A stretch of DNA of 64,000 bases from Nostoc favosum CHAB5714. GTDB taxonomy: Bacteria > Cyanobacteriota > Cyanobacteriia > Cyanobacteriales > Nostocaceae. The stretch's first letter is position 1. Every line of letters starts with the position of its first letter. Where the stretch lies: NCBI RefSeq assembly GCF_020829495.1, contig NZ_JAIVFQ010000031.1, positions 1 to 64,000 of the forward strand. Reading direction: 5' to 3'. Below are positions 1 to 64,000 of this stretch, one piece after another. The translations under genes were made by a program, and so were the position numbers. The notes beneath the pieces are model-generated. The model ran no database searches and was not told where the DNA came from. It was given only the letters and a program-made list of their open reading frames with translations.

Positions 1-96
1 GATAATGCTTCCAAAAATATAGAAATGGTCGGCATGGGGCATCGGCACGACCTTAAACGGACGGGGAGCGACCATAAGACTACGAAGAGTAGCTAG
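1..96 (+). CDS. TnpB C-terminal fragment (gene enters from left edge)
   Basis: Reading frame 1 is open from the window edge to a TAG at 94-96 and begins DNASKNIEMVGMGHRHD, which matches the last part of TnpB, just after the third RuvC aspartate (DRDHNA motif in complete proteins). Only 31 codons are visible, so the state of the rest of the gene cannot be judged. It is followed 21 bases later by a perfect hairpin, the expected layout for the right end of an IS200/IS605-type element. The RNA-guided nuclease role is family knowledge. Confidence 0.7.
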   Translation, partial: DNASKNIEMVGMGHRHDLKRTGSDHKTTKSS

Positions 97-117
97 TTGC
101 TGTGAGCCGCCAAGAAT

Positions 118-139
118 CACCGCACCTTTAGGTGCGGTG
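118..139 (+). repeat. Right-end hairpin of an IS200/IS605-type tnpB element
   Basis: A perfect 9-bp stem (CACCGCACC / GGTGCGGTG) with a 4-base loop lies just after the tnpB stop codon, followed by GAGTATGTCAA. Subterminal hairpins next to a TCAA-like cleavage end are characteristic of this IS group, and in TnpB systems the same region forms the 3' part of the omega RNA. The element probably ends near base 149. Confidence 0.6.
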
Positions 140-184
140 AGTATGTCAACATTGAATCACCATGCTGTAGTGATAGCTCATCTA

Positions 185-411
185 TTATTCACCTTCGTCG
201 TTTTCAAAGTCTTCCAAGCTTTTTAGTACCCGTTGAATGTTCTTCTCCAAATATAGCGGAGCATCATCTCCGTCCTTCCCTGGAATGGTGAGAGGTTCTT
301 CAGGTAGCAACGATGTTTCCAATAGGTATCACTTCCTTTTCCTCGACCTGGCTGAAGAATGTATCCAGCTTTCGCTACCATTGCCTTCAGTTCTCTAATT
401 TTCTTGGGCAT
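185..411 (-). pseudogene. hicA: HicA-type mRNA interferase toxin, frameshifted
   Basis: The N-terminal frame starts MPKKIRELKAMVAKAGY and runs to TYWKH. One base appears to be missing at about 311-312. In the next frame the HicA C-terminus continues cleanly (LLPEEPLTIPGKDGDDAPLY) to a TAA at 185-187. The family's catalytic histidine, in the GSH motif, is replaced here (GKGSDTYW), so the gene looks dead twice over. No HicB antitoxin is recognisable beside it. HicA toxins normally cleave mRNA and are held in check by HicB. A sequencing error could explain the frameshift but not the His-to-Asp change. Confidence 0.75.
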
Positions 412-616
412 TGGTTTTCACGGTTTACCAGTTCAAGCTTACTATAAGTTCAGCGATCGCCTGATCTTCTAGGTTAGTTATTATCCAAAAAATTGAGAAT
501 GCGGCGACATATTCCATCACCTTTTGGGACTTTAGGCAAAAGTGCGACGCCGAATAGCCCATCGGAGATATCGCTTTTGATGTTTCTTTTGATTTGGCAC
601 TCACCAGATGCGGTCT

Positions 617-1420
617 TTAACTTAGCACAACTTGAAGCGTTTCTTGCCAGTCTAACTGCAACTTTGAGTGAGCATTGCCGCTATTAATGGCAATTTCTAC
701 CCAGCCGTGACTACCAACTAAAGCTATTATCTCTCCCACGTTGACATCACTGTAAGTTTCACAACCTGGTATAATCAACCCTGCAACTTGCACAGACCAA
801 GTTTTGCCTTGTACGTAACTTCCTGCAATGTTGCTCACTAAGTTGCCAAAGTGGTCAATATATTGAATGCAACCCACTACACCAGTGGTTGTTTGCTTAC
901 ACTCGCCTATATCCAGTTTTACCAAACTTTCTGGATCAATTTCTTGTCCTAGCTGTTTGAGAGGGACACCACTAGCAAGATTAGCTCCCACTGGTGCAAA
1001 AATATCTCTACCGTGAAAAGTCTTGCTTGGTTGGGGAGTTCGCCAATAGTTAAAATTTGTAAGTTCGACGGCTGCGATCGCCGGACTTTGACTGAGTAAC
1101 CCGCTAAAGATACCATTATCTGGGCCTACGAGAAACCCTTGAGCAAATTTTACTGCGATCGCTCGTCGCTTGCTTCCCACACCCGGATCTACTACTGCCA
1201 CATGCACTGTCCCAACAGGGAAATAGGGATAAGCATTCATCAGGGAAAATCTGGCTGCGGCTATGTCTTGCGGTGGAATTTGGTGCGTTAAGTCTACCAC
1301 CGTAAGTCTGGCGTTGATTTGGGCTATGACACCCTTCATTATGCCTACATAAACATCGCGATCGCCGAAATCGCTCATTAAAGTCATAAGTGGCTGTTGA
1401 CCTACATGCTTCTTAGACAT
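617..1420 (-). CDS. S-adenosyl-L-methionine hydrolase (SAM hydroxide adenosyltransferase, DUF62)
   Basis: This 267-residue protein has the hallmarks of the DUF62 / chlorinase-fluorinase superfamily: an N-terminal SDFGDRDVYVG segment (residues 17-27) and a TFHGRDIFAP motif in the middle. Standard-length members hydrolyse SAM to adenosine and methionine; fluorinases carry an extra loop that is not evident here. The enzyme is cytosolic and its physiological role is uncertain. It stands alone, with no co-directional gene close by. A chain of three GCGATCGC-like sites inside the gene fits the host genome. Confidence 0.88.
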   Translation of the reverse strand: MSKKHVGQQPLMTLMSDFGDRDVYVGIMKGVIAQINARLTVVDLTHQIPPQDIAAARFSLMNAYPYFPVGTVHVAVVDPGVGSKRRAIAVKFAQGFLVGPDNGIFSGLLSQSPAIAAVELTNFNYWRTPQPSKTFHGRDIFAPVGANLASGVPLKQLGQEIDPESLVKLDIGECKQTTTGVVGCIQYIDHFGNLVSNIAGSYVQGKTWSVQVAGLIIPGCETYSDVNVGEIIALVGSHGWVEIAINSGNAHSKLQLDWQETLQVVLS

Positions 1421-1531
1421 GTTTTTCCTAAAATCTACATAAAGTCGTAAAATTCTGTAGCAACAGCTACAAAATATGTGTTATGTTAAGAATACAAGAT
1501 ATAAAGCAAAAAATTAAAGAGGGTAATTACT

Positions 1532-1687
1532 ATGAATCAAAATAGACTACAAAGTGCCAGAAAAGCACAAGAAGCTCACAGAGAGAGTATACAAAAAAGC
1601 CTAGAACATCGCTTGCAAGTAGCCAGAGCAAAGGGCGACGAACAACTGATTCGTCAACTGGAAGCTGAGATGAGGTATTCGGGCTAA
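1532..1687 (+). CDS. Small charged protein, 51 residues
   Basis: ATG at 1532 is preceded by AGAGGG seven bases upstream, a fair ribosome-binding site, and the frame ends in TAA at 1685-1687, with a strong rho-independent terminator 33 bases further on. The sequence (MNQNRLQSARKAQEAHRES at the start) is highly charged, rich in Gln, Arg and Glu, with no Cys or Pro, and should form one long helix. The combination of RBS, helix-forming composition and terminator argues for a real gene. I do not recognise a family. Confidence 0.6.
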   Translation: MNQNRLQSARKAQEAHRESIQKSLEHRLQVARAKGDEQLIRQLEAEMRYSG

Positions 1688-1719
1688 ATCAAGTTTTCAA
1701 TGTTCTTAGTTTGTTGTGT

Positions 1720-1743
1720 AACCCGCTACGGCGGGTTTTTTTT
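1720..1743 (+). terminator. Rho-independent terminator of the 51-residue gene
   Basis: AACCCGC - TACG - GCGGGTT stem-loop followed by a run of eight T. It is on the + strand directly downstream of the small gene ending at 1687. Confidence 0.85.
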
Positions 1744-1817
1744 GTATTTAGGGTGTTTCCTGGCAATTTCGCTCTTACAGCGTTTTCAATTAATTCAATT
1801 ACCCCACTCCCCAGTAC

Positions 1818-1837
1818 AGACGCGATTAATCGCGTCT
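1818..1837. repeat. 20-bp palindrome, dispersed Nostoc-type repeat
   Basis: AGACGCGATTAATCGCGTCT is a perfect palindrome preceded by GTAC. Nearly the same sequence occurs at about 44176-44196, inside the M16 peptidase gene, so this is a dispersed element that can sit both between and inside genes. Confidence 0.7.
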
Positions 1838-1860
1838 CTCCCATTCCCCATTCCCCACCC

Positions 1861-2652
1861 TCACACTTCTGGCTCAACACCCAAGGCTCGTAACTGTGCC
1901 GCCAAGCGTTCAGCCCGTTGCAGAGCAGTTTCTTTAGCTTCTCGCTCTTGTTCGGCTCGCAAACGTTCTTGTTCAGCTCGTAAGCATTCTTGTTCGGCTC
2001 GTAAACGTTCTTGTTCAGCTCGTTCTGCACCAGTAGGAATTACATTACCCGTAGCGTCACACCACCTCAGCCAAACATCCCGCTTCCCTTCATACGCACC
2101 TTCCCACAAACATAAACCTAGCTCAACTTCAGTCAGCCATTGCTCACTCATGGGTATATATTGCCGCCCACGCAACTCGTACATCTGTAGAACTTCACCA
2201 CTAAGTTGTCGAGTTGGATCAAAGATAATGTAGTACATTACCCGCATCCTGGCATACTCTAAGATTTTTCGTCCTGTTTCATTGCCTTCTCGATTTGAAA
2301 CAATTTCAATCACCACCTCTGGCGGTTTACCAAAATCCCAGAAGAAATAAGAGCGATGCCGTCTTTCCCACCAGTTATCAGCTACTTGTACATCTAGGCT
2401 CAAAAAGACATCAGGCACAATCGGCGGTTGCTTGTTACTGGGAAACAACCCTACATTGGCAGCCACGAGAAACCCTTGGGCATTACTAGGCCCGTTCCAA
2501 GAACTGTAAAGTGTTTCTGTCAGCAGCCGTTGTTGTTTTTCAGATGGCAGATTATCCAAGGGTTCATCGTCCTCTGTCACCAGATGACTAACATCTGGTA
2601 ACAAATCTTCTGGTAATAAGCCAGCGTCTGTCAAGATGATAGATTCACTCAT
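1861..2652 (-). CDS. Uma2 family (DUF820) restriction-endonuclease-fold protein with C-terminal coiled coil
   Basis: 263 residues. The core (residues about 40-190) has the Uma2 pattern: VPDVFLSLDV, then PPEVVIEIVS, the PD-(D/E)xK-like acidic motifs, and later a YYIIFDP segment. The last 60 residues are an EAEQ-type coiled coil built of RAEQERL heptads, four times repeated at the DNA level. Uma2 proteins are extremely abundant in filamentous cyanobacteria; their biological role is not established, although a nuclease fold is predicted. Two further Uma2 genes lie at 35.5 and 49.6 kb. Confidence 0.85.
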   Translation of the reverse strand: MSESIILTDAGLLPEDLLPDVSHLVTEDDEPLDNLPSEKQQRLLTETLYSSWNGPSNAQGFLVAANVGLFPSNKQPPIVPDVFLSLDVQVADNWWERRHRSYFFWDFGKPPEVVIEIVSNREGNETGRKILEYARMRVMYYIIFDPTRQLSGEVLQMYELRGRQYIPMSEQWLTEVELGLCLWEGAYEGKRDVWLRWCDATGNVIPTGAERAEQERLRAEQECLRAEQERLRAEQEREAKETALQRAERLAAQLRALGVEPEV

Positions 2653-2707
2653 AAGGAATTCTGGGGGTAGCAGCTTAATTCTATTGTGGCAGCAGGATTA
2701 ATCTCCT

Positions 2708-3370
2708 TCACCCTAACAGTAGATTTTCTACACCTACTATTGCCGTCGTAGTTGCTACCTGGATAATCCTACTGTATTGTAACCGCCACTGTAGTGCATT
2801 AGAAATTGTTAGGTAGCCAATTTCTGGCGGTTGCTGCAAAATCCTTTCTGCAAGTATTTCACGCCCAATTTCATCTAAAGGAAAGTTGCGTTCCTCTAAA
2901 AATGCTATTACATCTTCTTTGTTGCCATTACGGCGTAAGATTTCTATTAGCCCGTAGGTTGTTTGATAATCTCCAGTTCTTTCTCTTGATACAAAGACAA
3001 CATTCTGGAATTTTAAATTAGCAGTGCGGGAGCTATGCTCATCAATCTTTTCATACGCCAATATTAGCAGATGATAGCCTAATCCATATACTTTTTGACT
3101 GGCATTCCGAAAGGGGCAAGAAGATTGTGGCTGACGAATTGATGTCACTTTTAAATCAACTTCTAATCCGGGAAAATCAATTCCCAAAGCAGCACTACCA
3201 AGGGTGTATTCATACTTTGTAGACAAATATTGATTAAAAGTCAACTCAACATACGTTCCTACTGCTTTGCCATCTGTAACCCCATACAAATTAGGAATCG
3301 GTGTTGCACTAAGTACAATACAAAAATCCCGTGCAGCAGTTTTGAGGGAAGATAAGGTTAGCGCTTCCAT
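2708..3370 (-). CDS. Type II restriction endonuclease (partner of the adjacent C5 methyltransferase)
   Basis: 220 residues, starting 3 bases after the methyltransferase stop codon, the standard position for the cognate nuclease. The segment GIDFPGLEVDLKVTS (residues 63-77) fits a PD-(D/E)xK active site, with D65, E70/D72 and K74 as likely metal and catalytic residues, followed by SIRQPQSSCPF. I cannot assign the recognition sequence. The identification rests on the motif and the operon position together; no frameshift or internal stop is present, so the system may be active. Confidence 0.75.
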   Translation of the reverse strand: MEALTLSSLKTAARDFCIVLSATPIPNLYGVTDGKAVGTYVELTFNQYLSTKYEYTLGSAALGIDFPGLEVDLKVTSIRQPQSSCPFRNASQKVYGLGYHLLILAYEKIDEHSSRTANLKFQNVVFVSRERTGDYQTTYGLIEILRRNGNKEDVIAFLEERNFPLDEIGREILAERILQQPPEIGYLTISNALQWRLQYSRIIQVATTTAIVGVENLLLG

Positions 3371-3373
3371 TTT

Positions 3374-4546
3374 TTAAATAGCCAAAGTTAATTGTTGCCA
3401 ACCAGATTTACTCAATTCAAAGTTTCTTTGACCGATTCTTTTGCACACCCACTCTACACAAGCTGGTACAATAGCATTCCCAAATAATGCGTATTGATCG
3501 TAAATTCTGGCAACTTGACACCAATCATCAGGAAAACCCATAAGTCTGGCATATTCAATATTAGTTAAACGTCGAAATTTATCACCTACTTGATAACGTT
3601 CATAATGCCTTGATGTTGAGGCAGTCAATGTAGATGCAATGCCATTAGTTCCGAATATAGTATAACCAAGTCTCGCGCCTCCATCTTGGTTGTACAAAAT
3701 TTCAACTCCATTACAATAACGATTTACAGGCTTACTTTGCTTAATCCGCTCCAGCGTATCGGCAGTAAAATCAAACTGGGTATCCACCATTGACTCATCC
3801 TGAAGAATATCCTGAAGCCTCTTTCTCGGCTTGATGTCAGGTAATGACGAAATATTTTGAGTGAACATCTGATTTTGATAGGCAATTCCCCAATTATTAT
3901 TTTTCCTGTCCATCGTCATAATTGGCAACATGTATTTTACCAATGGAGCTTCGAGGCTTGGCAGTAAAATATTGTCTTCTGTAGTTAAAAAAACTGATAG
4001 CTTTTCTAAAGTATTAGGTGTTATATCTGTTGAGCTTAACTTTGTACCAAAGATAAAAATTCTATCTCGATTTTGAGGGATACCAAAGCTCAAGGGGCTA
4101 ATTAGTCGCCATTCAATAAAATAATCTAATTCTGAAAGTGCATTTAAAATTAATCTAAAATGAGAGCCGTTTTCCATTATCAAAAGTCTTTTGACATTTT
4201 CCAAAAAAAAATATTTTGGCTGCTTCTGGTCTAATATTTCTATAATGCGCTCAAATAGTGTTCCCCTAACTATATCTCTCACGCCAAGTTTTTTACCAGC
4301 AGGACTAAAAGGTTGACAAGGGAAGCCAGCAGTTAAAATATCATGATTGGGAATGTCTAAGATGGAGATTTCGTTGATATCGCCTAAAACAATAGAGTCT
4401 TTGCCAAAATTACTTTCATAAACTTTACAGCAAAGTTCATTAATATCATTCGCCCATACTGTTTGAATATTTGCATTTGCCATACCCAGGCGAAACCCAC
4501 CGATACCAGCAAAAAGCTCTAAAGCTTTGAGTTTGTTTGTTGTCAT
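3374..4546 (-). CDS. DNA (cytosine-5-)-methyltransferase
   Basis: 390 residues with the C5-MTase motifs in canonical order: motif I ALELFAGIGGFRLGM (8-22), motif IV GFPCQPFSPAG with the nucleophile Cys77, motif VI ENVKRL, motif VIII QNRDRIFIFG, and C-terminal motif X (ALFGNAIVPACVEWV). The variable target-recognition region lies before motif IX. It methylates cytosine at an unknown site and protects against the endonuclease encoded immediately downstream. The GNAT gene ends 7 bases upstream of its start, so all three are probably one transcript. Confidence 0.93.
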   Translation of the reverse strand: MTTNKLKALELFAGIGGFRLGMANANIQTVWANDINELCCKVYESNFGKDSIVLGDINEISILDIPNHDILTAGFPCQPFSPAGKKLGVRDIVRGTLFERIIEILDQKQPKYFFLENVKRLLIMENGSHFRLILNALSELDYFIEWRLISPLSFGIPQNRDRIFIFGTKLSSTDITPNTLEKLSVFLTTEDNILLPSLEAPLVKYMLPIMTMDRKNNNWGIAYQNQMFTQNISSLPDIKPRKRLQDILQDESMVDTQFDFTADTLERIKQSKPVNRYCNGVEILYNQDGGARLGYTIFGTNGIASTLTASTSRHYERYQVGDKFRRLTNIEYARLMGFPDDWCQVARIYDQYALFGNAIVPACVEWVCKRIGQRNFELSKSGWQQLTLAI

Positions 4547-4552
4547 GCCACA

Positions 4553-4996
4553 CTACTGCAACCGCAAAGCATAATGGTAAAACTCTTCATTCTTAATGTA
4601 ATCTCGCGTTTCATAGAGTTTTTGCGCTGTTATGTTAGAAATTTGAGTAGCTAAAATCACTCGAATGGCTCCACTCTCTTTTGCATATTCTTCCGCAACA
4701 CTCATCAATAACTTTGCAATTCCCTTCCGGCGATACGACTCTTCCACATACAAATCGTTCAATATCCATACTTGTTTCATCGACACTGAAGAAAAGCTGG
4801 GATAAAGCTGAGTAAATCCAACTAATTCCCCATTGTCATTAGCTGCAAACACTACCGAGTCATTATTGTTGAAACGTTCTTTGAGAAACTCCTTGGCAGC
4901 TTCAAGGTTTGATGGCTGATTGTAAAAAATACGATACCGATCAAATAGTACTGAAACACTTTCAAGATGATTAATATTAGCCAAGAAAACTTCCAT
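4553..4996 (-). CDS. GNAT family N-acetyltransferase, first gene of the R-M operon
   Basis: 147 residues. The GNAT fold is shown by LNDLYVEESYRRKGIAKLLM (residues about 82-101), which carries the acetyl-CoA pyrophosphate loop RRKGIA, and the closing NITAQKLYETRDYIKNEEF helix-strand. Substrate unknown. The gene precedes the methyltransferase by 7 bases on the same strand, so it is co-transcribed with the restriction-modification pair, an uncommon but possible accessory arrangement. Confidence 0.85.
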   Translation of the reverse strand: MEVFLANINHLESVSVLFDRYRIFYNQPSNLEAAKEFLKERFNNNDSVVFAANDNGELVGFTQLYPSFSSVSMKQVWILNDLYVEESYRRKGIAKLLMSVAEEYAKESGAIRVILATQISNITAQKLYETRDYIKNEEFYHYALRLQ

Positions 4997-5101
4997 TGAG
5001 TGTCCTCATCACTTCAATGCAGTTTACACCCAATGCTGCTCGGTTAAGGTAAATGGGAGATGAAATCAAGAAAAATATTTGCTTTCTCAATTCAAGTAAT
5101 T

Positions 5102-5118
5102 GGTGGGCATTGCCCACC
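5102..5118. repeat. Small hairpin GGTGGGC-ATT-GCCCACC
   Basis: A 7-bp perfect stem with a 3-base loop, 25 bases beyond the aspS stop codon. No T-run follows on either side, so it is more likely a dispersed repeat or mRNA end-stabilising stem than a classical terminator. Confidence 0.5.
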
Positions 5119-5142
5119 CTACTTAGACAATTCCCTAGTTTA

Positions 5143-6930
5143 CTAAGACTTTGGTTTATAAGTCGAAGCAACATGCAATTCTTTCAACTGTTTAGCATCT
5201 ACACTCGAAGGTGCATCTGTTAACAAACAACGTGCTTGTTGTGTTTTCGGAAAAGCAATGACATCTCGAATGGATTCTTCGCCAGCTAGCAACATCACCA
5301 AACGATCTAAACCGTAGGCGATGCCACCATGCGGTGGTGTACCATATTCAAATGCTTCTAAGAGAAAGCCAAATTTATTTTGTGCTTCTTCAGGAGATAA
5401 ACCAATCGCTTCAAAGACTTGCTGTTGAATTTCTCGCTGATAAATCCGCAGACTTCCGCCGCCAACTTCCACGCCGTTAAGTACCAAGTCGTAAGCTTGG
5501 GCGCGTGCAGTTTTTAAATCGCTCAAATCATCAGGATGTGGTGCTGTGAATGGGTGGTGGAGTGCTTCTAGACGTTTTTCGTCAGCATTCCACTCGAACA
5601 TGGGGAAATCTGTAATCCAGAGTAAGTTGATTTTTTCTGGATCAATTAAGTTAAATTCTCTAGCGATCGCTTGCCGTAATCTATCTAATGTCTTATTAAC
5701 TGTAGCAGCATCACCAGCCCCAAACAACAGCAAATGTCCAGCTTTTGCACCTGTACGGCGTAAAATTTCTTCTTTTTGTTCAACGCTGAGGTTGTCTTTA
5801 ATCGCGCCAATGGTGTCAATTTCGCCATCATCCCTGACGCGGATATAAGCTAAACCTTTAGCACCGGCTTCACTGGCTTCTTTAAATAAATCACCGCCTG
5901 GTTTAATGCGGACATTAGAAATTACATCGTTACCGTTGGGAATGGGCAGGATTTTGACGATACCACCATTAGTAACAGTGTCCCGAAAGACTTTGAAACC
6001 AGAGTCTTTGACAATATCTGAGACATCAACTAATTCCAAACCATAGCGGGTATCTGGTTTATCACTCCCGTAGCGTTCCATCCCCTCAGCGTAAGTGAGG
6101 CGGGGGAAAGGACGCTGTAACTCAATACCTTTAACTGTTTTGAAGATATGACAAACTAAGCTTTCATTCAGTTCGATAATTTCTTCTTGGGACATGAAGC
6201 TCATTTCCATGTCCAACTGGGTAAATTCCGGTTGTCTGTCGGCGCGTAAATCTTCGTCACGAAAGCAACGCGCAATCTGATAATATCTATCTAAGCCGGA
6301 TACCATCAGCAATTGTTTAAATAGCTGGGGTGATTGCGGCAAAGCATACCACTCACCAGGATTGACGCGACTGGGTAGAACATAATCCCGCGCCCCTTCT
6401 GGGGTAGAACGCGTAAGTATTGGGGTTTCGACTTCGATAAAACCTTCCAAATCTTCCAAATAACGCCGCATGGCTTTGACAATTTGATGACGCAGTTGCA
6501 AATTTTGCGCCATGCGTTCGCGTCGCAAATCCAAATAACGATATTTCAGCCGCAAGTCTTCCCGCACTGTCTCGGTGTCAGCTACGGAAACTTGGAAAGG
6601 TAACTGTTTGCGAACAGCATTCAGGAGTTGAATTTTATCGGCGTAGATTTCTACCTCGCCTGTTGGGATGCGGGTATTCAGCGATTCATCGGGACGTTGT
6701 GTTACCCTACCAGTGATTTCGACAACATATTCATTTCGCAGGGCGTTTGCCTGTTCGTAAGAATCTGGGGTGCGTTGCGGATCGCTGACGATTTGGACAA
6801 TTCCAGAGCGATCGCGTAAATCTAAAAATATCACACCACCGTGATCGCGGCGACGGTCTATCCATCCGTAAAAGGTAACAGTTTCTCCAATATGTTCTTT
6901 TCGGAGTTCGCCGCAATAGTGAGTTCGCAT
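5143..6930 (-). CDS. aspS: Aspartyl-tRNA synthetase
   Basis: 595 residues, the normal length for bacterial AspRS. The N-terminal OB-fold anticodon domain includes [20 protein letters not shown] (22-41). Class II motif 2 is [22 protein letters not shown], followed by the bacterial insertion domain, and motif 3 is [15 protein letters not shown] near residue 535. It charges tRNA-Asp (and in many cyanobacteria also tRNA-Asn, via an amidotransferase; I cannot tell here). Start ATG at 6930 gives the standard [11 protein letters not shown]-terminus. Confidence 0.97.
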
Positions 6931-7291
6931 AAGTGTTAGTTATTGTTTCCGGGCTAGATTGGCAAGCAAATGTCAAAGCTTTCCCATTATCTAGCATCAA
7001 TTGTAATTGTAGTAATAAACATACAATAATCTCACGCCAATTTGGCAAAGGTCGATTGGGGGAGTCGGTGAGACGCAAAAGCTCAAAGAAGACGCGATGA
7101 GGCAAAGAAATTATAAGGGAAATGCTGAAAACCCCTGAGAAACAGCAACGCAGTTGCGTATTTCGTACTTCAGGCTCTTGATGAAAGCTAATAACACCCT
7201 GAAGGGTGTTCTGATTTAATCTTTTTGGTGCGCTATATACTCTATTACATTTAGGTGCATCCCAGTTTTTATTTTGCAATGAGAGAATAAC

Positions 7292-7379
7292 TGTCATTGC
7301 GAGGAGGAACGACGAAGCAATCTCATGGACTCGTTTTGACCTAAAGAATTTTGCGATTGCTTCGTTCCTCGCAATGACA
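7292..7379. repeat. Inverted repeat TGTCATTGCGAGGA ... TTCCTCGCAATGACA
   Basis: Two arms of about 27 bases (TGTCATTGCGAGGA..AACGA..GAAGCAATC and its near-exact complement) separated by about 30 bases. This is a well-known type of dispersed bacterial hairpin; its role is unknown. Confidence 0.75.
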
Positions 7380-7560
7380 TGTAAAAAAGTGGGATGCTCC
7401 CATAACCAAACTTGTTCACTTGTCGGATAGGTATCAAATTGATAATCCTAAATTCTCAACTAACAAAAAAGCGAAACGCACTCTGAATGATATTGAGTTC
7501 ACTCACTTACCCATCACTCGACGCGTCACCCCACCCCAGTTTTGTCTAAAGCCAAAACTT

Positions 7561-7644
7561 CCCCTCCCCGCAAGCAGGAGGGGATTAAGGGGAGCCAGTG
7601 CGGTCTTGGGGTTCACCTGCGTGGAGCCGGATAGCGTGTGGGGT
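7561..7644 (+). repeat. Dispersed repeat with hairpin, copy 1 (loop in forward orientation)
   Basis: Stem CCCCTCC (7561-7567), loop CCGCAAGCA (7568-7576), stem GGAGGGG (7577-7583), then a tail. Bases 7577-7644 are identical to 18216-18283. The stem is the same in the other copy but its loop is the exact reverse complement (TGCTTGCGG), that is, the loop is flipped. Confidence 0.85.
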
Positions 7645-7688
7645 AAAACGCCTATGGGATAAGCGTTTGAGCTTAAGTTGACACCAAT

Positions 7689-7742
7689 GGGCAGTGCCAT
7701 GCCCCTACCGATGTACCTCACATAAACGAGAACCGCTATATA
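7689..7742 (+). repeat. Inverted-repeat arm left of the DUF29 gene
   Basis: GGGCAGTGCCATGCCCCTAC followed by the GTACCTCACATAAACGAGAA segment. The complement of this stretch recurs, with a few changes, at 8255-8312 on the other side of the DUF29 gene. Confidence 0.75.
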
Positions 7743-7781
7743 TTTTTGTGTAACTTAACTATGGAACACAACTAATAACTG

Positions 7782-8255
7782 TTAATCGCTGTCTCCATAA
7801 AAATCTTCATCTAATAACTGTTCTATCAGAAAAGGGCAATCGAGAGGATATTCTGTGTCCGTTGGTTTTCTCACTCCTAATTTAGCTTTTTTACTTTCTT
7901 TGATTGCCAGTTTGCGAGCATCAATATAGGTTTGAGAAATAACTTCAGTAATATAGTTTTTGAAAGAAGGATTTTCTTCCAAATCCTTTTTTACTCGAAA
8001 ACGATGTTCTGTAACAGAACTATACCAGCTTCCTTTCATCATCTCAGGAGCATCAGATTGAACGGTTAACTTGAGTAAATGAGCAATCAAGATTGTTAAA
8101 TTACTCATAAATGACCGTTTTTCTGACTTTCCCATGTCTTCTAATTCTATAAGCAAATGCTCCCAATCTATGTCATTAAAACGATGTTCTTTAATTTGCT
8201 CAATAATGCTTTCTCGCCACAGATTAAAATCTCGTTCGTACAGTTGATTGTTCAT
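7782..8255 (-). CDS. DUF29 domain-containing protein
   Basis: 157 residues. The start YERDFNLWRESIIEQIKEHRF followed by IDWEHLLIELEDMGKSEKR (residues 28-46) is the signature of the cyanobacteria-rich DUF29 family; the end has the PLDCPFLIEQLLDEDF segment. No activity is known for the family. The gene is flanked on both sides by arms of a 50-60 bp inverted repeat, and its start codon overlaps the edge of the right arm, so it may have been moved as a cassette or simply sits between two copies of a dispersed element. Confidence 0.85.
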   Translation of the reverse strand: MNNQLYERDFNLWRESIIEQIKEHRFNDIDWEHLLIELEDMGKSEKRSFMSNLTILIAHLLKLTVQSDAPEMMKGSWYSSVTEHRFRVKKDLEENPSFKNYITEVISQTYIDARKLAIKESKKAKLGVRKPTDTEYPLDCPFLIEQLLDEDFYGDSD

Positions 8256-8312
8256 ATAGCAGTTCTCGTTTACGTGAGGTACACCCGTAGGGGCACGGCA
8301 CTGCCGTGCCCT
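8255..8312 (-). repeat. Inverted-repeat arm right of the DUF29 gene
   Basis: The reverse complement reads GGGCACGGCAGTGCCGTGCC, then a CCTACGGGTGTACCTCACG segment, closely matching the arm at 7689-7742. The GGCACGGCACTGCCGTGCC part is itself a palindrome. Confidence 0.75.
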
Positions 8313-8563
8313 TACACATCGTGATGTAATATTGTACAGATAGAACGATTTACCAGCCTTGGAGAAATTGCTGGGGAAGAAGTTTTGAGTGAGTTGTTTA
8401 CTTTGTATTCAGAACCAGTGATTCGGCTGAATTCGGTCAAAATATTAAGTTGACAAGCACAACTTGGTAGCGCATACTTTGTTTCGCCTAGAAAAGCATA
8501 TCTTTAATTTAACTCTTCTGTAAGTTGTGGAACCGCTACAGTTGCAATATTGATAACGATAGC
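8313..8563. other. Intergenic stretch with a possible decayed coding fragment
   Basis: On the + strand bases 8334-8453 form an open frame without a start codon (translation includes RFTSLGEIAGEEVLSELF) ending in TGA. It may be the tail of a lost gene, but I do not recognise it. Nothing else is evident. Confidence 0.3.
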
Positions 8564-9196
8564 TTAAGTATGGTGTGCAGCAAGTCGTTGAAATGCCGAC
8601 GGCGCTGGAATATCTACGAGGTGCTTGCGTATCACCTCGGCACACGCACCTGGGCTTAACAACGAGGTATCGACTTCAAGATCATAGATGCCAGGGATGT
8701 GGACTTCACGTTGCCATAATTGAACCGGATGTGGCATCAACGAGTCGGCTGTACTTCCTACTTTCCCCCCCGTCTTTTGTCGCCGTTCCATAATAATCTC
8801 AATTGGGCAACGAACGCCTACGAACAAGACCGGCAATCCGTTCAAACGCCGCGCACTATCGGCCAGAATGCCCCGTGGGATTGCGTAGGCGTCATGGTGT
8901 CCGACATCAACCACGACATTCAGACCCAAGCGGCTGTGGGCGGCAATGGACTCATACATGGCGCTGTACAGAATGGGAACAAGGGGTTCGATGTCCTGGC
9001 GTTCTCCCCCTGGCCGCAGACCGATCCCAGGTAGGTATCGTGGGGGAGTCATTTGCATAAACCTATCGACACCCAAGTTCATCCACAGACCATCAAATGT
9101 CTCCTGGATAACTGCGACAATGCTCGACTTTCCCGATCGCGGGGCACCATTCAGGATGATAATCTGTCCTAGCTCCTGTGTCTGCCCCATGATCAC
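8564..9196 (-). CDS. P-loop kinase of the chloramphenicol phosphotransferase-like (CPT) family
   Basis: 210 residues with a Walker A loop GAPRSGKSS (17-25) right after an N-terminal beta strand (IIILNG). The following ...PPRYLPGIGLRPGGER and VVVDVGHHDAY segments, and VLFVGVRCPIEIIMERR, are typical of the CPT family, whose founding member phosphorylates chloramphenicol in Streptomyces. Substrate here is unknown; most family members in other bacteria are uncharacterised. ATG at 9196 and at 9190 are both possible. GC content appears higher than in neighbouring genes, which may indicate transfer. Confidence 0.8.
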   Translation of the reverse strand: MIMGQTQELGQIIILNGAPRSGKSSIVAVIQETFDGLWMNLGVDRFMQMTPPRYLPGIGLRPGGERQDIEPLVPILYSAMYESIAAHSRLGLNVVVDVGHHDAYAIPRGILADSARRLNGLPVLFVGVRCPIEIIMERRQKTGGKVGSTADSLMPHPVQLWQREVHIPGIYDLEVDTSLLSPGACAEVIRKHLVDIPAPSAFQRLAAHHT

Positions 9197-9338
9197 TCCT
9201 CGCGTCTTTAATATATAGTTAGCAGTTCCACGTTAAGGCTAAAACGTTGAATAGGCAATTGAAAATGCTTCAATCTCAGCTATGAGGCATTGGCTGAGGT
9301 AGAGATTTGATTGTGAGTGCAAGCACATTGCAAGGAAG

Positions 9339-9559
9339 ACCGCTCCCGTTAAGAGTTAGACTGCTCCCGTTAAGAGTTAGACTGCTCCCGTTAAGAGTTA
9401 GACCGCTCCCGTTAAGAGTTAGACCGCTCCCGTTAAGAGTTAGACCGCTCCCGTTAAGAGTTAGACCGCTCCCGTTAAGAGTTAGACCGCTCCCGTTAAG
9501 AGTTAGACCGCTCCCGTTAAGAGTTAGACCGCTCCCGTCACGAGTTAGACCGCTCCCGT
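9339..9559. repeat. 21-nt tandem repeat array, about 10.5 copies
   Basis: Unit GCTCCCGTTAAGAGTTAGAC(C/T), period exactly 21, with only C/T and one TAAG-to-CACG variation between copies. Because 21 is divisible by three, the array reads through as heptapeptide repeats in several frames, which creates spurious open frames on both strands. It resembles the long tandem repeats common in Nostocales. Confidence 0.92.
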
Positions 9560-9600
9560 TGATTTCCAATTTTCTGGGTTTAGCTCAAACGGTTAGAAGC

Positions 9601-9629
9601 CCCACATCCTACCCGTAGGGAGGTGTGGG
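9601..9629 (+). repeat. Bulged hairpin resembling a tnpB-element right end
   Basis: CCCACA-T-CCT-A-CCC / GGG-AGG-TGTGGG, 12 paired bases with two single-base bulges, preceded by GAAGC. This layout recalls IS200/IS605 right ends, so it may mark a decayed element upstream of the intact tnpB. Confidence 0.4.
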
Positions 9630-9640
9630 ATGAATAGCCG

Positions 9641-9714
9641 GACAAAAACGAGGTACACCCCTAACCGATGTTGACTATCACTCAACGAGGATTAGGGGTG
9701 TCCGAGTTTTTGTC
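9641..9714. repeat. Inverted repeat beside the RHH gene / tnpB element
   Basis: Left arm GACAAAAACGAGGTACACCCC and right arm ...GGGGTGTCCGAGTTTTTGTC pair over about 22 bases with a small mismatch block. The right arm is also the last codons of the RHH gene on the minus strand, so the arm on the left is an inverted copy of that coding end. It could serve as terminator or as element end. Confidence 0.7.
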
Positions 9715-9849
9715 AATCCCTGGAGTTGGCAACGAGTCAATAAAGTCTTCAAGTATTTGAGTCATAGTCTTATCTTTCCATACTGAATATAGGCGTAACT
9801 TATTTAATCGGCGTTCACTTATTCGTATTTGTAAATATTTATTTTTCAT
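9682..9849 (-). CDS. Ribbon-helix-helix (CopG/MetJ/Arc-like) small protein, divergent from tnpB
   Basis: 55 codons, ATG at 9849-9847, TGA at 9684-9682. The translation starts MKNKYLQIRISERRLNKLR and continues with WKDKTMTQILEDFIDSL. The basic beta strand (YLQIRIS), then helix with RRLNKL and the second helix TQILEDFID match the ribbon-helix-helix DNA-binding fold. It is transcribed away from tnpB, and the 63-bp gap between the two starts would hold both promoters. A role in controlling tnpB or the element is inference. The family assignment is by pattern and not certain. Confidence 0.6.
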   Translation of the reverse strand: MKNKYLQIRISERRLNKLRLYSVWKDKTMTQILEDFIDSLPTPGIDKNSDTPNPR

Positions 9850-9912
9850 TTTCGTACCATCATAGTCACTACATTTATGGGATTATAATAATACAAAGAA
9901 GGTAATAAATAA

Positions 9913-11136
9913 ATGAGGACTGCATATCAATATAAGCTGCGACCAACAAAACAACAAGCTACTGAAATAGATAGGTGGTTGTCGATGTTGTGTTCACAGT
10001 ACAACTATCTGTTGGCTGACAGATTTAATTGGTATGAGCAAAATCGTTGTCCAATTAACGCTTGTCCTCTTATCTGTTATCTTCCAGAGTTGAGGGACAA
10101 TCCTGACTATTACAGTCAAAAGAAAACTTTACCCAATCTCAAAAAGACACATCCTCATTACAGTGATATTCACTCACAAGTTTTACAGGATGTAGTTAAA
10201 AGGGTTAAGGTGACATTCGACCGTTTTCTAGGTGGGGATAGCAACGGCAAGAGAAGCGGTAGACCTCGCTTTAAGTCTCGTGACCGTTACCGGACTTTTA
10301 CTTATCCACAGATGAAGGATGATTGTATTCAAGGCAGTTTAATAAATCTTCCGAAACTGGGAAATATTAAAGTTATTTTGCATCGTCCCATACCTGACGG
10401 GTTTAAGACAAAGACTGCCTCTGTCACCAAAAAAGCTGACGGGTACTACATCACTCTCAGTCTAGAAGACCCAACAGTTCCAACTATTAAGCCTAATATC
10501 AATCCTGAATCAATTACAGGTATTGACCTTGGTTTAAAGGAGTTTTTAACAACTTCTGATGGTGAACCTGTTGCAATCCCTCAACACTACCGCAAGTCTC
10601 AAAAACGGTTACGTGTCATTCAAAAACGTGTTTCACGCCGTAAAAAAGGCAGTAATCGTAGACGCAAAGCTGTTAAGCAATTGGGTAAGCAACACAAAAA
10701 AGTTGCTGATAAACGCAAAGATTTTCACTTCAAAACAGCCTTGCGACTGCTGTCAAAATATGATGTTGTAGTTCATGAAGACCTCAATGTTAAAGGACTT
10801 GTCATGTCGCGGCAAGCTTTATCTATGCATGACGCGGGATGGTCAAGCTTTTTGTCGATACTGTCAAACAAAGCCGAAAATGCTGGTTTGTTGGTAATAG
10901 CTGTAAATCCTAAGAATACGTCACAAGATTGTTCTAGCTGTGGAATGAAAGTACCTAAAAAGCTGCATGAAAGATGGCATTCTTGTCAATGCGGATGTAG
11001 CCTTGACCGTGACCATAATGCAGCAATAAATATAAAAAACAGAGCGCTGGGGCATCGCGTTCTTAAAGCCAAGAGTCTCCTAAGCAATAGCCGGATTGTC
11101 TTGGAAGCCTACACTGTACTCGTAGAGTCAGTGTAG
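9913..11136 (+). CDS. tnpB: TnpB, RNA-guided endonuclease of a solo IS200/IS605-type element
   Basis: 407 residues. The N-terminal half has the basic RPTKQQ helix region and [11 protein letters not shown]. The RuvC active site is intact: D205 (GIDLGLKEF), E289 ([11 protein letters not shown]) and D367 ([11 protein letters not shown]), with a zinc-binding CSSC...CQCGC knuckle (340-362). TnpB cuts DNA guided by omega RNA derived from the element's 3' end. No tnpA transposase is nearby, so this copy would need TnpA in trans. A TATAAT box (about 9884) and AAGAAGG lie upstream. The stop codon is inside the right-end hairpin. Confidence 0.93.
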
Positions 11137-11137
11137 G
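11108..11137 (+). repeat. tnpB element right-end hairpin / omega RNA 3' region
   Basis: CCTACACTG (11108-11116) pairs with CAGTGTAGG (11129-11137), with an inner ACTC-GTA-GAGT stem. It overlaps the final eleven codons of tnpB, including the TAG. Followed by AGATGTCAC, comparable to GAGTATGTCAA after the hairpin at 118-139; the element end is probably about 11145. Confidence 0.75.
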
Positions 11138-11227
11138 AGATGTCACGTTGATCCGCCCGTGATTCAAATCGCGGGATAATATAGCGATGTCTACGACGGG
11201 CTACGCTTACGCTCGTTTGTATGCAAT

Positions 11228-11325
11228 AGACTTTGACCTCTCTCCAAACCTCTCTCCTAAGAGGAGAGAGGCTTTGAATCTTGCTCCCCAACGCTAGTAG
11301 GGAAGGGGTTGGGGGTTAGGTCTCT
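11228..11325. repeat. Dispersed repeat of the CTCTCTCCTAAGAGGAGAGAG type
   Basis: A hairpin formed by CTCTCTCCT / AGGAGAGAG, then GCTTTGAAT, then a GAAGGGGTTGGGGGTTAGGT tail. Relatives occur at 15553-15660 (opposite strand), around 17228-17595, 20266-20365 and, diverged, 56650-56780. Members tend to lie between genes and may act as 3' end structures. Confidence 0.7.
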
Positions 11326-11418
11326 ATTGGACTCAACTGAGAAATCGCACCCTCTTTAACTTAGAGATTAAGGTAAAATTATAATTAAAAATATTAAGAA
11401 TTTTAAAGAAGCTAATCA

Positions 11419-12933
11419 ATGTCCAGCATTACTCTTGACAAAAGTAACTCTCATGTCGTCGTTATCGGTGCGGGAATAGGTGGACTGACTGCTGGAGCAT
11501 TATTAGCTCATAGAGGTTACAGCGTCTTAATTTTGGATCAGGCTCTCGTACCAGGAGGCTGTGCTTCGACGTTTAAACGCCAGGGATTTACTTTTGATGT
11601 GGGCGCAACTCAGGTTGCGGGGTTGGAACCAGGGGGAATTCACCACCGCATTTTCTCAGAATTGCAAATAGATTTACCGCAAGCAACGCCTTGTGATCCT
11701 GCTTGTGCGGTGTATTTACCTGGGGAAAGCACACCGATTAATGTCTGGCGCGACCAAAAGAAATGGCAAGAGGAACGACAAAAACAGTTTCCCGGTAGCG
11801 AACCGTTTTGGCAATTGATGGCAACTTTGTTTGATGCCAGTTGGGAATTTCAAGGACGCGATCCGGTGCTACCACCACGTAATTTATGGGATTTGTGGCA
11901 GCTAGCGCAAGCGGTGCGTCCTAGTACATTAATTACTGTACCCTTCACTTTGTTTACGGTGGGAGATGCTTTACGGTTATGTGGACTGGGAAATGACCAA
12001 CGACTGAGAACTTTTTTAGATTTGCAATTGAAGCTATACTCCCAGGTGGATGCAGAACAGACAGCATTACTTTATGCCGCCACAGCGTTAAGTGTATCCC
12101 AACTGCCCCAAGGATTGTTTCACCTCCAGGGAAGTATGCAAGTATTAAGCGATCGCCTGGTACAATCCTTAGAAAGAGATGGCGGCAAATTGTTGATGCG
12201 CCACACTGTAGAACAAATCAAAGTAGAAAACGGCAAAGCTACTGCTGTAGTCATTAGAAATCAAAAAACTGGCGAAGTCTGGACAGAAGCCGCCGACCAC
12301 ATAGTTACCAATGTCACCGTGCAAAACTTGGTGCAGTTATTGGGAAAACAAGCGCCATCTGGATATAAAAACCGGGTGGAAAAACTGCCCCAAGCATCGG
12401 GTGCGTTTGTGGTGTATTTGGGTGTAGATGCCAGCGCGATTCCGCCTGAATGCCCTCCCCACCTACAATTTCTGTACGATGTCAATGGCCCGATTGGTGA
12501 GAATAATTCCCTATTTGTTTCCGTCAGTCATCCTGGAGACGGCCGCGCACCGGAGGGGAAAGCGACAATTATTGCTTCTTCATTTGTCGATCCTGCACAA
12601 TGGTGGCAGACTGATGATTATGAAGGACTAAAAGAAAAGTTTACCCAAGAAGCGATCGCTCGTCTTGCCCAATACTTCTATCTCAAACCAGAAACTATTA
12701 TTCATCAAGAAGCCGCAACACCGCACACTTTTGCCTATTTTACAGCCCGCGATCGCGGTATAGTTGGCGGTATTGGTCAAAGAATTCCTACCTTTGGCCC
12801 CTTTGGATTCGCAAATCGTACACCAATCCAGCATTTGTGGTTAGTTGGTGACTCCACCCATCCAGGTGAAGGTACTGCTGGAGTGAGTTATTCGGCGCTA
12901 ACGGTAGTCAGGCAAATTGAGGCGCAAAGGTAG
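11419..12933 (+). CDS. crtD: Carotenoid C-3',4' desaturase
   Basis: 504 residues, phytoene-desaturase/CrtISO superfamily. FAD-binding HVVVIGAGIGGLTAGALLAH at 13-32, then VPGGCASTF (44-52) and the C-terminal FAD motif LWLVGDSTHPGEGTAGVSYS near 474-493. The segments DVGATQVAGLEPGGIHHRIF and PPRNLWDLWQLAQA are typical of cyanobacterial CrtD, which introduces the 3',4' double bond in myxoxanthophyll/myxol glycoside synthesis in the membrane. CrtISO is the closest alternative but differs in these segments. No other carotenoid gene is in the window. Confidence 0.88.
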   Translation: MSSITLDKSNSHVVVIGAGIGGLTAGALLAHRGYSVLILDQALVPGGCASTFKRQGFTFDVGATQVAGLEPGGIHHRIFSELQIDLPQATPCDPACAVYLPGESTPINVWRDQKKWQEERQKQFPGSEPFWQLMATLFDASWEFQGRDPVLPPRNLWDLWQLAQAVRPSTLITVPFTLFTVGDALRLCGLGNDQRLRTFLDLQLKLYSQVDAEQTALLYAATALSVSQLPQGLFHLQGSMQVLSDRLVQSLERDGGKLLMRHTVEQIKVENGKATAVVIRNQKTGEVWTEAADHIVTNVTVQNLVQLLGKQAPSGYKNRVEKLPQASGAFVVYLGVDASAIPPECPPHLQFLYDVNGPIGENNSLFVSVSHPGDGRAPEGKATIIASSFVDPAQWWQTDDYEGLKEKFTQEAIARLAQYFYLKPETIIHQEAATPHTFAYFTARDRGIVGGIGQRIPTFGPFGFANRTPIQHLWLVGDSTHPGEGTAGVSYSALTVVRQIEAQR

Positions 12934-12962
12934 TACAATGTCCAAGTTAGTTTTGAGGGTTT

Positions 12963-13011
12963 GTAGTAAGGACTTTAGTCCTTATTTTCTAAGGACTAAA
13001 GTCCTTACTAC
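12963..13011. repeat. Perfect 22-bp inverted repeat with self-complementary arms
   Basis: Arms GTAGTAAGGACTTTAGTCCT.. and complement, 5-base loop TTTTC. Each arm contains the smaller palindrome AAGGACTTTAGTCCTT. It starts 30 bases after the crtD stop and could end its transcript, though no T-run follows. Confidence 0.8.
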
Positions 13012-13171
13012 GAACTTGTTTACAGACTAGTAGGGGCATACGACTGTATGTCGGCAGCAACATCTTTGTAGCAGAAATAAATTTCCTGAAATGGTATAAG
13101 TCATACCTGTAACCGATGGCAAACAGGACATAAAACTGGTGAAATAAGGTTAGTGTTGCGAATCTGGAGTA

Positions 13172-14278
13172 ATGACAGACAGCGTTTTAATTCTTGGTGG
13201 ACGCGGGCGGATTGGTAGCACTGTTGCTCAGGATCTTGCTACCCATACGCAGGCACAAATTACGATTACTGGACGTTCTGCGGAGTTTGGGAAGGCTGTT
13301 AGCTTGTCTTCGGGAGGACAAGTGCAGTTTTTGGTATTGGACTTGGCAGAAGTTGACAAGTTGCGAGATGCGATCGCAAACTCTAACTTAGTCATCCACT
13401 GTGCTGGGCCATTTCATTATCGAGATACTAATGTTCTTGAAACCTGTATTGCTCAAGGCGTTAACTATGTAGATGTCAGCGACCATCGTTCTTATACCAG
13501 TAAAGCTCTCAATTTTAGTGAACAAGCTGCTGCTGCTGGTGTGACAGCAATTATTAATACTGGTATTTTCCCTGGCATTTCTAACAGCATGGTACGTCAA
13601 GGTGTTGAACAATTTGATAAACCAGAAAAGATCCATTTAAGTTATTTAGTTTCCGGTTCTGGCGGTGCTGGCATTACAGTGATGCGGACAACTTTTCTTG
13701 GGTTGCAGTATCCTTTTGAGACTTGGATAGATGGAAAATGGAAGATAATTAAGCCTTATAGTGAAAGAGAGTTAATCAAGTTTCCACCTCCCTATGGACG
13801 CACCGGAGTTTACTGGTTTGATATGCCAGAAACCTTTACACTGCCGAAAGCTTTCCCATCAGTAAAAACTGTAATTACTAAGTTTGGCTCTGTTCCCGAT
13901 TTTTACAATCACCTAACTTGGATTGCGGCACACGTTTTTCCCAAGTGGTTAATGCAGCGCCGTTACATGATTGAATTTCTGTCTCATGTCAGCCATTCGA
14001 TGACAGATGTCACTAATAATTTTAGTGGGATTGGTGTAGCAGTTCGTTCAGAAGTTACAGGGCAAAAAAATGGTGAAACCGCCGTTTATTGTTCAACTGT
14101 AGTGCATGAAAATACAGCGGTGGCTTCTGGTTGCGGCACAGGTAGTATTGCCCAGTTATTGCTAGAAGGTAAACTCAAGAAACCAGGTGTTTTTGCTGTA
14201 GAAGAAGCCCTACCAACAGATTTATTTGAAGAGGTAATGCAAAGTCGAGGAATTAAAATTAATCACAGTTGGTTATAG
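13172..14278 (+). CDS. Saccharopine-dehydrogenase-like NAD(P)-binding protein
   Basis: 368 residues. The Rossmann fold begins at the N-terminus (VLILGGRGRIGSTVAQDLA, 5-23), with TITGRS after the second strand and NLVIHCAGPFHYRDTNVLETC (71-91), the typical saccharopine dehydrogenase / trans-acting enoyl reductase segment. GVNYVDVSDH follows. The C-terminal half is family-specific. Substrate is unknown. It lies 240 bases downstream of crtD on the same strand, separated by a hairpin, so is probably transcribed separately. Confidence 0.8.
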   Translation: MTDSVLILGGRGRIGSTVAQDLATHTQAQITITGRSAEFGKAVSLSSGGQVQFLVLDLAEVDKLRDAIANSNLVIHCAGPFHYRDTNVLETCIAQGVNYVDVSDHRSYTSKALNFSEQAAAAGVTAIINTGIFPGISNSMVRQGVEQFDKPEKIHLSYLVSGSGGAGITVMRTTFLGLQYPFETWIDGKWKIIKPYSERELIKFPPPYGRTGVYWFDMPETFTLPKAFPSVKTVITKFGSVPDFYNHLTWIAAHVFPKWLMQRRYMIEFLSHVSHSMTDVTNNFSGIGVAVRSEVTGQKNGETAVYCSTVVHENTAVASGCGTGSIAQLLLEGKLKKPGVFAVEEALPTDLFEEVMQSRGIKINHSWL

Positions 14279-14558
14279 CTTAACTAGTTCCGTGGGTTTA
14301 AGTCCCCCGGTTCAATAAAAATTTTGTTTTGTGTTGGAGTTAAATCCCCAGACGCTCGCGGACTCGCTAACGCTTCGCTAATACAAAACAAAATTTACGA
14401 AAGCGTTGCGGGGCGTTCGCGTTTAGCGTCTCTAAGAGTTGCCCATTACGAATTACGAATTACGAATTATTTAATACGCTTGAGTTAAGCACACTGGATG
14501 AAAATTTCATCCGATTTCACGAAATATTCAGATACAAAGGTAGGGGCGTACATTTGTA
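14279..14558. other. Repeat-rich spacer
   Basis: Contains an inverted pair AATTTTGTTTTGT(gttgg) / ATACAAAACAAAATT (about 14319-14393), GCGTT-type short repeats (TAACGCTTCGCTAA), and three tandem ATTACGA heptamers at about 14449-14470. No gene seen. Confidence 0.6.
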
Positions 14559-15003
14559 CATTGGTGTCAACTTAACGTAAAAGTCAAAATAATTCGTAAT
14601 TTATAATTCGTAATACTTCGGCTACGCCCTTACTTCGACGCCGCTCAGTACAAGTCGGCTACGCTCTCCCAAGGCTCAGTACAAGTTCGTAATTATTACC
14701 CCACGACTGAAGTCGCTTGCTCTGAAATAAGGAATAAATTTATTTGTCTCCATAAACTTTAGTTAGTTGCTCTGTACCTTTAATTACGAATTACGAATTA
14801 TAAATTACGAATTATTTGGTCATGTACCGCAAGGAACTGAAGTTCCTTGCTAATAGCTAAAGTCATCTGAAGATGACTAAATATACTCAAAAATCTTTAG
14901 TCTACTTAAGTAGACTTTAGCTAAAAGCCAAAGAACTTTAGTTCCAGGCGGGTGAGGAAGGAAGCCAACGTTAAGCTATTTCTAGCTTAAGTTGACACCA
15001 GTG
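14559..15003. mobile_element. MITE, 17-bp-end family, copy A, with a nested second element
   Basis: Left end CATTGGTGTCAACTTAA (14559-14575), right end TTAAGTTGACACCAGTG (14987-15003). Flanks ACATTTGTA (14550-14558) and ACATTTGCA (15004-15012) look like a 9-bp target duplication with one change. The core holds the same chain of short palindromes as copy C (AAGGAACTGAAGTTCCTT; AAAGTCATCTGAAGATGACT). A 232-bp foreign element interrupts it at 14587-14818. Confidence 0.85.
14587..14818. mobile_element. Nested element with 28-bp perfect terminal inverted repeats
   Basis: Begins AAATAATTCGTAATTTATAA (arm 14587-14614) and ends with the exact complement (arm 14790-14817). GTCA is present on both sides (14583-14586 and 14819-14822), consistent with a 4-bp target duplication; removing one copy plus the insert restores the sequence seen in MITE copy B. 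The interior consists of other dispersed repeats and has no gene. Confidence 0.8.
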
Positions 15004-15156
15004 ACATTTGCACGCCCCTACTAGAGGCAAAAATTAATATACCTTGCGGTAGAAGTAAAAACTGTACCTAAACATATAGGATGCCTGTGAGCCTGGAATA
15101 TTGAATACATTTATACATAACGAAGGCTTATAACAAAACAACAAGAGGAGTTTTTT

Positions 15157-15546
15157 GTGCAAAAAATTTTATTAACTTTAAAGCAAGCGTTAAGTTCAAG
15201 CTTTTTGGTCGTTGGTTTAATTATTTTCATTAGCTTGTCAGGTTCTTTCATTTTTGTTCAGCAAGCTAGTTATGCAACTACTCTTGAAGAATTAAAGCTA
15301 ATACCGCCAGAGTATAAACCAAATTCTGAAGAAAAAATTAATCGTGCTAACGAATTTGATCCAGGTGTTGGTATTCAAGAAGAAGAACGAGAAGAAGCTT
15401 ATGAGCAAGCAATAAAAGATTCAAAAAACCTTAATACTATAGAGAAGACTTACGAAAGGAATTTGAAGGCTGAACAAGCACAAAATCCCCCAGAAAGTTT
15501 TGGGGAAAAAGCGAAAGAAGTTATTGAAAAGGTGACGGGGAAATAG
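15157..15546 (+). CDS. Secreted or membrane-anchored small protein, unknown function
   Basis: 129 residues, GTG start at 15157 with a strong AAGAGGAG ribosome-binding site 7-8 bases upstream. Residues 13-41 form a hydrophobic signal or anchor (FLVVGLIIFISLSGSFIFV) with a possible cleavage after ASYA. The mature part is charged, helical, with a repeated EE/RE content, and lacks Cys. I do not recognise it; small exported proteins like this are frequent in Nostocales. It stands alone, with repeat DNA on either side. Confidence 0.7.
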   Translation: MQKILLTLKQALSSSFLVVGLIIFISLSGSFIFVQQASYATTLEELKLIPPEYKPNSEEKINRANEFDPGVGIQEEEREEAYEQAIKDSKNLNTIEKTYERNLKAEQAQNPPESFGEKAKEVIEKVTGK

Positions 15547-15552
15547 GAAATA

Positions 15553-15660
15553 TAGACCTAACCCCCAACCCCTTCCCGACCTCTCTCTAACCCTCTCCTA
15601 CGAGGAGAGGGAAGCGGAAAAACTTTTGTTACTGGAAGGGGAGTAAAAATTAAAAGCCTC
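15553..15660. repeat. Dispersed CTCTCCTACGAGGAGAG-type repeat, opposite orientation
   Basis: AGACCTAACCCCCAACCCCT followed by CCCTCTCCTACGAGGAGAGGG. It is the complement-orientation relative of 11228-11325, directly after the 15157-15546 gene, where its stem could protect or end the mRNA. Confidence 0.7.
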
Positions 15661-15701
15661 TCTCCGGTTTTGAGTGACAGGTTTAGAAAATTAAATCGCT
15701 T

Positions 15702-17000
15702 TTACTCAAATTCATCTATTGTGGCGGGAGGAGTAGCGTTTCTCTGATTAGCAATATTGCGCTCATACCACTTCATCAATGGAGTTGCACTGATGCCATG
15801 TATAATCACAGAAGCTACAATAGTAGTGTAAGTTATCCAAGCAATTTGTTCGGCAGCTTCACCTTTTAAACCATGACCAAAGGCATAGGCGAGATAATAT
15901 AAAGAGCCGACACCGCGAATACCAAACCATCCAAATAACCACCGAGTTCCTGGGTGCAAGGTTCGGCGGTGTGAGTCTATAGGACGTTTACCTATTGTGC
16001 TAATCCAAACTCCTACAGGTCGGATTATCAAGAATAATAAAACTATCACTAATAAAGATTGCATAGCATAGTTGAGCATTGGCTGGAATAATAATATTGA
16101 ACCCAATAGTAAAATTGTCCCAACTTCCAGCAGCTTTTCAACTTTTTCAACAAATTCCAATTGTGCTAGCGGTTTTTCAGGATTTCTGTAACTGCGTTGG
16201 ACAACTAAACCAGCAACAAATACTGCCAAAAATCCATAGCCATTCACCATTTCTGTTAAGGAATAAGTTATTAGAATTGTGCTGATAGCAATAAAATCTT
16301 CCATTAACTCATCGGCAGGACGGCGTTTTTGAAGTTTTTGTTCAATCCAAACTAGAGATTTGGCAACAACAATTCCCATAACAATGCCAGCTGCGATCGC
16401 CCAAATTAAATCAACCGCAATCCACTGTTTAAACCAGTTCTCCCAGTTGTCATCTTTTAATGCATGAAGGCCAAAATAAACAAAGGGAAAAGCTAAAGCA
16501 TCATTTAACCCACCTTCAGAAGTTAAACCAAATCTCAACTCATCTTGGTCGTTTATATCGGTCAGTTGTACTTCTGATGCTAATACTGGATCGGTAGGTG
16601 CGAGAATTGCTCCTAATAAAATCGCTTCTCCCCAACTCATCCCTAAAAACAATTTACCCACAACAGCCAGCGCAAAAATTGAAATTGGCATCAGAAATAC
16701 AATCAATCGGGCTGTAATATCCCAAGTCCCCAATCTGAGAGGACGAACAATTCTTAAGCCGCAGCTAAACACAGAAATAATTACTACAAATTCTGTTATT
16801 TTTTCCAGCACTTGGGCATTAAAAACTTCATCCCGACGTAATTGAATCAGCCCAAAGGCGTAAGGGCCTAGCAAAATACCAACTAGTAGATAGATAAGGG
16901 CAAAAGAAAGAGGTAAACGAGCAATCCAACCTGACCCTAATGTGACCATCAGCAGAAGTAGACCAATCACAAATAGGTCAATAATATAGATATCTACCAT
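15702..17000 (-). CDS. CPA1-type Na+(K+)/H+ antiporter (NhaP-like)
   Basis: 432 residues with about 12 hydrophobic segments. LLVGILLGPYAFGL (39-52), GAILAPTDPVLASEVQ (about 150-165, the ATDP-like ion-binding site) and SEGGLNDALAFPFV (about 180-193, the ND motif) are the Na+/H+ exchanger core; WFGIRGVGSLYYLAYA near residue 360 is also conserved. It exchanges Na+ or K+ for protons across the plasma or thylakoid membrane. No regulatory C-terminal domain. Monocistronic by position. Confidence 0.9.
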   Translation of the reverse strand: MVDIYIIDLFVIGLLLLMVTLGSGWIARLPLSFALIYLLVGILLGPYAFGLIQLRRDEVFNAQVLEKITEFVVIISVFSCGLRIVRPLRLGTWDITARLIVFLMPISIFALAVVGKLFLGMSWGEAILLGAILAPTDPVLASEVQLTDINDQDELRFGLTSEGGLNDALAFPFVYFGLHALKDDNWENWFKQWIAVDLIWAIAAGIVMGIVVAKSLVWIEQKLQKRRPADELMEDFIAISTILITYSLTEMVNGYGFLAVFVAGLVVQRSYRNPEKPLAQLEFVEKVEKLLEVGTILLLGSILLFQPMLNYAMQSLLVIVLLFLIIRPVGVWISTIGKRPIDSHRRTLHPGTRWLFGWFGIRGVGSLYYLAYAFGHGLKGEAAEQIAWITYTTIVASVIIHGISATPLMKWYERNIANQRNATPPATIDEFE

Positions 17001-17227
17001 ATAGCGATTTATATAAAAATTAGGCGTTACTTTGTAAGCTTAGTTGTAATAGCTTGATGTTAGAAATTACCTATGGGCAGATTTTCTATTGGAGATTGGA
17101 AATTTACACCCGCTACCAAATTTGAGAAGAAGGGAACAGATAAGATCGCGCTTTGATTATTCGCGTCTGGATTACAACACAGCCCCTAAAATAATGGGAT
17201 GTAGCACGGGAATATGGCTAATACACG

Positions 17228-17595
17228 CTGGAAAACCTCTCTTCTATTTCTCTTTCCTAAAAGGCTACGGTGTACGCACAAGTCGAAAAATCCTCTACCC
17301 ACATTTTTCTCAGAGTGAAACTGTTACATTCACCCACATCCCGCCCAGAACTAAAGTTCAGGGCTGATAGCTGAAGTCCACTCAAGTGGACTGAATTGAT
17401 TATTTAGTCCACTTGAGTGGACTTCAGCTATGAGACTCGGAATTCATTCCGAGGCGGGATAGAAACGCAGTGCGAGATTTATTAATAAAGATATGGCCGG
17501 GGCAAAGCTTGTGTATACACCGTAGCCTAAAAGGAGAGAAACTTTGAATTTCCCCCTTAGAGCGTCGGGAAGGGGGTTAGGTTAATCGTTAGCTT
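17228..17595. repeat. Dispersed CTCTC-type repeat split by a MITE
   Basis: GGAAAACCTCTCTTCTATTT..CCTAAAAGG (to 17264) and AGGAGAGAAACTTTGAAT..GGGGGTTAGGTTA (from 17526) together reconstitute the repeat seen uninterrupted at 20266-20365. The break coincides with a duplicated CCTAAAAGG, so the element at 17265-17525 landed inside an existing repeat. Confidence 0.8.
17265..17525. mobile_element. 261-bp MITE with 18-bp ends and 9-bp target duplication
   Basis: Ends CTACGGTGTACGCACAAG and CTTGTGTATACACCGTAG (16 of 18 complementary). CCTAAAAGG is duplicated exactly at 17256-17264 and 17526-17534. The middle has a perfect 26-bp stem around 17369-17427 (ATAGCTGAAGTCCACTCAAG..). No coding capacity. 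The duplication is intact, suggesting a fairly recent insertion. Confidence 0.88.
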
Positions 17596-17748
17596 CTCCA
17601 CAGACCTGAATTGTCAGAATACACACCTGTACGCTCCTACCAATGGTCTATATTCCCTACTTTCTCACTCAGATATTGCCCGATTTAGTACAAAGATACT
17701 ATAATATATATAGCGTTCACAAAGCCTAACCAAATATATAACGGCTCT

Positions 17749-18057
17749 GTGAAAACCTTCTGGAAGATGGATTCAAGGGTTAGTTCGATGATGAAGCATT
17801 ACATTCTCAACCTCAATCCGACTGCCAAGCATGAATGGGATCGGTGTATTTTACGTGACCCGTTGACTGCCAAACGCCCAGACATTGCCAAATTAATTGC
17901 TGAAGCGGTTGGTGCTGATACAGGCAGTTATTTAGTGAGCGTGAATATCGAAGTTCAAGTTTTGGAGCAAGCCGCAGTCCCTCAAGCCGAACAACTCTCG
18001 CTATCATTTCCAGAAGTGAGTGTGCCGTCACAACCACAACTGCGGGAAGCGGCTTGA
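17749..18057 (+). CDS. Hypothetical protein
   Basis: Open from a GTG at 17749 to TGA at 18055-18057 (102 residues). ATG codons at 17767, 17788 and 17791 are alternative starts; the protein-like part begins MKHYILNLNPTAKHEWDRCI at 17791. The middle (RPDIAKLIAEAVGADTGSYL) is well-behaved and the C-terminus is Pro/Gln-rich. No family recognised. It is isolated, with repeats on both sides. Confidence 0.55.
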   Translation: MKTFWKMDSRVSSMMKHYILNLNPTAKHEWDRCILRDPLTAKRPDIAKLIAEAVGADTGSYLVSVNIEVQVLEQAAVPQAEQLSLSFPEVSVPSQPQLREAA

Positions 18058-18377
18058 GCTATAGTGCAGAATTTAGCAGAAAATAAAGCCTGCATAAGCA
18101 GGCTTACTTGGTGTAGCCGCAGACTTGAGTCTGATATCATGTCCGCTTGATTACTTATTAAACCTGAAGAACCCCACCCCGACAATCGTCGCTTTGTCTC
18201 CCCTCCTGCTTGCGGGGAGGGGATTAAGGGGAGCCAGTGCGGTCTTGGGGTTCACCTGCGTGGAGCCGGATAGCGTGTGGGGTGTAATGACTGTGGTTAG
18301 CATAACTTATGCGGGCATGATAGATATGACGGCTAACGGAATCATGAGTAGATTTGACCTGAGAGGAAAATTATTAA
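18058..18377. other. Spacer containing the second copy of the flipped-loop repeat
   Basis: Includes a small stem AAGCCTGCATAAGCAGGCTT (18087-18106, possible terminator of the preceding gene, no T-run) and the repeat at 18200-18283. No gene seen. Confidence 0.6.
18200..18283 (+). repeat. Dispersed repeat with hairpin, copy 2 (loop inverted)
   Basis: Stem CCCCTCC (18200-18206), loop TGCTTGCGG (18207-18215), stem GGAGGGG (18216-18222); bases 18216-18283 equal 7577-7644. The loop is the exact reverse complement of the loop in copy 1. Confidence 0.85.
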
Positions 18378-18725
18378 ATGATGCAACTGAGTCATTATCC
18401 AGCTGCGTTGGGCGAAGCCCTTGCCGAAGGCATCGCACAAGCTGCCCAACGGGCTAATGAAATAGACTCTCAGTTGATGGCAGTGCAGCACCAAATTAAC
18501 CGATTTGAAGGCAATGCGGATCGTGTCGCCGCCTTTGAGATGGATTTGAAAAATGATGCTCAACGCAAGGCTCGTCGCTTTGAAGTGCTGCTTGTGAATC
18601 AGGAATATCAAAAAGCAATAGACACCCAAATTCGATTAACTGTTGATAAAGCAAATGCCATCGCTCATTTGGAATATCTGCGTAACCAGTTTAGTGTAGC
18701 TAAGTTAGAAGCAAGATTAGCGTAG
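18378..18725 (+). CDS. Hypothetical helical protein, C-terminus probably cut by a repeat
   Basis: 115 residues, ATG at 18378 (or 18381), mostly helical and rich in Ala/Gln/Arg (NEIDSQLMAVQHQINRFEG; KARRFEVLLVNQEYQKAID). The TAG stop lies in a short dispersed repeat (GCGTAGCTTGCC...GGCATCGCC). After it the same frame continues QQLSDLESRELVGKLEIA up to a MITE edge, as if the original protein was longer. Another repeat scrap may encode GEALAEGIA near the N-terminus. No family recognised. Confidence 0.5.
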   Translation: MMQLSHYPAALGEALAEGIAQAAQRANEIDSQLMAVQHQINRFEGNADRVAAFEMDLKNDAQRKARRFEVLLVNQEYQKAIDTQIRLTVDKANAIAHLEYLRNQFSVAKLEARLA

Positions 18726-18780
18726 CTTGCCGTCGTAGGCATCGCCCAACAACTCTCTGATTTGGAATCTCGTGAATTAG

Positions 18781-18976
18781 TTGGTAAGCTAGAAATAGCT
18801 TAACTGTTGGCTTCCTCACCCGCCTGGAACTAAAGTTTTTTGGCTTTTAGTTAAAGTCTACTGAAGTAGACTAAAGATTTTTGGGTATATTTAGTCATCA
18901 AAATATGACTTTTGCTATTAACAAGGAACTTCAGTTCCTTGCTGGACATGACTTTTACGTTAAGTTGACACCAATG
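18781..18976 (-). mobile_element. MITE, 17-bp-end family, copy B (one end damaged)
   Basis: Right end TTAAGTTGACACCAATG (18960-18976) is intact; the left end reads TTGGTAAGCTAG where the complete copies have TTGGTGTCAACTTAAGC, an apparent 8-base deletion. The palindromic core is conserved (CCTCACCCGCCTGGAACTAA; AAGGAACTTCAGTTCCTTG). Confidence 0.8.
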
Positions 18977-19039
18977 AGCATTGCTGTGCCCCTACAATAT
19001 ATGTGGTTCAAATAAATGAAAACTGCTGTAACCAGGTAT

Positions 19040-20179
19040 TTATAATCTCTGAGACAGCAGTTGGGCAATTTGCTGATTAATAATTGAAACATCAAAACGC
19101 CGACTAGCAGTAGTCTGGGCATTATTAGCTATAGTTGCAGTTATTTCCGTCTCCTGAAGACAGGTGATAATTACTTGTGCAAGTTCCTGGGGTTCTCCTG
19201 GTGTTACTAGAAAGCCATTAAGTCCATGTTCTACTAATTCCATTACACCGCCAGCTTTTGCTGCAACTACAGGTTTTCCACATAGCATCGCCTCAACAAT
19301 CACTCTACCAAAGGGTTCTGGGGAAGTAGAGGTATGTGCTACCAAGTCACAAGCTGCCATTAACTGAGGAATATCAGAACGAAATCCTAAAAATTTGACG
19401 CGGTTTTCTAATCCCAGTTCAGCAACTTGTTGATGTAACTGTTGGACGTAATCTTGTTCGCCAAACAGTGCATCACCCACTAAGATTGCTGTCACTTCTG
19501 GTGGACATTTGGCAAGGGCATCAATTAAAATATGCTGCCCTTTCCAAGGTGCAAGACGGCTAAAGTGTCCGACTACAAATTTTCCTTGCAATCCTAACTG
19601 TTGCTGTAATTTATCAATGTCAGACTCATCAGTTTGATGATTTTTCGTTTCAAAGCCGTTATAGACAACTTCGATAATATCTGTACGTCCTCCCGCTTGT
19701 ATAAAGGCTGTTTTACTAGCTTGGGAATTGGCAATTACTAATGATGCAAAACGATTAGCTAAGTTAACAGCAATACGAAGATTCGTTTGACTAAAATGTT
19801 CTGTGGAAAGAATATCATGTAAATGATAAACCAGAGGGCGACGGCTGAAAAAACTTGCTAATGCTCCGACAACTAATGCTTTTTGAGTATTGGCATAGAT
19901 TAAATCATATTCACGCGCTATTTTAACTACCTTAGTAATCAAAGGTGCAAGTTGTCCGAGACTCTTTAATCCTTGTAGCAAACTGCTTTCTTTGCGAACT
20001 TGGATTGCTTGAGTTGCGAGAACTTCTACTGGGATATTATTTTGCTGTAGTAAACTTTTAAATGACCCATCTGCAAATAAACCTACCAAAGCGCAATCAC
20101 CATAAGGTTTAGCAATATCTATTAGACACAATTCTGCGCCGCCTGGTTTACCACTTTGGTCTAGAAAAAAAATTCTCAT
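19040..20179 (-). CDS. Glycosyltransferase family 4 (GT-B fold)
   Basis: 379 residues. N-terminal acceptor domain starts MRIFFLDQSGKPGGAELCL with the glycine-rich loop; the C-terminal donor domain has GHFSRLAPWKGQHILIDAL (about 208-226), RVKFLGFRSDIPQLM, and the EX7E motif EPFGRVIVEAMLCGKPVVAA (about 304-323). It transfers a sugar from a nucleotide donor, probably to a polysaccharide or lipid carrier; exact substrates unknown. A second GT4 gene follows 224 bases upstream on the same strand, suggesting a shared exopolysaccharide or glycolipid role. Confidence 0.88.
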   Translation of the reverse strand: MRIFFLDQSGKPGGAELCLIDIAKPYGDCALVGLFADGSFKSLLQQNNIPVEVLATQAIQVRKESSLLQGLKSLGQLAPLITKVVKIAREYDLIYANTQKALVVGALASFFSRRPLVYHLHDILSTEHFSQTNLRIAVNLANRFASLVIANSQASKTAFIQAGGRTDIIEVVYNGFETKNHQTDESDIDKLQQQLGLQGKFVVGHFSRLAPWKGQHILIDALAKCPPEVTAILVGDALFGEQDYVQQLHQQVAELGLENRVKFLGFRSDIPQLMAACDLVAHTSTSPEPFGRVIVEAMLCGKPVVAAKAGGVMELVEHGLNGFLVTPGEPQELAQVIITCLQETEITATIANNAQTTASRRFDVSIINQQIAQLLSQRL

Positions 20180-20265
20180 TAAACCTCTATTTTATCTAAT
20201 TTGACTTACGTAGCACCCCTAATATCTATTATAATCACTTGTTTTTGACTTTTCTTTTCACGGTA

Positions 20266-20365
20266 TCTGGAAAACCTCTCTTCTATTTCTCTCTCCTAAG
20301 AAGAGAGAGACTTTGAATTTTCCCCCTTCCCGCCACGGGTTGGGGGTTAGGGGGTTAGGTGTTTC
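20266..20365. repeat. Dispersed CTCTC-type repeat, uninterrupted copy
   Basis: GGAAAACCTCTCTTCTATTTCTC.. with stem CTCTCTCCTAAGAAGAGAGA and the GGTTGGGGGTTAGG tail, lying between two glycosyltransferase genes. It is the reference for reconstructing the split copy at 17.2-17.6 kb. Confidence 0.7.
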
Positions 20366-20403
20366 GTGGATTTTCCACATAACGTGAAAAGTCAATCACT
20401 TGT

Positions 20404-21573
20404 TTAAGCTAATAAAATCTTTCGTACTTGTTGGGCGATTTGATTCCAGTTGTAGTGTGTGGTAGCGTACTGGCGACAGGTTTCTCGTGAAGGTATGGGG
20501 ATATTTCCCAAAAGCACTTGCTCTAATTTTTCAGCAATGGCTGAGGCTTCTGTTGAAGTAGTAATTAAATCGGGTGAAAATCCTGATAAAATTTCTGGCA
20601 TTCCACCAACTGGGGTACATAAAACAGGAGTACCACACGCTAGAGACTCGATTATTACTAATCCAAATCCTTCAAAAGATTGACTAGGCATGACGGTTAA
20701 TTCAGCAGCTTGATAAGCTATAGGCAATTGCTCATCAGGTAGAAAACCTAAAAATGTAACGTTGTCATCTAGCCCTAATTCTGTAGCCTGTTGTTGTAGT
20801 GCAGGTTGGATGTGACCACGACCTGCGATCGCTAGCCAAACATCTGGTATTCTGGGCTTAATTATAGCCAGTGCCTGCAATAATTTGTCAACTCCGGTTC
20901 GATGTACTAAGCGGCGTGATGTAAATATGATCCGGCGATTACTTGGCCAGCCTAGTTTTGTACAAGCCTCCTGGGGTGATAAATTTGGCTGAAACCAGTT
21001 AATATCAACTCCACCAGGAATAATATTAATTTTGCTCCACGGTACTTGATATTTATCATGTAGAATTTTACCAAATGCTTTGCTCAAAACAATGAAGCGA
21101 TCGCAGCGATTATAAGTATTTTTTTCTATTAGCCAGTGCTTGATTAAAAGACTAAGGTTTTTATTAACCACTTCTTGCTGACTTTCAGAAGCCCAAGGCC
21201 CATGAAAGTTAAAAGTAACTGGTACTCCTTTTGGCAAAATATCTAAAATAGGAAAGCTATATAATGCAAAGTGCAAATTAATAGCATCTGGTTTGCTTGT
21301 TCTTGTTTTCTGGAAATTCGTGCGAATCGACCATAATCTTTGCCAAATAGCACTATCAACAGAAGCCAAATTAGTCAGCTTAATCGGCGAATTTATTTCA
21401 ATCTCTGGTAGACCAACTCCGCATAATTCAACCTGGTCTTTATTTGCAGCTAATTTATGAGTTAGTTCATAAATATACCTTTCTAATCCTCCGGGACTCT
21501 TGGGGAACCAGCCTAATCCAAGGGTGAGAATAGATGCTGATGATGAAGCAAAATTTTCTGGTTTCTTTTTCAC
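20404..21573 (-). CDS. Glycosyltransferase family 4 (GT-B fold)
   Basis: About 389 residues from a GTG at 21573, chosen because AGGAG lies 8 bases upstream; an ATG at 21612 would add 13 unlikely residues (MCVCFNIF...) and reach into a repeat. Motifs: GWFPKSPGGLERYIYEL near the start, FTSRRLVHRTGVDKLLQAL in the donor domain, FLGFLPDEQLPIAYQAAE and the EX7E motif SFEGFGLVIIESLACGTPV. Likely works with the GT4 at 19.0-20.2 kb, but acceptor and donor are unknown. Confidence 0.88.
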   Translation of the reverse strand: MKKKPENFASSSASILTLGLGWFPKSPGGLERYIYELTHKLAANKDQVELCGVGLPEIEINSPIKLTNLASVDSAIWQRLWSIRTNFQKTRTSKPDAINLHFALYSFPILDILPKGVPVTFNFHGPWASESQQEVVNKNLSLLIKHWLIEKNTYNRCDRFIVLSKAFGKILHDKYQVPWSKINIIPGGVDINWFQPNLSPQEACTKLGWPSNRRIIFTSRRLVHRTGVDKLLQALAIIKPRIPDVWLAIAGRGHIQPALQQQATELGLDDNVTFLGFLPDEQLPIAYQAAELTVMPSQSFEGFGLVIIESLACGTPVLCTPVGGMPEILSGFSPDLITTSTEASAIAEKLEQVLLGNIPIPSRETCRQYATTHYNWNQIAQQVRKILLA

Positions 21574-21616
21574 TGATATATCTCCTATAAATATATTAAA
21601 ACAAACGCACATCTAT

Positions 21617-21821
21617 CATTGGTGTCAACTTAACGTGAAAGCTATGTCCCGCAAGGAACTAAAGTTCCTTGCTAATAGCGAAAGTCATCTAAAGATGACT
21701 AAATAATCCGAAAAATCTTTAGTCTACTTTAGTAGACTTTAGCTAAAAGCCAAAGAACTTTAGTTCCAGGCGGGTGAGGAAGCTAGCAGTTAAGCTACTT
21801 TTGCTTAAGTTGACACCAATG
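21617..21821. mobile_element. MITE, 17-bp-end family, copy C (complete, 205 bp)
   Basis: Perfect terminal inverted repeats CATTGGTGTCAACTTAA (21617-21633) and TTAAGTTGACACCAATG (21805-21821), flanked by exact 9-bp direct repeats CACATCTAT (21608-21616 and 21822-21830). The inside is a chain of short palindromes and has no reading frame. It defines the family with copies A (14559) and B (18781) and a lone end at about 7671-7688. Confidence 0.92.
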
Positions 21822-21830
21822 CACATCTAT

Positions 21831-22306
21831 GTACTCCTACATCTGTATCCAAACCTGAATCACTAAAATTTCCAAATATACATTATCAATAAGAGTTTTT
21901 GTATAGAACACCAATTTATAAACTATTTATATGTCAACGTCAACAAGGAATTAAAACTGTGTTTTTAGTAACTAAACAACACCGAACTAGATATATATGA
22001 TACCTGCCAATCAAGACAGCTGAATGCTATATAGGGAGAGACAAAAGCTGATATAAAGTAATAAATCTAAAATTATTTTGTATTAATATTTACCACTGCT
22101 AATAACCAATCAGTAAATATTAATACCTTAAATGTATTAGCTGAAAATTCAAAAAATTGGGTGAGCTTTATAAAGCTTATGTAAAACTTGCTATCAAATC
22201 TCATGTCCATGCATAGCCTGTATCTTAGCCACTTCAAAATAGTTAGATTTTTTGCGGATTACCGAAAAAATGATTGTATATAAATAATTAAAAGCTTAAA
22301 AAGTAT
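21831..22306. other. AT-rich spacer
   Basis: About 475 bases upstream of the propeller gene, AT-rich, with no recognisable gene, repeat or riboswitch. The promoter of the next gene must be here but I cannot place it with confidence. Confidence 0.5.
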
Positions 22307-24682
22307 ATGAAAAATAAATTACTAGCGCAGTTAATAAAACTCCGTCACAAACTCAACCAGCACATCAAAAAAATATTTAATATTAGATATATACAAAAAA
22401 GTAAAACTTTCAAATTTTTACTCAGTCTGATTGTTGGGATCATTGTTACTACTCTTGGAATTACAACAGACTGGGCGACAACTGGAACACGCACTCTTAT
22501 CTACAAAACATCGTCGATAAATAATACTATCGGCAGTGAAAACCTGTCGCTACAAAATAATACTGAAACACCCACGCTTACACACAAAAAAATATCGATA
22601 AGTAATACTATTGCCAGTGAAAATCTGCAAGTACAAAACAATACGGGAACATCCACACCTACCTATAAAACATCGTGGATAGGTAATACGATTGGCAGTG
22701 GAAATCTGCGGGTACAAAACAATATTGAGGCAATGTATGTTGCCCCTGATGGCACAGTTTATACCAACAGCCATTGGGATGAGGCAGGAATGGAAGCAGC
22801 CATCTATAAGGATGGTAAGGTTATTGGTGCTATTGGGGATACTCACGGCTGGAGTCGTGGAGGTGGCAAAGCTGTAACAGTAAATAGTAAATATATTTAC
22901 ATTGCCATGACTCAGGGATCGAAGGGCAAAACCAATGAAGATTACCCAGCAGAAGGAACAACTTGGCATTGCGTTAGACGTTATGACTTGTCGGGAAAAC
23001 CTGCGCCTTTTCCTGAAGGGCGTGGCTGGGATAAAAGTATGTTAATTACCAGTACTAAAAGTGAAGTCACTGGATTAGCAACTGTGGGTAACGAGTTGTA
23101 TGTGAGTGATTTTGCTGCTAACCGGATTCGTGTTTATGATACTGATACGATGAAGGAATTACGCAGCTTTACCCTTGCTAATCCGGGAGCAATAACTATT
23201 GATCCACAAAAAAATCTGTGGATTATTCAAAGCAAAAATGATAGTAAGCCTGCCAAGATTCTCCATTATTCGCCGAGTGGAAAGCAATTACCCCAAAAGA
23301 TTGCAGATATCGTTGAACCAACTGCGATCGCAATTGATCATCAAGGTAAGCTGTTGGTGGCAGAAAATGGGCCACGTCAGCAAATGTTGATTTATGACAT
23401 CAAAGATAAGCCGGTGCAGGTGGGTAGTTTTGGCTCTAAAGGCGGTATCTATGCAGGAGTTGCTGGTGAAGTTCGAGATTTGAAACTTTATGGACTTACT
23501 GGAGTTGGTACAGATGCTTCAGGCAATATCTATATAAATAGTAATGGTTTCAACAAATCAGGAACAGATTTGCGGAAATTTTCGCCATCGGGAAAACTAA
23601 TGTGGCGATCGCTGGGATTGATATTCGTCGATAATGCAGATGCTGATCCTAAAACTGATGGTGTAGATTTATTCACCAAACAAGAACACTATCTGATGGA
23701 CTACAGTAAGGCTGCTGGTAAGCAATGGACTTACAAAGCCTACACTTTAAATGCTTTCAAATATCCTCAAGATCCACGTCTGCATACATCGCCAGATGGA
23801 ACCTTTGTTCGCCGCATCCAAGGAAAGCCGTTTTTGTTTCTCACAGATATGTATAACAGCTTTCTGCAAATATATCGTTTTAATCCAGCCACAGATGGGA
23901 AAGTTGCCATACCAGCCGGAATGTTTGTCGGTACCAATGGTGATAAAAAATCAATAGGGGGAAAATGGCCACCGAATCAACCAAAACTAGGGGAATGGAT
24001 CTGGCGCGATCGCAACGGTAATGGCAAATTTGAAAATAACGAATATGATACCAGCAAAGATTATCCCTATATCGGCGGATGGTGGGTAGACAGCAAAGGA
24101 GATGTTTGGAAAGCTTTGCGAACAGAAGATGGCATTCGACACTATCCTTTACAGGGAATAGATGCTAAGGGCAACCCCATCTACAGCTATAGTTCGATGG
24201 AAAAGCAAACTACTCCCAAAATATTTAACGACTTGCGGCGGATCGAATATTTCCCCCAAACAGACACCATGTATTTGTCAGGCTTTACAGTAGATCACCC
24301 TGCATTCGGTGACGATACTGGAGTTGCTGGATCTGAGATTGCCCGTTTTGACAATTGGAGTAAAGGAAATCGTACTCCCCGTTGGCGGATTGTAATCCCC
24401 TACGACACTACCGGTAAACGCGAAGTGTCTACAGCAGCTATGAGTGTGGCGGGAGACTATGTATTCGCCGTGACAGTTAAAACCGCAGAGGTATATGTCT
24501 ATAATGCCAAGACGGGAGCGCAAGTACAACAGTTAAAACCAGGCCCAGAAGTTGGCAGCGAAAGTGGCTGGATTGATATACCCTACGGTATCCGTGCTTT
24601 TCGGCGTTCCAATGGTGAGTATTTGGTATTTGTAGAAGAAAATTGGAAAGGAAAAGTGATTATGTATCGGCTGGCGGGGTAA
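22307..24682 (+). CDS. Membrane-anchored or exported NHL/beta-propeller-like protein
   Basis: 791 residues. One transmembrane or signal-anchor helix (37-55, FKFLLSLIVGIIVTTLGIT). Residues about 64-140 are three imperfect copies of a ~27-residue unit (NTIGSENLSLQNN, NTIASENLQVQNN, NTIGSGNLRVQNN); only the last flows into the propeller. NHL-like blades follow (AMYVAPDGTVYTNS; ITIDPQKNLWIIQS; IAIDHQGKLLVAEN). DRNGNGKFENNE near residue 567 is an EF-hand-like calcium loop. Probably extracytoplasmic; ligand or activity unknown. ATG at 22307 follows an AT-rich stretch with a weak ribosome-binding site. Confidence 0.75.
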   Translation: MKNKLLAQLIKLRHKLNQHIKKIFNIRYIQKSKTFKFLLSLIVGIIVTTLGITTDWATTGTRTLIYKTSSINNTIGSENLSLQNNTETPTLTHKKISISNTIASENLQVQNNTGTSTPTYKTSWIGNTIGSGNLRVQNNIEAMYVAPDGTVYTNSHWDEAGMEAAIYKDGKVIGAIGDTHGWSRGGGKAVTVNSKYIYIAMTQGSKGKTNEDYPAEGTTWHCVRRYDLSGKPAPFPEGRGWDKSMLITSTKSEVTGLATVGNELYVSDFAANRIRVYDTDTMKELRSFTLANPGAITIDPQKNLWIIQSKNDSKPAKILHYSPSGKQLPQKIADIVEPTAIAIDHQGKLLVAENGPRQQMLIYDIKDKPVQVGSFGSKGGIYAGVAGEVRDLKLYGLTGVGTDASGNIYINSNGFNKSGTDLRKFSPSGKLMWRSLGLIFVDNADADPKTDGVDLFTKQEHYLMDYSKAAGKQWTYKAYTLNAFKYPQDPRLHTSPDGTFVRRIQGKPFLFLTDMYNSFLQIYRFNPATDGKVAIPAGMFVGTNGDKKSIGGKWPPNQPKLGEWIWRDRNGNGKFENNEYDTSKDYPYIGGWWVDSKGDVWKALRTEDGIRHYPLQGIDAKGNPIYSYSSMEKQTTPKIFNDLRRIEYFPQTDTMYLSGFTVDHPAFGDDTGVAGSEIARFDNWSKGNRTPRWRIVIPYDTTGKREVSTAAMSVAGDYVFAVTVKTAEVYVYNAKTGAQVQQLKPGPEVGSESGWIDIPYGIRAFRRSNGEYLVFVEENWKGKVIMYRLAG

Positions 24683-24734
24683 GCGTTTAATATCGTCTGC
24701 GCTTAAAGACTTATCATCAGGTTTAGGGAATAGC

Positions 24735-24838
24735 TATAGCAATCCTATCTGATTTGTAAAAATTCGCGGTGTCCAGATCCACGACTTATCAAATAAGTCG
24801 AGGAGCTAACTTTTCACGAATGATTTAGGATTGCTATA
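24735..24838. repeat. 104-bp palindromic element with 13-bp ends
   Basis: TATAGCAATCCTA (24735-24747) and TAGGATTGCTATA (24826-24838) are perfect inverted ends; the interior has GACTTAT-CAA-ATAAGTC. Looks like a small non-autonomous element between the propeller gene and the Rpn pseudogene. Confidence 0.75.
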
Positions 24839-24900
24839 TGTAGGGAGATATGTGATTAAATGTATCGCAGGTTGAATAAATAAATTAAGCATAATGCTTC

Positions 24901-25880
24901 ATGCGTCGAGACTCCATTTTTTATAAACTCTTTCAACAATCTCCCACTTTGCTATTTGAATTATTGACAAATCCGCCCACAAATGCAGATGCTTATCGAT
25001 TTGATTCAGTAGCTGTCAAAGAACCTAAATTTGAGATAGACGGGGTGTTTCTCCCACCAGAAAATGAAGGTGCAGGTGTTGTATATTTCTGTGAAGTACA
25101 GTTTCAAAAGCGGAAAGTGCGGTCTTCTCCCAAGGGGAGACGCCAAGGGCGATAGCGAAGCGGTAGCGAGTCATCGAGCGTCTGGGGTCTCCCCAAGTAG
25201 AGCAACTTTCCAAGACGGATGAACAGCTTTACGAAAGAGTATTTGCAGAATCTTCACTATATTTCTACCGCAACCGGATCAGATTTAGCGACTGGCAAGC
25301 AGTAATAATTTACCCATCTCGCAGTCTTGAACAAAGGGATATTCATCCCCATCGTTCATTGCTGAACGGTGGACAAGTACATCGAGTGTATTTGGATGAA
25401 TTGGGGGATATTCGCCAATTACCTTTATGGTTAGCGCTAATGGTGTTAACTACTGTGGAAGAAGAACAAGCACCACAAGAAGCTAAATATTTACTTGAGC
25501 GATCGCGCCAAGAACAATCTCAACCATCAAGTAGCGTCATAATGGAATTAGTGACGACGATAATGGTGTACAGGTTTGAACAATTAAGCCGAATGGAGGT
25601 AGAGTCTATGCTAGGAATCACGCTCAAAGAAACGAGGGTTTACCGCGAAATTAAGGAAGAAGGACGAGAAGAAGGACGAGAAGAAGGGCGAGAAGAAGGA
25701 CGACGAGAAGAGGCTGCTAACCTCATTATTCGACTGTTGACTAAGCGGTTTGGAGAACTCTCTAAAGAAATGCGCTCCTCAATTTCTGGTTTCCCCCTAC
25801 CTGTTCTGGAAGATTTGAGCGAAGCAGTGTTAGATTTTACCAGTTTGGCTGATTTACAAGCTTGGTTAGTAGCAAGATAA
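24901..25880 (+). pseudogene. Rpn/DUF2887-type PD-(D/E)XK nuclease ('putative transposase'), interrupted
   Basis: First half, 24901-25110: MRRDSIFYKLFQQSPTLL ... EPKFEIDGVFLPP ... VYFCEVQFQK, including the nuclease motif (D in FEIDGVF, E-x-Q in CEVQ). A 104-bp insertion then stops the frame. The second half resumes at 25215 (TDEQLYERVFAESSLYFYRN) and is open to 25880, with four EEGR repeats and the DUF4351-like tail. Removing the insertion restores one continuous ~290-codon frame. Such proteins are nuclease-like and implicated in recombination in E. coli. A fragment of the same family lies at 33.1 kb. Confidence 0.85.
25111..25214. repeat. Short repeat insertion that breaks the Rpn gene
   Basis: 104 bases with inverted ends CGGAAAGTGC / GCAACTTTCC, AAG on both sides (25108-25110 and 25212-25214), and a core of CCAAGGGGAGACGCC and GGCGATAGCGAAGC type short repeats seen elsewhere in the window. 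Its length is not a multiple of three and it carries a TAG. Confidence 0.7.
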
Positions 25881-25884
25881 AAAT

Positions 25885-26010
25885 GCGTTAGCGATCGCGC
25901 AGCGTTCCGCAGGAAAGCTTACCATACCCCTACGGGGATCTTGCTACGCGTAGCGTCTGTCTGCGACACGCTGTTCGCGTTCGTAGAGAAAGTATCGCTG
26001 ACGCTTTGAT
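25885..26010. repeat. Cluster of short GC-rich dispersed repeats
   Basis: TAGCGATCGCGCAGCGTTCCG, ACCCCTACGGGG, GCTACGCGTAGCGTC and GACACGCTGTTCGCGTTC: small palindromes of the kind found throughout the window, between the Rpn pseudogene and DUF1636. No gene. Confidence 0.55.
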
Positions 26011-26044
26011 AATTTGGAGTCAAATTAAACATACTTTATCAAAG

Positions 26045-26422
26045 CTATGATTTTACAGACGGAATTTGCGCGAAAATCGCAGACTGCAAAAGTTCGGGAA
26101 GCTGTTCCCAAACTAAAACCCCTTTACGGCTCTTGATATACAGTTGCATAAATTCTAGTAACGCTGCTGGGCTTTCTTCTGGGGGAAGATTGACAAACAG
26201 ATAGGTGGGTTTCTCGTGGCTTGATACAGATACAACGCAGCCTTGACTGCAAGCCCACAAACATCCAACGGGTTTAATTTCAAATTCGCCAGGTTGGAAT
26301 TTTGTGCCGCATAAAGTATTTAGTTTGTCAAGTAAAATATTGCCATCGAAAGGCTGATTTTCTAGTCGTTCTTCAGATGAATGGTGGCAGGATTTGCAGA
26401 CAAATAGGGTGTGTTTTGGCAT
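26045..26422 (-). CDS. DUF1636 metal-binding protein
   Basis: 125 residues. The N-terminal FVCKSCHHS and central VGCLWACSQGCVV (residues about 53-65) give five cysteines spaced as in thioredoxin-like [2Fe-2S] ferredoxins; DUF1636 is assigned to this fold. It starts 4 bases after the stop of the second binding lipoprotein, as the last gene of the iron-uptake operon. A role in handling iron or another metal is inferred from this position. A 5' fragment of the same gene lies at 27427-27477. Confidence 0.82.
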   Translation of the reverse strand: MPKHTLFVCKSCHHSSEERLENQPFDGNILLDKLNTLCGTKFQPGEFEIKPVGCLWACSQGCVVSVSSHEKPTYLFVNLPPEESPAALLEFMQLYIKSRKGVLVWEQLPELLQSAIFAQIPSVKS

Positions 26423-26426
26423 AGGT

Positions 26427-27428
26427 TCAGGGTGTGTTGACTAGGTATTTATAAAGGTCATCAATTACTGCATCAGCCGCAAGCAAATTTGACTCCCTCC
26501 AGATTGATAATTTTACTAAATAAACATGATTTTGTTGAACGGCTTTAAGCGTTTTCCATAGTGGCTTTTGTTTGAGTTCTTTCAAGGATTTTTCATCGTC
26601 ATCTCCATAAATTCCTATAAATATAACATCACCGTCTATCTGCGATAGTTCTTCTTCAGGAATAAAAAGGTATCCCTTAGGAGTAAAAACATCTTGTGAT
26701 TTTGTGCGTTGCAATCCAACATCATTCAGTATTGAGCCAGCAAATATATTTTTCAGTTCACTAATAAATATAGAGCTATTACTAGTTTGAAGATAGACAT
26801 AAGAAAATTTTTTATTTTGATAGCGATTCTCCTTCGGAGAGGCTGCGCCAACGCCCAGCGCAATTTTAAGTTCTTGAATTCGCTGATAATAACGATTCCA
26901 TGCCTGCTGATAAGCATCTTCTCTACCTAAAACTTTAGCGACAAAGCTAAAATGTTCCTTCCATTGACGGGGGCCTTCCCAGCCAGTTTGTACAGTTGGG
27001 GCAATTTTTGATAGTAGAGGATAAATACTTTTATCGTCACTCAAATTTATAATCAAATCAGGTTTGAGTTGCAATATTTTCTCTAGATTGGGTTGAGTGA
27101 CATCTCCCACCGATTCGATCCCATCTATCTTGCTTTCAAGATGTTTAGGAAACTCACTTTCCTGATATCCAGTTGTACTTCCAATGGGTTTAACACCAAG
27201 ACTAAGTAAGTTGCCCAAGGTAGCTGGATGTAAGGTGATAATCCGTTGAGGATTTTGAGGAACACAAGTTTCTCCCATTAGATGTGGAATTATCCGACAG
27301 TCAGTAGTGTGAGATAATTCATCTAAATTACTTATATTTTTAGCTAACTTTTGATTGCAAGCAGAAAACAAAAAAGTTGTTAGAATAGCAAGTATATATA
27401 TTATTATTGCACGACTTACTTTCTTCAT
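26427..27428 (-). CDS. Iron-siderophore ABC transporter substrate-binding lipoprotein (2)
   Basis: 333 residues. Signal peptide with lipobox LFSAC (Cys at about 24), then the FecB/BtuF fold: PQRIITLHPATLGNLLSLGVKPIG, QPNLEKILQLKPDLIINLSDD, PTVQTGWEGPRQWKEHFSFVAKVLG. It should bind ferric siderophore outside the cytoplasmic membrane and deliver it to a permease; neither permease nor ATPase genes are here. A repeat scrap (AGGCTGCGCCAACGCC) encodes part of the GVGAASPKEN loop. Close paralogue of the gene just upstream. Confidence 0.88.
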   Translation of the reverse strand: MKKVSRAIIIYILAILTTFLFSACNQKLAKNISNLDELSHTTDCRIIPHLMGETCVPQNPQRIITLHPATLGNLLSLGVKPIGSTTGYQESEFPKHLESKIDGIESVGDVTQPNLEKILQLKPDLIINLSDDKSIYPLLSKIAPTVQTGWEGPRQWKEHFSFVAKVLGREDAYQQAWNRYYQRIQELKIALGVGAASPKENRYQNKKFSYVYLQTSNSSIFISELKNIFAGSILNDVGLQRTKSQDVFTPKGYLFIPEEELSQIDGDVIFIGIYGDDDEKSLKELKQKPLWKTLKAVQQNHVYLVKLSIWRESNLLAADAVIDDLYKYLVNTP

Positions 27429-27477
27429 CAGAGAAATAGTAGCAGGATTTACAGACGAATAAGGTGTGTTTGGGCAT
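27427..27477 (-). pseudogene. 5' fragment of a second DUF1636 gene
   Basis: ATG at 27477 begins MPKHTLFVCKSC, identical to the start of the complete DUF1636 gene at 26422, and sits 5 bases after the upstream lipoprotein's stop, exactly as the complete gene sits 4 bases after its lipoprotein. After about 16 codons homology stops at the start of the second lipoprotein gene. This is the scar of a tandem duplication of a lipoprotein-DUF1636 pair. Confidence 0.82.
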
Positions 27478-27482
27478 TTGAG

Positions 27483-28442
27483 TTAGTGAGCGGTGACGAG
27501 GTATTTGAAAAGGTCATCAATTACTGCATCAGTCCCAAGCATATTTGTTGCAGCCCATGCCATAAAATCAACATAATAAACATGATTGTCTTGAACAGCT
27601 TTAAGGGTTTTCCAAAGTGCCTCTTGTTGTTTTTTTGCCAGAAATTCATTGCCACTTCTCGAAAAAGTTGTCACAAATAAAATATCGCCATCTGCTTTTT
27701 CTAGTTCCTCTAGAGAAATAGGAAAAGCTCCATAGGTTGAATCGATATTTTGTGCGGCTGGACGCTGCAAAAGCGCAGCACTGATAATGGAGCCAGGAAA
27801 TGAGTTTTTGGAATCAATGTATATCTGCTCACGCCCAAGAGTTATAAAGGATATTTTTTTGCCTTGATAGCGAGTTCCTAATGCTAGTTTTAGTTGTTCT
27901 ATTCGCTGATAGTAGCGTTTCCAAAGTGCTTTTTCAACCTCTTGCTTTCCCAGTGATTCAGCTACAAAACTCAGATGTCTTTGCCACTTTATGTAATCAA
28001 TTTCACCTAATACTGTTGGGGCAATTTTAGATAGTAAAGGATAAATTGGCTTGAACCAATCTACACCAATAATTAAATCTGGTTTGAGTAGTAATGTTGC
28101 TTCTAAATTTGGTTGTGAAAGTCCAAGTAGTTTTATTCCCTCCGTTTCACCATTAATCGATGTCAGAGAGTTTCCCTCTACATAAACTTCGTTAGTTGTG
28201 CCGATGGGTTTAACCCCAAGTGCTAGAACATTGCCTAGAGTACATGAAGATAAGGTAACAACACGCTGGGGGTTAATGGGGATACAGGTTTCCCCCATTG
28301 TGTGTTTAACCATGCGACATTCTGCGGCTGTTTGTTGAGGTGAAAAGGATATATTTTGAGATGTGTGAGGATTGCAAGCTGTAACTAGAATAAACCCTAA
28401 GAAACTCAATATGAGCCAGCAGAAAAAATGTTGCATGATCAT
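27483..28442 (-). CDS. Iron-siderophore ABC transporter substrate-binding lipoprotein (1)
   Basis: 319 residues. Lipobox LVTAC (Cys about 23), then PQRVVTLSSCTLGNVLALGVKPIG, QPNLEATLLLKPDLIIGVDW and a GALWKRYYQRIEQLKLALG-like segment shared with the paralogue downstream. Starts 8 bases after the TonB receptor stop codon, so is in the same operon. Periplasmic ferric-siderophore binding is inferred from family and context. Confidence 0.88.
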   Translation of the reverse strand: MIMQHFFCWLILSFLGFILVTACNPHTSQNISFSPQQTAAECRMVKHTMGETCIPINPQRVVTLSSCTLGNVLALGVKPIGTTNEVYVEGNSLTSINGETEGIKLLGLSQPNLEATLLLKPDLIIGVDWFKPIYPLLSKIAPTVLGEIDYIKWQRHLSFVAESLGKQEVEKALWKRYYQRIEQLKLALGTRYQGKKISFITLGREQIYIDSKNSFPGSIISAALLQRPAAQNIDSTYGAFPISLEELEKADGDILFVTTFSRSGNEFLAKKQQEALWKTLKAVQDNHVYYVDFMAWAATNMLGTDAVIDDLFKYLVTAH

Positions 28443-28450
28443 CTCGATTA

Positions 28451-31099
28451 CTAAAACTGAAAGGAAACAGTTCCTTGAACTGTAAAAGGTTGTCCATAGT
28501 CAACACGACCACCAAAATACCCCAACTCAAAATACTCTACGTCAAATAAGTTTTTGAAGTTGAGTCCGATTCTAAATCTATCTCTGTTGTAGAAAATAGA
28601 TGCATCAGTCCGAAGATAACTTGGAATATCGTAAGTATTTGGTAAATCTCCAGCGCGATCGCCCACAAAAAACAAACCTAAACCAAATCCTAAACCTTGT
28701 AAATCACCTTTTTGAATTTCGTAGGTTGTCCATACGTTGAAAGCATGGTCTGCGGCATTTTGCAAACGACTTCCAACTTCAAAAGTAGTATCCTTTGTAA
28801 TACGGGCATCCGTATAAGCATAGCCTGCAATAATATTCCATCCTGGTAAAATTTCGCCCGACAAACTCAGTTCAATCCCTCGGCTGTTCTGCTCACCTGT
28901 TTGGATTTGAAAGTCGTCATCGTTGGGATCTGTTACCAAAACATTGGTACGGGTCAAATCATACAAAGCAAGCGTTGCCGAAAGTCGGCTGTTTAAATCT
29001 GCCTTTACTCCAACCTCAAACTGCCTACCCCGTTCTGGTTCAAAAAGTGTATCCAAATTACTGCCAAAAAGAAATGTGCCTCTTGCTGGCGTAAATGAAC
29101 TGATGTAGCTGGCATAGAGTGAAATAGCGGGGATGGGTTGATAAACAATGCCAATTCGAGGACTTAAGGCGCTATCTGATTGGCTACTTTCTGTATTCGC
29201 AATAAAATCTTCAGAAACTTGCTTAAACCCATCAAATCGTGCGCCTAGAAGTACCTTCAGGCTTTCTGTAAGGGCGACTTGATCTTGAAGATAAATGCCA
29301 AAGGAGTCTGTTGTTGCTTCATTACTGGCTTCAAAGGGAAATAAACCACTACCACCATTGGGTTGACCGTAAACAGGATTGAATATATCAATGGAAGCAG
29401 CATCACCATCCCCCGCAGTTCTTGGTACTGCACTTATCGACCGATTCAAATCAACCCCAAATAGAAGCTGATGCCCAATTGAACCTGTAGAAAATTTGCC
29501 TACAACATTTGTTGTTAGATTATAGCTAGTAAACCTATTGTCATAGATTGATAAAGAACGATTTATCGTTCGGTTATCTGCATCCAAACCATCAAGTCTC
29601 GTTTCTATGGAATACAAACTACGATAACCATACCGAAACGCATTGGTTAAAGACCAATTGTCGTTAAATTTATGTTCTAGTTGATACCCAGCCCTGACCG
29701 TTGTTCCATCTACGTTATCGGTCGGTTCAGTCAAGTTACGATTACGGGGGAGTTTACCGTTAGGGTTCGCAAATATCGTGCCCACAGTCGGCAGACCAAA
29801 TGATTTGCCAGAGTCTCTAGTTCCAATGTAGTCTGCGCTCAAAGTTAGGTTAGTTTTCTTGCCGATCGCCAAACTAACGACAGGGGATAGGCTCAAACTT
29901 TCACTATTGTAGAAATCGATAAAACTACCTGAATTTCTATAGACGGCATTAAAACGATACAGTGCAGTTTTTGAGTCATTTAATGGCCCAGAGAAATCAA
30001 CCGCGCCTCGGTAGAAACTGTAGCTGCCAATGGTGGCATCAACGGCGTAGAAAGGTTCGCTCAAGGGACGTTTAGTGACGATGTTGATGCTTCCCCCCGG
30101 ACTGCCCAAGCCAAATAGCACGGATGCGGGACCTTTGAGGACTTCGATTCGCTCTACATTGGCAAGCTCAACCGAATCTCCAACGCCAGGATCGGGTAAT
30201 CCATCTCTGAGCAAGCTATTATCCGCTACAGCGAATCCGCGAATTTTATAGTAAACGGTTGGACCAGCCGTAAATTCTGCTGTGACACCTGCAACATTTC
30301 TGAGCGCATCATCTAAGCGGTTAACCTGCTGGTCGCGCAACACTTGTTGTGGTACAACCTGAATCGATTGAGGAATATCGCGCAAAGGTGTATCGGTTCT
30401 TGTCCCAGTTGAGGAGTTGGGTACGCGATACCCATCTTGCTCTCCGGTCACCACCAACTCAATCGGCTCATCCTGCTGTGCTGCTGGCTCCTCTTGTGGT
30501 GTCTCAGTTGTTGGCTTTTCTGGTGGTGGCTGCATCGCAGTTGCAGCAGAATTTATCCCAAAAACCAGCCCTGCATTATCATCAAATAACTCAACTGTGG
30601 GCAAAGCCTTCTCACCTACCACCGTCACCCGCACAGTATTTGCATCAACATTCGTAACCGTTATTTCAGCAATTTCCGAAAGCGGTTTCTCTGAACGGAA
30701 GGTGAAACCATCACCATTGGGCAAACGCAACTGAGCGTTGGGAATATCAGCAATAAAATTATTACTTGTGCTGCGGTTGATAACTTGTAGTTGTGCTCCA
30801 ACAGTTGTCTCTAAAATTACCTCCACACCTTTGTTGGTGGGAGTTGCCTTCACTCCAGTGATTTGGATGACTCGGGTAGTGGTTGGTTGTTGAGCAAACA
30901 AATCTGCTACACGAGTTGAAACTTTTTCTAAATCTCTCACCCGACGGATGGAAGGTCTCTCATCTTCTATTTGCACAGAAGCTAAAGTAGTTTCTGTGTC
31001 CTCTTTTGCCGGTACGGGAGATTTCGCCCACACCACTTGCATATCTAGAACACAAAATACACTCGTTAAAAAAAGCGATGTCTGCCACAAATTCAACAC
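28451..31099 (-). CDS. TonB-dependent ferric siderophore receptor with N-terminal AMIN domain
   Basis: 882 residues. Signal peptide (1-25, ending VVWAKS), AMIN domain (about 76-185, VIQITGVKATPTNKGVEVIL), Pro/Glu linker, TonB box-like IELVVTGEQ, then the plug (TPLRDIPQSIQVVPQQVL; RIEVLKGPASVLFGLGSPGG) and a 22-strand barrel ending in Phe (VQGTVSFQF). Outer-membrane, energy-dependent siderophore import. The AMIN fusion is typical of cyanobacterial receptors. First structural gene of the operon; an AraC regulator lies just upstream and a pair of direct repeats stands in the gap. Confidence 0.95.
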   Translation of the reverse strand: MLNLWQTSLFLTSVFCVLDMQVVWAKSPVPAKEDTETTLASVQIEDERPSIRRVRDLEKVSTRVADLFAQQPTTTRVIQITGVKATPTNKGVEVILETTVGAQLQVINRSTSNNFIADIPNAQLRLPNGDGFTFRSEKPLSEIAEITVTNVDANTVRVTVVGEKALPTVELFDDNAGLVFGINSAATAMQPPPEKPTTETPQEEPAAQQDEPIELVVTGEQDGYRVPNSSTGTRTDTPLRDIPQSIQVVPQQVLRDQQVNRLDDALRNVAGVTAEFTAGPTVYYKIRGFAVADNSLLRDGLPDPGVGDSVELANVERIEVLKGPASVLFGLGSPGGSINIVTKRPLSEPFYAVDATIGSYSFYRGAVDFSGPLNDSKTALYRFNAVYRNSGSFIDFYNSESLSLSPVVSLAIGKKTNLTLSADYIGTRDSGKSFGLPTVGTIFANPNGKLPRNRNLTEPTDNVDGTTVRAGYQLEHKFNDNWSLTNAFRYGYRSLYSIETRLDGLDADNRTINRSLSIYDNRFTSYNLTTNVVGKFSTGSIGHQLLFGVDLNRSISAVPRTAGDGDAASIDIFNPVYGQPNGGSGLFPFEASNEATTDSFGIYLQDQVALTESLKVLLGARFDGFKQVSEDFIANTESSQSDSALSPRIGIVYQPIPAISLYASYISSFTPARGTFLFGSNLDTLFEPERGRQFEVGVKADLNSRLSATLALYDLTRTNVLVTDPNDDDFQIQTGEQNSRGIELSLSGEILPGWNIIAGYAYTDARITKDTTFEVGSRLQNAADHAFNVWTTYEIQKGDLQGLGFGLGLFFVGDRAGDLPNTYDIPSYLRTDASIFYNRDRFRIGLNFKNLFDVEYFELGYFGGRVDYGQPFTVQGTVSFQF

Positions 31100-31168
31100 T
31101 GCTCACACCAAACTTGATAGGAATTCTCAAAAACATTACTTGAATTTCTAGTGTGATGTGAAGGCTTT

Positions 31169-31214
31169 TTTATCGCTAGAGGGATTTTTTTCTATCGCTA
31201 GACGGATTTTTTCT
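31169..31214. promoter_or_regulatory. Tandem 23-bp direct repeat upstream of the TonB receptor, likely regulator site
   Basis: TATCGCTAGAGGGATTTTTT (from 31171) and TATCGCTAGACGGATTTTTT (from 31194), spaced 23 bases, about two helical turns. The second includes the stop codon of the AraC gene. Siderophore-sensing AraC regulators usually bind paired direct repeats upstream of the receptor gene, so these are the natural operator candidates; no experimental support in the sequence itself. Confidence 0.6.
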
Positions 31215-32196
31215 GTTGCATTTGATATTGCTTTGGACAAAGACCAAATTTTTTCCTATAGGCTGCGGTGAAATAACTGTGACTGACAAATCCCACGATG
31301 TTAGCAATTTCTGACACTTTCAAATCTCCATAATCTAGGAGTTGACGTGCTTGTTCCAAGCGATAATGATGTAAATAATTAAAAGCTGTTGTGCCAAATA
31401 CCTGACGAAATCCCTGTTTGAGAAGATAATCGTTTAAACCCACTGCCCTTGATAATTCCATAAACGAAGGCGGATTACTCAATCGTTTCAGTAGAATATC
31501 TCTGGCATGGTAAACTCTTTCCACTACATCAGGCTTCAAAGTGTGAAGTTGGTTATTACCGTCATTGATTTCTATCTCCTGTGCAACCAACATTCCCATC
31601 AACTCTAAAGCTTTGCCTTCCAAATACAGCCGCTTGGCAATTCCCTGATAAGGACACTTTAAAATTTGCCGTGCAACAGTGTGCATAGCAGGTGTTGCAG
31701 TTCCACAACGGCAGTAATATGTTTGATGAGATTGCCGAATCCACGGTTGCAAGGCTTGGGGTAATTGTCCTTGTTGATTAGCAGCAAAAGAATATAGTGA
31801 TTCCGCCTGCATCAGGATATTCACTTCCAGAAAGGAGTTTTTATCTGAACAATAACTCGTTTGCTTGGGATCTAGTCCACTTCCCACGAAACTGTACTCG
31901 CCTCCAGCAACAGTTCTGTATTTATCATGATGTTCTCCAGAAAAATGAAAGTGATACTCTAACCAATCATGTTCTTGTTCTGGCTGTAAAATAATCATGC
32001 GATCGCGCATTTGCAAATTGCCAATTATCAACTCCAACCTTTGGCGCAACTCAATTCTCCGCCAGTAACCTTGTCCCAGTCGTCGCGGATATTTGTACAC
32101 CACATCCATCACATCATCTGGATCTGGGTGTTGGGAACGTTCCACCGTCTCCTCAAATAGTTCATCAAAGCCTTGCTGGGAAAGGGTGATTGTCAT
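31198..32196 (-). CDS. AraC-family transcriptional regulator (PchR-like)
   Basis: 332 residues. The C-terminal ~100 residues hold the two helix-turn-helix motifs (FMELSRAVGLNDYLLKQGFR and VSEIANIVGFVSHSYFTAAYRKKFG, the last being the AraC signature). The N-terminal 200 residues are a ligand-binding domain of the PchR type, including RLELIIGNLQMRD. Same strand as, and 98 bases upstream of, the TonB receptor. Expected to activate receptor expression when the ferric siderophore is present, with Fur control also possible. Confidence 0.9.
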   Translation of the reverse strand: MTITLSQQGFDELFEETVERSQHPDPDDVMDVVYKYPRRLGQGYWRRIELRQRLELIIGNLQMRDRMIILQPEQEHDWLEYHFHFSGEHHDKYRTVAGGEYSFVGSGLDPKQTSYCSDKNSFLEVNILMQAESLYSFAANQQGQLPQALQPWIRQSHQTYYCRCGTATPAMHTVARQILKCPYQGIAKRLYLEGKALELMGMLVAQEIEINDGNNQLHTLKPDVVERVYHARDILLKRLSNPPSFMELSRAVGLNDYLLKQGFRQVFGTTAFNYLHHYRLEQARQLLDYGDLKVSEIANIVGFVSHSYFTAAYRKKFGLCPKQYQMQQKKSV

Positions 32197-32329
32197 AGCG
32201 ATCGCTTGAGATCAAAACTTTTACTCTTAATAAGAAATTATCTCATTAAAATTGGAAATTTGATTTTGGGGTTCCTGCTTCGGGTTGCCGTAGGCATCGC
32301 TTCTGTAGTTTACGAGCCAAAAATCATAC

Positions 32330-32969
32330 CGGAATTTCCATAGTCAATTAATTTAACTTATTTGGTTTCGGGATTAATTAGAATATTGGCGGGTTTAATA
32401 TCTTTATGAATAATGCGCGAACGATAAAGTACATCTAAGGTATTGCATAGTGCGATCGCAATTCGTAAAAACTCCATCAGAGATTCTATGCTTCCCCCCA
32501 CTCCCAATACCGTTCGGATAAGCAGGGGAGGCTCTTGAGGCTCTTGAGGCTCTTGAGGAAAGAAGGTTATTGTTCAGCAATTCTTCTCTCAAGAACAGCT
32601 TCTCTTCTCCCCCTGCTCAAGAACAGCCTGCCTCAACCAAAAAATTCCTTAACCGAACGGTATTGCCCCCACTCCCCACTCCTTCAGAGAAATTCCCCCA
32701 AAGTCTTCCATCACCAGCGCATAACCATTCTGATAAGCTTGGAGGCTATAAGTTTGGACAATCAGAGGTGAGTTGAGATTTTTGGCAATGGTGTACTGAT
32801 TCCGAAACGACAAGAGTTCGCTGAAACTGGGATAAGGATTTTTCAGCACTTTAATCACTACTCTTAATAAGTCAGTCTCTCGATACCCTCGATAAACTAG
32901 CGTTCTCGAACCATTGTAGAGTTCTTCGTTTACTTGATATCCGGGAATACTGACAAGAGTATTGAACAT
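32330..32969 (-). pseudogene. Serine/threonine protein kinase N-terminal fragment, split by a MITE
   Basis: Start MFNTLVSIPGYQVNEELYNG, then VIKVLKNPYPSFSELLSF (kinase lysine), VMEDFGGISLKEWGVG. A 161-bp element with its target duplication interrupts it. The frame resumes SIESLMEFLRIAIALCNTLD, RIIHKDIKPANILINPETK and stops at TAA (32360-32358), followed by KLIDYG and loss of similarity. In large cyanobacterial hybrid kinases this domain begins a protein of well over 1000 residues, so nearly all of it is gone. Non-functional. Confidence 0.85.
32505..32665 (+). mobile_element. 161-bp MITE with CAATACCGTTCGG ends, copy 1 (inside the kinase pseudogene)
   Basis: Perfect 13-bp inverted ends CAATACCGTTCGG / CCGAACGGTATTG. 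CCCCCACTCC is duplicated on both sides (32495-32504 and 32666-32675). Inside are three GGCTCTTGA units. Excising the element and one duplicate restores the kinase frame exactly. The copy at 53188-53348 reads the same over its full length in the opposite orientation. Confidence 0.92.
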
Positions 32970-33119
32970 ACTGCTTAATTTTGGTAATTACTGATTTATT
33001 GTTCCCAAACCAGTAATCTTTATCAGTCAAGCAAAATGTTTTTTAGAAGTCTTGCCATGCAGCCATTTCATCTAAATACAGGGGAATTACAAAACAAGCT
33101 ATTAGTCAGTATTTCAGGC

Positions 33120-33210
33120 GATACCCCTAGCTACCTAAAAGCAGTAAGCGCCGTGCATCGGGTGTATTTGGCTCAATTGGAGAATATTCATCAATTACCT
33201 TATGCAACAC
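33120..33210 (+). pseudogene. Fragment of an Rpn/DUF2887-type nuclease gene
   Basis: The + strand translation AVHRVYLAQLENIHQLPYAT matches the segment QVHRVYLDELGDIRQLPLWL in the gene at 24.9-25.9 kb. Only about 25 codons are recognisable; the ends merge into unrelated sequence and the tail of the aspartoacylase gene on the other strand. The longer open frame (33036-33281) around it is not a real gene. Confidence 0.6.
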
Positions 33211-34110
33211 CTAAACTATCTCTTGTTGTTTTTGACTTAGATGCATTGCAATTCCTTTCTCGTAGTAAGCTGCTTCATTAATAAAAATAGGATAAACAGT
33301 AGACTCTCCTTCATAGAAAATGTCTTTTCCTTCAAAAGTCAGAAACATTGGATCGCCTGGATTCAAAGGTTCATAATCTCTAAACTGAAGGTGGGGGTGA
33401 ATCATGGCTTTAATCTCCCCGCGTTGGCGCAGCCCGCCGTAGGCATCGCTTCTTGGATAATCGATCGTCTCAATGTATTGATAGAATGTAAGCGTACTGT
33501 TTATCTGCGGAATATTACCTTGGTTGCAATTTTCAAAATAGTCTAAAATTCCATAGATAAGCTGCTCTGTTTGCTGAAATAATTCGGCGTTTAAAATATT
33601 CTGAGCCACAGCACCAACTTCTATAACGAAACCCAATTCGCACAGAGAACGGAGAAATCCACCATCTCTAGATTGTTGATTAACAAAAATCTTTACCATC
33701 GGATTTGTAGAACTCAAATAAGCGCCTAACCGGAGTAAAAAAGGATGCATGTCACAAAAAATCAGACTTAACCCCATGTTGGCAGTTGTGCTGTGCAAAT
33801 CAACAATTACATCTACAAAGGGCTGATTTTGCGGTTGCAATATGTGTTGGATTGCTTTTGCCCGTGTATCTTCATAACTTGAGAGTTGAGGATTTTGTAA
33901 GCCTTGATTAGTGAAGCAACGATTTAAATCTTTGTCAATGTATCGTTTGCCTTCTTCAATAGCTTTGAGATTACCAAGTAATGCCAGAGTTTCAAAACTT
34001 GCTCTGTTGATTAAATTTGGATACTGCTGAAACTTTTTGACTAGATGTATTCCTGTTAACTCATTACCGTGGTTTCCTCCAACGATCGCAACTCGTTTAA
34101 TCTGACTCAT
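33211..34110 (-). CDS. Aspartoacylase (AspA/AstE family zinc hydrolase)
   Basis: 299 residues. Zinc site: [10 protein letters not shown] (11-20, His and Glu ligands) and [11 protein letters not shown] (about 113-123); [11 protein letters not shown] carries the catalytic Glu. DKDLNRCF gives substrate-binding Arg. The family deacylates N-acyl-aspartate. In the C-terminal part, [10 protein letters not shown] (33421-33450) is encoded by a dispersed repeat (GTTGGCGCAGCCCGCCGTAG, GGCATCGCTTC) and looks like an in-frame insertion between YPR and [17 protein letters not shown]. Confidence 0.88.
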
Positions 34111-34289
34111 AACAACCTCATCTTTAAAAAACTACCCTACGGTTATTGAGAATGGTGCAAGATACAAGATAGAAGTATACCTGCTGCTGACTAAATCTTG
34201 TAAAAGGCTGACGCGATGTCTACGACGGGCTATTCGGCGTCGCTCCATGTTCGAGCCAAAATATGATAACTGTTAAGCTGTTGGTTTGA

Positions 34290-35477
<1,188 letters not shown>

Positions 35478-35548
35478 TGCCTGCGGCGGTAAACAACGCA
35501 GTCAGTTTAATCTCTGCTAGTGTACAAGTACTATTGGAAAGATATTTC

Positions 35549-36136
35549 ATGAATGTTGTGACACCTAAGCGATTTACGATCGCTGAATACCATCAATTGA
35601 TTGAACTCGGATTTTTGACAGAGGCTAATCATATTGAATTAATTCGAGGGGAACTGATTCAAATGACAGCAAAGGGAACGCCTCATACAGTTTGTAGTTC
35701 TATCCTGTGCCGTCAATTGGATCGGCTTCTAGGTGATCAAGCAGTCATCCGTGGACAAGATCCTATCACCCTTCCTAATCAGAGTGAGCCTGAGCCGGAT
35801 GTTGTCATTGCACGAGGAAGAGATGAAGATTATCTTGCTCATCATCCCTATCCCGAAGATATTTTATTAGTAATTGAAATTTCGGATAAAACCATAGATT
35901 ACGATCAAACAACCAAGTTGTCTTTGTATGCAGAAGCCGGAATTTCTCATTACTGGATTGTGAATTTGCCAGATAGTCAACTTGAGCGCCACAGCCAGCC
36001 ATATCAAAATGCTCAAAGAAAGTTTAGCTATCTCAGCAAGGAGATTTCTTTATCGAATCAGTCAGTGGTCATTCCTGGATTTAAAGATGCATTATTGGAT
36101 TTGAGTCGGTTGTTTCCAGAGAGTGCGTTAGCGTAG
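35549..36136 (+). CDS. Uma2 family (DUF820) restriction-endonuclease-fold protein
   Basis: 195 residues from ATG 35549, preferred over the upstream ATG at 35474 because Uma2 homology begins at FTIAEYHQLIELGFL and GGAAAG lies upstream. Motifs: EANHIELIRGELIQM, EPEPDVVIARG, ILLVIEISDKTIDYD, LYAEAGISHYWIVNLPD. The final LA and TAG stop come from a GCGTAGCTCGC-type dispersed repeat, the same way the 18.4-kb gene ends, so the native C-terminus may have been different. Confidence 0.87.
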   Translation: MNVVTPKRFTIAEYHQLIELGFLTEANHIELIRGELIQMTAKGTPHTVCSSILCRQLDRLLGDQAVIRGQDPITLPNQSEPEPDVVIARGRDEDYLAHHPYPEDILLVIEISDKTIDYDQTTKLSLYAEAGISHYWIVNLPDSQLERHSQPYQNAQRKFSYLSKEISLSNQSVVIPGFKDALLDLSRLFPESALA

Positions 36137-36187
36137 CTCGCAGCAGGCATCGCCCCCGTGGTCGGATACGATTGAACTTGGTTAGCC

Positions 36188-36523
36188 TTACCCGACACCA
36201 TACCCTGTATATTCTCTGGCATAGACAGGCTGCAAGCCCAATACAATATCTTGTTTTAGTACACCCATTGCTACCAATTCATCAGCAATCAACTTATCAG
36301 TTTGGTTACGTTGAATCCAAATTTTATGGCTCTTAATGTCTAAATGCATCACGCAATTATAAATGCGGTGATGTTTATCCCATCCCAAATCAACAATTTG
36401 ATAATGGTCGTGTTCTGTATCAAAAAGTATTTGCGTCTCAATTTCGCCGTTTATCGGTCTAACATCGCCGTATTCAGTCAATAGTTTTTGAATACACTGA
36501 CGATAAAATGCTAGTTTATCCAT
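36188..36523 (-). CDS. xisI: XisI-type element excision controlling factor
   Basis: 111 residues. KLAFYRQCIQKLLTEYGDV at the start, FDTEHDHYQIVDLGWDKHHRIYNCVMHLDI in the middle and DELVAMGVLKQDIVLGLQP near the end are the XisI pattern. XisI with XisH was first linked to control of fdxN element excision in heterocysts, but dozens of copies occur per genome and most have no known element; a toxin-antitoxin-like or nuclease-partner role is possible. Overlaps xisH by 13 bases, so translationally coupled. Confidence 0.92.
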   Translation of the reverse strand: MDKLAFYRQCIQKLLTEYGDVRPINGEIETQILFDTEHDHYQIVDLGWDKHHRIYNCVMHLDIKSHKIWIQRNQTDKLIADELVAMGVLKQDIVLGLQPVYAREYTGYGVG

Positions 36524-36930
36524 TTAACTATCACCTCATCCACTGGATCATATACAATCAACTTTATTCGGTATTGCTGCACTGATGCTTGGGGTAAATC
36601 ACGTTGGAAAAACGATTCATAAGCGGCAATTGGCACTGCTAAGTATAATATGCGTTCTCTTTCGCTAGCTTCTAAAACTAAACGGTAGTTCAAAAATTGA
36701 CCCAGTGCCAGATGAAAATCAAACAATGCTGAGTCACTCAAAAAACTTTTAATTTCAACCGCAATCTTTTCTCCTGCTTTTTCAGCCGCTAAGAGTCTTT
36801 CTGCACCTAAATCTATTCTAACTTCATCATCCTTGCCAAACTCGATCCTTAATGGGTCATGTGTAATTATCCACTGCTCTTTCTGAAGACCCTTCTTGAC
36901 TGCTTCATGGAATAAGTCTTTGGCCGACAT
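36511..36930 (-). CDS. xisH: XisH-type element excision factor (nuclease-fold)
   Basis: 139 residues from ATG 36930 (MSAKDLFHEAVKKGLQKEQW, the standard start; an ATG at 36939 adds three residues). IRIDLGAERLLAAEKAGEKIAVEIKSF contains the D...ExK pattern of a PD-(D/E)XK nuclease fold, and ILYLAVPIAAYESFF is typical. First gene of the XisHI pair, 150 bases downstream of the BrxD-like ATPase and on the same strand. Confidence 0.92.
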   Translation of the reverse strand: MSAKDLFHEAVKKGLQKEQWIITHDPLRIEFGKDDEVRIDLGAERLLAAEKAGEKIAVEIKSFLSDSALFDFHLALGQFLNYRLVLEASERERILYLAVPIAAYESFFQRDLPQASVQQYRIKLIVYDPVDEVIVKWIN

Positions 36931-37083
36931 TTCTTTCACTCACACACTTTTTTACCTGATTTTAAATCAATACGCTTGGCTTTGTGGAAAATTGTAGGTT
37001 GGGTTGAGGCAATGCGTTACCCAACATTTTGCGCTTCGTAGAGTAATTTGCTTGTTCTTCTAGTTCAGTGTCTTCATCATTAA

Positions 37084-38406
37084 TTACAAACTAAATTCGG
37101 CTGCGCCATCCTCATCTGCATCCTTACCCATAGCAGTAGGTTTAAATTTAGAGCCATGAATTAATTCACCAAATACAATTCCTGGATTTTGGTGAAGAAT
37201 ATTCAGCACACTCATAAAATCCCGCACAATTTCCCCTGGTGTAAGTAATGCTTCTGCACCCAAGCGATTAATAATTTCTTGCACAAACTCCTTCAACTCA
37301 CGATTTGTCAAAGTCTGTTCATACCCAAAATTGAGTGCATGAATCTCAGCTAAACGTTGCAAAAGCGTTAATATTTCTGCTTCACTCAACGGATTTAGCC
37401 GAATCACTGGCCCTAAATGTTCCTGAACATTAGCTTGTGCAACAAAACGACTTTCTTTTGTGCGTCTTTGCCAAGCTTGGTCTGCAAAAAGTCCCCGTTT
37501 GGGGTCTTCTAAAAATTTAGTTGTTCCACCAACGACAATGCCAAGATGTTCTGCTTTGCACTGCATGGTATCGTTAAACATTGCCAGGAGTCGATTATAA
37601 TTCTTTTCCCGCGTGACTGTAGTAGATATTTGATATAAATGAACAGCTTCATCAACTAAAATTAACAGTCCTTTATAGCCAATCTCAGCTACAAACTTCG
37701 CAAACAGTTTTATATAGTCATACCAACTATCATCATCAATAATAACCCGCACTCCTAAAGCTGCTTTCGCCTCAACTTTAGTAGTAAATTCTCCCCGCAA
37801 CCAGCGCATCGCCGCATTTTTTAAATTATCATCATCCAATCGGTAGCCACGCCAATAAGCAATAATCACGCTACCAAAATCAAAACCGTGAACTAAGCCT
37901 TCAATATACTGAACTACTTCCCTAATTTTCGATTCAACTTGGTCATCAAAACCATCGTCATTCGGACGCATTTCAGTTTCTTTAACGACTTCTTGTTGAA
38001 TTTTATTAATCCATCCTTCTAAAATTGAGACTAAAGCACCACCATCAGGACGAGTTTTTGTAGCAAGATGGCTCATTAATTCTCGATAAGTAGCTACACC
38101 TTCATTGCTGCTTCCAGCTAATCGACGTTCAGGGGATAAATCAGCATCAGCTACTACAAAACCTTGCTCCATAGCACGGTTGCGTATTAGTTGCAATAAA
38201 AAACTCTTGCCAGAACCGTAGTTACCAATTATGAAGCGAAATGCTGCTACACCTTCTGCAATATCATCGAGATTTTGTAATAGGCTTTTTAGTTCTTTTT
38301 CTCGCCCTACTGCTATATATTCAACTCCCACTCTTGGTACTACCCCCGCACCAAGAGAATTGATTAAAGCAGTGGAGATTTTTTTCGAGATTTTGAGCTT
38401 TGCCAT
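37084..38406 (-). CDS. BrxD-like P-loop ATPase (DUF2791 family)
   Basis: 440 residues. Begins AALINSLGAGVVPRVGVEYIAVGRE-like, then Walker A GNYGSGKS (61-68), VADADLSPERRLAGS, YRELMSHLATKTRPDGGAL, Walker B LLILVDEAVHLY, and a sensor region GIVVGGTTKFLEDPKRGLF. This matches the DUF2791/BrxD ATP-binding proteins found in BREX type 2 and in TerB-linked clusters, where it usually sits with a helicase. No helicase follows here. The N-terminal ~30 residues resemble a winged-helix or regulatory start. Confidence 0.85.
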   Translation of the reverse strand: MAKLKISKKISTALINSLGAGVVPRVGVEYIAVGREKELKSLLQNLDDIAEGVAAFRFIIGNYGSGKSFLLQLIRNRAMEQGFVVADADLSPERRLAGSSNEGVATYRELMSHLATKTRPDGGALVSILEGWINKIQQEVVKETEMRPNDDGFDDQVESKIREVVQYIEGLVHGFDFGSVIIAYWRGYRLDDDNLKNAAMRWLRGEFTTKVEAKAALGVRVIIDDDSWYDYIKLFAKFVAEIGYKGLLILVDEAVHLYQISTTVTREKNYNRLLAMFNDTMQCKAEHLGIVVGGTTKFLEDPKRGLFADQAWQRRTKESRFVAQANVQEHLGPVIRLNPLSEAEILTLLQRLAEIHALNFGYEQTLTNRELKEFVQEIINRLGAEALLTPGEIVRDFMSVLNILHQNPGIVFGELIHGSKFKPTAMGKDADEDGAAEFSL

Positions 38407-38498
38407 GTATTACACTTCACTTTATTCTAAACGCAAAAGCACGCAATAAGTAGGTAAGATATTCACCTTACTACTAATCTGACGACGGCAATAATAAT

Positions 38499-39836
38499 TT
38501 AATTTGACGAAGCATGTCTAGCCATAAGGTCTTCATACATTGCAATTATTTTTTTGACATTCGTCATATATTCAGGGTAAACTTCTGGAATTTCCGAATT
38601 TGAATCAATTATTAATTCACCAATAGTATCATTTGCTCGTTCATTTATAGAATCGATTAATAGATTTGGCATAGTAATGTTTGCTTCGGCAATTTTTTTA
38701 ATAGCAGCATTAGGATTATCTTGTTCGACTATAGCTTTTAATACTTGTAGTTCGTATACTGGAAGAATTTGTAAAAAATTAGTCCATTCTTCAGATAAAT
38801 TCTCCGATGTATCAGCTGCCGAAGTGTTTATGATTGCTGTAGTTTCCATTATCTCAGAAAAAGGAAACAATTCATTATCATCTTCTTTGGAATTCTCAGA
38901 CAAATATTCTGGATTGAATGTTTCTATTTGTTGGAGTAATTCCCATACTTGATTTTGTAATGAATCTCGTTCTTCTTGCAATAATGAAACTTGCCCTTGC
39001 AACTGCTGTAATTCGGCTTTGTGTTCTGCTAGTTGGGTTTGTGAAGAATTCAGGATAGCTTGGATATTTTCTCTTTCGGCTTTTACCGCTACCAGTAATT
39101 GATTTTTTTGGGTTGTCTCAACTTCTAGCTCTTGAATTGCAATTCGCAGTTCGTATAATTTTTCTTCTAATTGGGGTTTGAGTCTGCCTAAAAGAGTTAA
39201 ATTGCTTTCAATTTCTTGCTTCTCCTGCTGGAGTTCGGAAATTTGACTTTGCAAATGGGTGATTTCACTACGAGATACATTACAATTCGACTCTAGACGG
39301 CGCTTTTCTGCTGTGAGAACAGAAAAAGCATTGTTCAATTCTGTTTGATTTTTCTGTAAGTTATTAATTTCACTTTGCAGGGTATTGACTTCAGTTTCTA
39401 ACTGCTTTTTCTGTCCGGCAAATGTTCTTAATTCTCTATGTAAACTATCCCTTTGGTTACGGCTTTCTGTGACTTGATTTTGCAGTTGTTGTGACTCTGC
39501 ATATAATAAATTATGATGTTCTTCGATTTGATTAATTTCTCTGACAACGCGAGCCTTTAATCCCTCCATCTCTTTAATTCGTTTGTGGATAGAACCTAAA
39601 ATAAACATTTCATAATTTCTGCGTCGCTTATCTACGAATAATGCTGCTGCATAGATAGTAACGGCAGTAATTAAACCTGTGAGAAAGGCTTTATTAAAAT
39701 CCCAGTTTGGGACGAGGCTAAGACCAAAACTCACACTAAAGGCAACTATCCCTAGTATAAATCGATTGCCGATCATTACTGATTGCATATTGCTGGTTTT
39801 TAGCGTAGTTAAATTATCAGAAAAAGTAGCTCTCAT
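38499..39836 (-). CDS. Membrane-anchored coiled-coil protein with TerB-C-like C-terminus
   Basis: 445 residues. Two transmembrane helices (about 25-42 and 48-66) separated by a short turn, then a coiled coil from about 80 to 310 (QLQNQVTESRNQRDSLHREL and similar), then an acidic linker, then a ~90-residue domain (LPVYELQVLKAIVEQDNPNA, ITMPNLLIDSINERANDTIG) resembling TerB C-terminal domains. It stands 92 bases upstream of the BrxD-like ATPase on the same strand. Likely a membrane scaffold or sensor for the ATPase; the TerB-C call is by pattern. Confidence 0.65.
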   Translation of the reverse strand: MRATFSDNLTTLKTSNMQSVMIGNRFILGIVAFSVSFGLSLVPNWDFNKAFLTGLITAVTIYAAALFVDKRRRNYEMFILGSIHKRIKEMEGLKARVVREINQIEEHHNLLYAESQQLQNQVTESRNQRDSLHRELRTFAGQKKQLETEVNTLQSEINNLQKNQTELNNAFSVLTAEKRRLESNCNVSRSEITHLQSQISELQQEKQEIESNLTLLGRLKPQLEEKLYELRIAIQELEVETTQKNQLLVAVKAERENIQAILNSSQTQLAEHKAELQQLQGQVSLLQEERDSLQNQVWELLQQIETFNPEYLSENSKEDDNELFPFSEIMETTAIINTSAADTSENLSEEWTNFLQILPVYELQVLKAIVEQDNPNAAIKKIAEANITMPNLLIDSINERANDTIGELIIDSNSEIPEVYPEYMTNVKKIIAMYEDLMARHASSN

Positions 39837-39837
39837 A

Positions 39838-39930
39838 CTAATTCGTAATTCGTAATGACGCTCGTTCGCTCTTAGCGTCTCCCCTTGGGAGAGGACTCGC
39901 TAACGCTGCGCTAACGTAATTCGTAATTAA
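39838..39930. repeat. Short inverted repeat built on AATTCGTAATTCGTAAT
   Basis: AATTCGTAATTCGTAATGAC ... TAACGTAATTCGTAATT with TTAGCGTCTCCCC..GGGGAGA-type material between. A similar structure lies at 53463-53528 and 14445-14470. It occupies most of the gap between two ATPase-system genes. Confidence 0.6.
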
Positions 39931-39955
39931 AAAACACATAGAGAAATATTTAATG

Positions 39956-41332
39956 CTAGGTGTTGGATGTTTTGTTATTTGCATGAAAAAACGTTAAATC
40001 TGCTTTTAAAAAATCAACAAACTGCCGTGCTGTACGTCCAGAACGACCGTTGTGGCGAGTTGCCCATTGTAATGCTTGAAATTCCAAATCTTCTTTGGTA
40101 ATATTAATTTCAGCTTGTGCCGCTAGATGGTGTACAATTTTCAAATAAGTTTTCTGATTGGCTGGTTCAAAAGTCAAGGTTAAACCAAAGCGATCGCTAA
40201 ACGAAAGCTTCTCCTGCATCGTATCCCAAGCATGGATTTCCTCGTTATCCTTGGGGCTAGGTCTATCCACAAAAAACTCCCGAATCAGGTGGCGGCGATT
40301 GGAAGTAGCATACACAACTACATTTTGCGGCCGCGCGGTTAAATTACCTTCTAAAACTACCTTGAGCGCTTTAAAGGCATCATCATCTTCTTCAAAGGAA
40401 AGATCATCGACAAAGATGATAAATTTTTGTGACACTCCTCGTAAATGTTCCACAATTGCTGGTAAGTCTTTTAAATCAGATTTTGCCACTTCCAATAAGC
40501 GGAGGCTGCCTTGGGCTTTGCCCTTGCCGGAGACATCGCTATATTCATTCAACAAAGATTTCACCAAAGAAGATTTGCCAGAACCCCGACTACCGTAAAG
40601 TAATACATGCAGTGCCATCTCTCCTGATAATAAAAACTCTGTATTTTTCAGCAAAGCATCTTTTTGAGACTCATAACCTACAAGCGCACTCAGCTTAATT
40701 GGATCAGAATACCGAATACCGATAAACTGCCCAGCTTGCCAACGTAAAGCGCGATATTCTGCAAATAAACCAGAGCCACATTGCCGATAATAAGCCGCTA
40801 ACTCTTCTACAGCATCACTCCAATTATCTAACTCTTGTAGATATGTAGCGAACTTTGTCTCTCCTCCTAGCAATTCTTGCTCTTTATACCACACCACTGG
40901 CGAAATCGGCATGTGAGCTACGCCTTGTATCCACTCACTCAAAGAAGCGCTGCTACATTCATAGAGACTTTGCAATATTTGTAAATCATGCCGAACTGCT
41001 GCTACTAAAGCCGGGGGCAAATCCTCAAATTCTCGCACTTGGGCCAGCCTTGTAAAAGGATTATCAGAGAAGAGAAGTTGAGTAATTAAATAGTCTTCCC
41101 AATTTTGATTTTTAGCAGCCAAAGCGTGGAAGTAACTACCGTAGGCTTGCAGACAACCCCGGGCATCGGCATCAGTGTAACGTATAGCTTGCAACAGTTC
41201 CAGAAATGCCATCCCCACTTCGCCTTGCAGAACAGACTGGTACAGTAAAAGTGAGGCTGCTTGGCGCTGGAGATATTGAACCTTTGTATATGAGGAAGTA
41301 CTTGCTATTGGCATCGCTTGATTATCCATCAA
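39956..41332 (-). CDS. DUF815 AAA-type ATPase
   Basis: 458 residues. The ATPase half starts near residue 200 (GQFIGIRYSDPIKLSALVGY), with Walker A YGSRGSGKSS (246-255), Walker B KFIIFVDDLSFEEDDDAFKA, sensor VVYATSNRRHL and RPSPKDNEEIHAWDTMQEKL, DRFGLTLTFEPANQKTYL, all diagnostic of DUF815. The N-terminal 200 residues are helical and less conserved. Function unknown. On the same strand as the ATPase/TerB pair but separated by a repeat, so may or may not be co-expressed. Confidence 0.88.
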   Translation of the reverse strand: MMDNQAMPIASTSSYTKVQYLQRQAASLLLYQSVLQGEVGMAFLELLQAIRYTDADARGCLQAYGSYFHALAAKNQNWEDYLITQLLFSDNPFTRLAQVREFEDLPPALVAAVRHDLQILQSLYECSSASLSEWIQGVAHMPISPVVWYKEQELLGGETKFATYLQELDNWSDAVEELAAYYRQCGSGLFAEYRALRWQAGQFIGIRYSDPIKLSALVGYESQKDALLKNTEFLLSGEMALHVLLYGSRGSGKSSLVKSLLNEYSDVSGKGKAQGSLRLLEVAKSDLKDLPAIVEHLRGVSQKFIIFVDDLSFEEDDDAFKALKVVLEGNLTARPQNVVVYATSNRRHLIREFFVDRPSPKDNEEIHAWDTMQEKLSFSDRFGLTLTFEPANQKTYLKIVHHLAAQAEINITKEDLEFQALQWATRHNGRSGRTARQFVDFLKADLTFFHANNKTSNT

Positions 41333-41416
41333 TAAACTGTATGGTATAGCTAAATAGCTATGGTAAATTGTCTGCTGACACTGGCAGTAAAGTCAAAGTC
41401 TACATAGGTTTTAACA

Positions 41417-41794
41417 ATGAATTTAAGTATAATTGCTGCTTTTGCCTACGGCATATTAGCGATCGCTGGTGGGATTATTGGCTACATTCAGGCTAGAAGT
41501 AAGGTTTCACTGTTAAGTGGTAGCATTAGCGGTTTATTACTAGTACTTGCGGCTTACTTTCAACTTCAAGGGCAAAGCTGGGGTTCGATTTTAGCAGTGA
41601 TAGTTACTGCTGTTTTAGTAATCGTGTTTACCTTTCGTTTGGTAAAAACACGTAAGTTTATGCCTGCGGGATTAATGACGATTTTGGGTATGTTGGCTTT
41701 GGGGGTGATGGTGAGTCAACTCCAATTCGCAATTCGCAATTCGCAATTCGCAATTAAGACAATTAGTGGGGGCTTGAAACCCGCCACTAATTGA
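41417..41794 (+). CDS. TMEM14 family (UPF0136) small membrane protein
   Basis: 125 residues, four hydrophobic helices: 2-22, 30-48, 55-74 and 84-102 (LMTILGMLALGVMVSQ). AAFAYGILAIAGGIIGYIQA and GSISGLLLVLAAYF are the family core. Role in bacteria is unknown; eukaryotic TMEM14 proteins transport porphyrins or lipids. The last ~23 residues (LQFAIRNSQFAIKTISGGLK) are encoded by CAATTCG heptamer repeats and a hairpin repeat, so the C-terminal tail is repeat-derived rather than family sequence. Confidence 0.82.
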   Translation: MNLSIIAAFAYGILAIAGGIIGYIQARSKVSLLSGSISGLLLVLAAYFQLQGQSWGSILAVIVTAVLVIVFTFRLVKTRKFMPAGLMTILGMLALGVMVSQLQFAIRNSQFAIKTISGGLKPATN

Positions 41795-42399
41795 AGACCA
41801 CCAAATCGAAGATTTGGTGGGGGCTTGTACCCCGTAATTAGCCAATTAATCAATTAATAATTCGCAATTCCCTTTGGTCAAATTGTGGCTTTAAGGTAGC
41901 ATCAGTCTCCAAGCAATAACCACCTTTCTGTTTTTTGTAATTTATTTAGATTAGGGCGTTCTTCCAGAGTCAGGGAAGTGATGATTTGCAGGAGCGACTC
42001 GACCAATCGGGTGTTTCTGCAATTCTATACTTAGTACAATATTGCGTAAAAGCATAGCATTTTTAATGCAAGCTGCCGCATTAACAAGGCCGCCGCCGCA
42101 TTAACAAGGCCGCCGCCGCATTAACAATGCAAGCCGATGCATTAACAAGGCCGCCGCCGCATTAACAATGCATCCCAATGCATTAACAAGGCCGCCGACG
42201 CATTAACAATGCATCCCAATGCATATTGCAATACAGTTCAGTTAAGCATTTCTTTATTCTCTTTGCGTCCTTTGCGTCCTTGGCGGTTCGTTCAAAAAAT
42301 TGACTTTGACAAAGAGTTTTAGCATTAACTGAACCGTATTGATGCATATTGTGGGGTATTGCCAAATTGAATTCGCTATGAATTAATGAAATGCTGTAC
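41795..42399. other. 600-bp spacer with tandem repeats
   Basis: Contains CCACCAAATCGAAGATTTGGTGG (41800-41822, a strong hairpin), the 21-nt array at 42068-42225, and TCTTTGCGTCCTTTGCGTCC (about 42259-42281), the same GCAAAGGACGCAAAG-type motif from which the 48.9-kb microsatellite grew. No gene seen. Confidence 0.6.
42068..42225. repeat. 21-nt tandem repeat array, about 7-8 copies
   Basis: Unit GCCGCCGCCGCATTAACAAGG, period 21, with variants (AATGCAAGCCGATGC, AATGCATCCCAATGC) in later units. Sequence unrelated to the arrays at 9.3 and 49.3 kb, but the same period. Confidence 0.85.
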
Positions 42400-43284
42400 T
42401 TAGCGCAAAATCTGGTCAATCATCCGGTTCGCCTGGGAAGCATAACCGCCGCCAAATAAATTGAAGTGATTCAAAATGTGATACAGGTTATAGAGCGTTT
42501 TTCTTTGCTCATAGCCTGCATCTAAAGGAAAGACTTCGTTATAGCCTTTGTAAAACGCTGCGGGAAACCCACCAAATAATTCTGTCATGGCAATATCAAC
42601 TTCGCGATCGCCAAAATAAGTTGCTGGATCAAAAATCACGGGTTCTCCTGAGATAGTACACCCGGCATTTCCGCCCCATAAATCGCCATGTACTAAAGAA
42701 GGTTGCACCTGATGCGCCACCAATATTTCAGGGATAGCTGCTAGTAATTTTTCTGAAGAGGGGAAATTTCCTCCCTTTCGCCTTGCCAACTGAAATTGAT
42801 AACCCAGGCGATGTTTAATATAAAATTCTGTCCAGTCTGCTGTCCAAGTATTGATTTGGGGTGTCGAACCAATAGTATTGTTAATTTTCCAACCAAAACC
42901 TTGGCTACTGCTAGCTTTATGCATCGCCGCCAACTTGCGCCCCATCTCTTCCCATCGCGGAGCGTCTCGTAGAGAAGAATTGCTGTTACCGCTACCAAGT
43001 TCTAACCATTCCAGCACGATGTAGCTAGAATTCTCAGCTACACCCCAGCAAATAGGATTGGGGACGCGAATACTAGCTGTTGCTAGCATTTCCTTTAAAC
43101 CCAATGCCTCAGCCTCAAACATCGCAACTTGGGATGCAAGGTTTTGCTTGACAAAGTAGGTGATCTCACCATTGGAGATAGCATAACCTTGGTTGATGCA
43201 TCCGCCACCAACCGATCGCCGTTGCTGACTCTGAAATTTTTCGCCAGTCACCTGGCTAATTTGAGCATCGATTTGAGTCCACAT
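42400..43284 (-). CDS. Fructosamine/ketosamine-3-kinase family protein
   Basis: 294 residues. VGGGCINQGYAI (25-36), YFVKQN (kinase lysine), SLVHGDLWGGNAG (catalytic loop, about 200-212) and EPVIFDPATYFGDREVDIAM (DPA metal motif) define the FN3K family, which phosphorylates sugars attached to amino groups and so promotes deglycation. NSSLRDAPR before WEEMGRKLA is encoded by a GAGCGTCTCGTAGAG-type repeat and looks like an in-frame insertion. Cytosolic. Confidence 0.9.
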   Translation of the reverse strand: MWTQIDAQISQVTGEKFQSQQRRSVGGGCINQGYAISNGEITYFVKQNLASQVAMFEAEALGLKEMLATASIRVPNPICWGVAENSSYIVLEWLELGSGNSNSSLRDAPRWEEMGRKLAAMHKASSSQGFGWKINNTIGSTPQINTWTADWTEFYIKHRLGYQFQLARRKGGNFPSSEKLLAAIPEILVAHQVQPSLVHGDLWGGNAGCTISGEPVIFDPATYFGDREVDIAMTELFGGFPAAFYKGYNEVFPLDAGYEQRKTLYNLYHILNHFNLFGGGYASQANRMIDQILR

Positions 43285-43295
43285 TGTTAAATAAA

Positions 43296-43575
43296 AGTTA
43301 GGAGTTAAAAGTTAGGAGTGAGGAGTTAAATAAAAGTTAGGAGTTAAAAGTTAGGAGTGAGGAGTTAAATAAAAGTTAGGAGTTAAAAGTTAGGAGTGAG
43401 GAGTTAAATCAAAGTTAAAAGTTAGGAGTGAGGAGTTAAATCAAAGATAGGAGTAAGGAGACACAATCATGGCCTTTTACTCATAACTCATAACTCATAA
43501 CTCATAACTCCTAACTCCTAACTCCTAACTCCTAACTCCTAACTCCTAACTCCTAACTCCTAACTCCTAACTTTA
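43296..43575. repeat. Heptanucleotide and longer tandem repeats forming two complementary blocks
   Basis: 43296-43455: about four units of a ~50-bp repeat made of AAAGTTAGGAGTT and AGTGAGGAGTT. 43475-43573: CATAACT heptamers then about ten CTAACTC heptamers. The two blocks are complementary (AGGAGTT against AACTCCT), so they could pair as one large hairpin between the two genes. Confidence 0.85.
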
Positions 43576-43593
43576 TAATGCCCCATTTTTAAT

Positions 43594-44919
43594 TTACGGC
43601 TTGACGACAACTACACCATAAGCATCTGGAGAAAGATACTCTTTGGCTGCTTGCATCAAGTCAGTTGCATTTTGGCTCTGAATATGATCTGGGTAGTTAA
43701 AGGCGGGTTCTAAATCTCCCACCAAAGACTGATAATAACCATACAACCCAGAGCGATCGCTTGGTGTTTCATTGCCAAAAATAAATTTGTTCGCTACTCG
43801 CCGCCGCACACGGGCAATTTCTGATTCTGTGACTAACTTGGTTTGGACTGTGCGAATATGTTGAGCGATCGCATCCTCTACTTCTGCTAAATTTTGCACT
43901 GCACATTTAGCTGAAATATAAAATGTCCCTTGCAGCTGATTGCTCATGTTGCTCACAGAAATTGAAGAAACTAATCCCCGTTCTTCTCGTAAATCCCTCA
44001 CCAGTCTTGATGTCCGCCCGTGTCCCAAAATTCCTGCTAAAACATCCAGTCCATAGGTGCGATCTAACTGAACCATTCCTGGAACCCGCCAAACCATCAC
44101 TAGCCTTGCTTGCTGGAGACTTTCATCTATAAATTCTCGACGGACAATTTCTGTAAATGGTGATTCAGTGGGCAGAGGCGCGATTAATCGCGTCTGTACT
44201 GGGCTTGCCGTGAGCGTAGCCGAACGGGAGTGGGTAGAGACGCCATTAATGGCGTCTGTACTGAGTTTTGTAAATCCTTCAGCAACGATCGCAATTAATT
44301 TTTCCACGGGTAAATTGCCCACAGCTACAGCAGTAATTGACTGGGGTTGATACCAACTAGTATGAAAATCTCGCATCTGCTGGGGTTTAAGTTCGGCAAT
44401 CACCGATTCTGGCCCCAATACTGCACGGCGATAGGGTAGCTTGGTAAATGCTGTCTCCATCGCGTGTCGAAATGTACGCCGTTGGGGATTATCCTCTGAA
44501 CGCCTAATTTCTTCTAAAACTACTAATCGCTCACGTTCAAAAGCATCATCAGGAATACTCGCATTAGATACTACATCTATTTGTAGTGGAGCAAGCTCGG
44601 CAAAATCTTTGGGGGCAGTGGTTATATAGTAATGAGTATAATCTTGGCTAGTAGCGGCATTGGTAACAGCACCCCGTTCTTCAATTCGACGTTCAAACTC
44701 ACCGCTAGCTAGTCGTTCTGTTCCCTTAAAAATCATGTGCTCTAAAAAGTGAGCCATGCCGTTAATGGCATCAGATTCTACGGCTGAACCAACTTTAATC
44801 CATAAGTTGAGGTTTACAGCTTCAACTGGCATCTGCTCCGCGATGATTGTCAAACCATTGGGCAACTGATGCAGGGTTGGGGTATTAAGACGAGGAAGTT
44901 TCCGCAGGGTTGAAGTCAT
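43594..44919 (-). CDS. M16 family zinc metallopeptidase (insulinase/pitrilysin type)
   Basis: 441 residues. Inverted zinc motif HFLEH (57-61), with third ligand Glu in LVVLEEIRRSEDNP (about 136). The C-terminal M16_C half has RREFIDESLQQARLVMVW. Processing-peptidase-like; in cyanobacteria such proteins often occur in pairs, but no second copy is here. Residues about 218-252 (around STHSRSATLTASPVQTRLIA) are encoded by dispersed palindromic repeats at 44171-44270, apparently an in-frame insertion at the domain linker. Confidence 0.92.
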   Translation of the reverse strand: MTSTLRKLPRLNTPTLHQLPNGLTIIAEQMPVEAVNLNLWIKVGSAVESDAINGMAHFLEHMIFKGTERLASGEFERRIEERGAVTNAATSQDYTHYYITTAPKDFAELAPLQIDVVSNASIPDDAFERERLVVLEEIRRSEDNPQRRTFRHAMETAFTKLPYRRAVLGPESVIAELKPQQMRDFHTSWYQPQSITAVAVGNLPVEKLIAIVAEGFTKLSTDAINGVSTHSRSATLTASPVQTRLIAPLPTESPFTEIVRREFIDESLQQARLVMVWRVPGMVQLDRTYGLDVLAGILGHGRTSRLVRDLREERGLVSSISVSNMSNQLQGTFYISAKCAVQNLAEVEDAIAQHIRTVQTKLVTESEIARVRRRVANKFIFGNETPSDRSGLYGYYQSLVGDLEPAFNYPDHIQSQNATDLMQAAKEYLSPDAYGVVVVKP

Positions 44920-45018
44920 TGCTACTTGTGTGAGGAGCTATATTACTCCTTTATCTTATCTGTCACCGAAAATCATAGAGTGCAAACCCCTGCTTTCAAG
45001 TAGCGATCGCATAACTAG

Positions 45019-45393
45019 CAACTTGGGTTACTAGTAGGTGGATTTCTCCTATACGCTTTAGTATATCTGGGCTTCGCCTTCGTACAAGCACCTTGGCAAG
45101 CCTGGGGATTGTTTGCTCTTTATGGTCTACATATGGGTATGAGTCAAGGCTTACTGTTGGCGCTAGTGGCAAATAATATACCTGCAAAATTGCGCGGCAC
45201 TGCTTTTGGATTTCTCAACTTGGCTATAGGATTAGCGCTTTTACCTGCAAGTTTACTAGCTGGTGGGTTGTGGCAAACACTGGGAGCAAAGGCAACATTT
45301 ATCGCTGGAAGCTTGTTTGCGTTGGCAGCTGTATTGTTATTAGTTACAGAAACAAATATTAAACTCGACCAAAAGCAAAAATGGTATCCTTGA
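45019..45393 (+). pseudogene. Major facilitator superfamily transporter, C-terminal remnant
   Basis: Open frame from after a TAG (45016-45018) to TGA at 45391-45393, no start at a sensible position. VGGFLLYALVYLGFAFVQAP, GMSQGLLLALVANNIPAKLRGTAFG (MFS motif C/A-like) and GLWQTLGAKATFIAGSLFAL are the last four helices of an MFS protein. The first ~300 residues are missing. The fluoride riboswitch begins 10 bases after it, so the riboswitch promoter probably lies within this remnant. Confidence 0.8.
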
Positions 45394-45402
45394 TTTAATA
45401 AT

Positions 45403-45474
45403 GGCGATGGAGCTCGCCAAAACCGCCTTTCCGGTACAAGTTAAATTCATCACTGGAAGGCTGATGGCTCCTAC
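45403..45474 (+). promoter_or_regulatory. Fluoride riboswitch (crcB motif)
   Basis: GGCGATGGAGCTCGCC (45403-45418), AAAACCGCC, a variable stem, then AGGCTGATGGCTCCTAC (45458-45474) match the crcB-motif consensus, including the GATGG-GTTCGCC stem with A-ACCGC and the closing TGATG-CTCCTAC. A following pair GGGAGAGTAGG / CCTGACTCTCC (about 45491-45532) may be the expression platform. Fluoride binding normally turns downstream expression on. It precedes an antiporter and a CLC-F gene, which matches the expected regulon. Confidence 0.93.
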
Positions 45475-45575
45475 TTTCTTCGCTAACTGCGGGAGAGTAG
45501 GGCTTGGCTAAATGCATTACCTGACTCTCCTGTAGAAAGTGTAAGTCTACAGATTGCACCTCAAGGAGTCATGGG

Positions 45576-47210
45576 ATGTTAGCCAGTGTATTGTGGATTT
45601 TAATGATGGGCTTTTTTGTGGGTCAACTTGCCCGCCGTTTAGGCGCTCCGCCTTTAATTGGCATGATTTTAGTGGGGATTATTCTTGGCCCCCAAGTTCG
45701 GAATGTCATCAGTGAAGATGTGTTGGGTGCTGCTGATGAGTTAAGAACTTTGGCGGTAATGATTATCCTGATGAAAGCCGGACTGGGTTTAGATCGAGAA
45801 AAACTGGCTCAACAGGGAACTGTGGCGCTGCGATTGGGATTTTTGCCAGCCGCAACCGAAGCGATCGCGATCGCTTTTGCTGCTATGGTAATTTTTAAAT
45901 TTGACTTTCCCACTGGGTTACTTTTGGGCTGTGTGATTGGCGCTGAATCTCCTGCTGTAATTGTCCCAGGAATGCTGAGGTTAAAAAGTTTAGGCTGGGG
46001 TGTCACCAAAGGAATTCCCGATGCAATTTTAACTGGTAGTGCCTTATCTGATGTGCTGCTATTACTAGTCTTCAGCCTACTGCTGAGTTTCTTAGGTGAC
46101 GGAGGTGTTGAGCAGATTACCCTACCTGGGGGATTCACTTTGACTGCTCTACAACTGCTGCCGTTCCAAATTATTATGCAAATATTGCTGGGAGTATTGT
46201 TTGGCTATTTAGCAGCTCGTTTATTAGTTTTACTATTAACTAAACAAAACTGGACTCAGAATGCGATTCAAGATACTGTAATTGCTGCCAGTTTAGCCTT
46301 ATTCTTGGTAATTGCCGCTCATGCTTTGCCTTACTTTTCTGGTTATTTAGCAGCAATGGCTATGGGGTTTTTCTTAATTGAATTAGATACTCCCCTAGCC
46401 CGAAGATTACGCGGCGGATTTGACAGTTTATGGATAGTAGCTGAGATTTTTTTGTTTGTCTTGTTAGGGGCAACTATTCAACTGCAAGTATTGGAAAAGA
46501 TTCTATTACCTGGCATTATAATTCTGGCAATTGGTTTACTAATTGGTCGGATGCTGGGTTGGTATCTGTCAACTTTGGGTAGTAATTGGAATTGGCGCGA
46601 AAGATTATTTTTACTCCCAGGAAACTCAGCAAAAGCTACAGTCCAAGCTGCCATTGGAGCAATACCCCTCTCCCAAGGAATTGCGGGGGGTGAGATAATT
46701 TTAGCGATCGCAGCTCTTTCAATTTTAATCACTGCACCTTTAGGAGCTTGGGCAACCATGACTTTTGCGCCTAAATTGCTCACCAAAGGCGAAGTTGACC
46801 CGACCAAAGTCACAGTTGCTACTCGTACCTTATTATTGGCAGCCGTGGATACATCGAGTTTAGCTACAGAAGTTTTAACAAAAGTAGCAGATTTAGCACG
46901 CCGCAGTAATGGAGAAGCGATCGTCTTGCATGTAGTTAACACCTCAAACCAGCAAGATATCGAACAAATAAAAGAACAAGCTAAACAGTTTTTATCGGAT
47001 ATCAGATATGAGTTTTTGACTGTTACAGGCACAGTACCAGAAGAGATTATTCGCATTGCCGAGGAGTTTCGTGTAACTGCGATCGTTATGGGAAAACGCG
47101 GACATCAACCTTGGGAGGAAGTGCTGGTTGGCTCCGTATCACAAGCAGTTTTAGAAGCCAGTCTAATACCTGTAATCTTGCTGGAAAATCAGGCATTAAA
47201 GTCAGTTTAA
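45576..47210 (+). CDS. Cation/proton antiporter (CPA family) fused to a universal-stress-protein domain
   Basis: 544 residues. About 12 hydrophobic helices (1-400): LIGMILVGIILGPQVRN, IGAESPAVIVPGMLRL and LFLLPGNSAKATVQAAIGAI are the exchanger core. Residues about 410-540 form a Usp domain (TLLLAAVDTSSLATEVL, ATP-loop-like VMGKRGHQPWEEVLVGSVSQ). AAGGAG lies 8 bases upstream of ATG 45576. Under the fluoride riboswitch and followed by CLC-F; NhaA/CPA-type antiporters are known members of fluoride regulons, probably restoring pH or ion balance disturbed by HF entry. Confidence 0.9.
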   Translation: MLASVLWILMMGFFVGQLARRLGAPPLIGMILVGIILGPQVRNVISEDVLGAADELRTLAVMIILMKAGLGLDREKLAQQGTVALRLGFLPAATEAIAIAFAAMVIFKFDFPTGLLLGCVIGAESPAVIVPGMLRLKSLGWGVTKGIPDAILTGSALSDVLLLLVFSLLLSFLGDGGVEQITLPGGFTLTALQLLPFQIIMQILLGVLFGYLAARLLVLLLTKQNWTQNAIQDTVIAASLALFLVIAAHALPYFSGYLAAMAMGFFLIELDTPLARRLRGGFDSLWIVAEIFLFVLLGATIQLQVLEKILLPGIIILAIGLLIGRMLGWYLSTLGSNWNWRERLFLLPGNSAKATVQAAIGAIPLSQGIAGGEIILAIAALSILITAPLGAWATMTFAPKLLTKGEVDPTKVTVATRTLLLAAVDTSSLATEVLTKVADLARRSNGEAIVLHVVNTSNQQDIEQIKEQAKQFLSDIRYEFLTVTGTVPEEIIRIAEEFRVTAIVMGKRGHQPWEEVLVGSVSQAVLEASLIPVILLENQALKSV

Positions 47211-47284
47211 ATCAGTAAATAGAGTAACGAATTGGAAACCGCTTGTATCAAGCATTTTTCTCTGTGTCCTAATTACGAATCAGT

Positions 47285-48613
47285 ATGAAACAGTTTCGTC
47301 AATTTGAACCATTTATTGCATTACCACACCTAATTAAATGGTTGCCTATTTCCGTTGTAGTTGGCATTCTTGCTGGAACTGCTTCTGCGGCTCTTTTAGC
47401 ATCCTTGGAATGGGCAACTGATTGGCGAGAATCGCATCGGTGGATTATCGCTTTGCTGCCCCTTGGTGGCTTCTTGAGTGGTTGGATTTATCATCAGTTT
47501 GGGCGGACTGTAGAAGCCGGGAATAACCTTTTACTTGAAGAAATCCATAACCCTAAAAGTGTTATTCCCTTCCGTATGGCTCCTCTGGTTTTGCTAGGAA
47601 CAGACCTGACCCATTTATTTGGAGGTTCAGCAGGCCGTGAAGGCACAGCATTGCAAATGGGTGCTTCTTTGGCAGACCAATTAACTAGAATATTACATTT
47701 TAAAGGAGCAAATCGGCGAATTTTATTAACCGCCGGTATCAGTGGAGGATTTGCTTCAGTTTTCGGTACTCCCTTAGCTGGAACCGTATTTGGTCTAGAA
47801 GTTTTAGCAATTGGTAAAATTCATTATGATGCTCTTTTCCCTTCTTTAATTGCTGCGATCGTTGGAAATCAAGTAACCTTACTATTGGGTTTGCATCATA
47901 CCGCATACCGACACGCTCCCTCTATACCGACGCTCACAATTTGGGGACTGATTGCAGCGATTATCGCAGGTGCAATTTTTGGAATAGTAGCGAGGTTATT
48001 TGCTAAAGTAACTCACAAAATTAGTCACTTCTTTAAAACGAAGATATCTTATCCTCCAATGCGTCCTTTAATTGGCGGTGTGATAATAGCAGCAATTGTT
48101 GGGTTGACTGGTACAACTAAGTATATTGGACTTGGTATCCCTACTATCGTTGATTCTTTCTATACTCAGCTACCTCCTTGGGATTTTGCAGCAAAATTGG
48201 GTCTGACTGCTCTAACTTTAGGAGCAGGTTTTAAGGGAGGAGAAGTAACACCTTTGTTTTTTATTGGTGCAACTTTAGGTAACACTTTGTCGTTGCTTTT
48301 AGCATTACCTGCACCACTTCTAGCAGGAATGGGATTTGTGGGTGTGTTTGCGGGTGCAGCAAATACACCTATAGCATCGACTCTAATGGGAATTGAATTA
48401 TTTGGTCTGGAATCAGGGATATTTATTGCTATTGGCTGTGTAGTAAGCTACCAATTTTCAGGTCATTCTGGAATTTACTCTGCACAACGAATTGGGTTGA
48501 GTAAATACTCTGCTGTATATTTAGAAGAAGGGATAACTTTGGGTAATTATGGGCAACCAAAAATTTATTTACCTGATGATAGTGAAAAAGAAGGAAGTAA
48601 TTATCAGGAATAA
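47285..48613 (+). CDS. CLC-F type fluoride/proton antiporter
   Basis: 442 residues, CLC fold with about 12-14 hydrophobic segments. GGSAGREGTALQMGASLAD (about 118-136) and GAGFKGGEVTPLFFIGATLG (about 318-337, in place of the chloride-type GxFxP) are found in the fluoride-specific branch, and the first anion loop reads AGNNLLLEEIH rather than GSGIP. Exports F- from the cytoplasm in exchange for H+. Starts 74 bases after the antiporter gene, same strand, under the fluoride riboswitch. Confidence 0.9.
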   Translation: MKQFRQFEPFIALPHLIKWLPISVVVGILAGTASAALLASLEWATDWRESHRWIIALLPLGGFLSGWIYHQFGRTVEAGNNLLLEEIHNPKSVIPFRMAPLVLLGTDLTHLFGGSAGREGTALQMGASLADQLTRILHFKGANRRILLTAGISGGFASVFGTPLAGTVFGLEVLAIGKIHYDALFPSLIAAIVGNQVTLLLGLHHTAYRHAPSIPTLTIWGLIAAIIAGAIFGIVARLFAKVTHKISHFFKTKISYPPMRPLIGGVIIAAIVGLTGTTKYIGLGIPTIVDSFYTQLPPWDFAAKLGLTALTLGAGFKGGEVTPLFFIGATLGNTLSLLLALPAPLLAGMGFVGVFAGAANTPIASTLMGIELFGLESGIFIAIGCVVSYQFSGHSGIYSAQRIGLSKYSAVYLEEGITLGNYGQPKIYLPDDSEKEGSNYQE

Positions 48614-48652
48614 TTTATTGATGTAATTAATGGATAATTGGGAAAATGACAA

Positions 48653-48871
48653 ATGAATAATCATGGATTTGGCAAACTAGTTACCTTTCTAAATCAATTG
48701 GAACAAGAGAGAATTAGTTACACTTTGGCCCATCATCGGGATGAGACTATTATGGTGAATGTGGCAGTGGCTGGTGAACGATGGGAAGTGGAATTTTTTG
48801 AGGATGGTTCGGTTGAGGTAGAACGATTTGTTATACCAATTCTGTATGAAGATGCGCTAAACCATATTTAA
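48653..48871 (+). CDS. Small conserved-looking acidic protein
   Basis: 72 residues, ATG 48653, 39 bases after the CLC-F stop. LVTFLNQLEQERISYTLAHH at the start, then three-strand-like VNVAVAGERWEVEFFEDGSVEVERF. The pattern helix plus beta strands with a GERWEVEFFEDGSVEVE core suggests a genuine compact domain. I do not recognise a named family. It may be co-transcribed with the fluoride genes, but proximity is the only evidence. Confidence 0.65.
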   Translation: MNNHGFGKLVTFLNQLEQERISYTLAHHRDETIMVNVAVAGERWEVEFFEDGSVEVERFVIPILYEDALNHI

Positions 48872-48920
48872 GTACAAGAAAGAAGAAAGAGAAACGAACC
48901 GCAAAGGACGCAAAGGACAC

Positions 48921-48983
<63 letters not shown>

Positions 48984-48993
48984 TTAAAAGGGT

Positions 48994-49278
48994 TTGGCGC
49001 AGCCTCACAAAGAAATGGTATTAGTAGTGGAGAGATTAATGCAAAAGAGGTTTTTAGTGATTTCTTTGCTATGTATTCAGAGTTATCAGGATAAAAAGAG
49101 TAATCAAGAATTAGCCAAAATTAAAATTTTAAGTGAGCATGTAAATCGCAGGCTGAAGGTGTTTAAAATTTTGTCCCTTACTTATAGAAATCGCCGAAAA
49201 AGATTTAGTTTGCGGTTTAATCTGATTGCTGCTCTCTACAATTACGAGCTTTTTCTCCCCAAAATCAAATCTTCCTGA
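48994..49278 (+). pseudogene. IS5-family-like DDE transposase, C-terminal remnant
   Basis: The frame ends HVNRRLKVFKILSLTYRNR, RKRFSLRFNLIAALYNYEL, the closing helix region with the catalytic Glu (SEHVNRRLK) of IS5-type transposases. Upstream of about 49080 the similarity fades. The TAG/TGA end is followed 2 bases later by GACTTTTGCAAGAGGTC, the expected type of terminal inverted repeat. The rest of the element is missing. Confidence 0.72.
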
Positions 49279-49280
49279 GC

Positions 49281-49303
49281 GACTTTTGCAAGAGGTCTAT
49301 TGA
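49281..49303. repeat. IS end sequence, copy 1 (direct repeat with 49623-49645)
   Basis: GACTTTTGCAAGAGGTCTAT plus TGA, directly after the IS5-like remnant's stop. The same 23 bases recur in the same orientation at 49623-49645, so the tandem array between them is bracketed by two IS-end copies. Confidence 0.75.
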
Positions 49304-49335
49304 TTCGGATCTGTCTCTTGTTTCGGGATGAACGC

Positions 49336-49592
49336 AACAAGCAAATGCTGTCGCTCAACAAGCAAATGCTGTCGCTCAACAAGCAAATGCGTACGCTCAA
49401 CAAGCAAATGCGTACGCTCAACAAGCAAATGCTGTCGCTCAACAAGCAAATGCGTACGCTCAACAAGCAAATGCTGTCGCTCAACAAGCAAATGCTGTCG
49501 CTCAACAAGCAAATGCTGTTGCTCAACAAGCAAATGCGTACGCTCAACAAGCAAATGCGTACGCTCAACAAGCAAATGCGTACGCTCAACCT
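49336..49592. repeat. 21-nt tandem repeat array, about 12 copies, two alternating variants
   Basis: Unit AAGCAAATGC(TGTC/GTAC)GCTCAAC, period 21. Variants with TGTCGCT and GTACGCT are interspersed (the second creates a GTAC site). All six frames stay open, producing meaningless open frames on both strands. Confidence 0.93.
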
Positions 49593-49622
49593 GACTTTTC
49601 ACGGGATGTGGAAAAGGGGATA

Positions 49623-49645
49623 GACTTTTGCAAGAGGTCTATTGA
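49623..49645. repeat. IS end sequence, copy 2
   Basis: Identical to 49281-49303. It overlaps the last two codons and stop of the Uma2 gene on the minus strand. Confidence 0.75.
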
Positions 49646-50280
49646 ATCATCACTTCCAATTCTTCTAAAGCTTGAAAACTTCCTACTTGCCAACTACGTT
49701 CCACGGCAGCAGGGATAATTTGAGTAATAGCTATATCCTCAAAATTAGGACTGGTGTTAGATTTTATGTATTTCCCATCTCTGAGCAAATAAATAGAAAG
49801 GTTTCCACTATCGTAAACCCATAATTCTGGGACTCCAATGGCTTCATAAGCATCAAGAGTAGTTTTCGATATGACATCAGTCTCAATCGCTAAATCTGGC
49901 GGCGGATCATCAGCTTGCAAGCGGCGATGACCAATCATTTGTTGATAATTCTGAATATAAAAGCAAGCATCAGGTTCAACTCCTGCTACACCTTGCCGTT
50001 TAAATGTGGTGGAACCAAAAGGTTGATATCTGATATCTTTAGCCTTCAGCAATATTTTGACAATATCAGAAATTAAATCTTTGGGTATTTCATGTTCTGG
50101 TAAAGGAGCCATAATTTCTAAAGTACCCTGGCTGTAGGCAATTCGTGTAGTTCTTTTTTCTCCCAATTCTTGTAAAATAGATTCAAATTCTTCCCAGCTA
50201 ACATTTGGAATTGTTACCGTGCTACCAGGTGCTAACTGCATCTGGCTAACAGGTTTGAAAACGGGGATGGCAGCAGTCAT
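49639..50280 (-). CDS. Uma2 family (DUF820) restriction-endonuclease-fold protein
   Basis: 213 residues. NVSWEEFESILQELGEKRTTRIAYSQGTLEIMAPLPEHE at 26-64 is the N-terminal Uma2 pattern, then GVEPDACFYI and DPPPDLAIETDVIS (nuclease-fold acidic residues), KTTLDAYEAIGVPELWVYD. The subfamily with RRLQADDPPPDL differs from the one at 35.5 kb. The C-terminal MIQ and stop are in the IS-end repeat, so the original end may have been changed by an IS insertion. Confidence 0.87.
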   Translation of the reverse strand: MTAAIPVFKPVSQMQLAPGSTVTIPNVSWEEFESILQELGEKRTTRIAYSQGTLEIMAPLPEHEIPKDLISDIVKILLKAKDIRYQPFGSTTFKRQGVAGVEPDACFYIQNYQQMIGHRRLQADDPPPDLAIETDVISKTTLDAYEAIGVPELWVYDSGNLSIYLLRDGKYIKSNTSPNFEDIAITQIIPAAVERSWQVGSFQALEELEVMIQ

Positions 50281-50391
50281 AACCAGAATATAAGTAATCT
50301 GAGTTGAAATAATTATCTATCAGGTTGCGGTGGATAATCTAGCCCACCGTAACCTTTAGATTAATAGAATGAGTTTAACAAAAGCGGCTAA

Positions 50392-50557
50392 GGGACTTCC
50401 AAGAAATAAATTACCCAAATAAATGAACCACTCCAGACACAGAGAAGCCAGTGCGCCCTTGCGGTTAAGAGACTTGTAGCAACTGGCGCGACACAGAGGA
50501 ATGAGGAAGAGAGAGTTTTTCGCCAGTTCTTTGGGTATTTTTTTATTTGGAAGTCCC
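50392..50557. mobile_element. 166-bp MITE with GGGACTTCCAA ends
   Basis: Ends GGGACTTCCAAGAAATAAAT.. and the complement of GGGACTTCCAAATAAAAAAA.., pairing over about 28 bases with few mismatches. TAA flanks both sides (50389-50391, 50558-50560), a possible 3-bp duplication. It fills the gap between the Uma2 gene and dapL and ends 15 bases from the dapL stop. Confidence 0.82.
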
Positions 50558-50571
50558 TAAAAGCGATCGCC

Positions 50572-51807
50572 TTACACCTTAAAATTCTCGGTAATCCGCT
50601 TCATCGCCTCTTCGACATTCTCCCGGCTGTTAAACGCCGAAATGCGGAAGTAACCTTCACCCGCAGCACCAAAGCCAGAACCAGGTGTCCCCACAACGTT
50701 GACAGTTTGCAGCAACTTATCAAAGAATTCCCAACTGGATAAATCATTAGGAGTTTTCACCCAAACGTAAGGTGCATTCACCCCTCCATAAACTGATAAT
50801 CCGGCGGCTGTGAGTTTTTCGCGGATAATTTTGGCGTTTTCTAGATAGAAATTCACCAATTCCTTAATTTGTGCTTGCCCTTCTTCAGAGTAAACCGCTT
50901 CGGCTCCCCGTTGGACGATATAAGAAACACCATTAAACTTGGTAGACTGGCGGCGATTCCAGAGTTTCCATAGTTCCACATCGGAACCATCGGCGGCTTT
51001 TGCTGTGAGTGTCTTCGGTACTACAGTTAACGCGCAACGAGTTCCTGTAAAACCTGCGTTTTTGGAGAAAGAACGAAACTCGATCGCAACTTCTCTTGCA
51101 CCTTCAATTTCATAAATTGAGTGGGGAATCGATGGATCGGTAATGTAAGCTTCGTAGGCTGCATCAAAGAAAATAATCGAGCCATTGGCTTTAGCATAGT
51201 CTACCCATGCCTTTAAATATTCCTTGGTAGCAGTTGCACCAGTGGGGTTATTGGGAAAGCAGAGATAAATTAAATCGACTTTCTTTGAGGGAATTTCGGC
51301 GGTGAAGTTGTTATCAGCCGTAATTGGTAGATAAACTAAGCCTTCAAACTCGCCTTTATCGTTGGTATTCCCCGTATTTCCCACCATAACGTTAGTGTCT
51401 ACATATACGGGATAAACGGGGTCAGTAACGGCAATTATGTTGTCATGTCCAAAGATTTCCAGAATGTTGCCCGTATCGCACTTGGAACCGTCGGAGATAA
51501 AGATTTCGGAAGCATCTATATCGGCTCCCCGTGCTTGGAAATCTTGAGTAGCAATTTTCTCCCGCAACCAAGCGTAGCCTTGCTCTGGACCGTAGCCTTT
51601 GAAGGTATTGCGATCGCCCATTTCTTCTACAGCTTTAATCATAGCTGTGCGGCAAGCCTCCGGCAGAGGTTCGGTAACATCGCCAATGCCCAGCCGGATG
51701 ATTTTAGCATTACTGTTCGCTTCTGCAAAGGCATTCACCCGCCGAGCAATTTCTGGAAACAGATAACCCGCTTTCAGTTTCAGGTAGTTGTCGTTAATAG
51801 TTGCCAT
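50572..51807 (-). CDS. dapL: LL-diaminopimelate aminotransferase
   Basis: 411 residues, fold-type I PLP enzyme. [15 protein letters not shown] (37-51), [12 protein letters not shown] (103-114), [16 protein letters not shown] (183-198), [10 protein letters not shown] (213-222) and the PLP lysine K249 in [12 protein letters not shown]. Converts tetrahydrodipicolinate directly to LL-2,6-diaminopimelate for lysine and peptidoglycan, the route used by cyanobacteria, plants and chlamydiae. ATG 51807 gives the standard [20 protein letters not shown] start. Confidence 0.96.
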
Positions 51808-51854
51808 TATGTAGATTATGAAAAAACGCCCTCAAACAGCTTACTGCTAATTTA

Positions 51855-51978
51855 TGAGGGCGGGGAGTGGGGAGATGAGGAGTGGGGAGTGGGGAGATGA
51901 GGGAGATGAGGGAGCAGGGGAGGAAGAACTATTGCTTTTTACCCATGCCCAATGCCCAATGCCCCATGCCCCATGCCC
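51855..51978. repeat. Low-complexity GGGGAGTGGGGAGATGAGG and CCCATGCCCAATGCC blocks
   Basis: Purine-rich GGAGTGGGGAGATGAGGAG repeats followed by pyrimidine-rich CCCATGCCCAATGCCC repeats, between dapL and the NDH-2 pseudogene. Typical slippage-grown spacer DNA; no gene. Confidence 0.7.
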
Positions 51979-51980
51979 AA

Positions 51981-52985
51981 TTAGACATTTACTGGCTGTT
52001 TATTATCGGCTGATGTGTAACTGTTGCGATCGCTAATTACGAACTGCGTGAGCGATTCTTGTCCTGTAATTAATCTTGCTCCGCGATTACGGGTGAAATA
52101 GTTCCATGCCCACTGAATCATTACTACTAATTTGTTGTCAAATTCAATTAAAAAGTAGATGTGAATCACTAGCCAAAACAACCATGCAAAGAAACCTTTC
52201 AGCTTGATAAAGCCCAAATCTACCACAGCAGAATTGTGCCCAATCATTGCTAAACTACCATGATCAGTATAAGCAAAGGGCGGCAAACTGTTACCTGCAA
52301 GCCTCTGTTGGACTAGTGCTGCTACATATTCACCTTCTTGTTTCGCTACAGGTGCAACACCAGGTAGGGGTTTACCATTTTGATGAGAAAAATTTGCTAA
52401 GTCGCCAACTACAAAAATATTGGGATGTCCCTTAATACTCAAGTCAGGTTCAACGATAATCCGTCCAGCGCGATCGCATTGGGCACCTGTGCGTTCTGCT
52501 AGCACTTTTCCCATTGCTGAAGCTTTTACACCTGCTGCCCATAATACCGTTTTTGAGGCAATTTCTTTAACCTCATCACCTTGTTTAAGGGTAACAATAT
52601 CATTTTCAATATTCGTCACCAGTGTTTTTGTCTGCACAACCACCCCCAAGCGCGTCAGGGATGCTTCCGCTTCTTGTGATAACTCTGGTGCAAAGGGTGG
52701 CAGAATCCGATCTAGACCTTCTAATAGCAAAATCTTGGCTTATGACGTGTCGATGTTGCGAAAATCTTCTTTGAGAGTTTGATTTGCCAATTCTGCGATC
52801 GCACCAGCTAACTCTACACCAGTTGGCCCACCACCAACAATTACAAAGGTTAACCAGGCACGGCGTTTTTCTGAATCGGTTTCTTTTTCTGCGGCTTCAA
52901 ACGCCGTAAAAATCCGGCGACGCATTTCTATAGCATCTTCTACTGTTTTCAAGCCTGGGGCGAATTCTTCCCAGTTGTCTTTGCA
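51981..52985 (-). pseudogene. ndh: Type II NADH dehydrogenase (NDH-2), truncated and with a nonsense codon
   Basis: The preserved part begins [20 protein letters not shown], has the NAD-binding [20 protein letters not shown] and, after an in-frame TAA (52742-52740, in DTS-stop-AKILLLEG, normally Glu), continues GLDRILPPFAPELSQEAEAS, NIFVVGDLANFSHQNGKPL to the C-terminal membrane-association segment. About 120 N-terminal residues, including the FAD-binding motif, are gone. NDH-2 would oxidise NADH to reduce quinone. Frame is otherwise intact, so decay is recent. Confidence 0.88.
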
Positions 52986-53109
52986 CATCTCTGACAGAAC
53001 CCGCCCGATCCATAATTTTTTGCAAATTGGCTTCAGTTTTTTGCAAATTGGTTAATCTAGCTTGGAAATCTACCAGGCGATCGCCCACATCTTCCGCCGT
53101 GATAGTAAT
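52984..53109 (-). pseudogene. DUF4349 gene fragment joined to the NDH-2 remnant
   Basis: Translation [42 protein letters not shown] matches the conserved core of DUF4349 proteins. Immediately after RDV the sequence becomes NDH-2 coding sequence in another frame. Upstream, at 53110 and beyond, it passes into dispersed repeats and a MITE. So two unrelated genes were fused by deletion, leaving only ~42 codons of this one. Confidence 0.7.
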
Positions 53110-53187
53110 TCGTAGTTCGTAATTAATGACGCTCTCTACGAGAGGCTGCGCGTAGCTTGCTGATATTGTAGGGGAGGGGTACGCAGA

Positions 53188-53348
53188 CAATACCGTTCGG
53201 TTAAGGAATTTTTTGGTTGAGGCAGGCTGTTCTTGAGCAGGGGGAGAAGAGAAGCTGTTCTTGAGAGAAGAATTGCTGAACAATAACCTTCTTTCCTCAA
53301 GAGCCTCAAGAGCCTCAAGAGCCTCCCCTGCTTATCCGAACGGTATTG
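53188..53348 (-). mobile_element. 161-bp MITE with CAATACCGTTCGG ends, copy 2
   Basis: Same length and, as far as I can compare by eye, the same sequence as 32505-32665, opposite orientation. GGTACGCAGA (53178-53187) and GGTACGCGGA (53349-53358) look like a 10-bp target duplication with one change. Lies beside the NDH-2/DUF4349 wreck. Confidence 0.9.
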
Positions 53349-53423
53349 GGTACGCGGACTCTCTACCGCTACGCTAACGTAATCATGTTACAGATGGGGA
53401 TTTAGACCACACCCGTAACTGCA

Positions 53424-53443
53424 CGACCTATAAAGATAGGTCG
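53424..53443. repeat. Hairpin CGACCTAT-AAAG-ATAGGTCG upstream of ilvC
   Basis: Perfect 8-bp stem, 180 bases before the ilvC start, flanked by ACCCGTAACTGCA and GCGACTCTGACCC. It might belong to the ilvC leader or be a dispersed repeat; I cannot tell. Confidence 0.4.
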
Positions 53444-53592
53444 GCGACTCTGACCCTTGGTTTAATTACGAATTACGTTAGCGCAGCGTTAGCGACGTAG
53501 GAGCGTCATTACGAATTACGAATTATTAATGGCTCATAGTTCATCTGTGGTTACTCAATTTGAGGTACAATCGTAAGCCTGCCAATAAATGA

Positions 53593-54615
<1,023 letters not shown>

Positions 54616-54889
54616 GCAAAAGGGTTCTTTGAATTTAACAGTTATCAGTTATCAGTAAACAGTTAAAAGTTTTGATAATTGGGTTTAAGTCCCCCACTAT
54701 ATCGGCGAAAACTGACAACTGAAAACTAATCACTATGCCGCCGATTAGTGGTAGGCGTTAGTGGCGCTTCTTTATCCCCCACTATACGCAGGATAACTGA
54801 TAACTGTTGACTGTTCACTGATTTAATAAGTAATCACCCGAACTTGATATAATTTGGATCTAGAAATGAAACAGCTTTGCTCTGCCCCC
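54616..54889. other. Spacer with ACAGTTATCAGTTATCAG repeats
   Basis: AACAGTTATCAGTTATCAGT near 54638 and its complement-type ACTGATAACTG.. GATAACTGTTGACTG near 54790, a common intergenic repeat that could fold. Likely 3' ends of ilvC and of the transporter gene meet here (convergent genes). No gene. Confidence 0.5.
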
Positions 54890-56413
54890 CTATCTCTTGG
54901 TATTTTCCTTAATGGGATTGAGCGATCGCTCAAATCGACTAAACGCTTGAGAAGAAAGCAGAGTCAGGAATAAATAAACCAAGGCGACAGTGGCGTAAAT
55001 CTCAAATGAACGATAGTTCTCAGCTACAATCAGCTGTCCTTTGCGGAACAACTCTTCAAACCCGATGATAGCAACTAAGCTGGTGTCTTTGAGCAGACTA
55101 ATGAACTCATTGCCCAGAGGTGGCAGCATCCGCCGGAGGGCTTGAGGAAAGATTACATAGCGCATCGTTTGCACAGAAGTTAAACCCAGTGATTGAGAGG
55201 CTTCTGCTTGTCCAGGCTCAATTGATTGAATGCCCGCCCGGACAACTTCAGCAATGTAAGCAGCGCTATTGAGACTCAATGCAATCACTGCTGCTGCTAA
55301 ACGATTTAAAGTGAAGGTGAAACCAAAATTTTGGGCTAAAGCAGGCAACCCAAAGTAAATCATAAAAATCTGTACCAGCAACGGCGTTCCCCGGAAAAAG
55401 TCTACATACGCCCTAGCAATCCAGGGCAAAGGCGGAGTGGGGAAAAGGCGAACAATTCCAATCAGTGTACCCCCGATCATCCCCAGCAAGACTGAGATTG
55501 CTGTGAGTTCAAGTGTTACTAAAGCCCCACTTAGCAAGGTGGGTAGTGACTTAAAAATAATGCTTAGTGAGGTAAATAGTTGGGATACGCCTTTTTCGGC
55601 AGCCTGGTTTTCGATGGGTGATTTTTCTGGTAGTTGTGGCGGTTGGATACCAAACCACTTTTGGTAGATTTTAGCGTAAATACCATTTTTCAGCACCGTT
55701 TCTATACCTTGGTTAATCGCTTGCAAGTTGGGCGATCCTTTAGGTGTAGGAATGCCATAAAATTCTTCTGTTAGCAGACTGCTGACCACTTTGAGTCCCT
55801 TAAGGTTGCCGCTCTTTATGCCATATAAAATAACGACTTGATCGTTAAGAACAGCATCGACATTACCATTAATTAATGCTTGAAGGGTTAAAGGTGAATC
55901 ATCAAAAGTACGAATTTCAGAGCCGGGAATACTTTTAGCTTTCTGTGCGCCAGTTGTCCCAATTTGCACGCCAATGGTTTTGTTCTTAAGATTATCGAAA
56001 TTGGTAATGTTTTGATTATCTGTGCGGGTGACGATCGCTAGCCCTGATTTGAAGTAAGGACGCGAGAAGGAAATTGTCTTCGCCCGTTCGGCAGTAATCG
56101 TCATTGCCGCAACTGCGGCATCTACAGTTTGCGCTTGCAACGCTGGAATCATACCAGCAAAGGGCATATTTTGATACTTAACTTTAAAGCCAGCAGATTG
56201 AGTGATCGCATTCATCAAATCAATGTCAAAGCCTTGCAACTCACCACTGGCAGATTGAAACTCGAAAGGCGGAAACGTCGGTTCTGTAGCAACCGTAAGT
56301 GTGTTACCAGCAGTGGAACCATTTGTAATACAACCTGAAAGTAAAAGTAGACAGCTTAAGCTAAAGCCAAAAACTAGCTGACGTAACCAAAGTCCAACAG
56401 TTAATCTAGTCAT
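54890..56413 (-). CDS. bgtB: Amino-acid ABC transporter, fused substrate-binding and permease protein (BgtB-like)
   Basis: 507 residues. Signal with lipobox LLSGC (Cys about 28), solute-binding domain (35-265: TEPTFPPFEFQSASGELQGF; GVQIGTTGAQKAKSIPG), then a membrane permease (about 285-500) with the EAA-type loop SIEPGQAEASQSLGLTSVQTMRYVIFPQALRR. This fusion is the layout of BgtB in the basic amino acid/glutamine system of cyanobacteria. The ATPase (BgtA) is elsewhere. Substrate cannot be read directly from the sequence. Confidence 0.88.
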   Translation of the reverse strand: MTRLTVGLWLRQLVFGFSLSCLLLLSGCITNGSTAGNTLTVATEPTFPPFEFQSASGELQGFDIDLMNAITQSAGFKVKYQNMPFAGMIPALQAQTVDAAVAAMTITAERAKTISFSRPYFKSGLAIVTRTDNQNITNFDNLKNKTIGVQIGTTGAQKAKSIPGSEIRTFDDSPLTLQALINGNVDAVLNDQVVILYGIKSGNLKGLKVVSSLLTEEFYGIPTPKGSPNLQAINQGIETVLKNGIYAKIYQKWFGIQPPQLPEKSPIENQAAEKGVSQLFTSLSIIFKSLPTLLSGALVTLELTAISVLLGMIGGTLIGIVRLFPTPPLPWIARAYVDFFRGTPLLVQIFMIYFGLPALAQNFGFTFTLNRLAAAVIALSLNSAAYIAEVVRAGIQSIEPGQAEASQSLGLTSVQTMRYVIFPQALRRMLPPLGNEFISLLKDTSLVAIIGFEELFRKGQLIVAENYRSFEIYATVALVYLFLTLLSSQAFSRFERSLNPIKENTKR

Positions 56414-56604
56414 ATTCTTTAGACTTCTCCAAAAATATCCAAGCTGAGACTATGACTGGCGATCCTTAATCCAAAATCCAGTCAAGCATAATTGCTGTAA
56501 TATATAGTAAAATTTTGTAGAACAAGGGACACTTTGTTCCGGTAAAGAGTTGTCCGTAGAGGCTTCTGTGGATGGGTTGGCAACTAACGATCGCAACTTC
56601 AGTA

Positions 56605-56815
56605 AGAGGGTGTTTGAAAAGTATTTTTCGTAACACCAAAGCCTCGCAAACCTAACCCCCCGAGCAAGCCTTCCCTACGTTCGCGCAGCGTCTCGAAGAG
56701 AGGGAATGGGGGTTTCAAAGCCTCTCTTTGCTTGCCTAACGGCAGGCTGACGCCAACGGGGAGAGGAATGGAAGCGGGGTTTATAGTATACTTTACGACT
56801 TTTCAAACATTCTCT
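56605..56815. repeat. ~210-bp element with AGAG..TGTTTGAAAAGT ends
   Basis: Left AGAGGGTGTTTGAAAAGT, right ACTTTTCAAACATTCTCT, 16 of 18 complementary. The interior contains a diverged CTCTC-type repeat (CCCCCCGAGCAAGCCTTCCC, AGAGAGGGAATGGGGG). Probably a non-autonomous element of a further family. Confidence 0.7.
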
Positions 56816-56878
56816 AAATCCTCTTCAAAAGTATCATCCCATTCATATTGAAAATTCACTTTATAAATCAGATTCAAA

Positions 56879-57619
56879 ATGCTTGCAAATACATTTGATG
56901 CTAACAGCGTGTTCGAGGAAGATTATCTTTACTTTTATGAAACGTTGTTGACACCAGAACGTACTCAACACGAAGTTGACCTCATTTGCCGATTGCTAGA
57001 TTTACAACCAGGGATGAGTATTTTAGACTTAGCTTGTGGGCATGGACGGATTGCTAATCAGCTAGCGGCTCGTGGCTATCATCTGACTGGACTTGATGCA
57101 ACAGCTTTCTTCTTAGAAAAAGCAAATCAAGATGCGGCTAGCAACGGTGTTAAGGTAGAGTACCTTCAAGGCGATATGCGTTCCCTACCCTTTAGCGATC
57201 GCTTCAACTGCATCATCAACTGTTTCACAGCCTTCGGTTACTTCGATGACAATGAAAATAGATCGGTCTTAACCCAAGCGTATCGCGCTCTAAAAGTAGG
57301 TGGCAAATTCCTAATTGATATTCAGAATTTTAGCCGCGTCTTGCAAGAATTTACGCCTGAGTTAATTACTGAGCGTGAGGGGAATTATATGCTCGCACGC
57401 ACCCGCTACGATGCGCTTACCAATCGTACCCATACCGAGCGGATTATCATTCGTGATGGACAAGTACGGCGCGGTCAATACTTTGTTCGCAATTTTACCT
57501 TTCCCGAAATCCGCGATTGGCTCCTGCAAACAGGCTTCAGCGAAGTAGAGGGCTATGGTTACGATGGTGAACCGTTCGCGCTTGATAGCCGCCGAATGAT
57601 TGTGGTAGCAAGCAAATGA
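56879..57619 (+). CDS. Class I SAM-dependent methyltransferase
   Basis: 246 residues. MSILDLACGHGRIANQLAARG (about 47-67) is motif I, GLDATAFFLEKA gives the acidic SAM ribose ligand, YLQGDMRSLPF motif II and FNCIINCFTAFGYFDDNEN motif III; RALKVGGKFLIDIQN follows. The C-terminal half is of the Methyltransf_25/glycine-rich type seen in small-molecule methyltransferases. Substrate unknown. It faces the DUF427/OvoA pair convergently; a link with OvoA chemistry is only a possibility. Confidence 0.88.
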   Translation: MLANTFDANSVFEEDYLYFYETLLTPERTQHEVDLICRLLDLQPGMSILDLACGHGRIANQLAARGYHLTGLDATAFFLEKANQDAASNGVKVEYLQGDMRSLPFSDRFNCIINCFTAFGYFDDNENRSVLTQAYRALKVGGKFLIDIQNFSRVLQEFTPELITEREGNYMLARTRYDALTNRTHTERIIIRDGQVRRGQYFVRNFTFPEIRDWLLQTGFSEVEGYGYDGEPFALDSRRMIVVASK

Positions 57620-57658
57620 AGATTCCTGACGACTGACGCCTTTATTCTGTTTGAAAAA

Positions 57659-58162
57659 TTACCATCCCATTGTTCCTGGGCTACCTTTAAATGGCCCGAC
57701 AATATCAGCAGTAATCCATCCCCCGTAAAAATCGCCAGGTTGAGACATAACTAGCTGATCATTTACATAGCAAGCATCCATTAAACTAGGGTAAAAAGCA
57801 TAGTATTCTTGAATCGTTACAAAATCAGGTGTGGGTTCAATATATCGCCAAACAGCGTTATTTATATACTTATCACCGATGCTGATATCATAATATTGAC
57901 ATTTACCTTTCCATTCACACCAAGTTTTTTTAGGTGTTTCTATCAGATATTCTAGTTTAATGTCTTCTGAAGCAAGGTAATAAACCGGAGGATGGCTAGT
58001 TTCTAAGACTCTTTTAGCTTTAGTTGTTTCTGCTAAAACAATACCATTACAAATTATCCGAATTGATTTGTTGCTATCTTCTAAACGAGCCGGACGAGGA
58101 TAATCCCAAACTGATTCTTGACCGGGTTCTGGTATGATTGGATTTGGTCGCATTCTCAACAA
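57659..58162 (-). CDS. DUF427 domain-containing protein
   Basis: 167 residues. GQESVWDYPRPARLEDSNK, RIICNGIVLAETTKAKRVLETSHPPVYYL and CEWKGKCQYYDI (about 102-113) with AVWRYIEPTPDF are the DUF427 pattern. Family function is unknown. Its ATG lies upstream of the OvoA-like gene's stop codon: the two overlap by 7 bases and are surely co-translated, suggesting a shared pathway. Confidence 0.9.
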   Translation of the reverse strand: MLRMRPNPIIPEPGQESVWDYPRPARLEDSNKSIRIICNGIVLAETTKAKRVLETSHPPVYYLASEDIKLEYLIETPKKTWCEWKGKCQYYDISIGDKYINNAVWRYIEPTPDFVTIQEYYAFYPSLMDACYVNDQLVMSQPGDFYGGWITADIVGPFKGSPGTMGW

Positions 58163-59517
58163 TCTCCTTTCAAATCTTGAGCAATTCTAAAACCAGCGTG
58201 TTGATAAAAGTAGGGACGAAACCAGTTGCGATAGGTTGGTAATGCCATTGAACCATTAGTAGCCCAAGAACCGCCAAGCATCATCTGATGTTTATCATCA
58301 AAAAAGGGTGCTGCTTGATCTTCATAAAGCGGATGAGGTTGAAATCCTGGTAAAGCGTTGAATGTGTCCCCTAACCATTCCCAGACGTTTCCTCTGAGAT
58401 CGTAAAGCCCAGAAGCGCTATTAGCTGGTTTGAACATTCCCACTGGGCTGGGGGAAATGAATTGTAAGTTGAGATTATAATTACTTGATAAGTGCTTATC
58501 CTCAGAGGTAAGTAAGGCTTGATTCCATTCGGCTTCAGTCATCAAGCGGATTTCTGAGCCTTGAGAACGACAAAATGCGATCGCTTCATAGTAATTGACT
58601 TCCACAGGCCAGTCTAGGGGTAAGTCTATTTCGTCGAATATGGCTCGATAGTGGTAGCCATCCTGGAAGGGTATCCAGAATTTCGGATGTTGGACGTTGT
58701 AGAGTTGCTTCCAATCCCAAGATTCAGCATTCCAGTAATCTGGATTATTGTAACCACCAGCTTGAACAAATTTCAAATATTCGCCGTTAGTGATGAGATA
58801 TTGACTAGCTAAAAACGGTTTCACTTCAACAGTGCGATCGCCATATTCGCTATCCCAACCATAAGTAAGATCATCCTTGGGTTTTCCTAATTTCACTACA
58901 CCATCTGGAACCCGGCGCATTTCATTGTTGGGAATTTTACCCTTACTAGGTGCGTAATTCCAGCCTTGGGGACGTTTTAGGCGATCGGTAGGCAATTGAC
59001 GCACCAGCATCGAAGAGGTTTCAAAGTGAATCCGACTATGTTCTATTCCCATCAGCAAAGCCCAGAAGGGATGCTGTTGATGAATCGGGAGATCCAGGGA
59101 AGTCTTTTGAATAACTTTTGCGATCGCTTCTCGCGCCTTGTCTCGATATTGCCAAACTTTTTCTACATCAGGCCAGCTAACTCCTTGCATAGCTGCGTCG
59201 AGTTCTGTCGGTGTTTGTGGATCAACTCCGATTTCAAATAGGGTTTCGTATTGTGAATTAATTCCAGCTTTGATTAAACCAACGCCAATTAACTTATTGA
59301 TGAAAAAAACAGCTGAGTGACCAAGATAAAAAATTATCCGGTTTCTTAAAGGATCGGGGTTAAAATAAAAAGTTTCTTTCTCAACCAAACTTTTCATGAG
59401 TGTTTCTTCAAGTTCCCAAGAATTCTCAAAGTAATTGAGCAGGTTTTGTGAACTGCAATCATTGAGTGTGGGGACTTGAGTTGATGTCAGTTTATTTATG
59501 GTTAGAACTAAAGCCAT
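58156..59517 (-). CDS. ovoA: OvoA-type sulfoxide synthase (5-histidylcysteine sulfoxide synthase core, no methyltransferase domain)
   Basis: 453 residues. N-terminal DinB-like domain with the iron-binding triad: H67 (FYLGHSAVFF), H160 and H164 (GIEHSRIHFE). C-terminal formylglycine-generating-enzyme-like domain from ~200 (MRRVPDGVVKLGKP ... ASGLYDLRGNVWEWLGDTF ... AGFRIAQ). Sequence style (LNYFENSWELEETLMKSLV, PDPLRNRIIFYLGH) fits OvoA, which joins cysteine and histidine in ovothiol synthesis, better than EgtB. Full OvoA has a C-terminal methyltransferase of ~240 residues, absent here. EgtB or SenA-type activity remains possible. Confidence 0.8.
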   Translation of the reverse strand: MALVLTINKLTSTQVPTLNDCSSQNLLNYFENSWELEETLMKSLVEKETFYFNPDPLRNRIIFYLGHSAVFFINKLIGVGLIKAGINSQYETLFEIGVDPQTPTELDAAMQGVSWPDVEKVWQYRDKAREAIAKVIQKTSLDLPIHQQHPFWALLMGIEHSRIHFETSSMLVRQLPTDRLKRPQGWNYAPSKGKIPNNEMRRVPDGVVKLGKPKDDLTYGWDSEYGDRTVEVKPFLASQYLITNGEYLKFVQAGGYNNPDYWNAESWDWKQLYNVQHPKFWIPFQDGYHYRAIFDEIDLPLDWPVEVNYYEAIAFCRSQGSEIRLMTEAEWNQALLTSEDKHLSSNYNLNLQFISPSPVGMFKPANSASGLYDLRGNVWEWLGDTFNALPGFQPHPLYEDQAAPFFDDKHQMMLGGSWATNGSMALPTYRNWFRPYFYQHAGFRIAQDLKGDC

Positions 59518-59828
59518 GATATTTTTGACAGAGCATTCCTAGCACAAATTACATAAACTACGACTTCTTACAAAAAAAGTGTTGTTCATCACATTTTGTT
59601 TTGTGTCGTTATGATCAGACAATTTACTCAATTTGTAAATAGATAAAAAGTGTAGTTAAAATTACTCTAATTACGGCTTGTCAAAATAATATAAATAATG
59701 TATTAACGTTGAACAAGTATTAGAAAACTTTAAACAAAATCTATTCAGATATAGCCATTTATTGGCTATAATCTCTATTGAGAGCAGTAATCTGCTACCT
59801 CAGACTGATTAAGAAGACCTTAATCAAT
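59518..59828. other. Leader/promoter region of the OvoA-like gene
   Basis: AT-rich. Contains a stem TATAGCCA-TTTAT-TGGCTATA (59752-59772). No gene. If the RNA at 59829-59945 reads through its terminator it would form a ~430-nt leader for ovoA. Confidence 0.4.
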
Positions 59829-59945
59829 AAAAAAAGTAATCCCGTCAAGGGATAGGGGATGTCTGGTAGTACATCCAAGGCGACTAATCCCAATATCTAA
59901 GGATGTCCATCCTGAATTTGGGGTAGCTTAAACCTAAATTTCAAA
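59829..59945 (-). ncRNA. Candidate small RNA or attenuator upstream of ovoA
   Basis: On the minus strand three stem-loops follow one another: AGGAT-GGAC-ATCCT (59913-59900), GGATGT-ACTACCAG-ACATCC (59876-59857), then ATCCC-TTGAC-GGGAT followed by TAC and seven T (59853-59829), a plausible terminator. A TATAGT box lies about 10 bases upstream of the proposed 5' end (59952-59957 region). No open frame inside. It could be a free small RNA or a regulatory leader of the gene downstream. I do not recognise a known RNA family. Confidence 0.4.
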
Positions 59946-60080
59946 CGTCTGACTATATTTGACTATGAGATTTGGAACTATAAGCGAGGTTAAAACATTT
60001 ATTAACTGTCTTATTGCTATCAAGTTAAGATTGCAACTAATTAGAGAAGCATACGGCGATGCCTTCACAGTAGGCATCGC

Positions 60081-60110
60081 GGATTTTAGATTTTATCTAA
60101 TCTAAAATCC
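60081..60110 (-). terminator. Hairpin downstream of pnp
   Basis: GGATTTTAGATT-TTATCT-AATCTAAAATCC, a perfect 12-bp stem, 10 bases after the pnp stop codon. A second stem (GCGATGCC ... GGCATCGC, 60057-60080) follows. There is no long T-run, so it may stabilise rather than terminate the transcript. Confidence 0.6.
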
Positions 60111-60119
60111 CAAATCGAG

Positions 60120-62276
60120 TTACCGATTCACCGCCGCAGCTTCCCGTGCTGCTGTTGCTTGATCTGGGTGGATACCCAAGCGAGTGAGATTAATCCGACC
60201 TTTGTTATCAATTTCGCGCACTTTGATAATCACTTCGTCGCCCACCGCTACTTCATCCTCAACTTTGCCAACGCGGTAGTCAGCTAGTTGTGAGATGTGG
60301 ATCATCCCTTCTTTTCCAGGCAGAAATTCCACAAATGCACCTATCGGTATAATCCGAGTGATGCGTCCTGCGTAGACATCCCCTTCGTGTAACTTGCGGG
60401 TCATGCCTTGGATGATGTTTCTGGCTCTCTTGGCCTTGTTCTCATCCACAGCAGAAATTGTCACGGTGCCATCATCTTCGATGTCAATTTTTGCACCAGT
60501 TTCCTCTGTAATCCCCTTAATCGTCTTACCTCCAGGCCCGATGACTAGACCAATCATGTCTGAATCAATCTTGATTGTTAACAGACGTGGGGCATAAGGT
60601 GAGGTTTCAGGCCGCGCCGTGTCAATGCAGGCGAGCATTTTCTCCAGAATGTGCAACCGGGCTGATTTGGCTTGGTGGACGGCTTGGGCAATAACCTCCA
60701 ACGACAAACCGGAGATTTTCATATCCATTTGCAAGGCGGTAATCCCGACATCCGTTCCAGCAACTTTGAAGTCCATGTCGCCCAAAAAGTCTTCAATGCC
60801 CTGAATATCGGTGAGGACTCGCACTTCGTCTCCTTCCTTAATCAGACCCATTGCTGCGCCACTAACGGGTTTGATAATTGGTACACCAGCATCCATCAGA
60901 GCTAGGGTGGAACCGCACACTGAACCCATTGAAGTGGAACCGTTGGAGGAAAGTACTTCCGAGACGATGCGAATCACGTAGGGAAATTGTTCTTTTGACG
61001 GTAGCACAGGTAGTAGCGCTCGTTCTGCTAATGCGCCGTGACCAATTTCGCGCCTTCCTGGGGCCCGCATTGGCTTGGTTTCCCCGACTGAGAAAGGCGG
61101 GAAGTTGTAATGGTGCAGATAACGTTTGTGTTGATCTAGCTGCATGTCATCGTTGAGGTTTTGGGCATCCCCAGGTGTACCCAAAGTACAAGTGGATAAT
61201 ACCTGAGTTAGTCCCCGGTTAAATAAACCGCTCCCGTGGACTCGTTTTGGTAAGACATCAACTAAACAAGAAACAGGTCGCACTTCATCAAGTTTACGAC
61301 CATCAACGCGAACGTTATCTTCGACGATTTGCCGCCGCATGAAGTATTTGGTAATATCTTTAAAAGTGTTACCAAGTGCCTTGCTATTTGCAGTTGCGGC
61401 AACTCGAATTGGATCTTCTTCTGGCAGTTGGGTGATCGTCGTGGCAATTTCATCCTTGACGACATCTAAAGCGGCATCGCGTTCAGGTTTGGTGAAAGTA
61501 AATTGAGACAGGATTTTCTTAATCTGACCACTAGCGCGATCGCGGATATAATTTTCTAGGGTCTGGTCTGCTTCTGGTGGTGCTTCTTGCACTATTACCA
61601 GACCCAGTTCTGCTACTAAATCTTGCTGCGCTTTGATTAAGTCCCGCACTGCTTCATAACCAAAGTCAATCGCCTCGATAATATCTCGCTCTGGCAATTG
61701 ATTGGCTCCCGCCTCCACCATGATTACGCCATGTGGTGAACCTGCTACTACTAGATCCAAGTCTCCAGCTTCAATTTCTGCGTATGTAGGGTTAATGATA
61801 AAATCATCTCCCACTAAACCAACCCGCACTGCTGCCATTGGCCCATTAAAAGGAATTTGGGCAATTAGGGTAGCGATGGAAGCGCCTGTAACAGCTAACA
61901 CATCGGGTGGAACTAACTCGTCCATCGACATCGTTAAGGCAATAATTTGCAGGTCATCCCGTAGCCATGAGGGGAACAGGGGACGCATGGGGCGGTCTAT
62001 AAGACGGCTGGTGAGAATTGTTTTTTCTGGTGGACGACCTTCTCGGCGCATGATCCCTCCGGGAATCCTACCAGCGGCATATAGCCTTTCTTCATAATCT
62101 ACTGTAAGGGGAAGAAAATCAATGCCTTCTCTGGCTTGCGATCGCGTAGCCGTCACTAAAACGGATGTGTCCCCTGATTCTATCAAAACCGACCCACCAG
62201 CCTGGGGAGCTAGTAGGCCTACTTTCAGTCGAATATCCCTTCCATCGAAGGATATTGACTTATCAACTTCTGCCAT
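60120..62276 (-). CDS. pnp: Polyribonucleotide nucleotidyltransferase (PNPase)
   Basis: 718 residues, normal cyanobacterial length. Two RNase PH domains (about 10-225 and 325-545; [60 protein letters not shown]-like), an all-helical linker, then a KH domain ([20 protein letters not shown], about 555-574) and S1 domain ([20 protein letters not shown], about 622-641). Phosphorolytic 3'-5' exoribonuclease of the mRNA decay machinery; forms a trimer. Monocistronic here. ATG at 62276 gives the standard [15 protein letters not shown] start. Confidence 0.97.
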
Positions 62277-62365
62277 TCAGTTTTTTTTCCTTGTCTTTCG
62301 CTATTCTCTTTCTGTGGCAATCCTAACATTTATGCACTATGACTGACTTCTAGTACATACAAAGA

Positions 62366-62416
62366 TAACTGTTGACTGATGACTGTTGACGCTTAACACT
62401 CATCAGTCAACAGTTA
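62366..62416. repeat. 17-bp perfect hairpin between pnp and the GNAT gene
   Basis: TAACTGTTGACTGATGA (62366-62382) and TCATCAGTCAACAGTTA (62400-62416). It lies 20 bases past the GNAT stop on the minus strand, so may end that transcript and insulate the pnp promoter. The motif is a common dispersed repeat. Confidence 0.65.
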
Positions 62417-62435
62417 AGGCTGCAAAAGGCATCTT

Positions 62436-62981
62436 TTAAGGCAAAGTGCGATAAAACATTAGCGCGTCTGCCATCTGGTCATTTTCCAGCTTCGCCGCAC
62501 GCGGAATGCGCCCAATGATCTCAAATCCTAACGACTGCCAAAGTGTAATTGAAGGTATATTAGTTTCAAAGACCAAATTGAACATTACTGCTTCGTAGCC
62601 CAGGTTTGCTGCTATTAAGAGCATAGCCTCTCCCATGAACCGCCCGATCCCCTGACCACGTAACCCAGGTTGTACAATAAAACCAGCGTTGCAAATATGG
62701 CAACACCGACCGGGGAAGTTTGGTTTTAAATAAAACGCCCCTAATATTTCTTTTGGTTTGTATGTAGGATCTACAACAGATGTTCTGACAACAAAGGCAT
62801 CCTTGCTTAACCAGTAAGTAGAAAATTCTGCTTGAGATAGAGGTTGCTTTTGGGGATAGGTTTTACCTTCAACAATTACAACATTGAGTAATGCTTTTAC
62901 AACCTCCTGTTCTTGAGGATGGATATAATCCAGTTCCACTAACACCCCGTTTTTTAAGACTTTAATTAGGGGAAATCTCAT
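62436..62981 (-). CDS. GNAT family N-acetyltransferase
   Basis: 181 residues from ATG 62981 (MRFPLIKVLKNG); an ATG at 62990 is also possible. ILGAFYLKPNF, then the acetyl-CoA loop QPGLRGQGIGRFMGEAML (about 105-122) and VFETNIPSITLWQSLGFEIIGRIP are the GNAT core. Acceptor unknown. It precedes pnp by position but is likely a separate transcript because of the intervening hairpin. Confidence 0.87.
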   Translation of the reverse strand: MRFPLIKVLKNGVLVELDYIHPQEQEVVKALLNVVIVEGKTYPQKQPLSQAEFSTYWLSKDAFVVRTSVVDPTYKPKEILGAFYLKPNFPGRCCHICNAGFIVQPGLRGQGIGRFMGEAMLLIAANLGYEAVMFNLVFETNIPSITLWQSLGFEIIGRIPRAAKLENDQMADALMFYRTLP

Positions 62982-63124
62982 TATTAACAATGTTTATGTG
63001 AAATAATTAATTAAATATTTATTATATGAGAAACTTGGGCAAGAAATCTTCTTGAGAAGATGCAAAAAGTAGAATAAGTGCAATTTTAATTCTGGAGTTT
63101 TGGGAAAATTTGAGTAGTTAGCAA

Positions 63125-64000
63125 ATGGCGATTTTACACGGTAATTGGTTACTAAAAAGTCAAAATGGTTGTTTATTTATTTGGGGGGAAACTTGGCGAT
63201 CGCCACGAGTGAATTTCGAGCCTAATGGATCTGGAGATATACCACTACATCCATTGGCAATGACATCAGTTGAGTTGAGTGAGTGGTTGCGTTCCCAGAA
63301 CATGGCGATTACCAACTTCATCCAGCAACCTCAAGTTGTGATGGCTACTACTGGGCGAACACGGAAAGCCGCCAGTGTCACTGAGATCAGTTTACCAACG
63401 CATTCGCAAATCATTGCCCTACCAACTTATATCCCAGAAGGTAGTGGCGAAGGAACAGCAGCGATTTTCCCTGTACATTCTGCCAGCTTGGGGCTAGACA
63501 CAGACTCCCCGCAATATTTGCAACCGTGGCGAGTTGAGGGTTTTTGTCTTAACCCCAGCGAAGCAGTAAAATTTCTCGCTGCTGTTCCCCTAAATGCTGC
63601 TAACGGAGAAGATGCCTTTTTAGGAGGAGATTTACGTTTTTGGTCACAGGTTGCCCGATGGAGTTTAGATTTAATCTCGCGGTGTAAGTTTTTACCAACA
63701 ATTGACCGACAATCAGACGGTGTATTTGCTGCTAAATGGCAAGTACTTTTAGACAGTGCAGTAGATGGAACCCGTCTAGAAAGATTTTCTGCGAATATGC
63801 CCTTGGTTTGTCGTACTTATCAGGAGGGACTGGGGACTGGGGACACAACGACTTGCTCAGTGCATCGCTGGGGACTGGGGACTGGGGAGGAGTTTTCCCA
63901 ATCCCTACTTTATGTAAACTTCCCTAGCGAACCTCAAGAATTGTTGCTGGGATTTCTTAACAGTACAATAGATGCCCAAGTGCGAGGGATGGTAGGTTCC
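63125..64000 (+). CDS. SNF2-type DEAD/DEAH helicase, N-terminal part (runs off right edge)
   Basis: ATG 63125, then 292 codons open to the window end. The start MAILHGNWLLKSQNGCLFIW GETW and PLHPLAMTSVELSEWL match the poorly conserved N-terminal domain of large (about 1000-residue) cyanobacterial SNF2 helicases; the helicase motifs themselves lie beyond the window. Around 63829-63889 the GLGTGDTTT..WGLGTGEE segment is encoded by ACTGGGGACTGGGG repeats, an in-frame insertion. Assignment rests only on N-terminal resemblance. Confidence 0.6.
   Translation, partial: MAILHGNWLLKSQNGCLFIWGETWRSPRVNFEPNGSGDIPLHPLAMTSVELSEWLRSQNMAITNFIQQPQVVMATTGRTRKAASVTEISLPTHSQIIALPTYIPEGSGEGTAAIFPVHSASLGLDTDSPQYLQPWRVEGFCLNPSEAVKFLAAVPLNAANGEDAFLGGDLRFWSQVARWSLDLISRCKFLPTIDRQSDGVFAAKWQVLLDSAVDGTRLERFSANMPLVCRTYQEGLGTGDTTTCSVHRWGLGTGEEFSQSLLYVNFPSEPQELLLGFLNSTIDAQVRGMVGS

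Follow-up and report, generated by a model that had tools for sequence, protein, structure and literature searches.

Does the antiporter gene behind a fluoride riboswitch encode a helper of a fluoride exporter, or a fluoride-defence transporter that can take the exporter's place? Fluoride enters the cell as HF and dissociates inside. According to a 2024 review (PMC11139923, used here in excerpt), Na+/H+ antiporters rank directly behind exporters in frequency among riboswitch-linked classes. The antiporters of the earlier surveys cited there are very probably the same kind of gene as the one analyzed in this study. The occurrence of antiporters downstream of fluoride riboswitches is already reported; the excerpted parts of the review treat them as pH helpers explained by pH homeostasis and do not mention avoidance of CrcB or CLC-F. 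A statement that the antiporter replaces CrcB was not found in the literature searched, a non-exhaustive set that included parts of PMC11139923, PMC11077080, PMC2864571 and PMC5533749.

We analyzed a 64,000-nt stretch of Nostoc favosum CHAB5714 DNA (the window; GCF_020829495.1, contig NZ_JAIVFQ010000031.1, positions 1-64,000, forward strand). It was compared with 368 cyanobacterial genomes, in which the antiporter is present in 133 and absent from 235, and with Nostoc congeners, of which 22 have CLC-F and 12 do not.

A fluoride riboswitch precedes an antiporter-Usp gene and a predicted CLC-F gene

45394-45480, + strand: fluoride riboswitch aptamer (crcB motif; RF01734, 54.1 bits, full model 1-64)
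45576-47210, + strand: antiporter-Usp gene, an NHA2/NhaP-like transporter with a C-terminal Usp domain (PF00999, PF00582, structures)
47285-48613, + strand: gene for a predicted CLC-F type fluoride/proton antiporter (PF00654, 6d0j)

The original prediction placed a crcB-motif riboswitch before an antiporter and a CLC-F gene, and the Rfam fluoride model bears this out, with a match over the full model that lies above the gathering score of 34. It is the only Rfam match at the gathering threshold within the 64-kb window. The CLC gene matches PF00654 (Voltage_CLC) with an E-value of 1.1e-71, and among solved structures it comes closest to 6d0j, a CLC-type fluoride/proton antiporter, with residues 22-403 of 442 aligned at E 1.1e-61; the best other CLC reaches E 9.6e-9. 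The gene is closer to the fluoride than to the chloride CLCs and is a predicted CLC-F behind a fluoride riboswitch, as had been proposed. The sequence supports an operon of the riboswitch, the antiporter-Usp fusion and CLC-F. CrcB/Fluc (PF02537) has no match in the genome of N. favosum CHAB5714.

The antiporter shows a PF00999 (Na_H_Exchanger) domain at residues 14-388 (E 6.8e-35) and a PF00582 Usp domain at residues 421-535 (E 3.1e-19), so the C-terminal universal-stress-protein domain that had been predicted is confirmed. The closest solved relatives are the NHA2 structures 7p1i and 7b4l, and the predicted structure (mean pLDDT 71, with residues 125-154 below 50) matches NhaP and NHA2 with a Foldseek probability of 1.00, which points to an NhaA-type fold. 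The antiporter thus shares sequence and predicted fold with NHA2/NhaP (PF00999; PDB 7p1i, 7b4l, 4cz8), from which the Usp domain sets it apart. It also differs from NHA2 in having Ser158-Asp159 where NHA2 has an Asp-Asp pair (FDD in the alignment), and Glu124 where NHA2 has Val. The Asp-Asp or Asn-Asp pair, which we take to be the CPA ion-site motif, is absent: Ser158 is found in all 80 named relatives, followed by Asp in 78 and by Asn in two. The Usp pattern G-2x-G-9x-G-S (G506, G509, G519 and S520) is kept in 78 of the 80, and G-2x-G-9x-G(S/T) is presumably the nucleotide-binding pattern of such domains. The Usp domain is probably nucleotide-binding, and nucleotide control of the antiporter through it is plausible. 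The cation/proton-antiporter fold and the relatives of the protein are as compatible with a role in pH as with the export of fluoride.

The leader may control the start codon

45470-45501, + strand: anti-aptamer hairpin (CCTACTTTC/GGGAGAGTAGG), overlapping the aptamer 3' strand, read from the sequence
45492-45530, + strand: alternative helix GGAGAGT (45492-45498)/ACTCTCC (45524-45530), from the sequence and the swapped-strand test
45522-45571, + strand: start hairpin TGACTC (45522-45527)/GAGTCA (45566-45571), from the sequence, the swapped-strand test and a folding model

As in other fluoride riboswitches (RF01734), an alternative hairpin competes for the 3' pseudoknot strand (PMC11077080, in the part consulted), and a similar hairpin is present in most other leaders compared. 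The alternative helix can form only when the anti-aptamer hairpin is open, and the start hairpin covers part of the Shine-Dalgarno sequence AAGGAG (45563-45568). A pair count of the anti-aptamer hairpin gave a mean of 9.80 of 11 paired over 41 distinct hairpins, against 9.56 for re-dealt ones, with four of the 56 leaders omitted for want of a recognised 3' arm and the arm misplaced in about 10 rows. This count showed little covariation because the hairpin hardly varies, and a swapped-strand test was therefore used instead, with the 56 leaders collapsed to 18 clusters. The results show that the alternative helix pairs better with its own partners than with swapped ones in 14 of the 18 clusters, and the start hairpin in 16. 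Modelled accessibility of the start in the window leader rises from 0.17 in the free to 0.52 in the bound state, a change that none of 30 shuffles equals. Over all 56 leaders the gain is slight (+0.058 versus +0.025 in shuffles); it exceeds +0.1 in 16 of them, and opposite cases exist.

We infer the following switching scheme, of which the two downstream helices are backed by covariation. Without fluoride, the anti-aptamer hairpin would take the aptamer 3' strand, and the downstream strand would close over the Shine-Dalgarno sequence and the start region, turning translation off. Bound fluoride would block the anti-aptamer hairpin, whose 3' half would then pair with the downstream strand and free the start. 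The covarying helices support control at the start codon, where this platform, unlike those of the well-studied fluoride riboswitches, appears to act. Action through transcription termination would agree with the well-studied fluoride riboswitches, which end in intrinsic terminators (PMC11077080), and with terminators that often overlap the motif (PMC2864571), as far as the consulted parts of both papers go. Against it, the hairpin in the window lacks a following T-run, none of the three terminator-like sites in 45000-49100 overlaps the hairpin, the start hairpin covaries, and CLC-F genes that took the antiporter's place retain its start site; we regard termination as unlikely here. A promoter and terminator scan found no more sites than in shuffles (9 versus 8.4 and 3 versus 4.0, respectively).

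The antiporter and CrcB avoid each other across cyanobacteria

The fluoride riboswitch in this class stands mainly before the antiporter: of 74 riboswitches over the cut-off, in 69 of the 368 genomes, 61 directly precede the antiporter and nine CLC-F. Of 80 named antiporter loci, 55 have an aptamer immediately upstream, and under strict filters 72 of the 133 antiporter genomes have no over-cut-off riboswitch directly upstream. Both antiporter and CrcB occur in 43 of the 368 genomes, the antiporter only in 90, CrcB only in 211 and neither in 24 (odds ratio 0.054, p 1.8e-30). Stratified by family, the odds ratio is 0.036 (p 1.4e-17; 355 of the 368 genomes), and placing all 13 unlabelled genomes in a single family would raise it to no more than 0.20. 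Some genera switch without overlap, one with 15 antiporter-only and four CrcB-only genomes (g123), the other with seven and 12 (g77). Mixed genera in which both genes are common also exist (five of six labelled genomes in g72, three of six in g61), and the avoidance is not absolute: of the 43 genomes with both, at least nine have CrcB downstream of the antiporter at a distance of no more than 200 bases. The antiporter is the sole one of the three transporters in 82 of the 368 genomes. CrcB and CLC-F are thus both absent from 82 of the 133 antiporter genomes, versus 14 of the 235 without the antiporter; these 14 genomes have none of the three. Fluc/CrcB is a protein unrelated to the antiporter and seems to fill the same functional slot across cyanobacteria.

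Losses at the Nostoc locus run both ways

Beside one riboswitch, the losses in Nostoc run in both directions, with either CLC-F cut to a tail or the antiporter deleted. The three congeners that have the antiporter alone still carry, next to it, remains of the exporter they lost (CLC-F tails in G017 and G031, a CrcB piece in G009), and the antiporter keeps its reading frame beside these stumps. In the other direction, all 16 examined CLC-F genes directly behind the riboswitch start at the antiporter's start place. Eight of the 16 begin with antiporter codons in frame, between 5 and about 42 of them, and at least two of these eight genes have no ATG of their own; unlike 6d0j, CLC-F at these congener loci reads as a fusion to the first antiporter codons.

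The antiporter as a probable substitute for CrcB or CLC-F

Mutual avoidance and two-way loss lead us to see the antiporter as a stand-alone fluoride-defence transporter rather than a pH helper. We consider it fairly probable from the comparative evidence that fluoride induces this locus as a defence operon and that its two transporters are alternatives, the antiporter substituting for CrcB or CLC-F. One product would be the CLC-F exporter; the other would be a transporter of the NhaA fold, with a Usp domain that probably binds nucleotides, and self-sufficient in place of CrcB/Fluc or CLC-F. If so, the 82 of 368 genomes with the antiporter but without CrcB and CLC-F have a transporter for defence after all, and a fluoride task has passed to a protein of the CPA fold. 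Our commitment to a mechanism is weaker than that to the substitute role. Direct, proton-coupled movement of fluoride out of the cell is possible, short of probable; an exchange of cations for protons, which would remove the pH gradient that traps fluoride, is possible too and only slightly less likely. Only tentatively could antiporter-Usp be a further kind of fluoride exporter beside Fluc/CrcB and CLC-F, with an NhaA fold, an altered ion site (Glu124, Ser158, Asp159) and gating by a nucleotide-binding Usp domain, serving as the main exporter in a large share of cyanobacteria.

The antiporter could instead play an accessory part, re-establishing pH or ion balance under fluoride stress and leaving export to CLC-F or CrcB, as the pH-homeostasis explanation in the consulted part of PMC11139923 and the CPA-type fold would suggest. 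In seven of the 10 class genomes with both genes, the antiporter does precede CLC-F on the same strand by no more than 400 nt, and CrcB is near the antiporter in 13 of the 80 named loci. An accessory should accompany exporters, however, and the lack of both known exporters in 82 of the 133 antiporter genomes counts against this role, as do the exporter stumps beside an antiporter with an intact frame; we judge it unlikely. The avoidance might also stem from common ancestry or a common habitat and not from equivalent function, given that one family (f29) accounts for 88 of the CrcB-only genomes and that the statistics go by family and genus rather than by a species tree. This reading is distinctly improbable, since the antiporter-CrcB association is also found inside families and inside some genera, and loss occurred in both directions at one Nostoc locus.

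The flanking genes

45109-45393, + strand: 3' remnant of an MFS transporter gene, the upstream neighbour of the riboswitch (PF07690 below the cut-off)
48653-48833, + strand: first 60 codons of a 98-aa gene that is interrupted here; the ORF called to 48871 has 72 residues (congener comparison)
48834-49020, + strand: inserted dispersed element, 187 bp (genome repeats, congener comparison)
49021-49082, + strand: resumed 3' part of the 98-aa gene (92% identity over 62 bases to an uninterrupted congener gene)

A decayed MFS gene had been noted just before the riboswitch, and the remnant, which counts 94 codons from the called start and scores 30.4 bits against PF07690 (cut-off 33.4), indeed ends at the base before the aptamer. 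An MFS match is present in 16 of 17 congener loci examined: seven have an MFS frame that is open for about 400 codons and ends 40-159 nt before the aptamer motif, two a shorter frame ending 42-44 nt before it, six an MFS gene about 2.2-2.4 kb upstream of it, and one lacks the aptamer. The seven open frames show that closeness of MFS gene and riboswitch exists with undecayed MFS genes too, and the suggested capture of the promoter from the remnant is not supported.

The 72-residue ORF, originally put forward as a compact new fluoride component, lies 39 bases behind CLC-F on the same strand, and in 10 of 13 congener loci the gene of its family follows CLC-F, the antiporter or CrcB (98 aa in nine of these; L022, a duplicate contig of one genome, was left out). 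That proposal is contradicted for the window copy, which is split by the dispersed element, and a real fluoride-response protein is very improbable here. The uninterrupted gene encodes 98 aa in 12 of the 13 loci and is shortened another way in the 13th, and the loci share one chromosomal place. Co-occurrence with CLC-F gives no positive link: the family is found in seven of the 22 congeners with CLC-F, being absent from 15, versus six of the 12 without it. Searches of Pfam, NCBIfam, PADLOC and the PDB gave no hit for the ORF at the thresholds used. Four of the 13 loci have the gene without riboswitch, antiporter or CLC-F, one of them with CrcB in the CLC place, and the family occurs in three of 218 class genomes, including that of N. 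favosum CHAB5714. The dispersed element has 36-nt imperfect inverted ends (48833-48868/48986-49021) and a TTA target duplication, and the ORF owes its final 12 codons (residues 61-72) and its stop to this element. DNA at 48825-48900 has 42 matches in its own genome, itself included.

A fluoride aptamer followed by two transporter genes

The window holds one Rfam match at the gathering threshold, the fluoride aptamer RF01734 (54.1 bits), with two transporter genes behind it:

45394-45480, fluoride aptamer RF01734
45576-47210, plus strand, antiporter of 544 aa with a C-terminal universal stress protein (Usp) domain, behind the aptamer
47285-48613, CLC gene of 442 aa, behind the antiporter

The nearest solved relative of the CLC protein is the CLC-type fluoride/proton antiporter 6d0j (E = 1.1e-61), the best other CLC reaching only 9.6e-9. 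The original prediction of a fluoride riboswitch before an antiporter-Usp gene and a CLC-F gene is thus borne out, and the operon belongs to a known kind. Between the two genes, at 47241-47253, lies a weak terminator-like hairpin (GCTTG TAT CAAGC, then ATTTTT); in a terminator scan, such sites are no commoner than in shuffles.

Exchange of transporters at the riboswitch locus

Near relatives were compared in 59 genomes (the own genome, 34 of the genus, and 24 of the order outside it) with E values up to 1e-60 for the antiporter and 1e-40 for CLC-F; the antiporter is found in 24, CLC-F in 23, and the fluoride channel CrcB in 20. Outside the genus, 11 of the 24 genomes have the antiporter without a CrcB match, 12 have CrcB without an antiporter match, one has neither, and CLC-F is found in 0/24. 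The 34 congeners carry CLC-F only (16), antiporter and CLC-F (6), CrcB only (5), antiporter only (3), antiporter and CrcB (3), or none of them (1, a genome 72% complete). The riboswitch lies directly upstream of the antiporter in 12/12 antiporter congeners and in 5/11 antiporter genomes outside the genus.

Loss runs in both directions at this locus. The congeners G017 and G031 retain the antiporter behind the riboswitch but only a 40-codon tail of CLC-F; G009 also keeps the antiporter, beside which only about 36 codons of CrcB are found. Among 80 named antiporter loci, which overlap the congener set and so are not all independent (L126, L134, L162, and L175 are those of G017, G031, G009, and G018), single queries over flanks of up to 5 kb find a CLC-F neighbour in 9, among which three are short pieces and one covers 325 of 442 residues, and a CrcB neighbour in 13, four being pieces. 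Conversely, where CLC-F stands directly behind the riboswitch, 16/16 congener genes examined, leaving out a 17th in G004, start at the antiporter's start place. Their frames run from 409 to 468 codons, two reaching the end of the examined locus; the single stop inside the CLC-F match in G001, G006, and G007 lies near the gene's end, because the frames run 441, 437, and 446 codons, respectively. Eight of the 16 are in-frame fusions to between 5 and about 42 antiporter codons, via four different junctions, and since CLC-F's own ATG is missing in at least two of these fusions (L039 and L057), the antiporter start must serve there. This replacement pattern fits two transporters of which either one is sufficient.

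Avoidance of the antiporter and CrcB across the class

The class set comprises 368 genomes with completeness of at least 95. The antiporter is present in 133, CrcB in 254 (251 over the Pfam cut-off), a riboswitch over cut-off in 69, and a close CLC-F (62% identity or more) in 23; weaker CLC matches (27-29% identity) in seven genomes, all with CrcB, are not counted as CLC-F. Counting against a substitute role of the antiporter, both genes are common in some genera (5/6 labelled genomes of g72 and 3/6 of g61), with CrcB just behind the antiporter by coordinates in at least nine genomes among the CrcB matches listed. Over the whole set, 43 genomes have both, 90 the antiporter only, 211 CrcB only, and 24 neither. 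The family-stratified odds ratio is 0.036 on the 355 labelled genomes, and at most 0.20 if the 13 unlabelled genomes, all with neither gene, are placed in one family. Both CrcB and CLC-F are lacking in 82/133 antiporter genomes versus 14/235 genomes without the antiporter.

Of 74 riboswitches over cut-off, 61 lie directly before the antiporter, nine before CLC-F, and four before neither; at that cut-off, 72/133 antiporter genomes have no riboswitch directly upstream. At G178:C1:1824456-1826038, an antiporter match in two separate pieces beside CrcB may reflect decay of the antiporter where CrcB is present. The riboswitch and antiporter also occur, at about 72% identity, in two loci labelled as Methylobacter and Methylomicrobium MAGs (L201 and L202), through transfer or contamination.

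The antiporter protein

An alignment of the transporter part with NHA2 covers residues 24-407, and the predicted model (mean pLDDT 71, residues 125-154 among the unreliable parts) matches NhaP and NHA2. The Phe-Asp-Asp of NHA2 is Leu-Ser-Asp in the antiporter family, and an NHA2 Val is replaced by Glu124. E95, E124, S125, S158, R325, and K353 are kept in 80/80 named relatives, and D159 in 78/80. The usual ion-site motif of such antiporters differs from this changed Ser-Asp pair, which does not alone tell the substrate. The sequence comparisons suggest that the antiporter is an interchangeable fluoride-defence transporter, a reading that is new as far as the partial literature found extends. 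In the boldest form of this reading, the antiporter may export fluoride directly.

Probable switching of the leader

In the window, the aptamer's 3' strand CCTAC also serves as the 5' arm of an anti-aptamer hairpin, paired with GGGAGAGTAGG. That hairpin's 3' arm can alternatively pair with downstream ACTCTCC, and TGACTC of the same downstream strand can pair with GAGTCA over the Shine-Dalgarno sequence (start hairpin). No T-run follows the hairpin in the window, a difference from the terminator-type fluoride riboswitches described in PMC11077080.

When the window leader is folded with the aptamer strand held free, the start region opens up, its mean unpaired probability going from 0.17 to 0.52, a rise equalled by 0/30 shuffles. 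The average change across 56 leaders is small (+0.058 versus +0.025 in shuffles, p = 0.007); it exceeds +0.1 in 16, and some show the opposite change. The anti-aptamer hairpin hardly varies and so gives no covariation test. Across 18 leader clusters, the own partner strand fits better than those of other clusters for the alternative helix in 14 (p = 0.0016) and for the start hairpin in 16 (p = 0.0023), which lends covariation support to start-codon control. The start of CLC-F at the antiporter's start place fits leader control that includes the start codon. In L054 (congener G028), about 180 extra bases relative to the other congeners separate the aptamer from the start of CLC-F, perhaps an inserted element in the leader.

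A third gene interrupted by a dispersed element

The 72-residue ORF 39 bases behind CLC-F was proposed as a compact new fluoride component. Its tail matches many other places of the own genome, where DNA 48825-48900, covering one element end, has 42 matches, itself counted. Aligned with an uninterrupted congener gene, the window shows a 187-bp insertion (48834-49020) that has duplicated a TTA and carries imperfect inverted ends (36 nt, 78% complementary). The element is matched by 30/30 loci compared, taken from the 42 matches and including the window's own, spanning both ends in 28 at about 72% identity upward. Residues 61-72 and the stop are thus element sequence. The protein is 98 aa in 12/13 congener loci (a duplicate contig of G024 left out), the remaining locus being shortened differently; the compact protein is thus a broken gene.

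The family shows no positive association with CLC-F, which occurs in 7/13 congeners with the family and 15/21 without it. Congener loci with readable flanks occupy one chromosomal neighbourhood, lying between an M16 peptidase and a Uma2/aminotransferase pair, so closeness to fluoride genes argues only weakly for a common task. In the congener G024, where no fluoride riboswitch was found in the genome, CrcB (L027, contig C318, 7982-8323) lies where CLC-F is found in other loci, about 100 bp ahead of the 98-aa gene. The window itself holds another fragment of the family's 3' part at 8331-8441, about 40 kb away. GAAA-type runs are read within the inserted element at about 48921-48981, and an array of repeats resembling CAACAAGCAAATGC, with open frames on each strand, follows at about 49342-49590.
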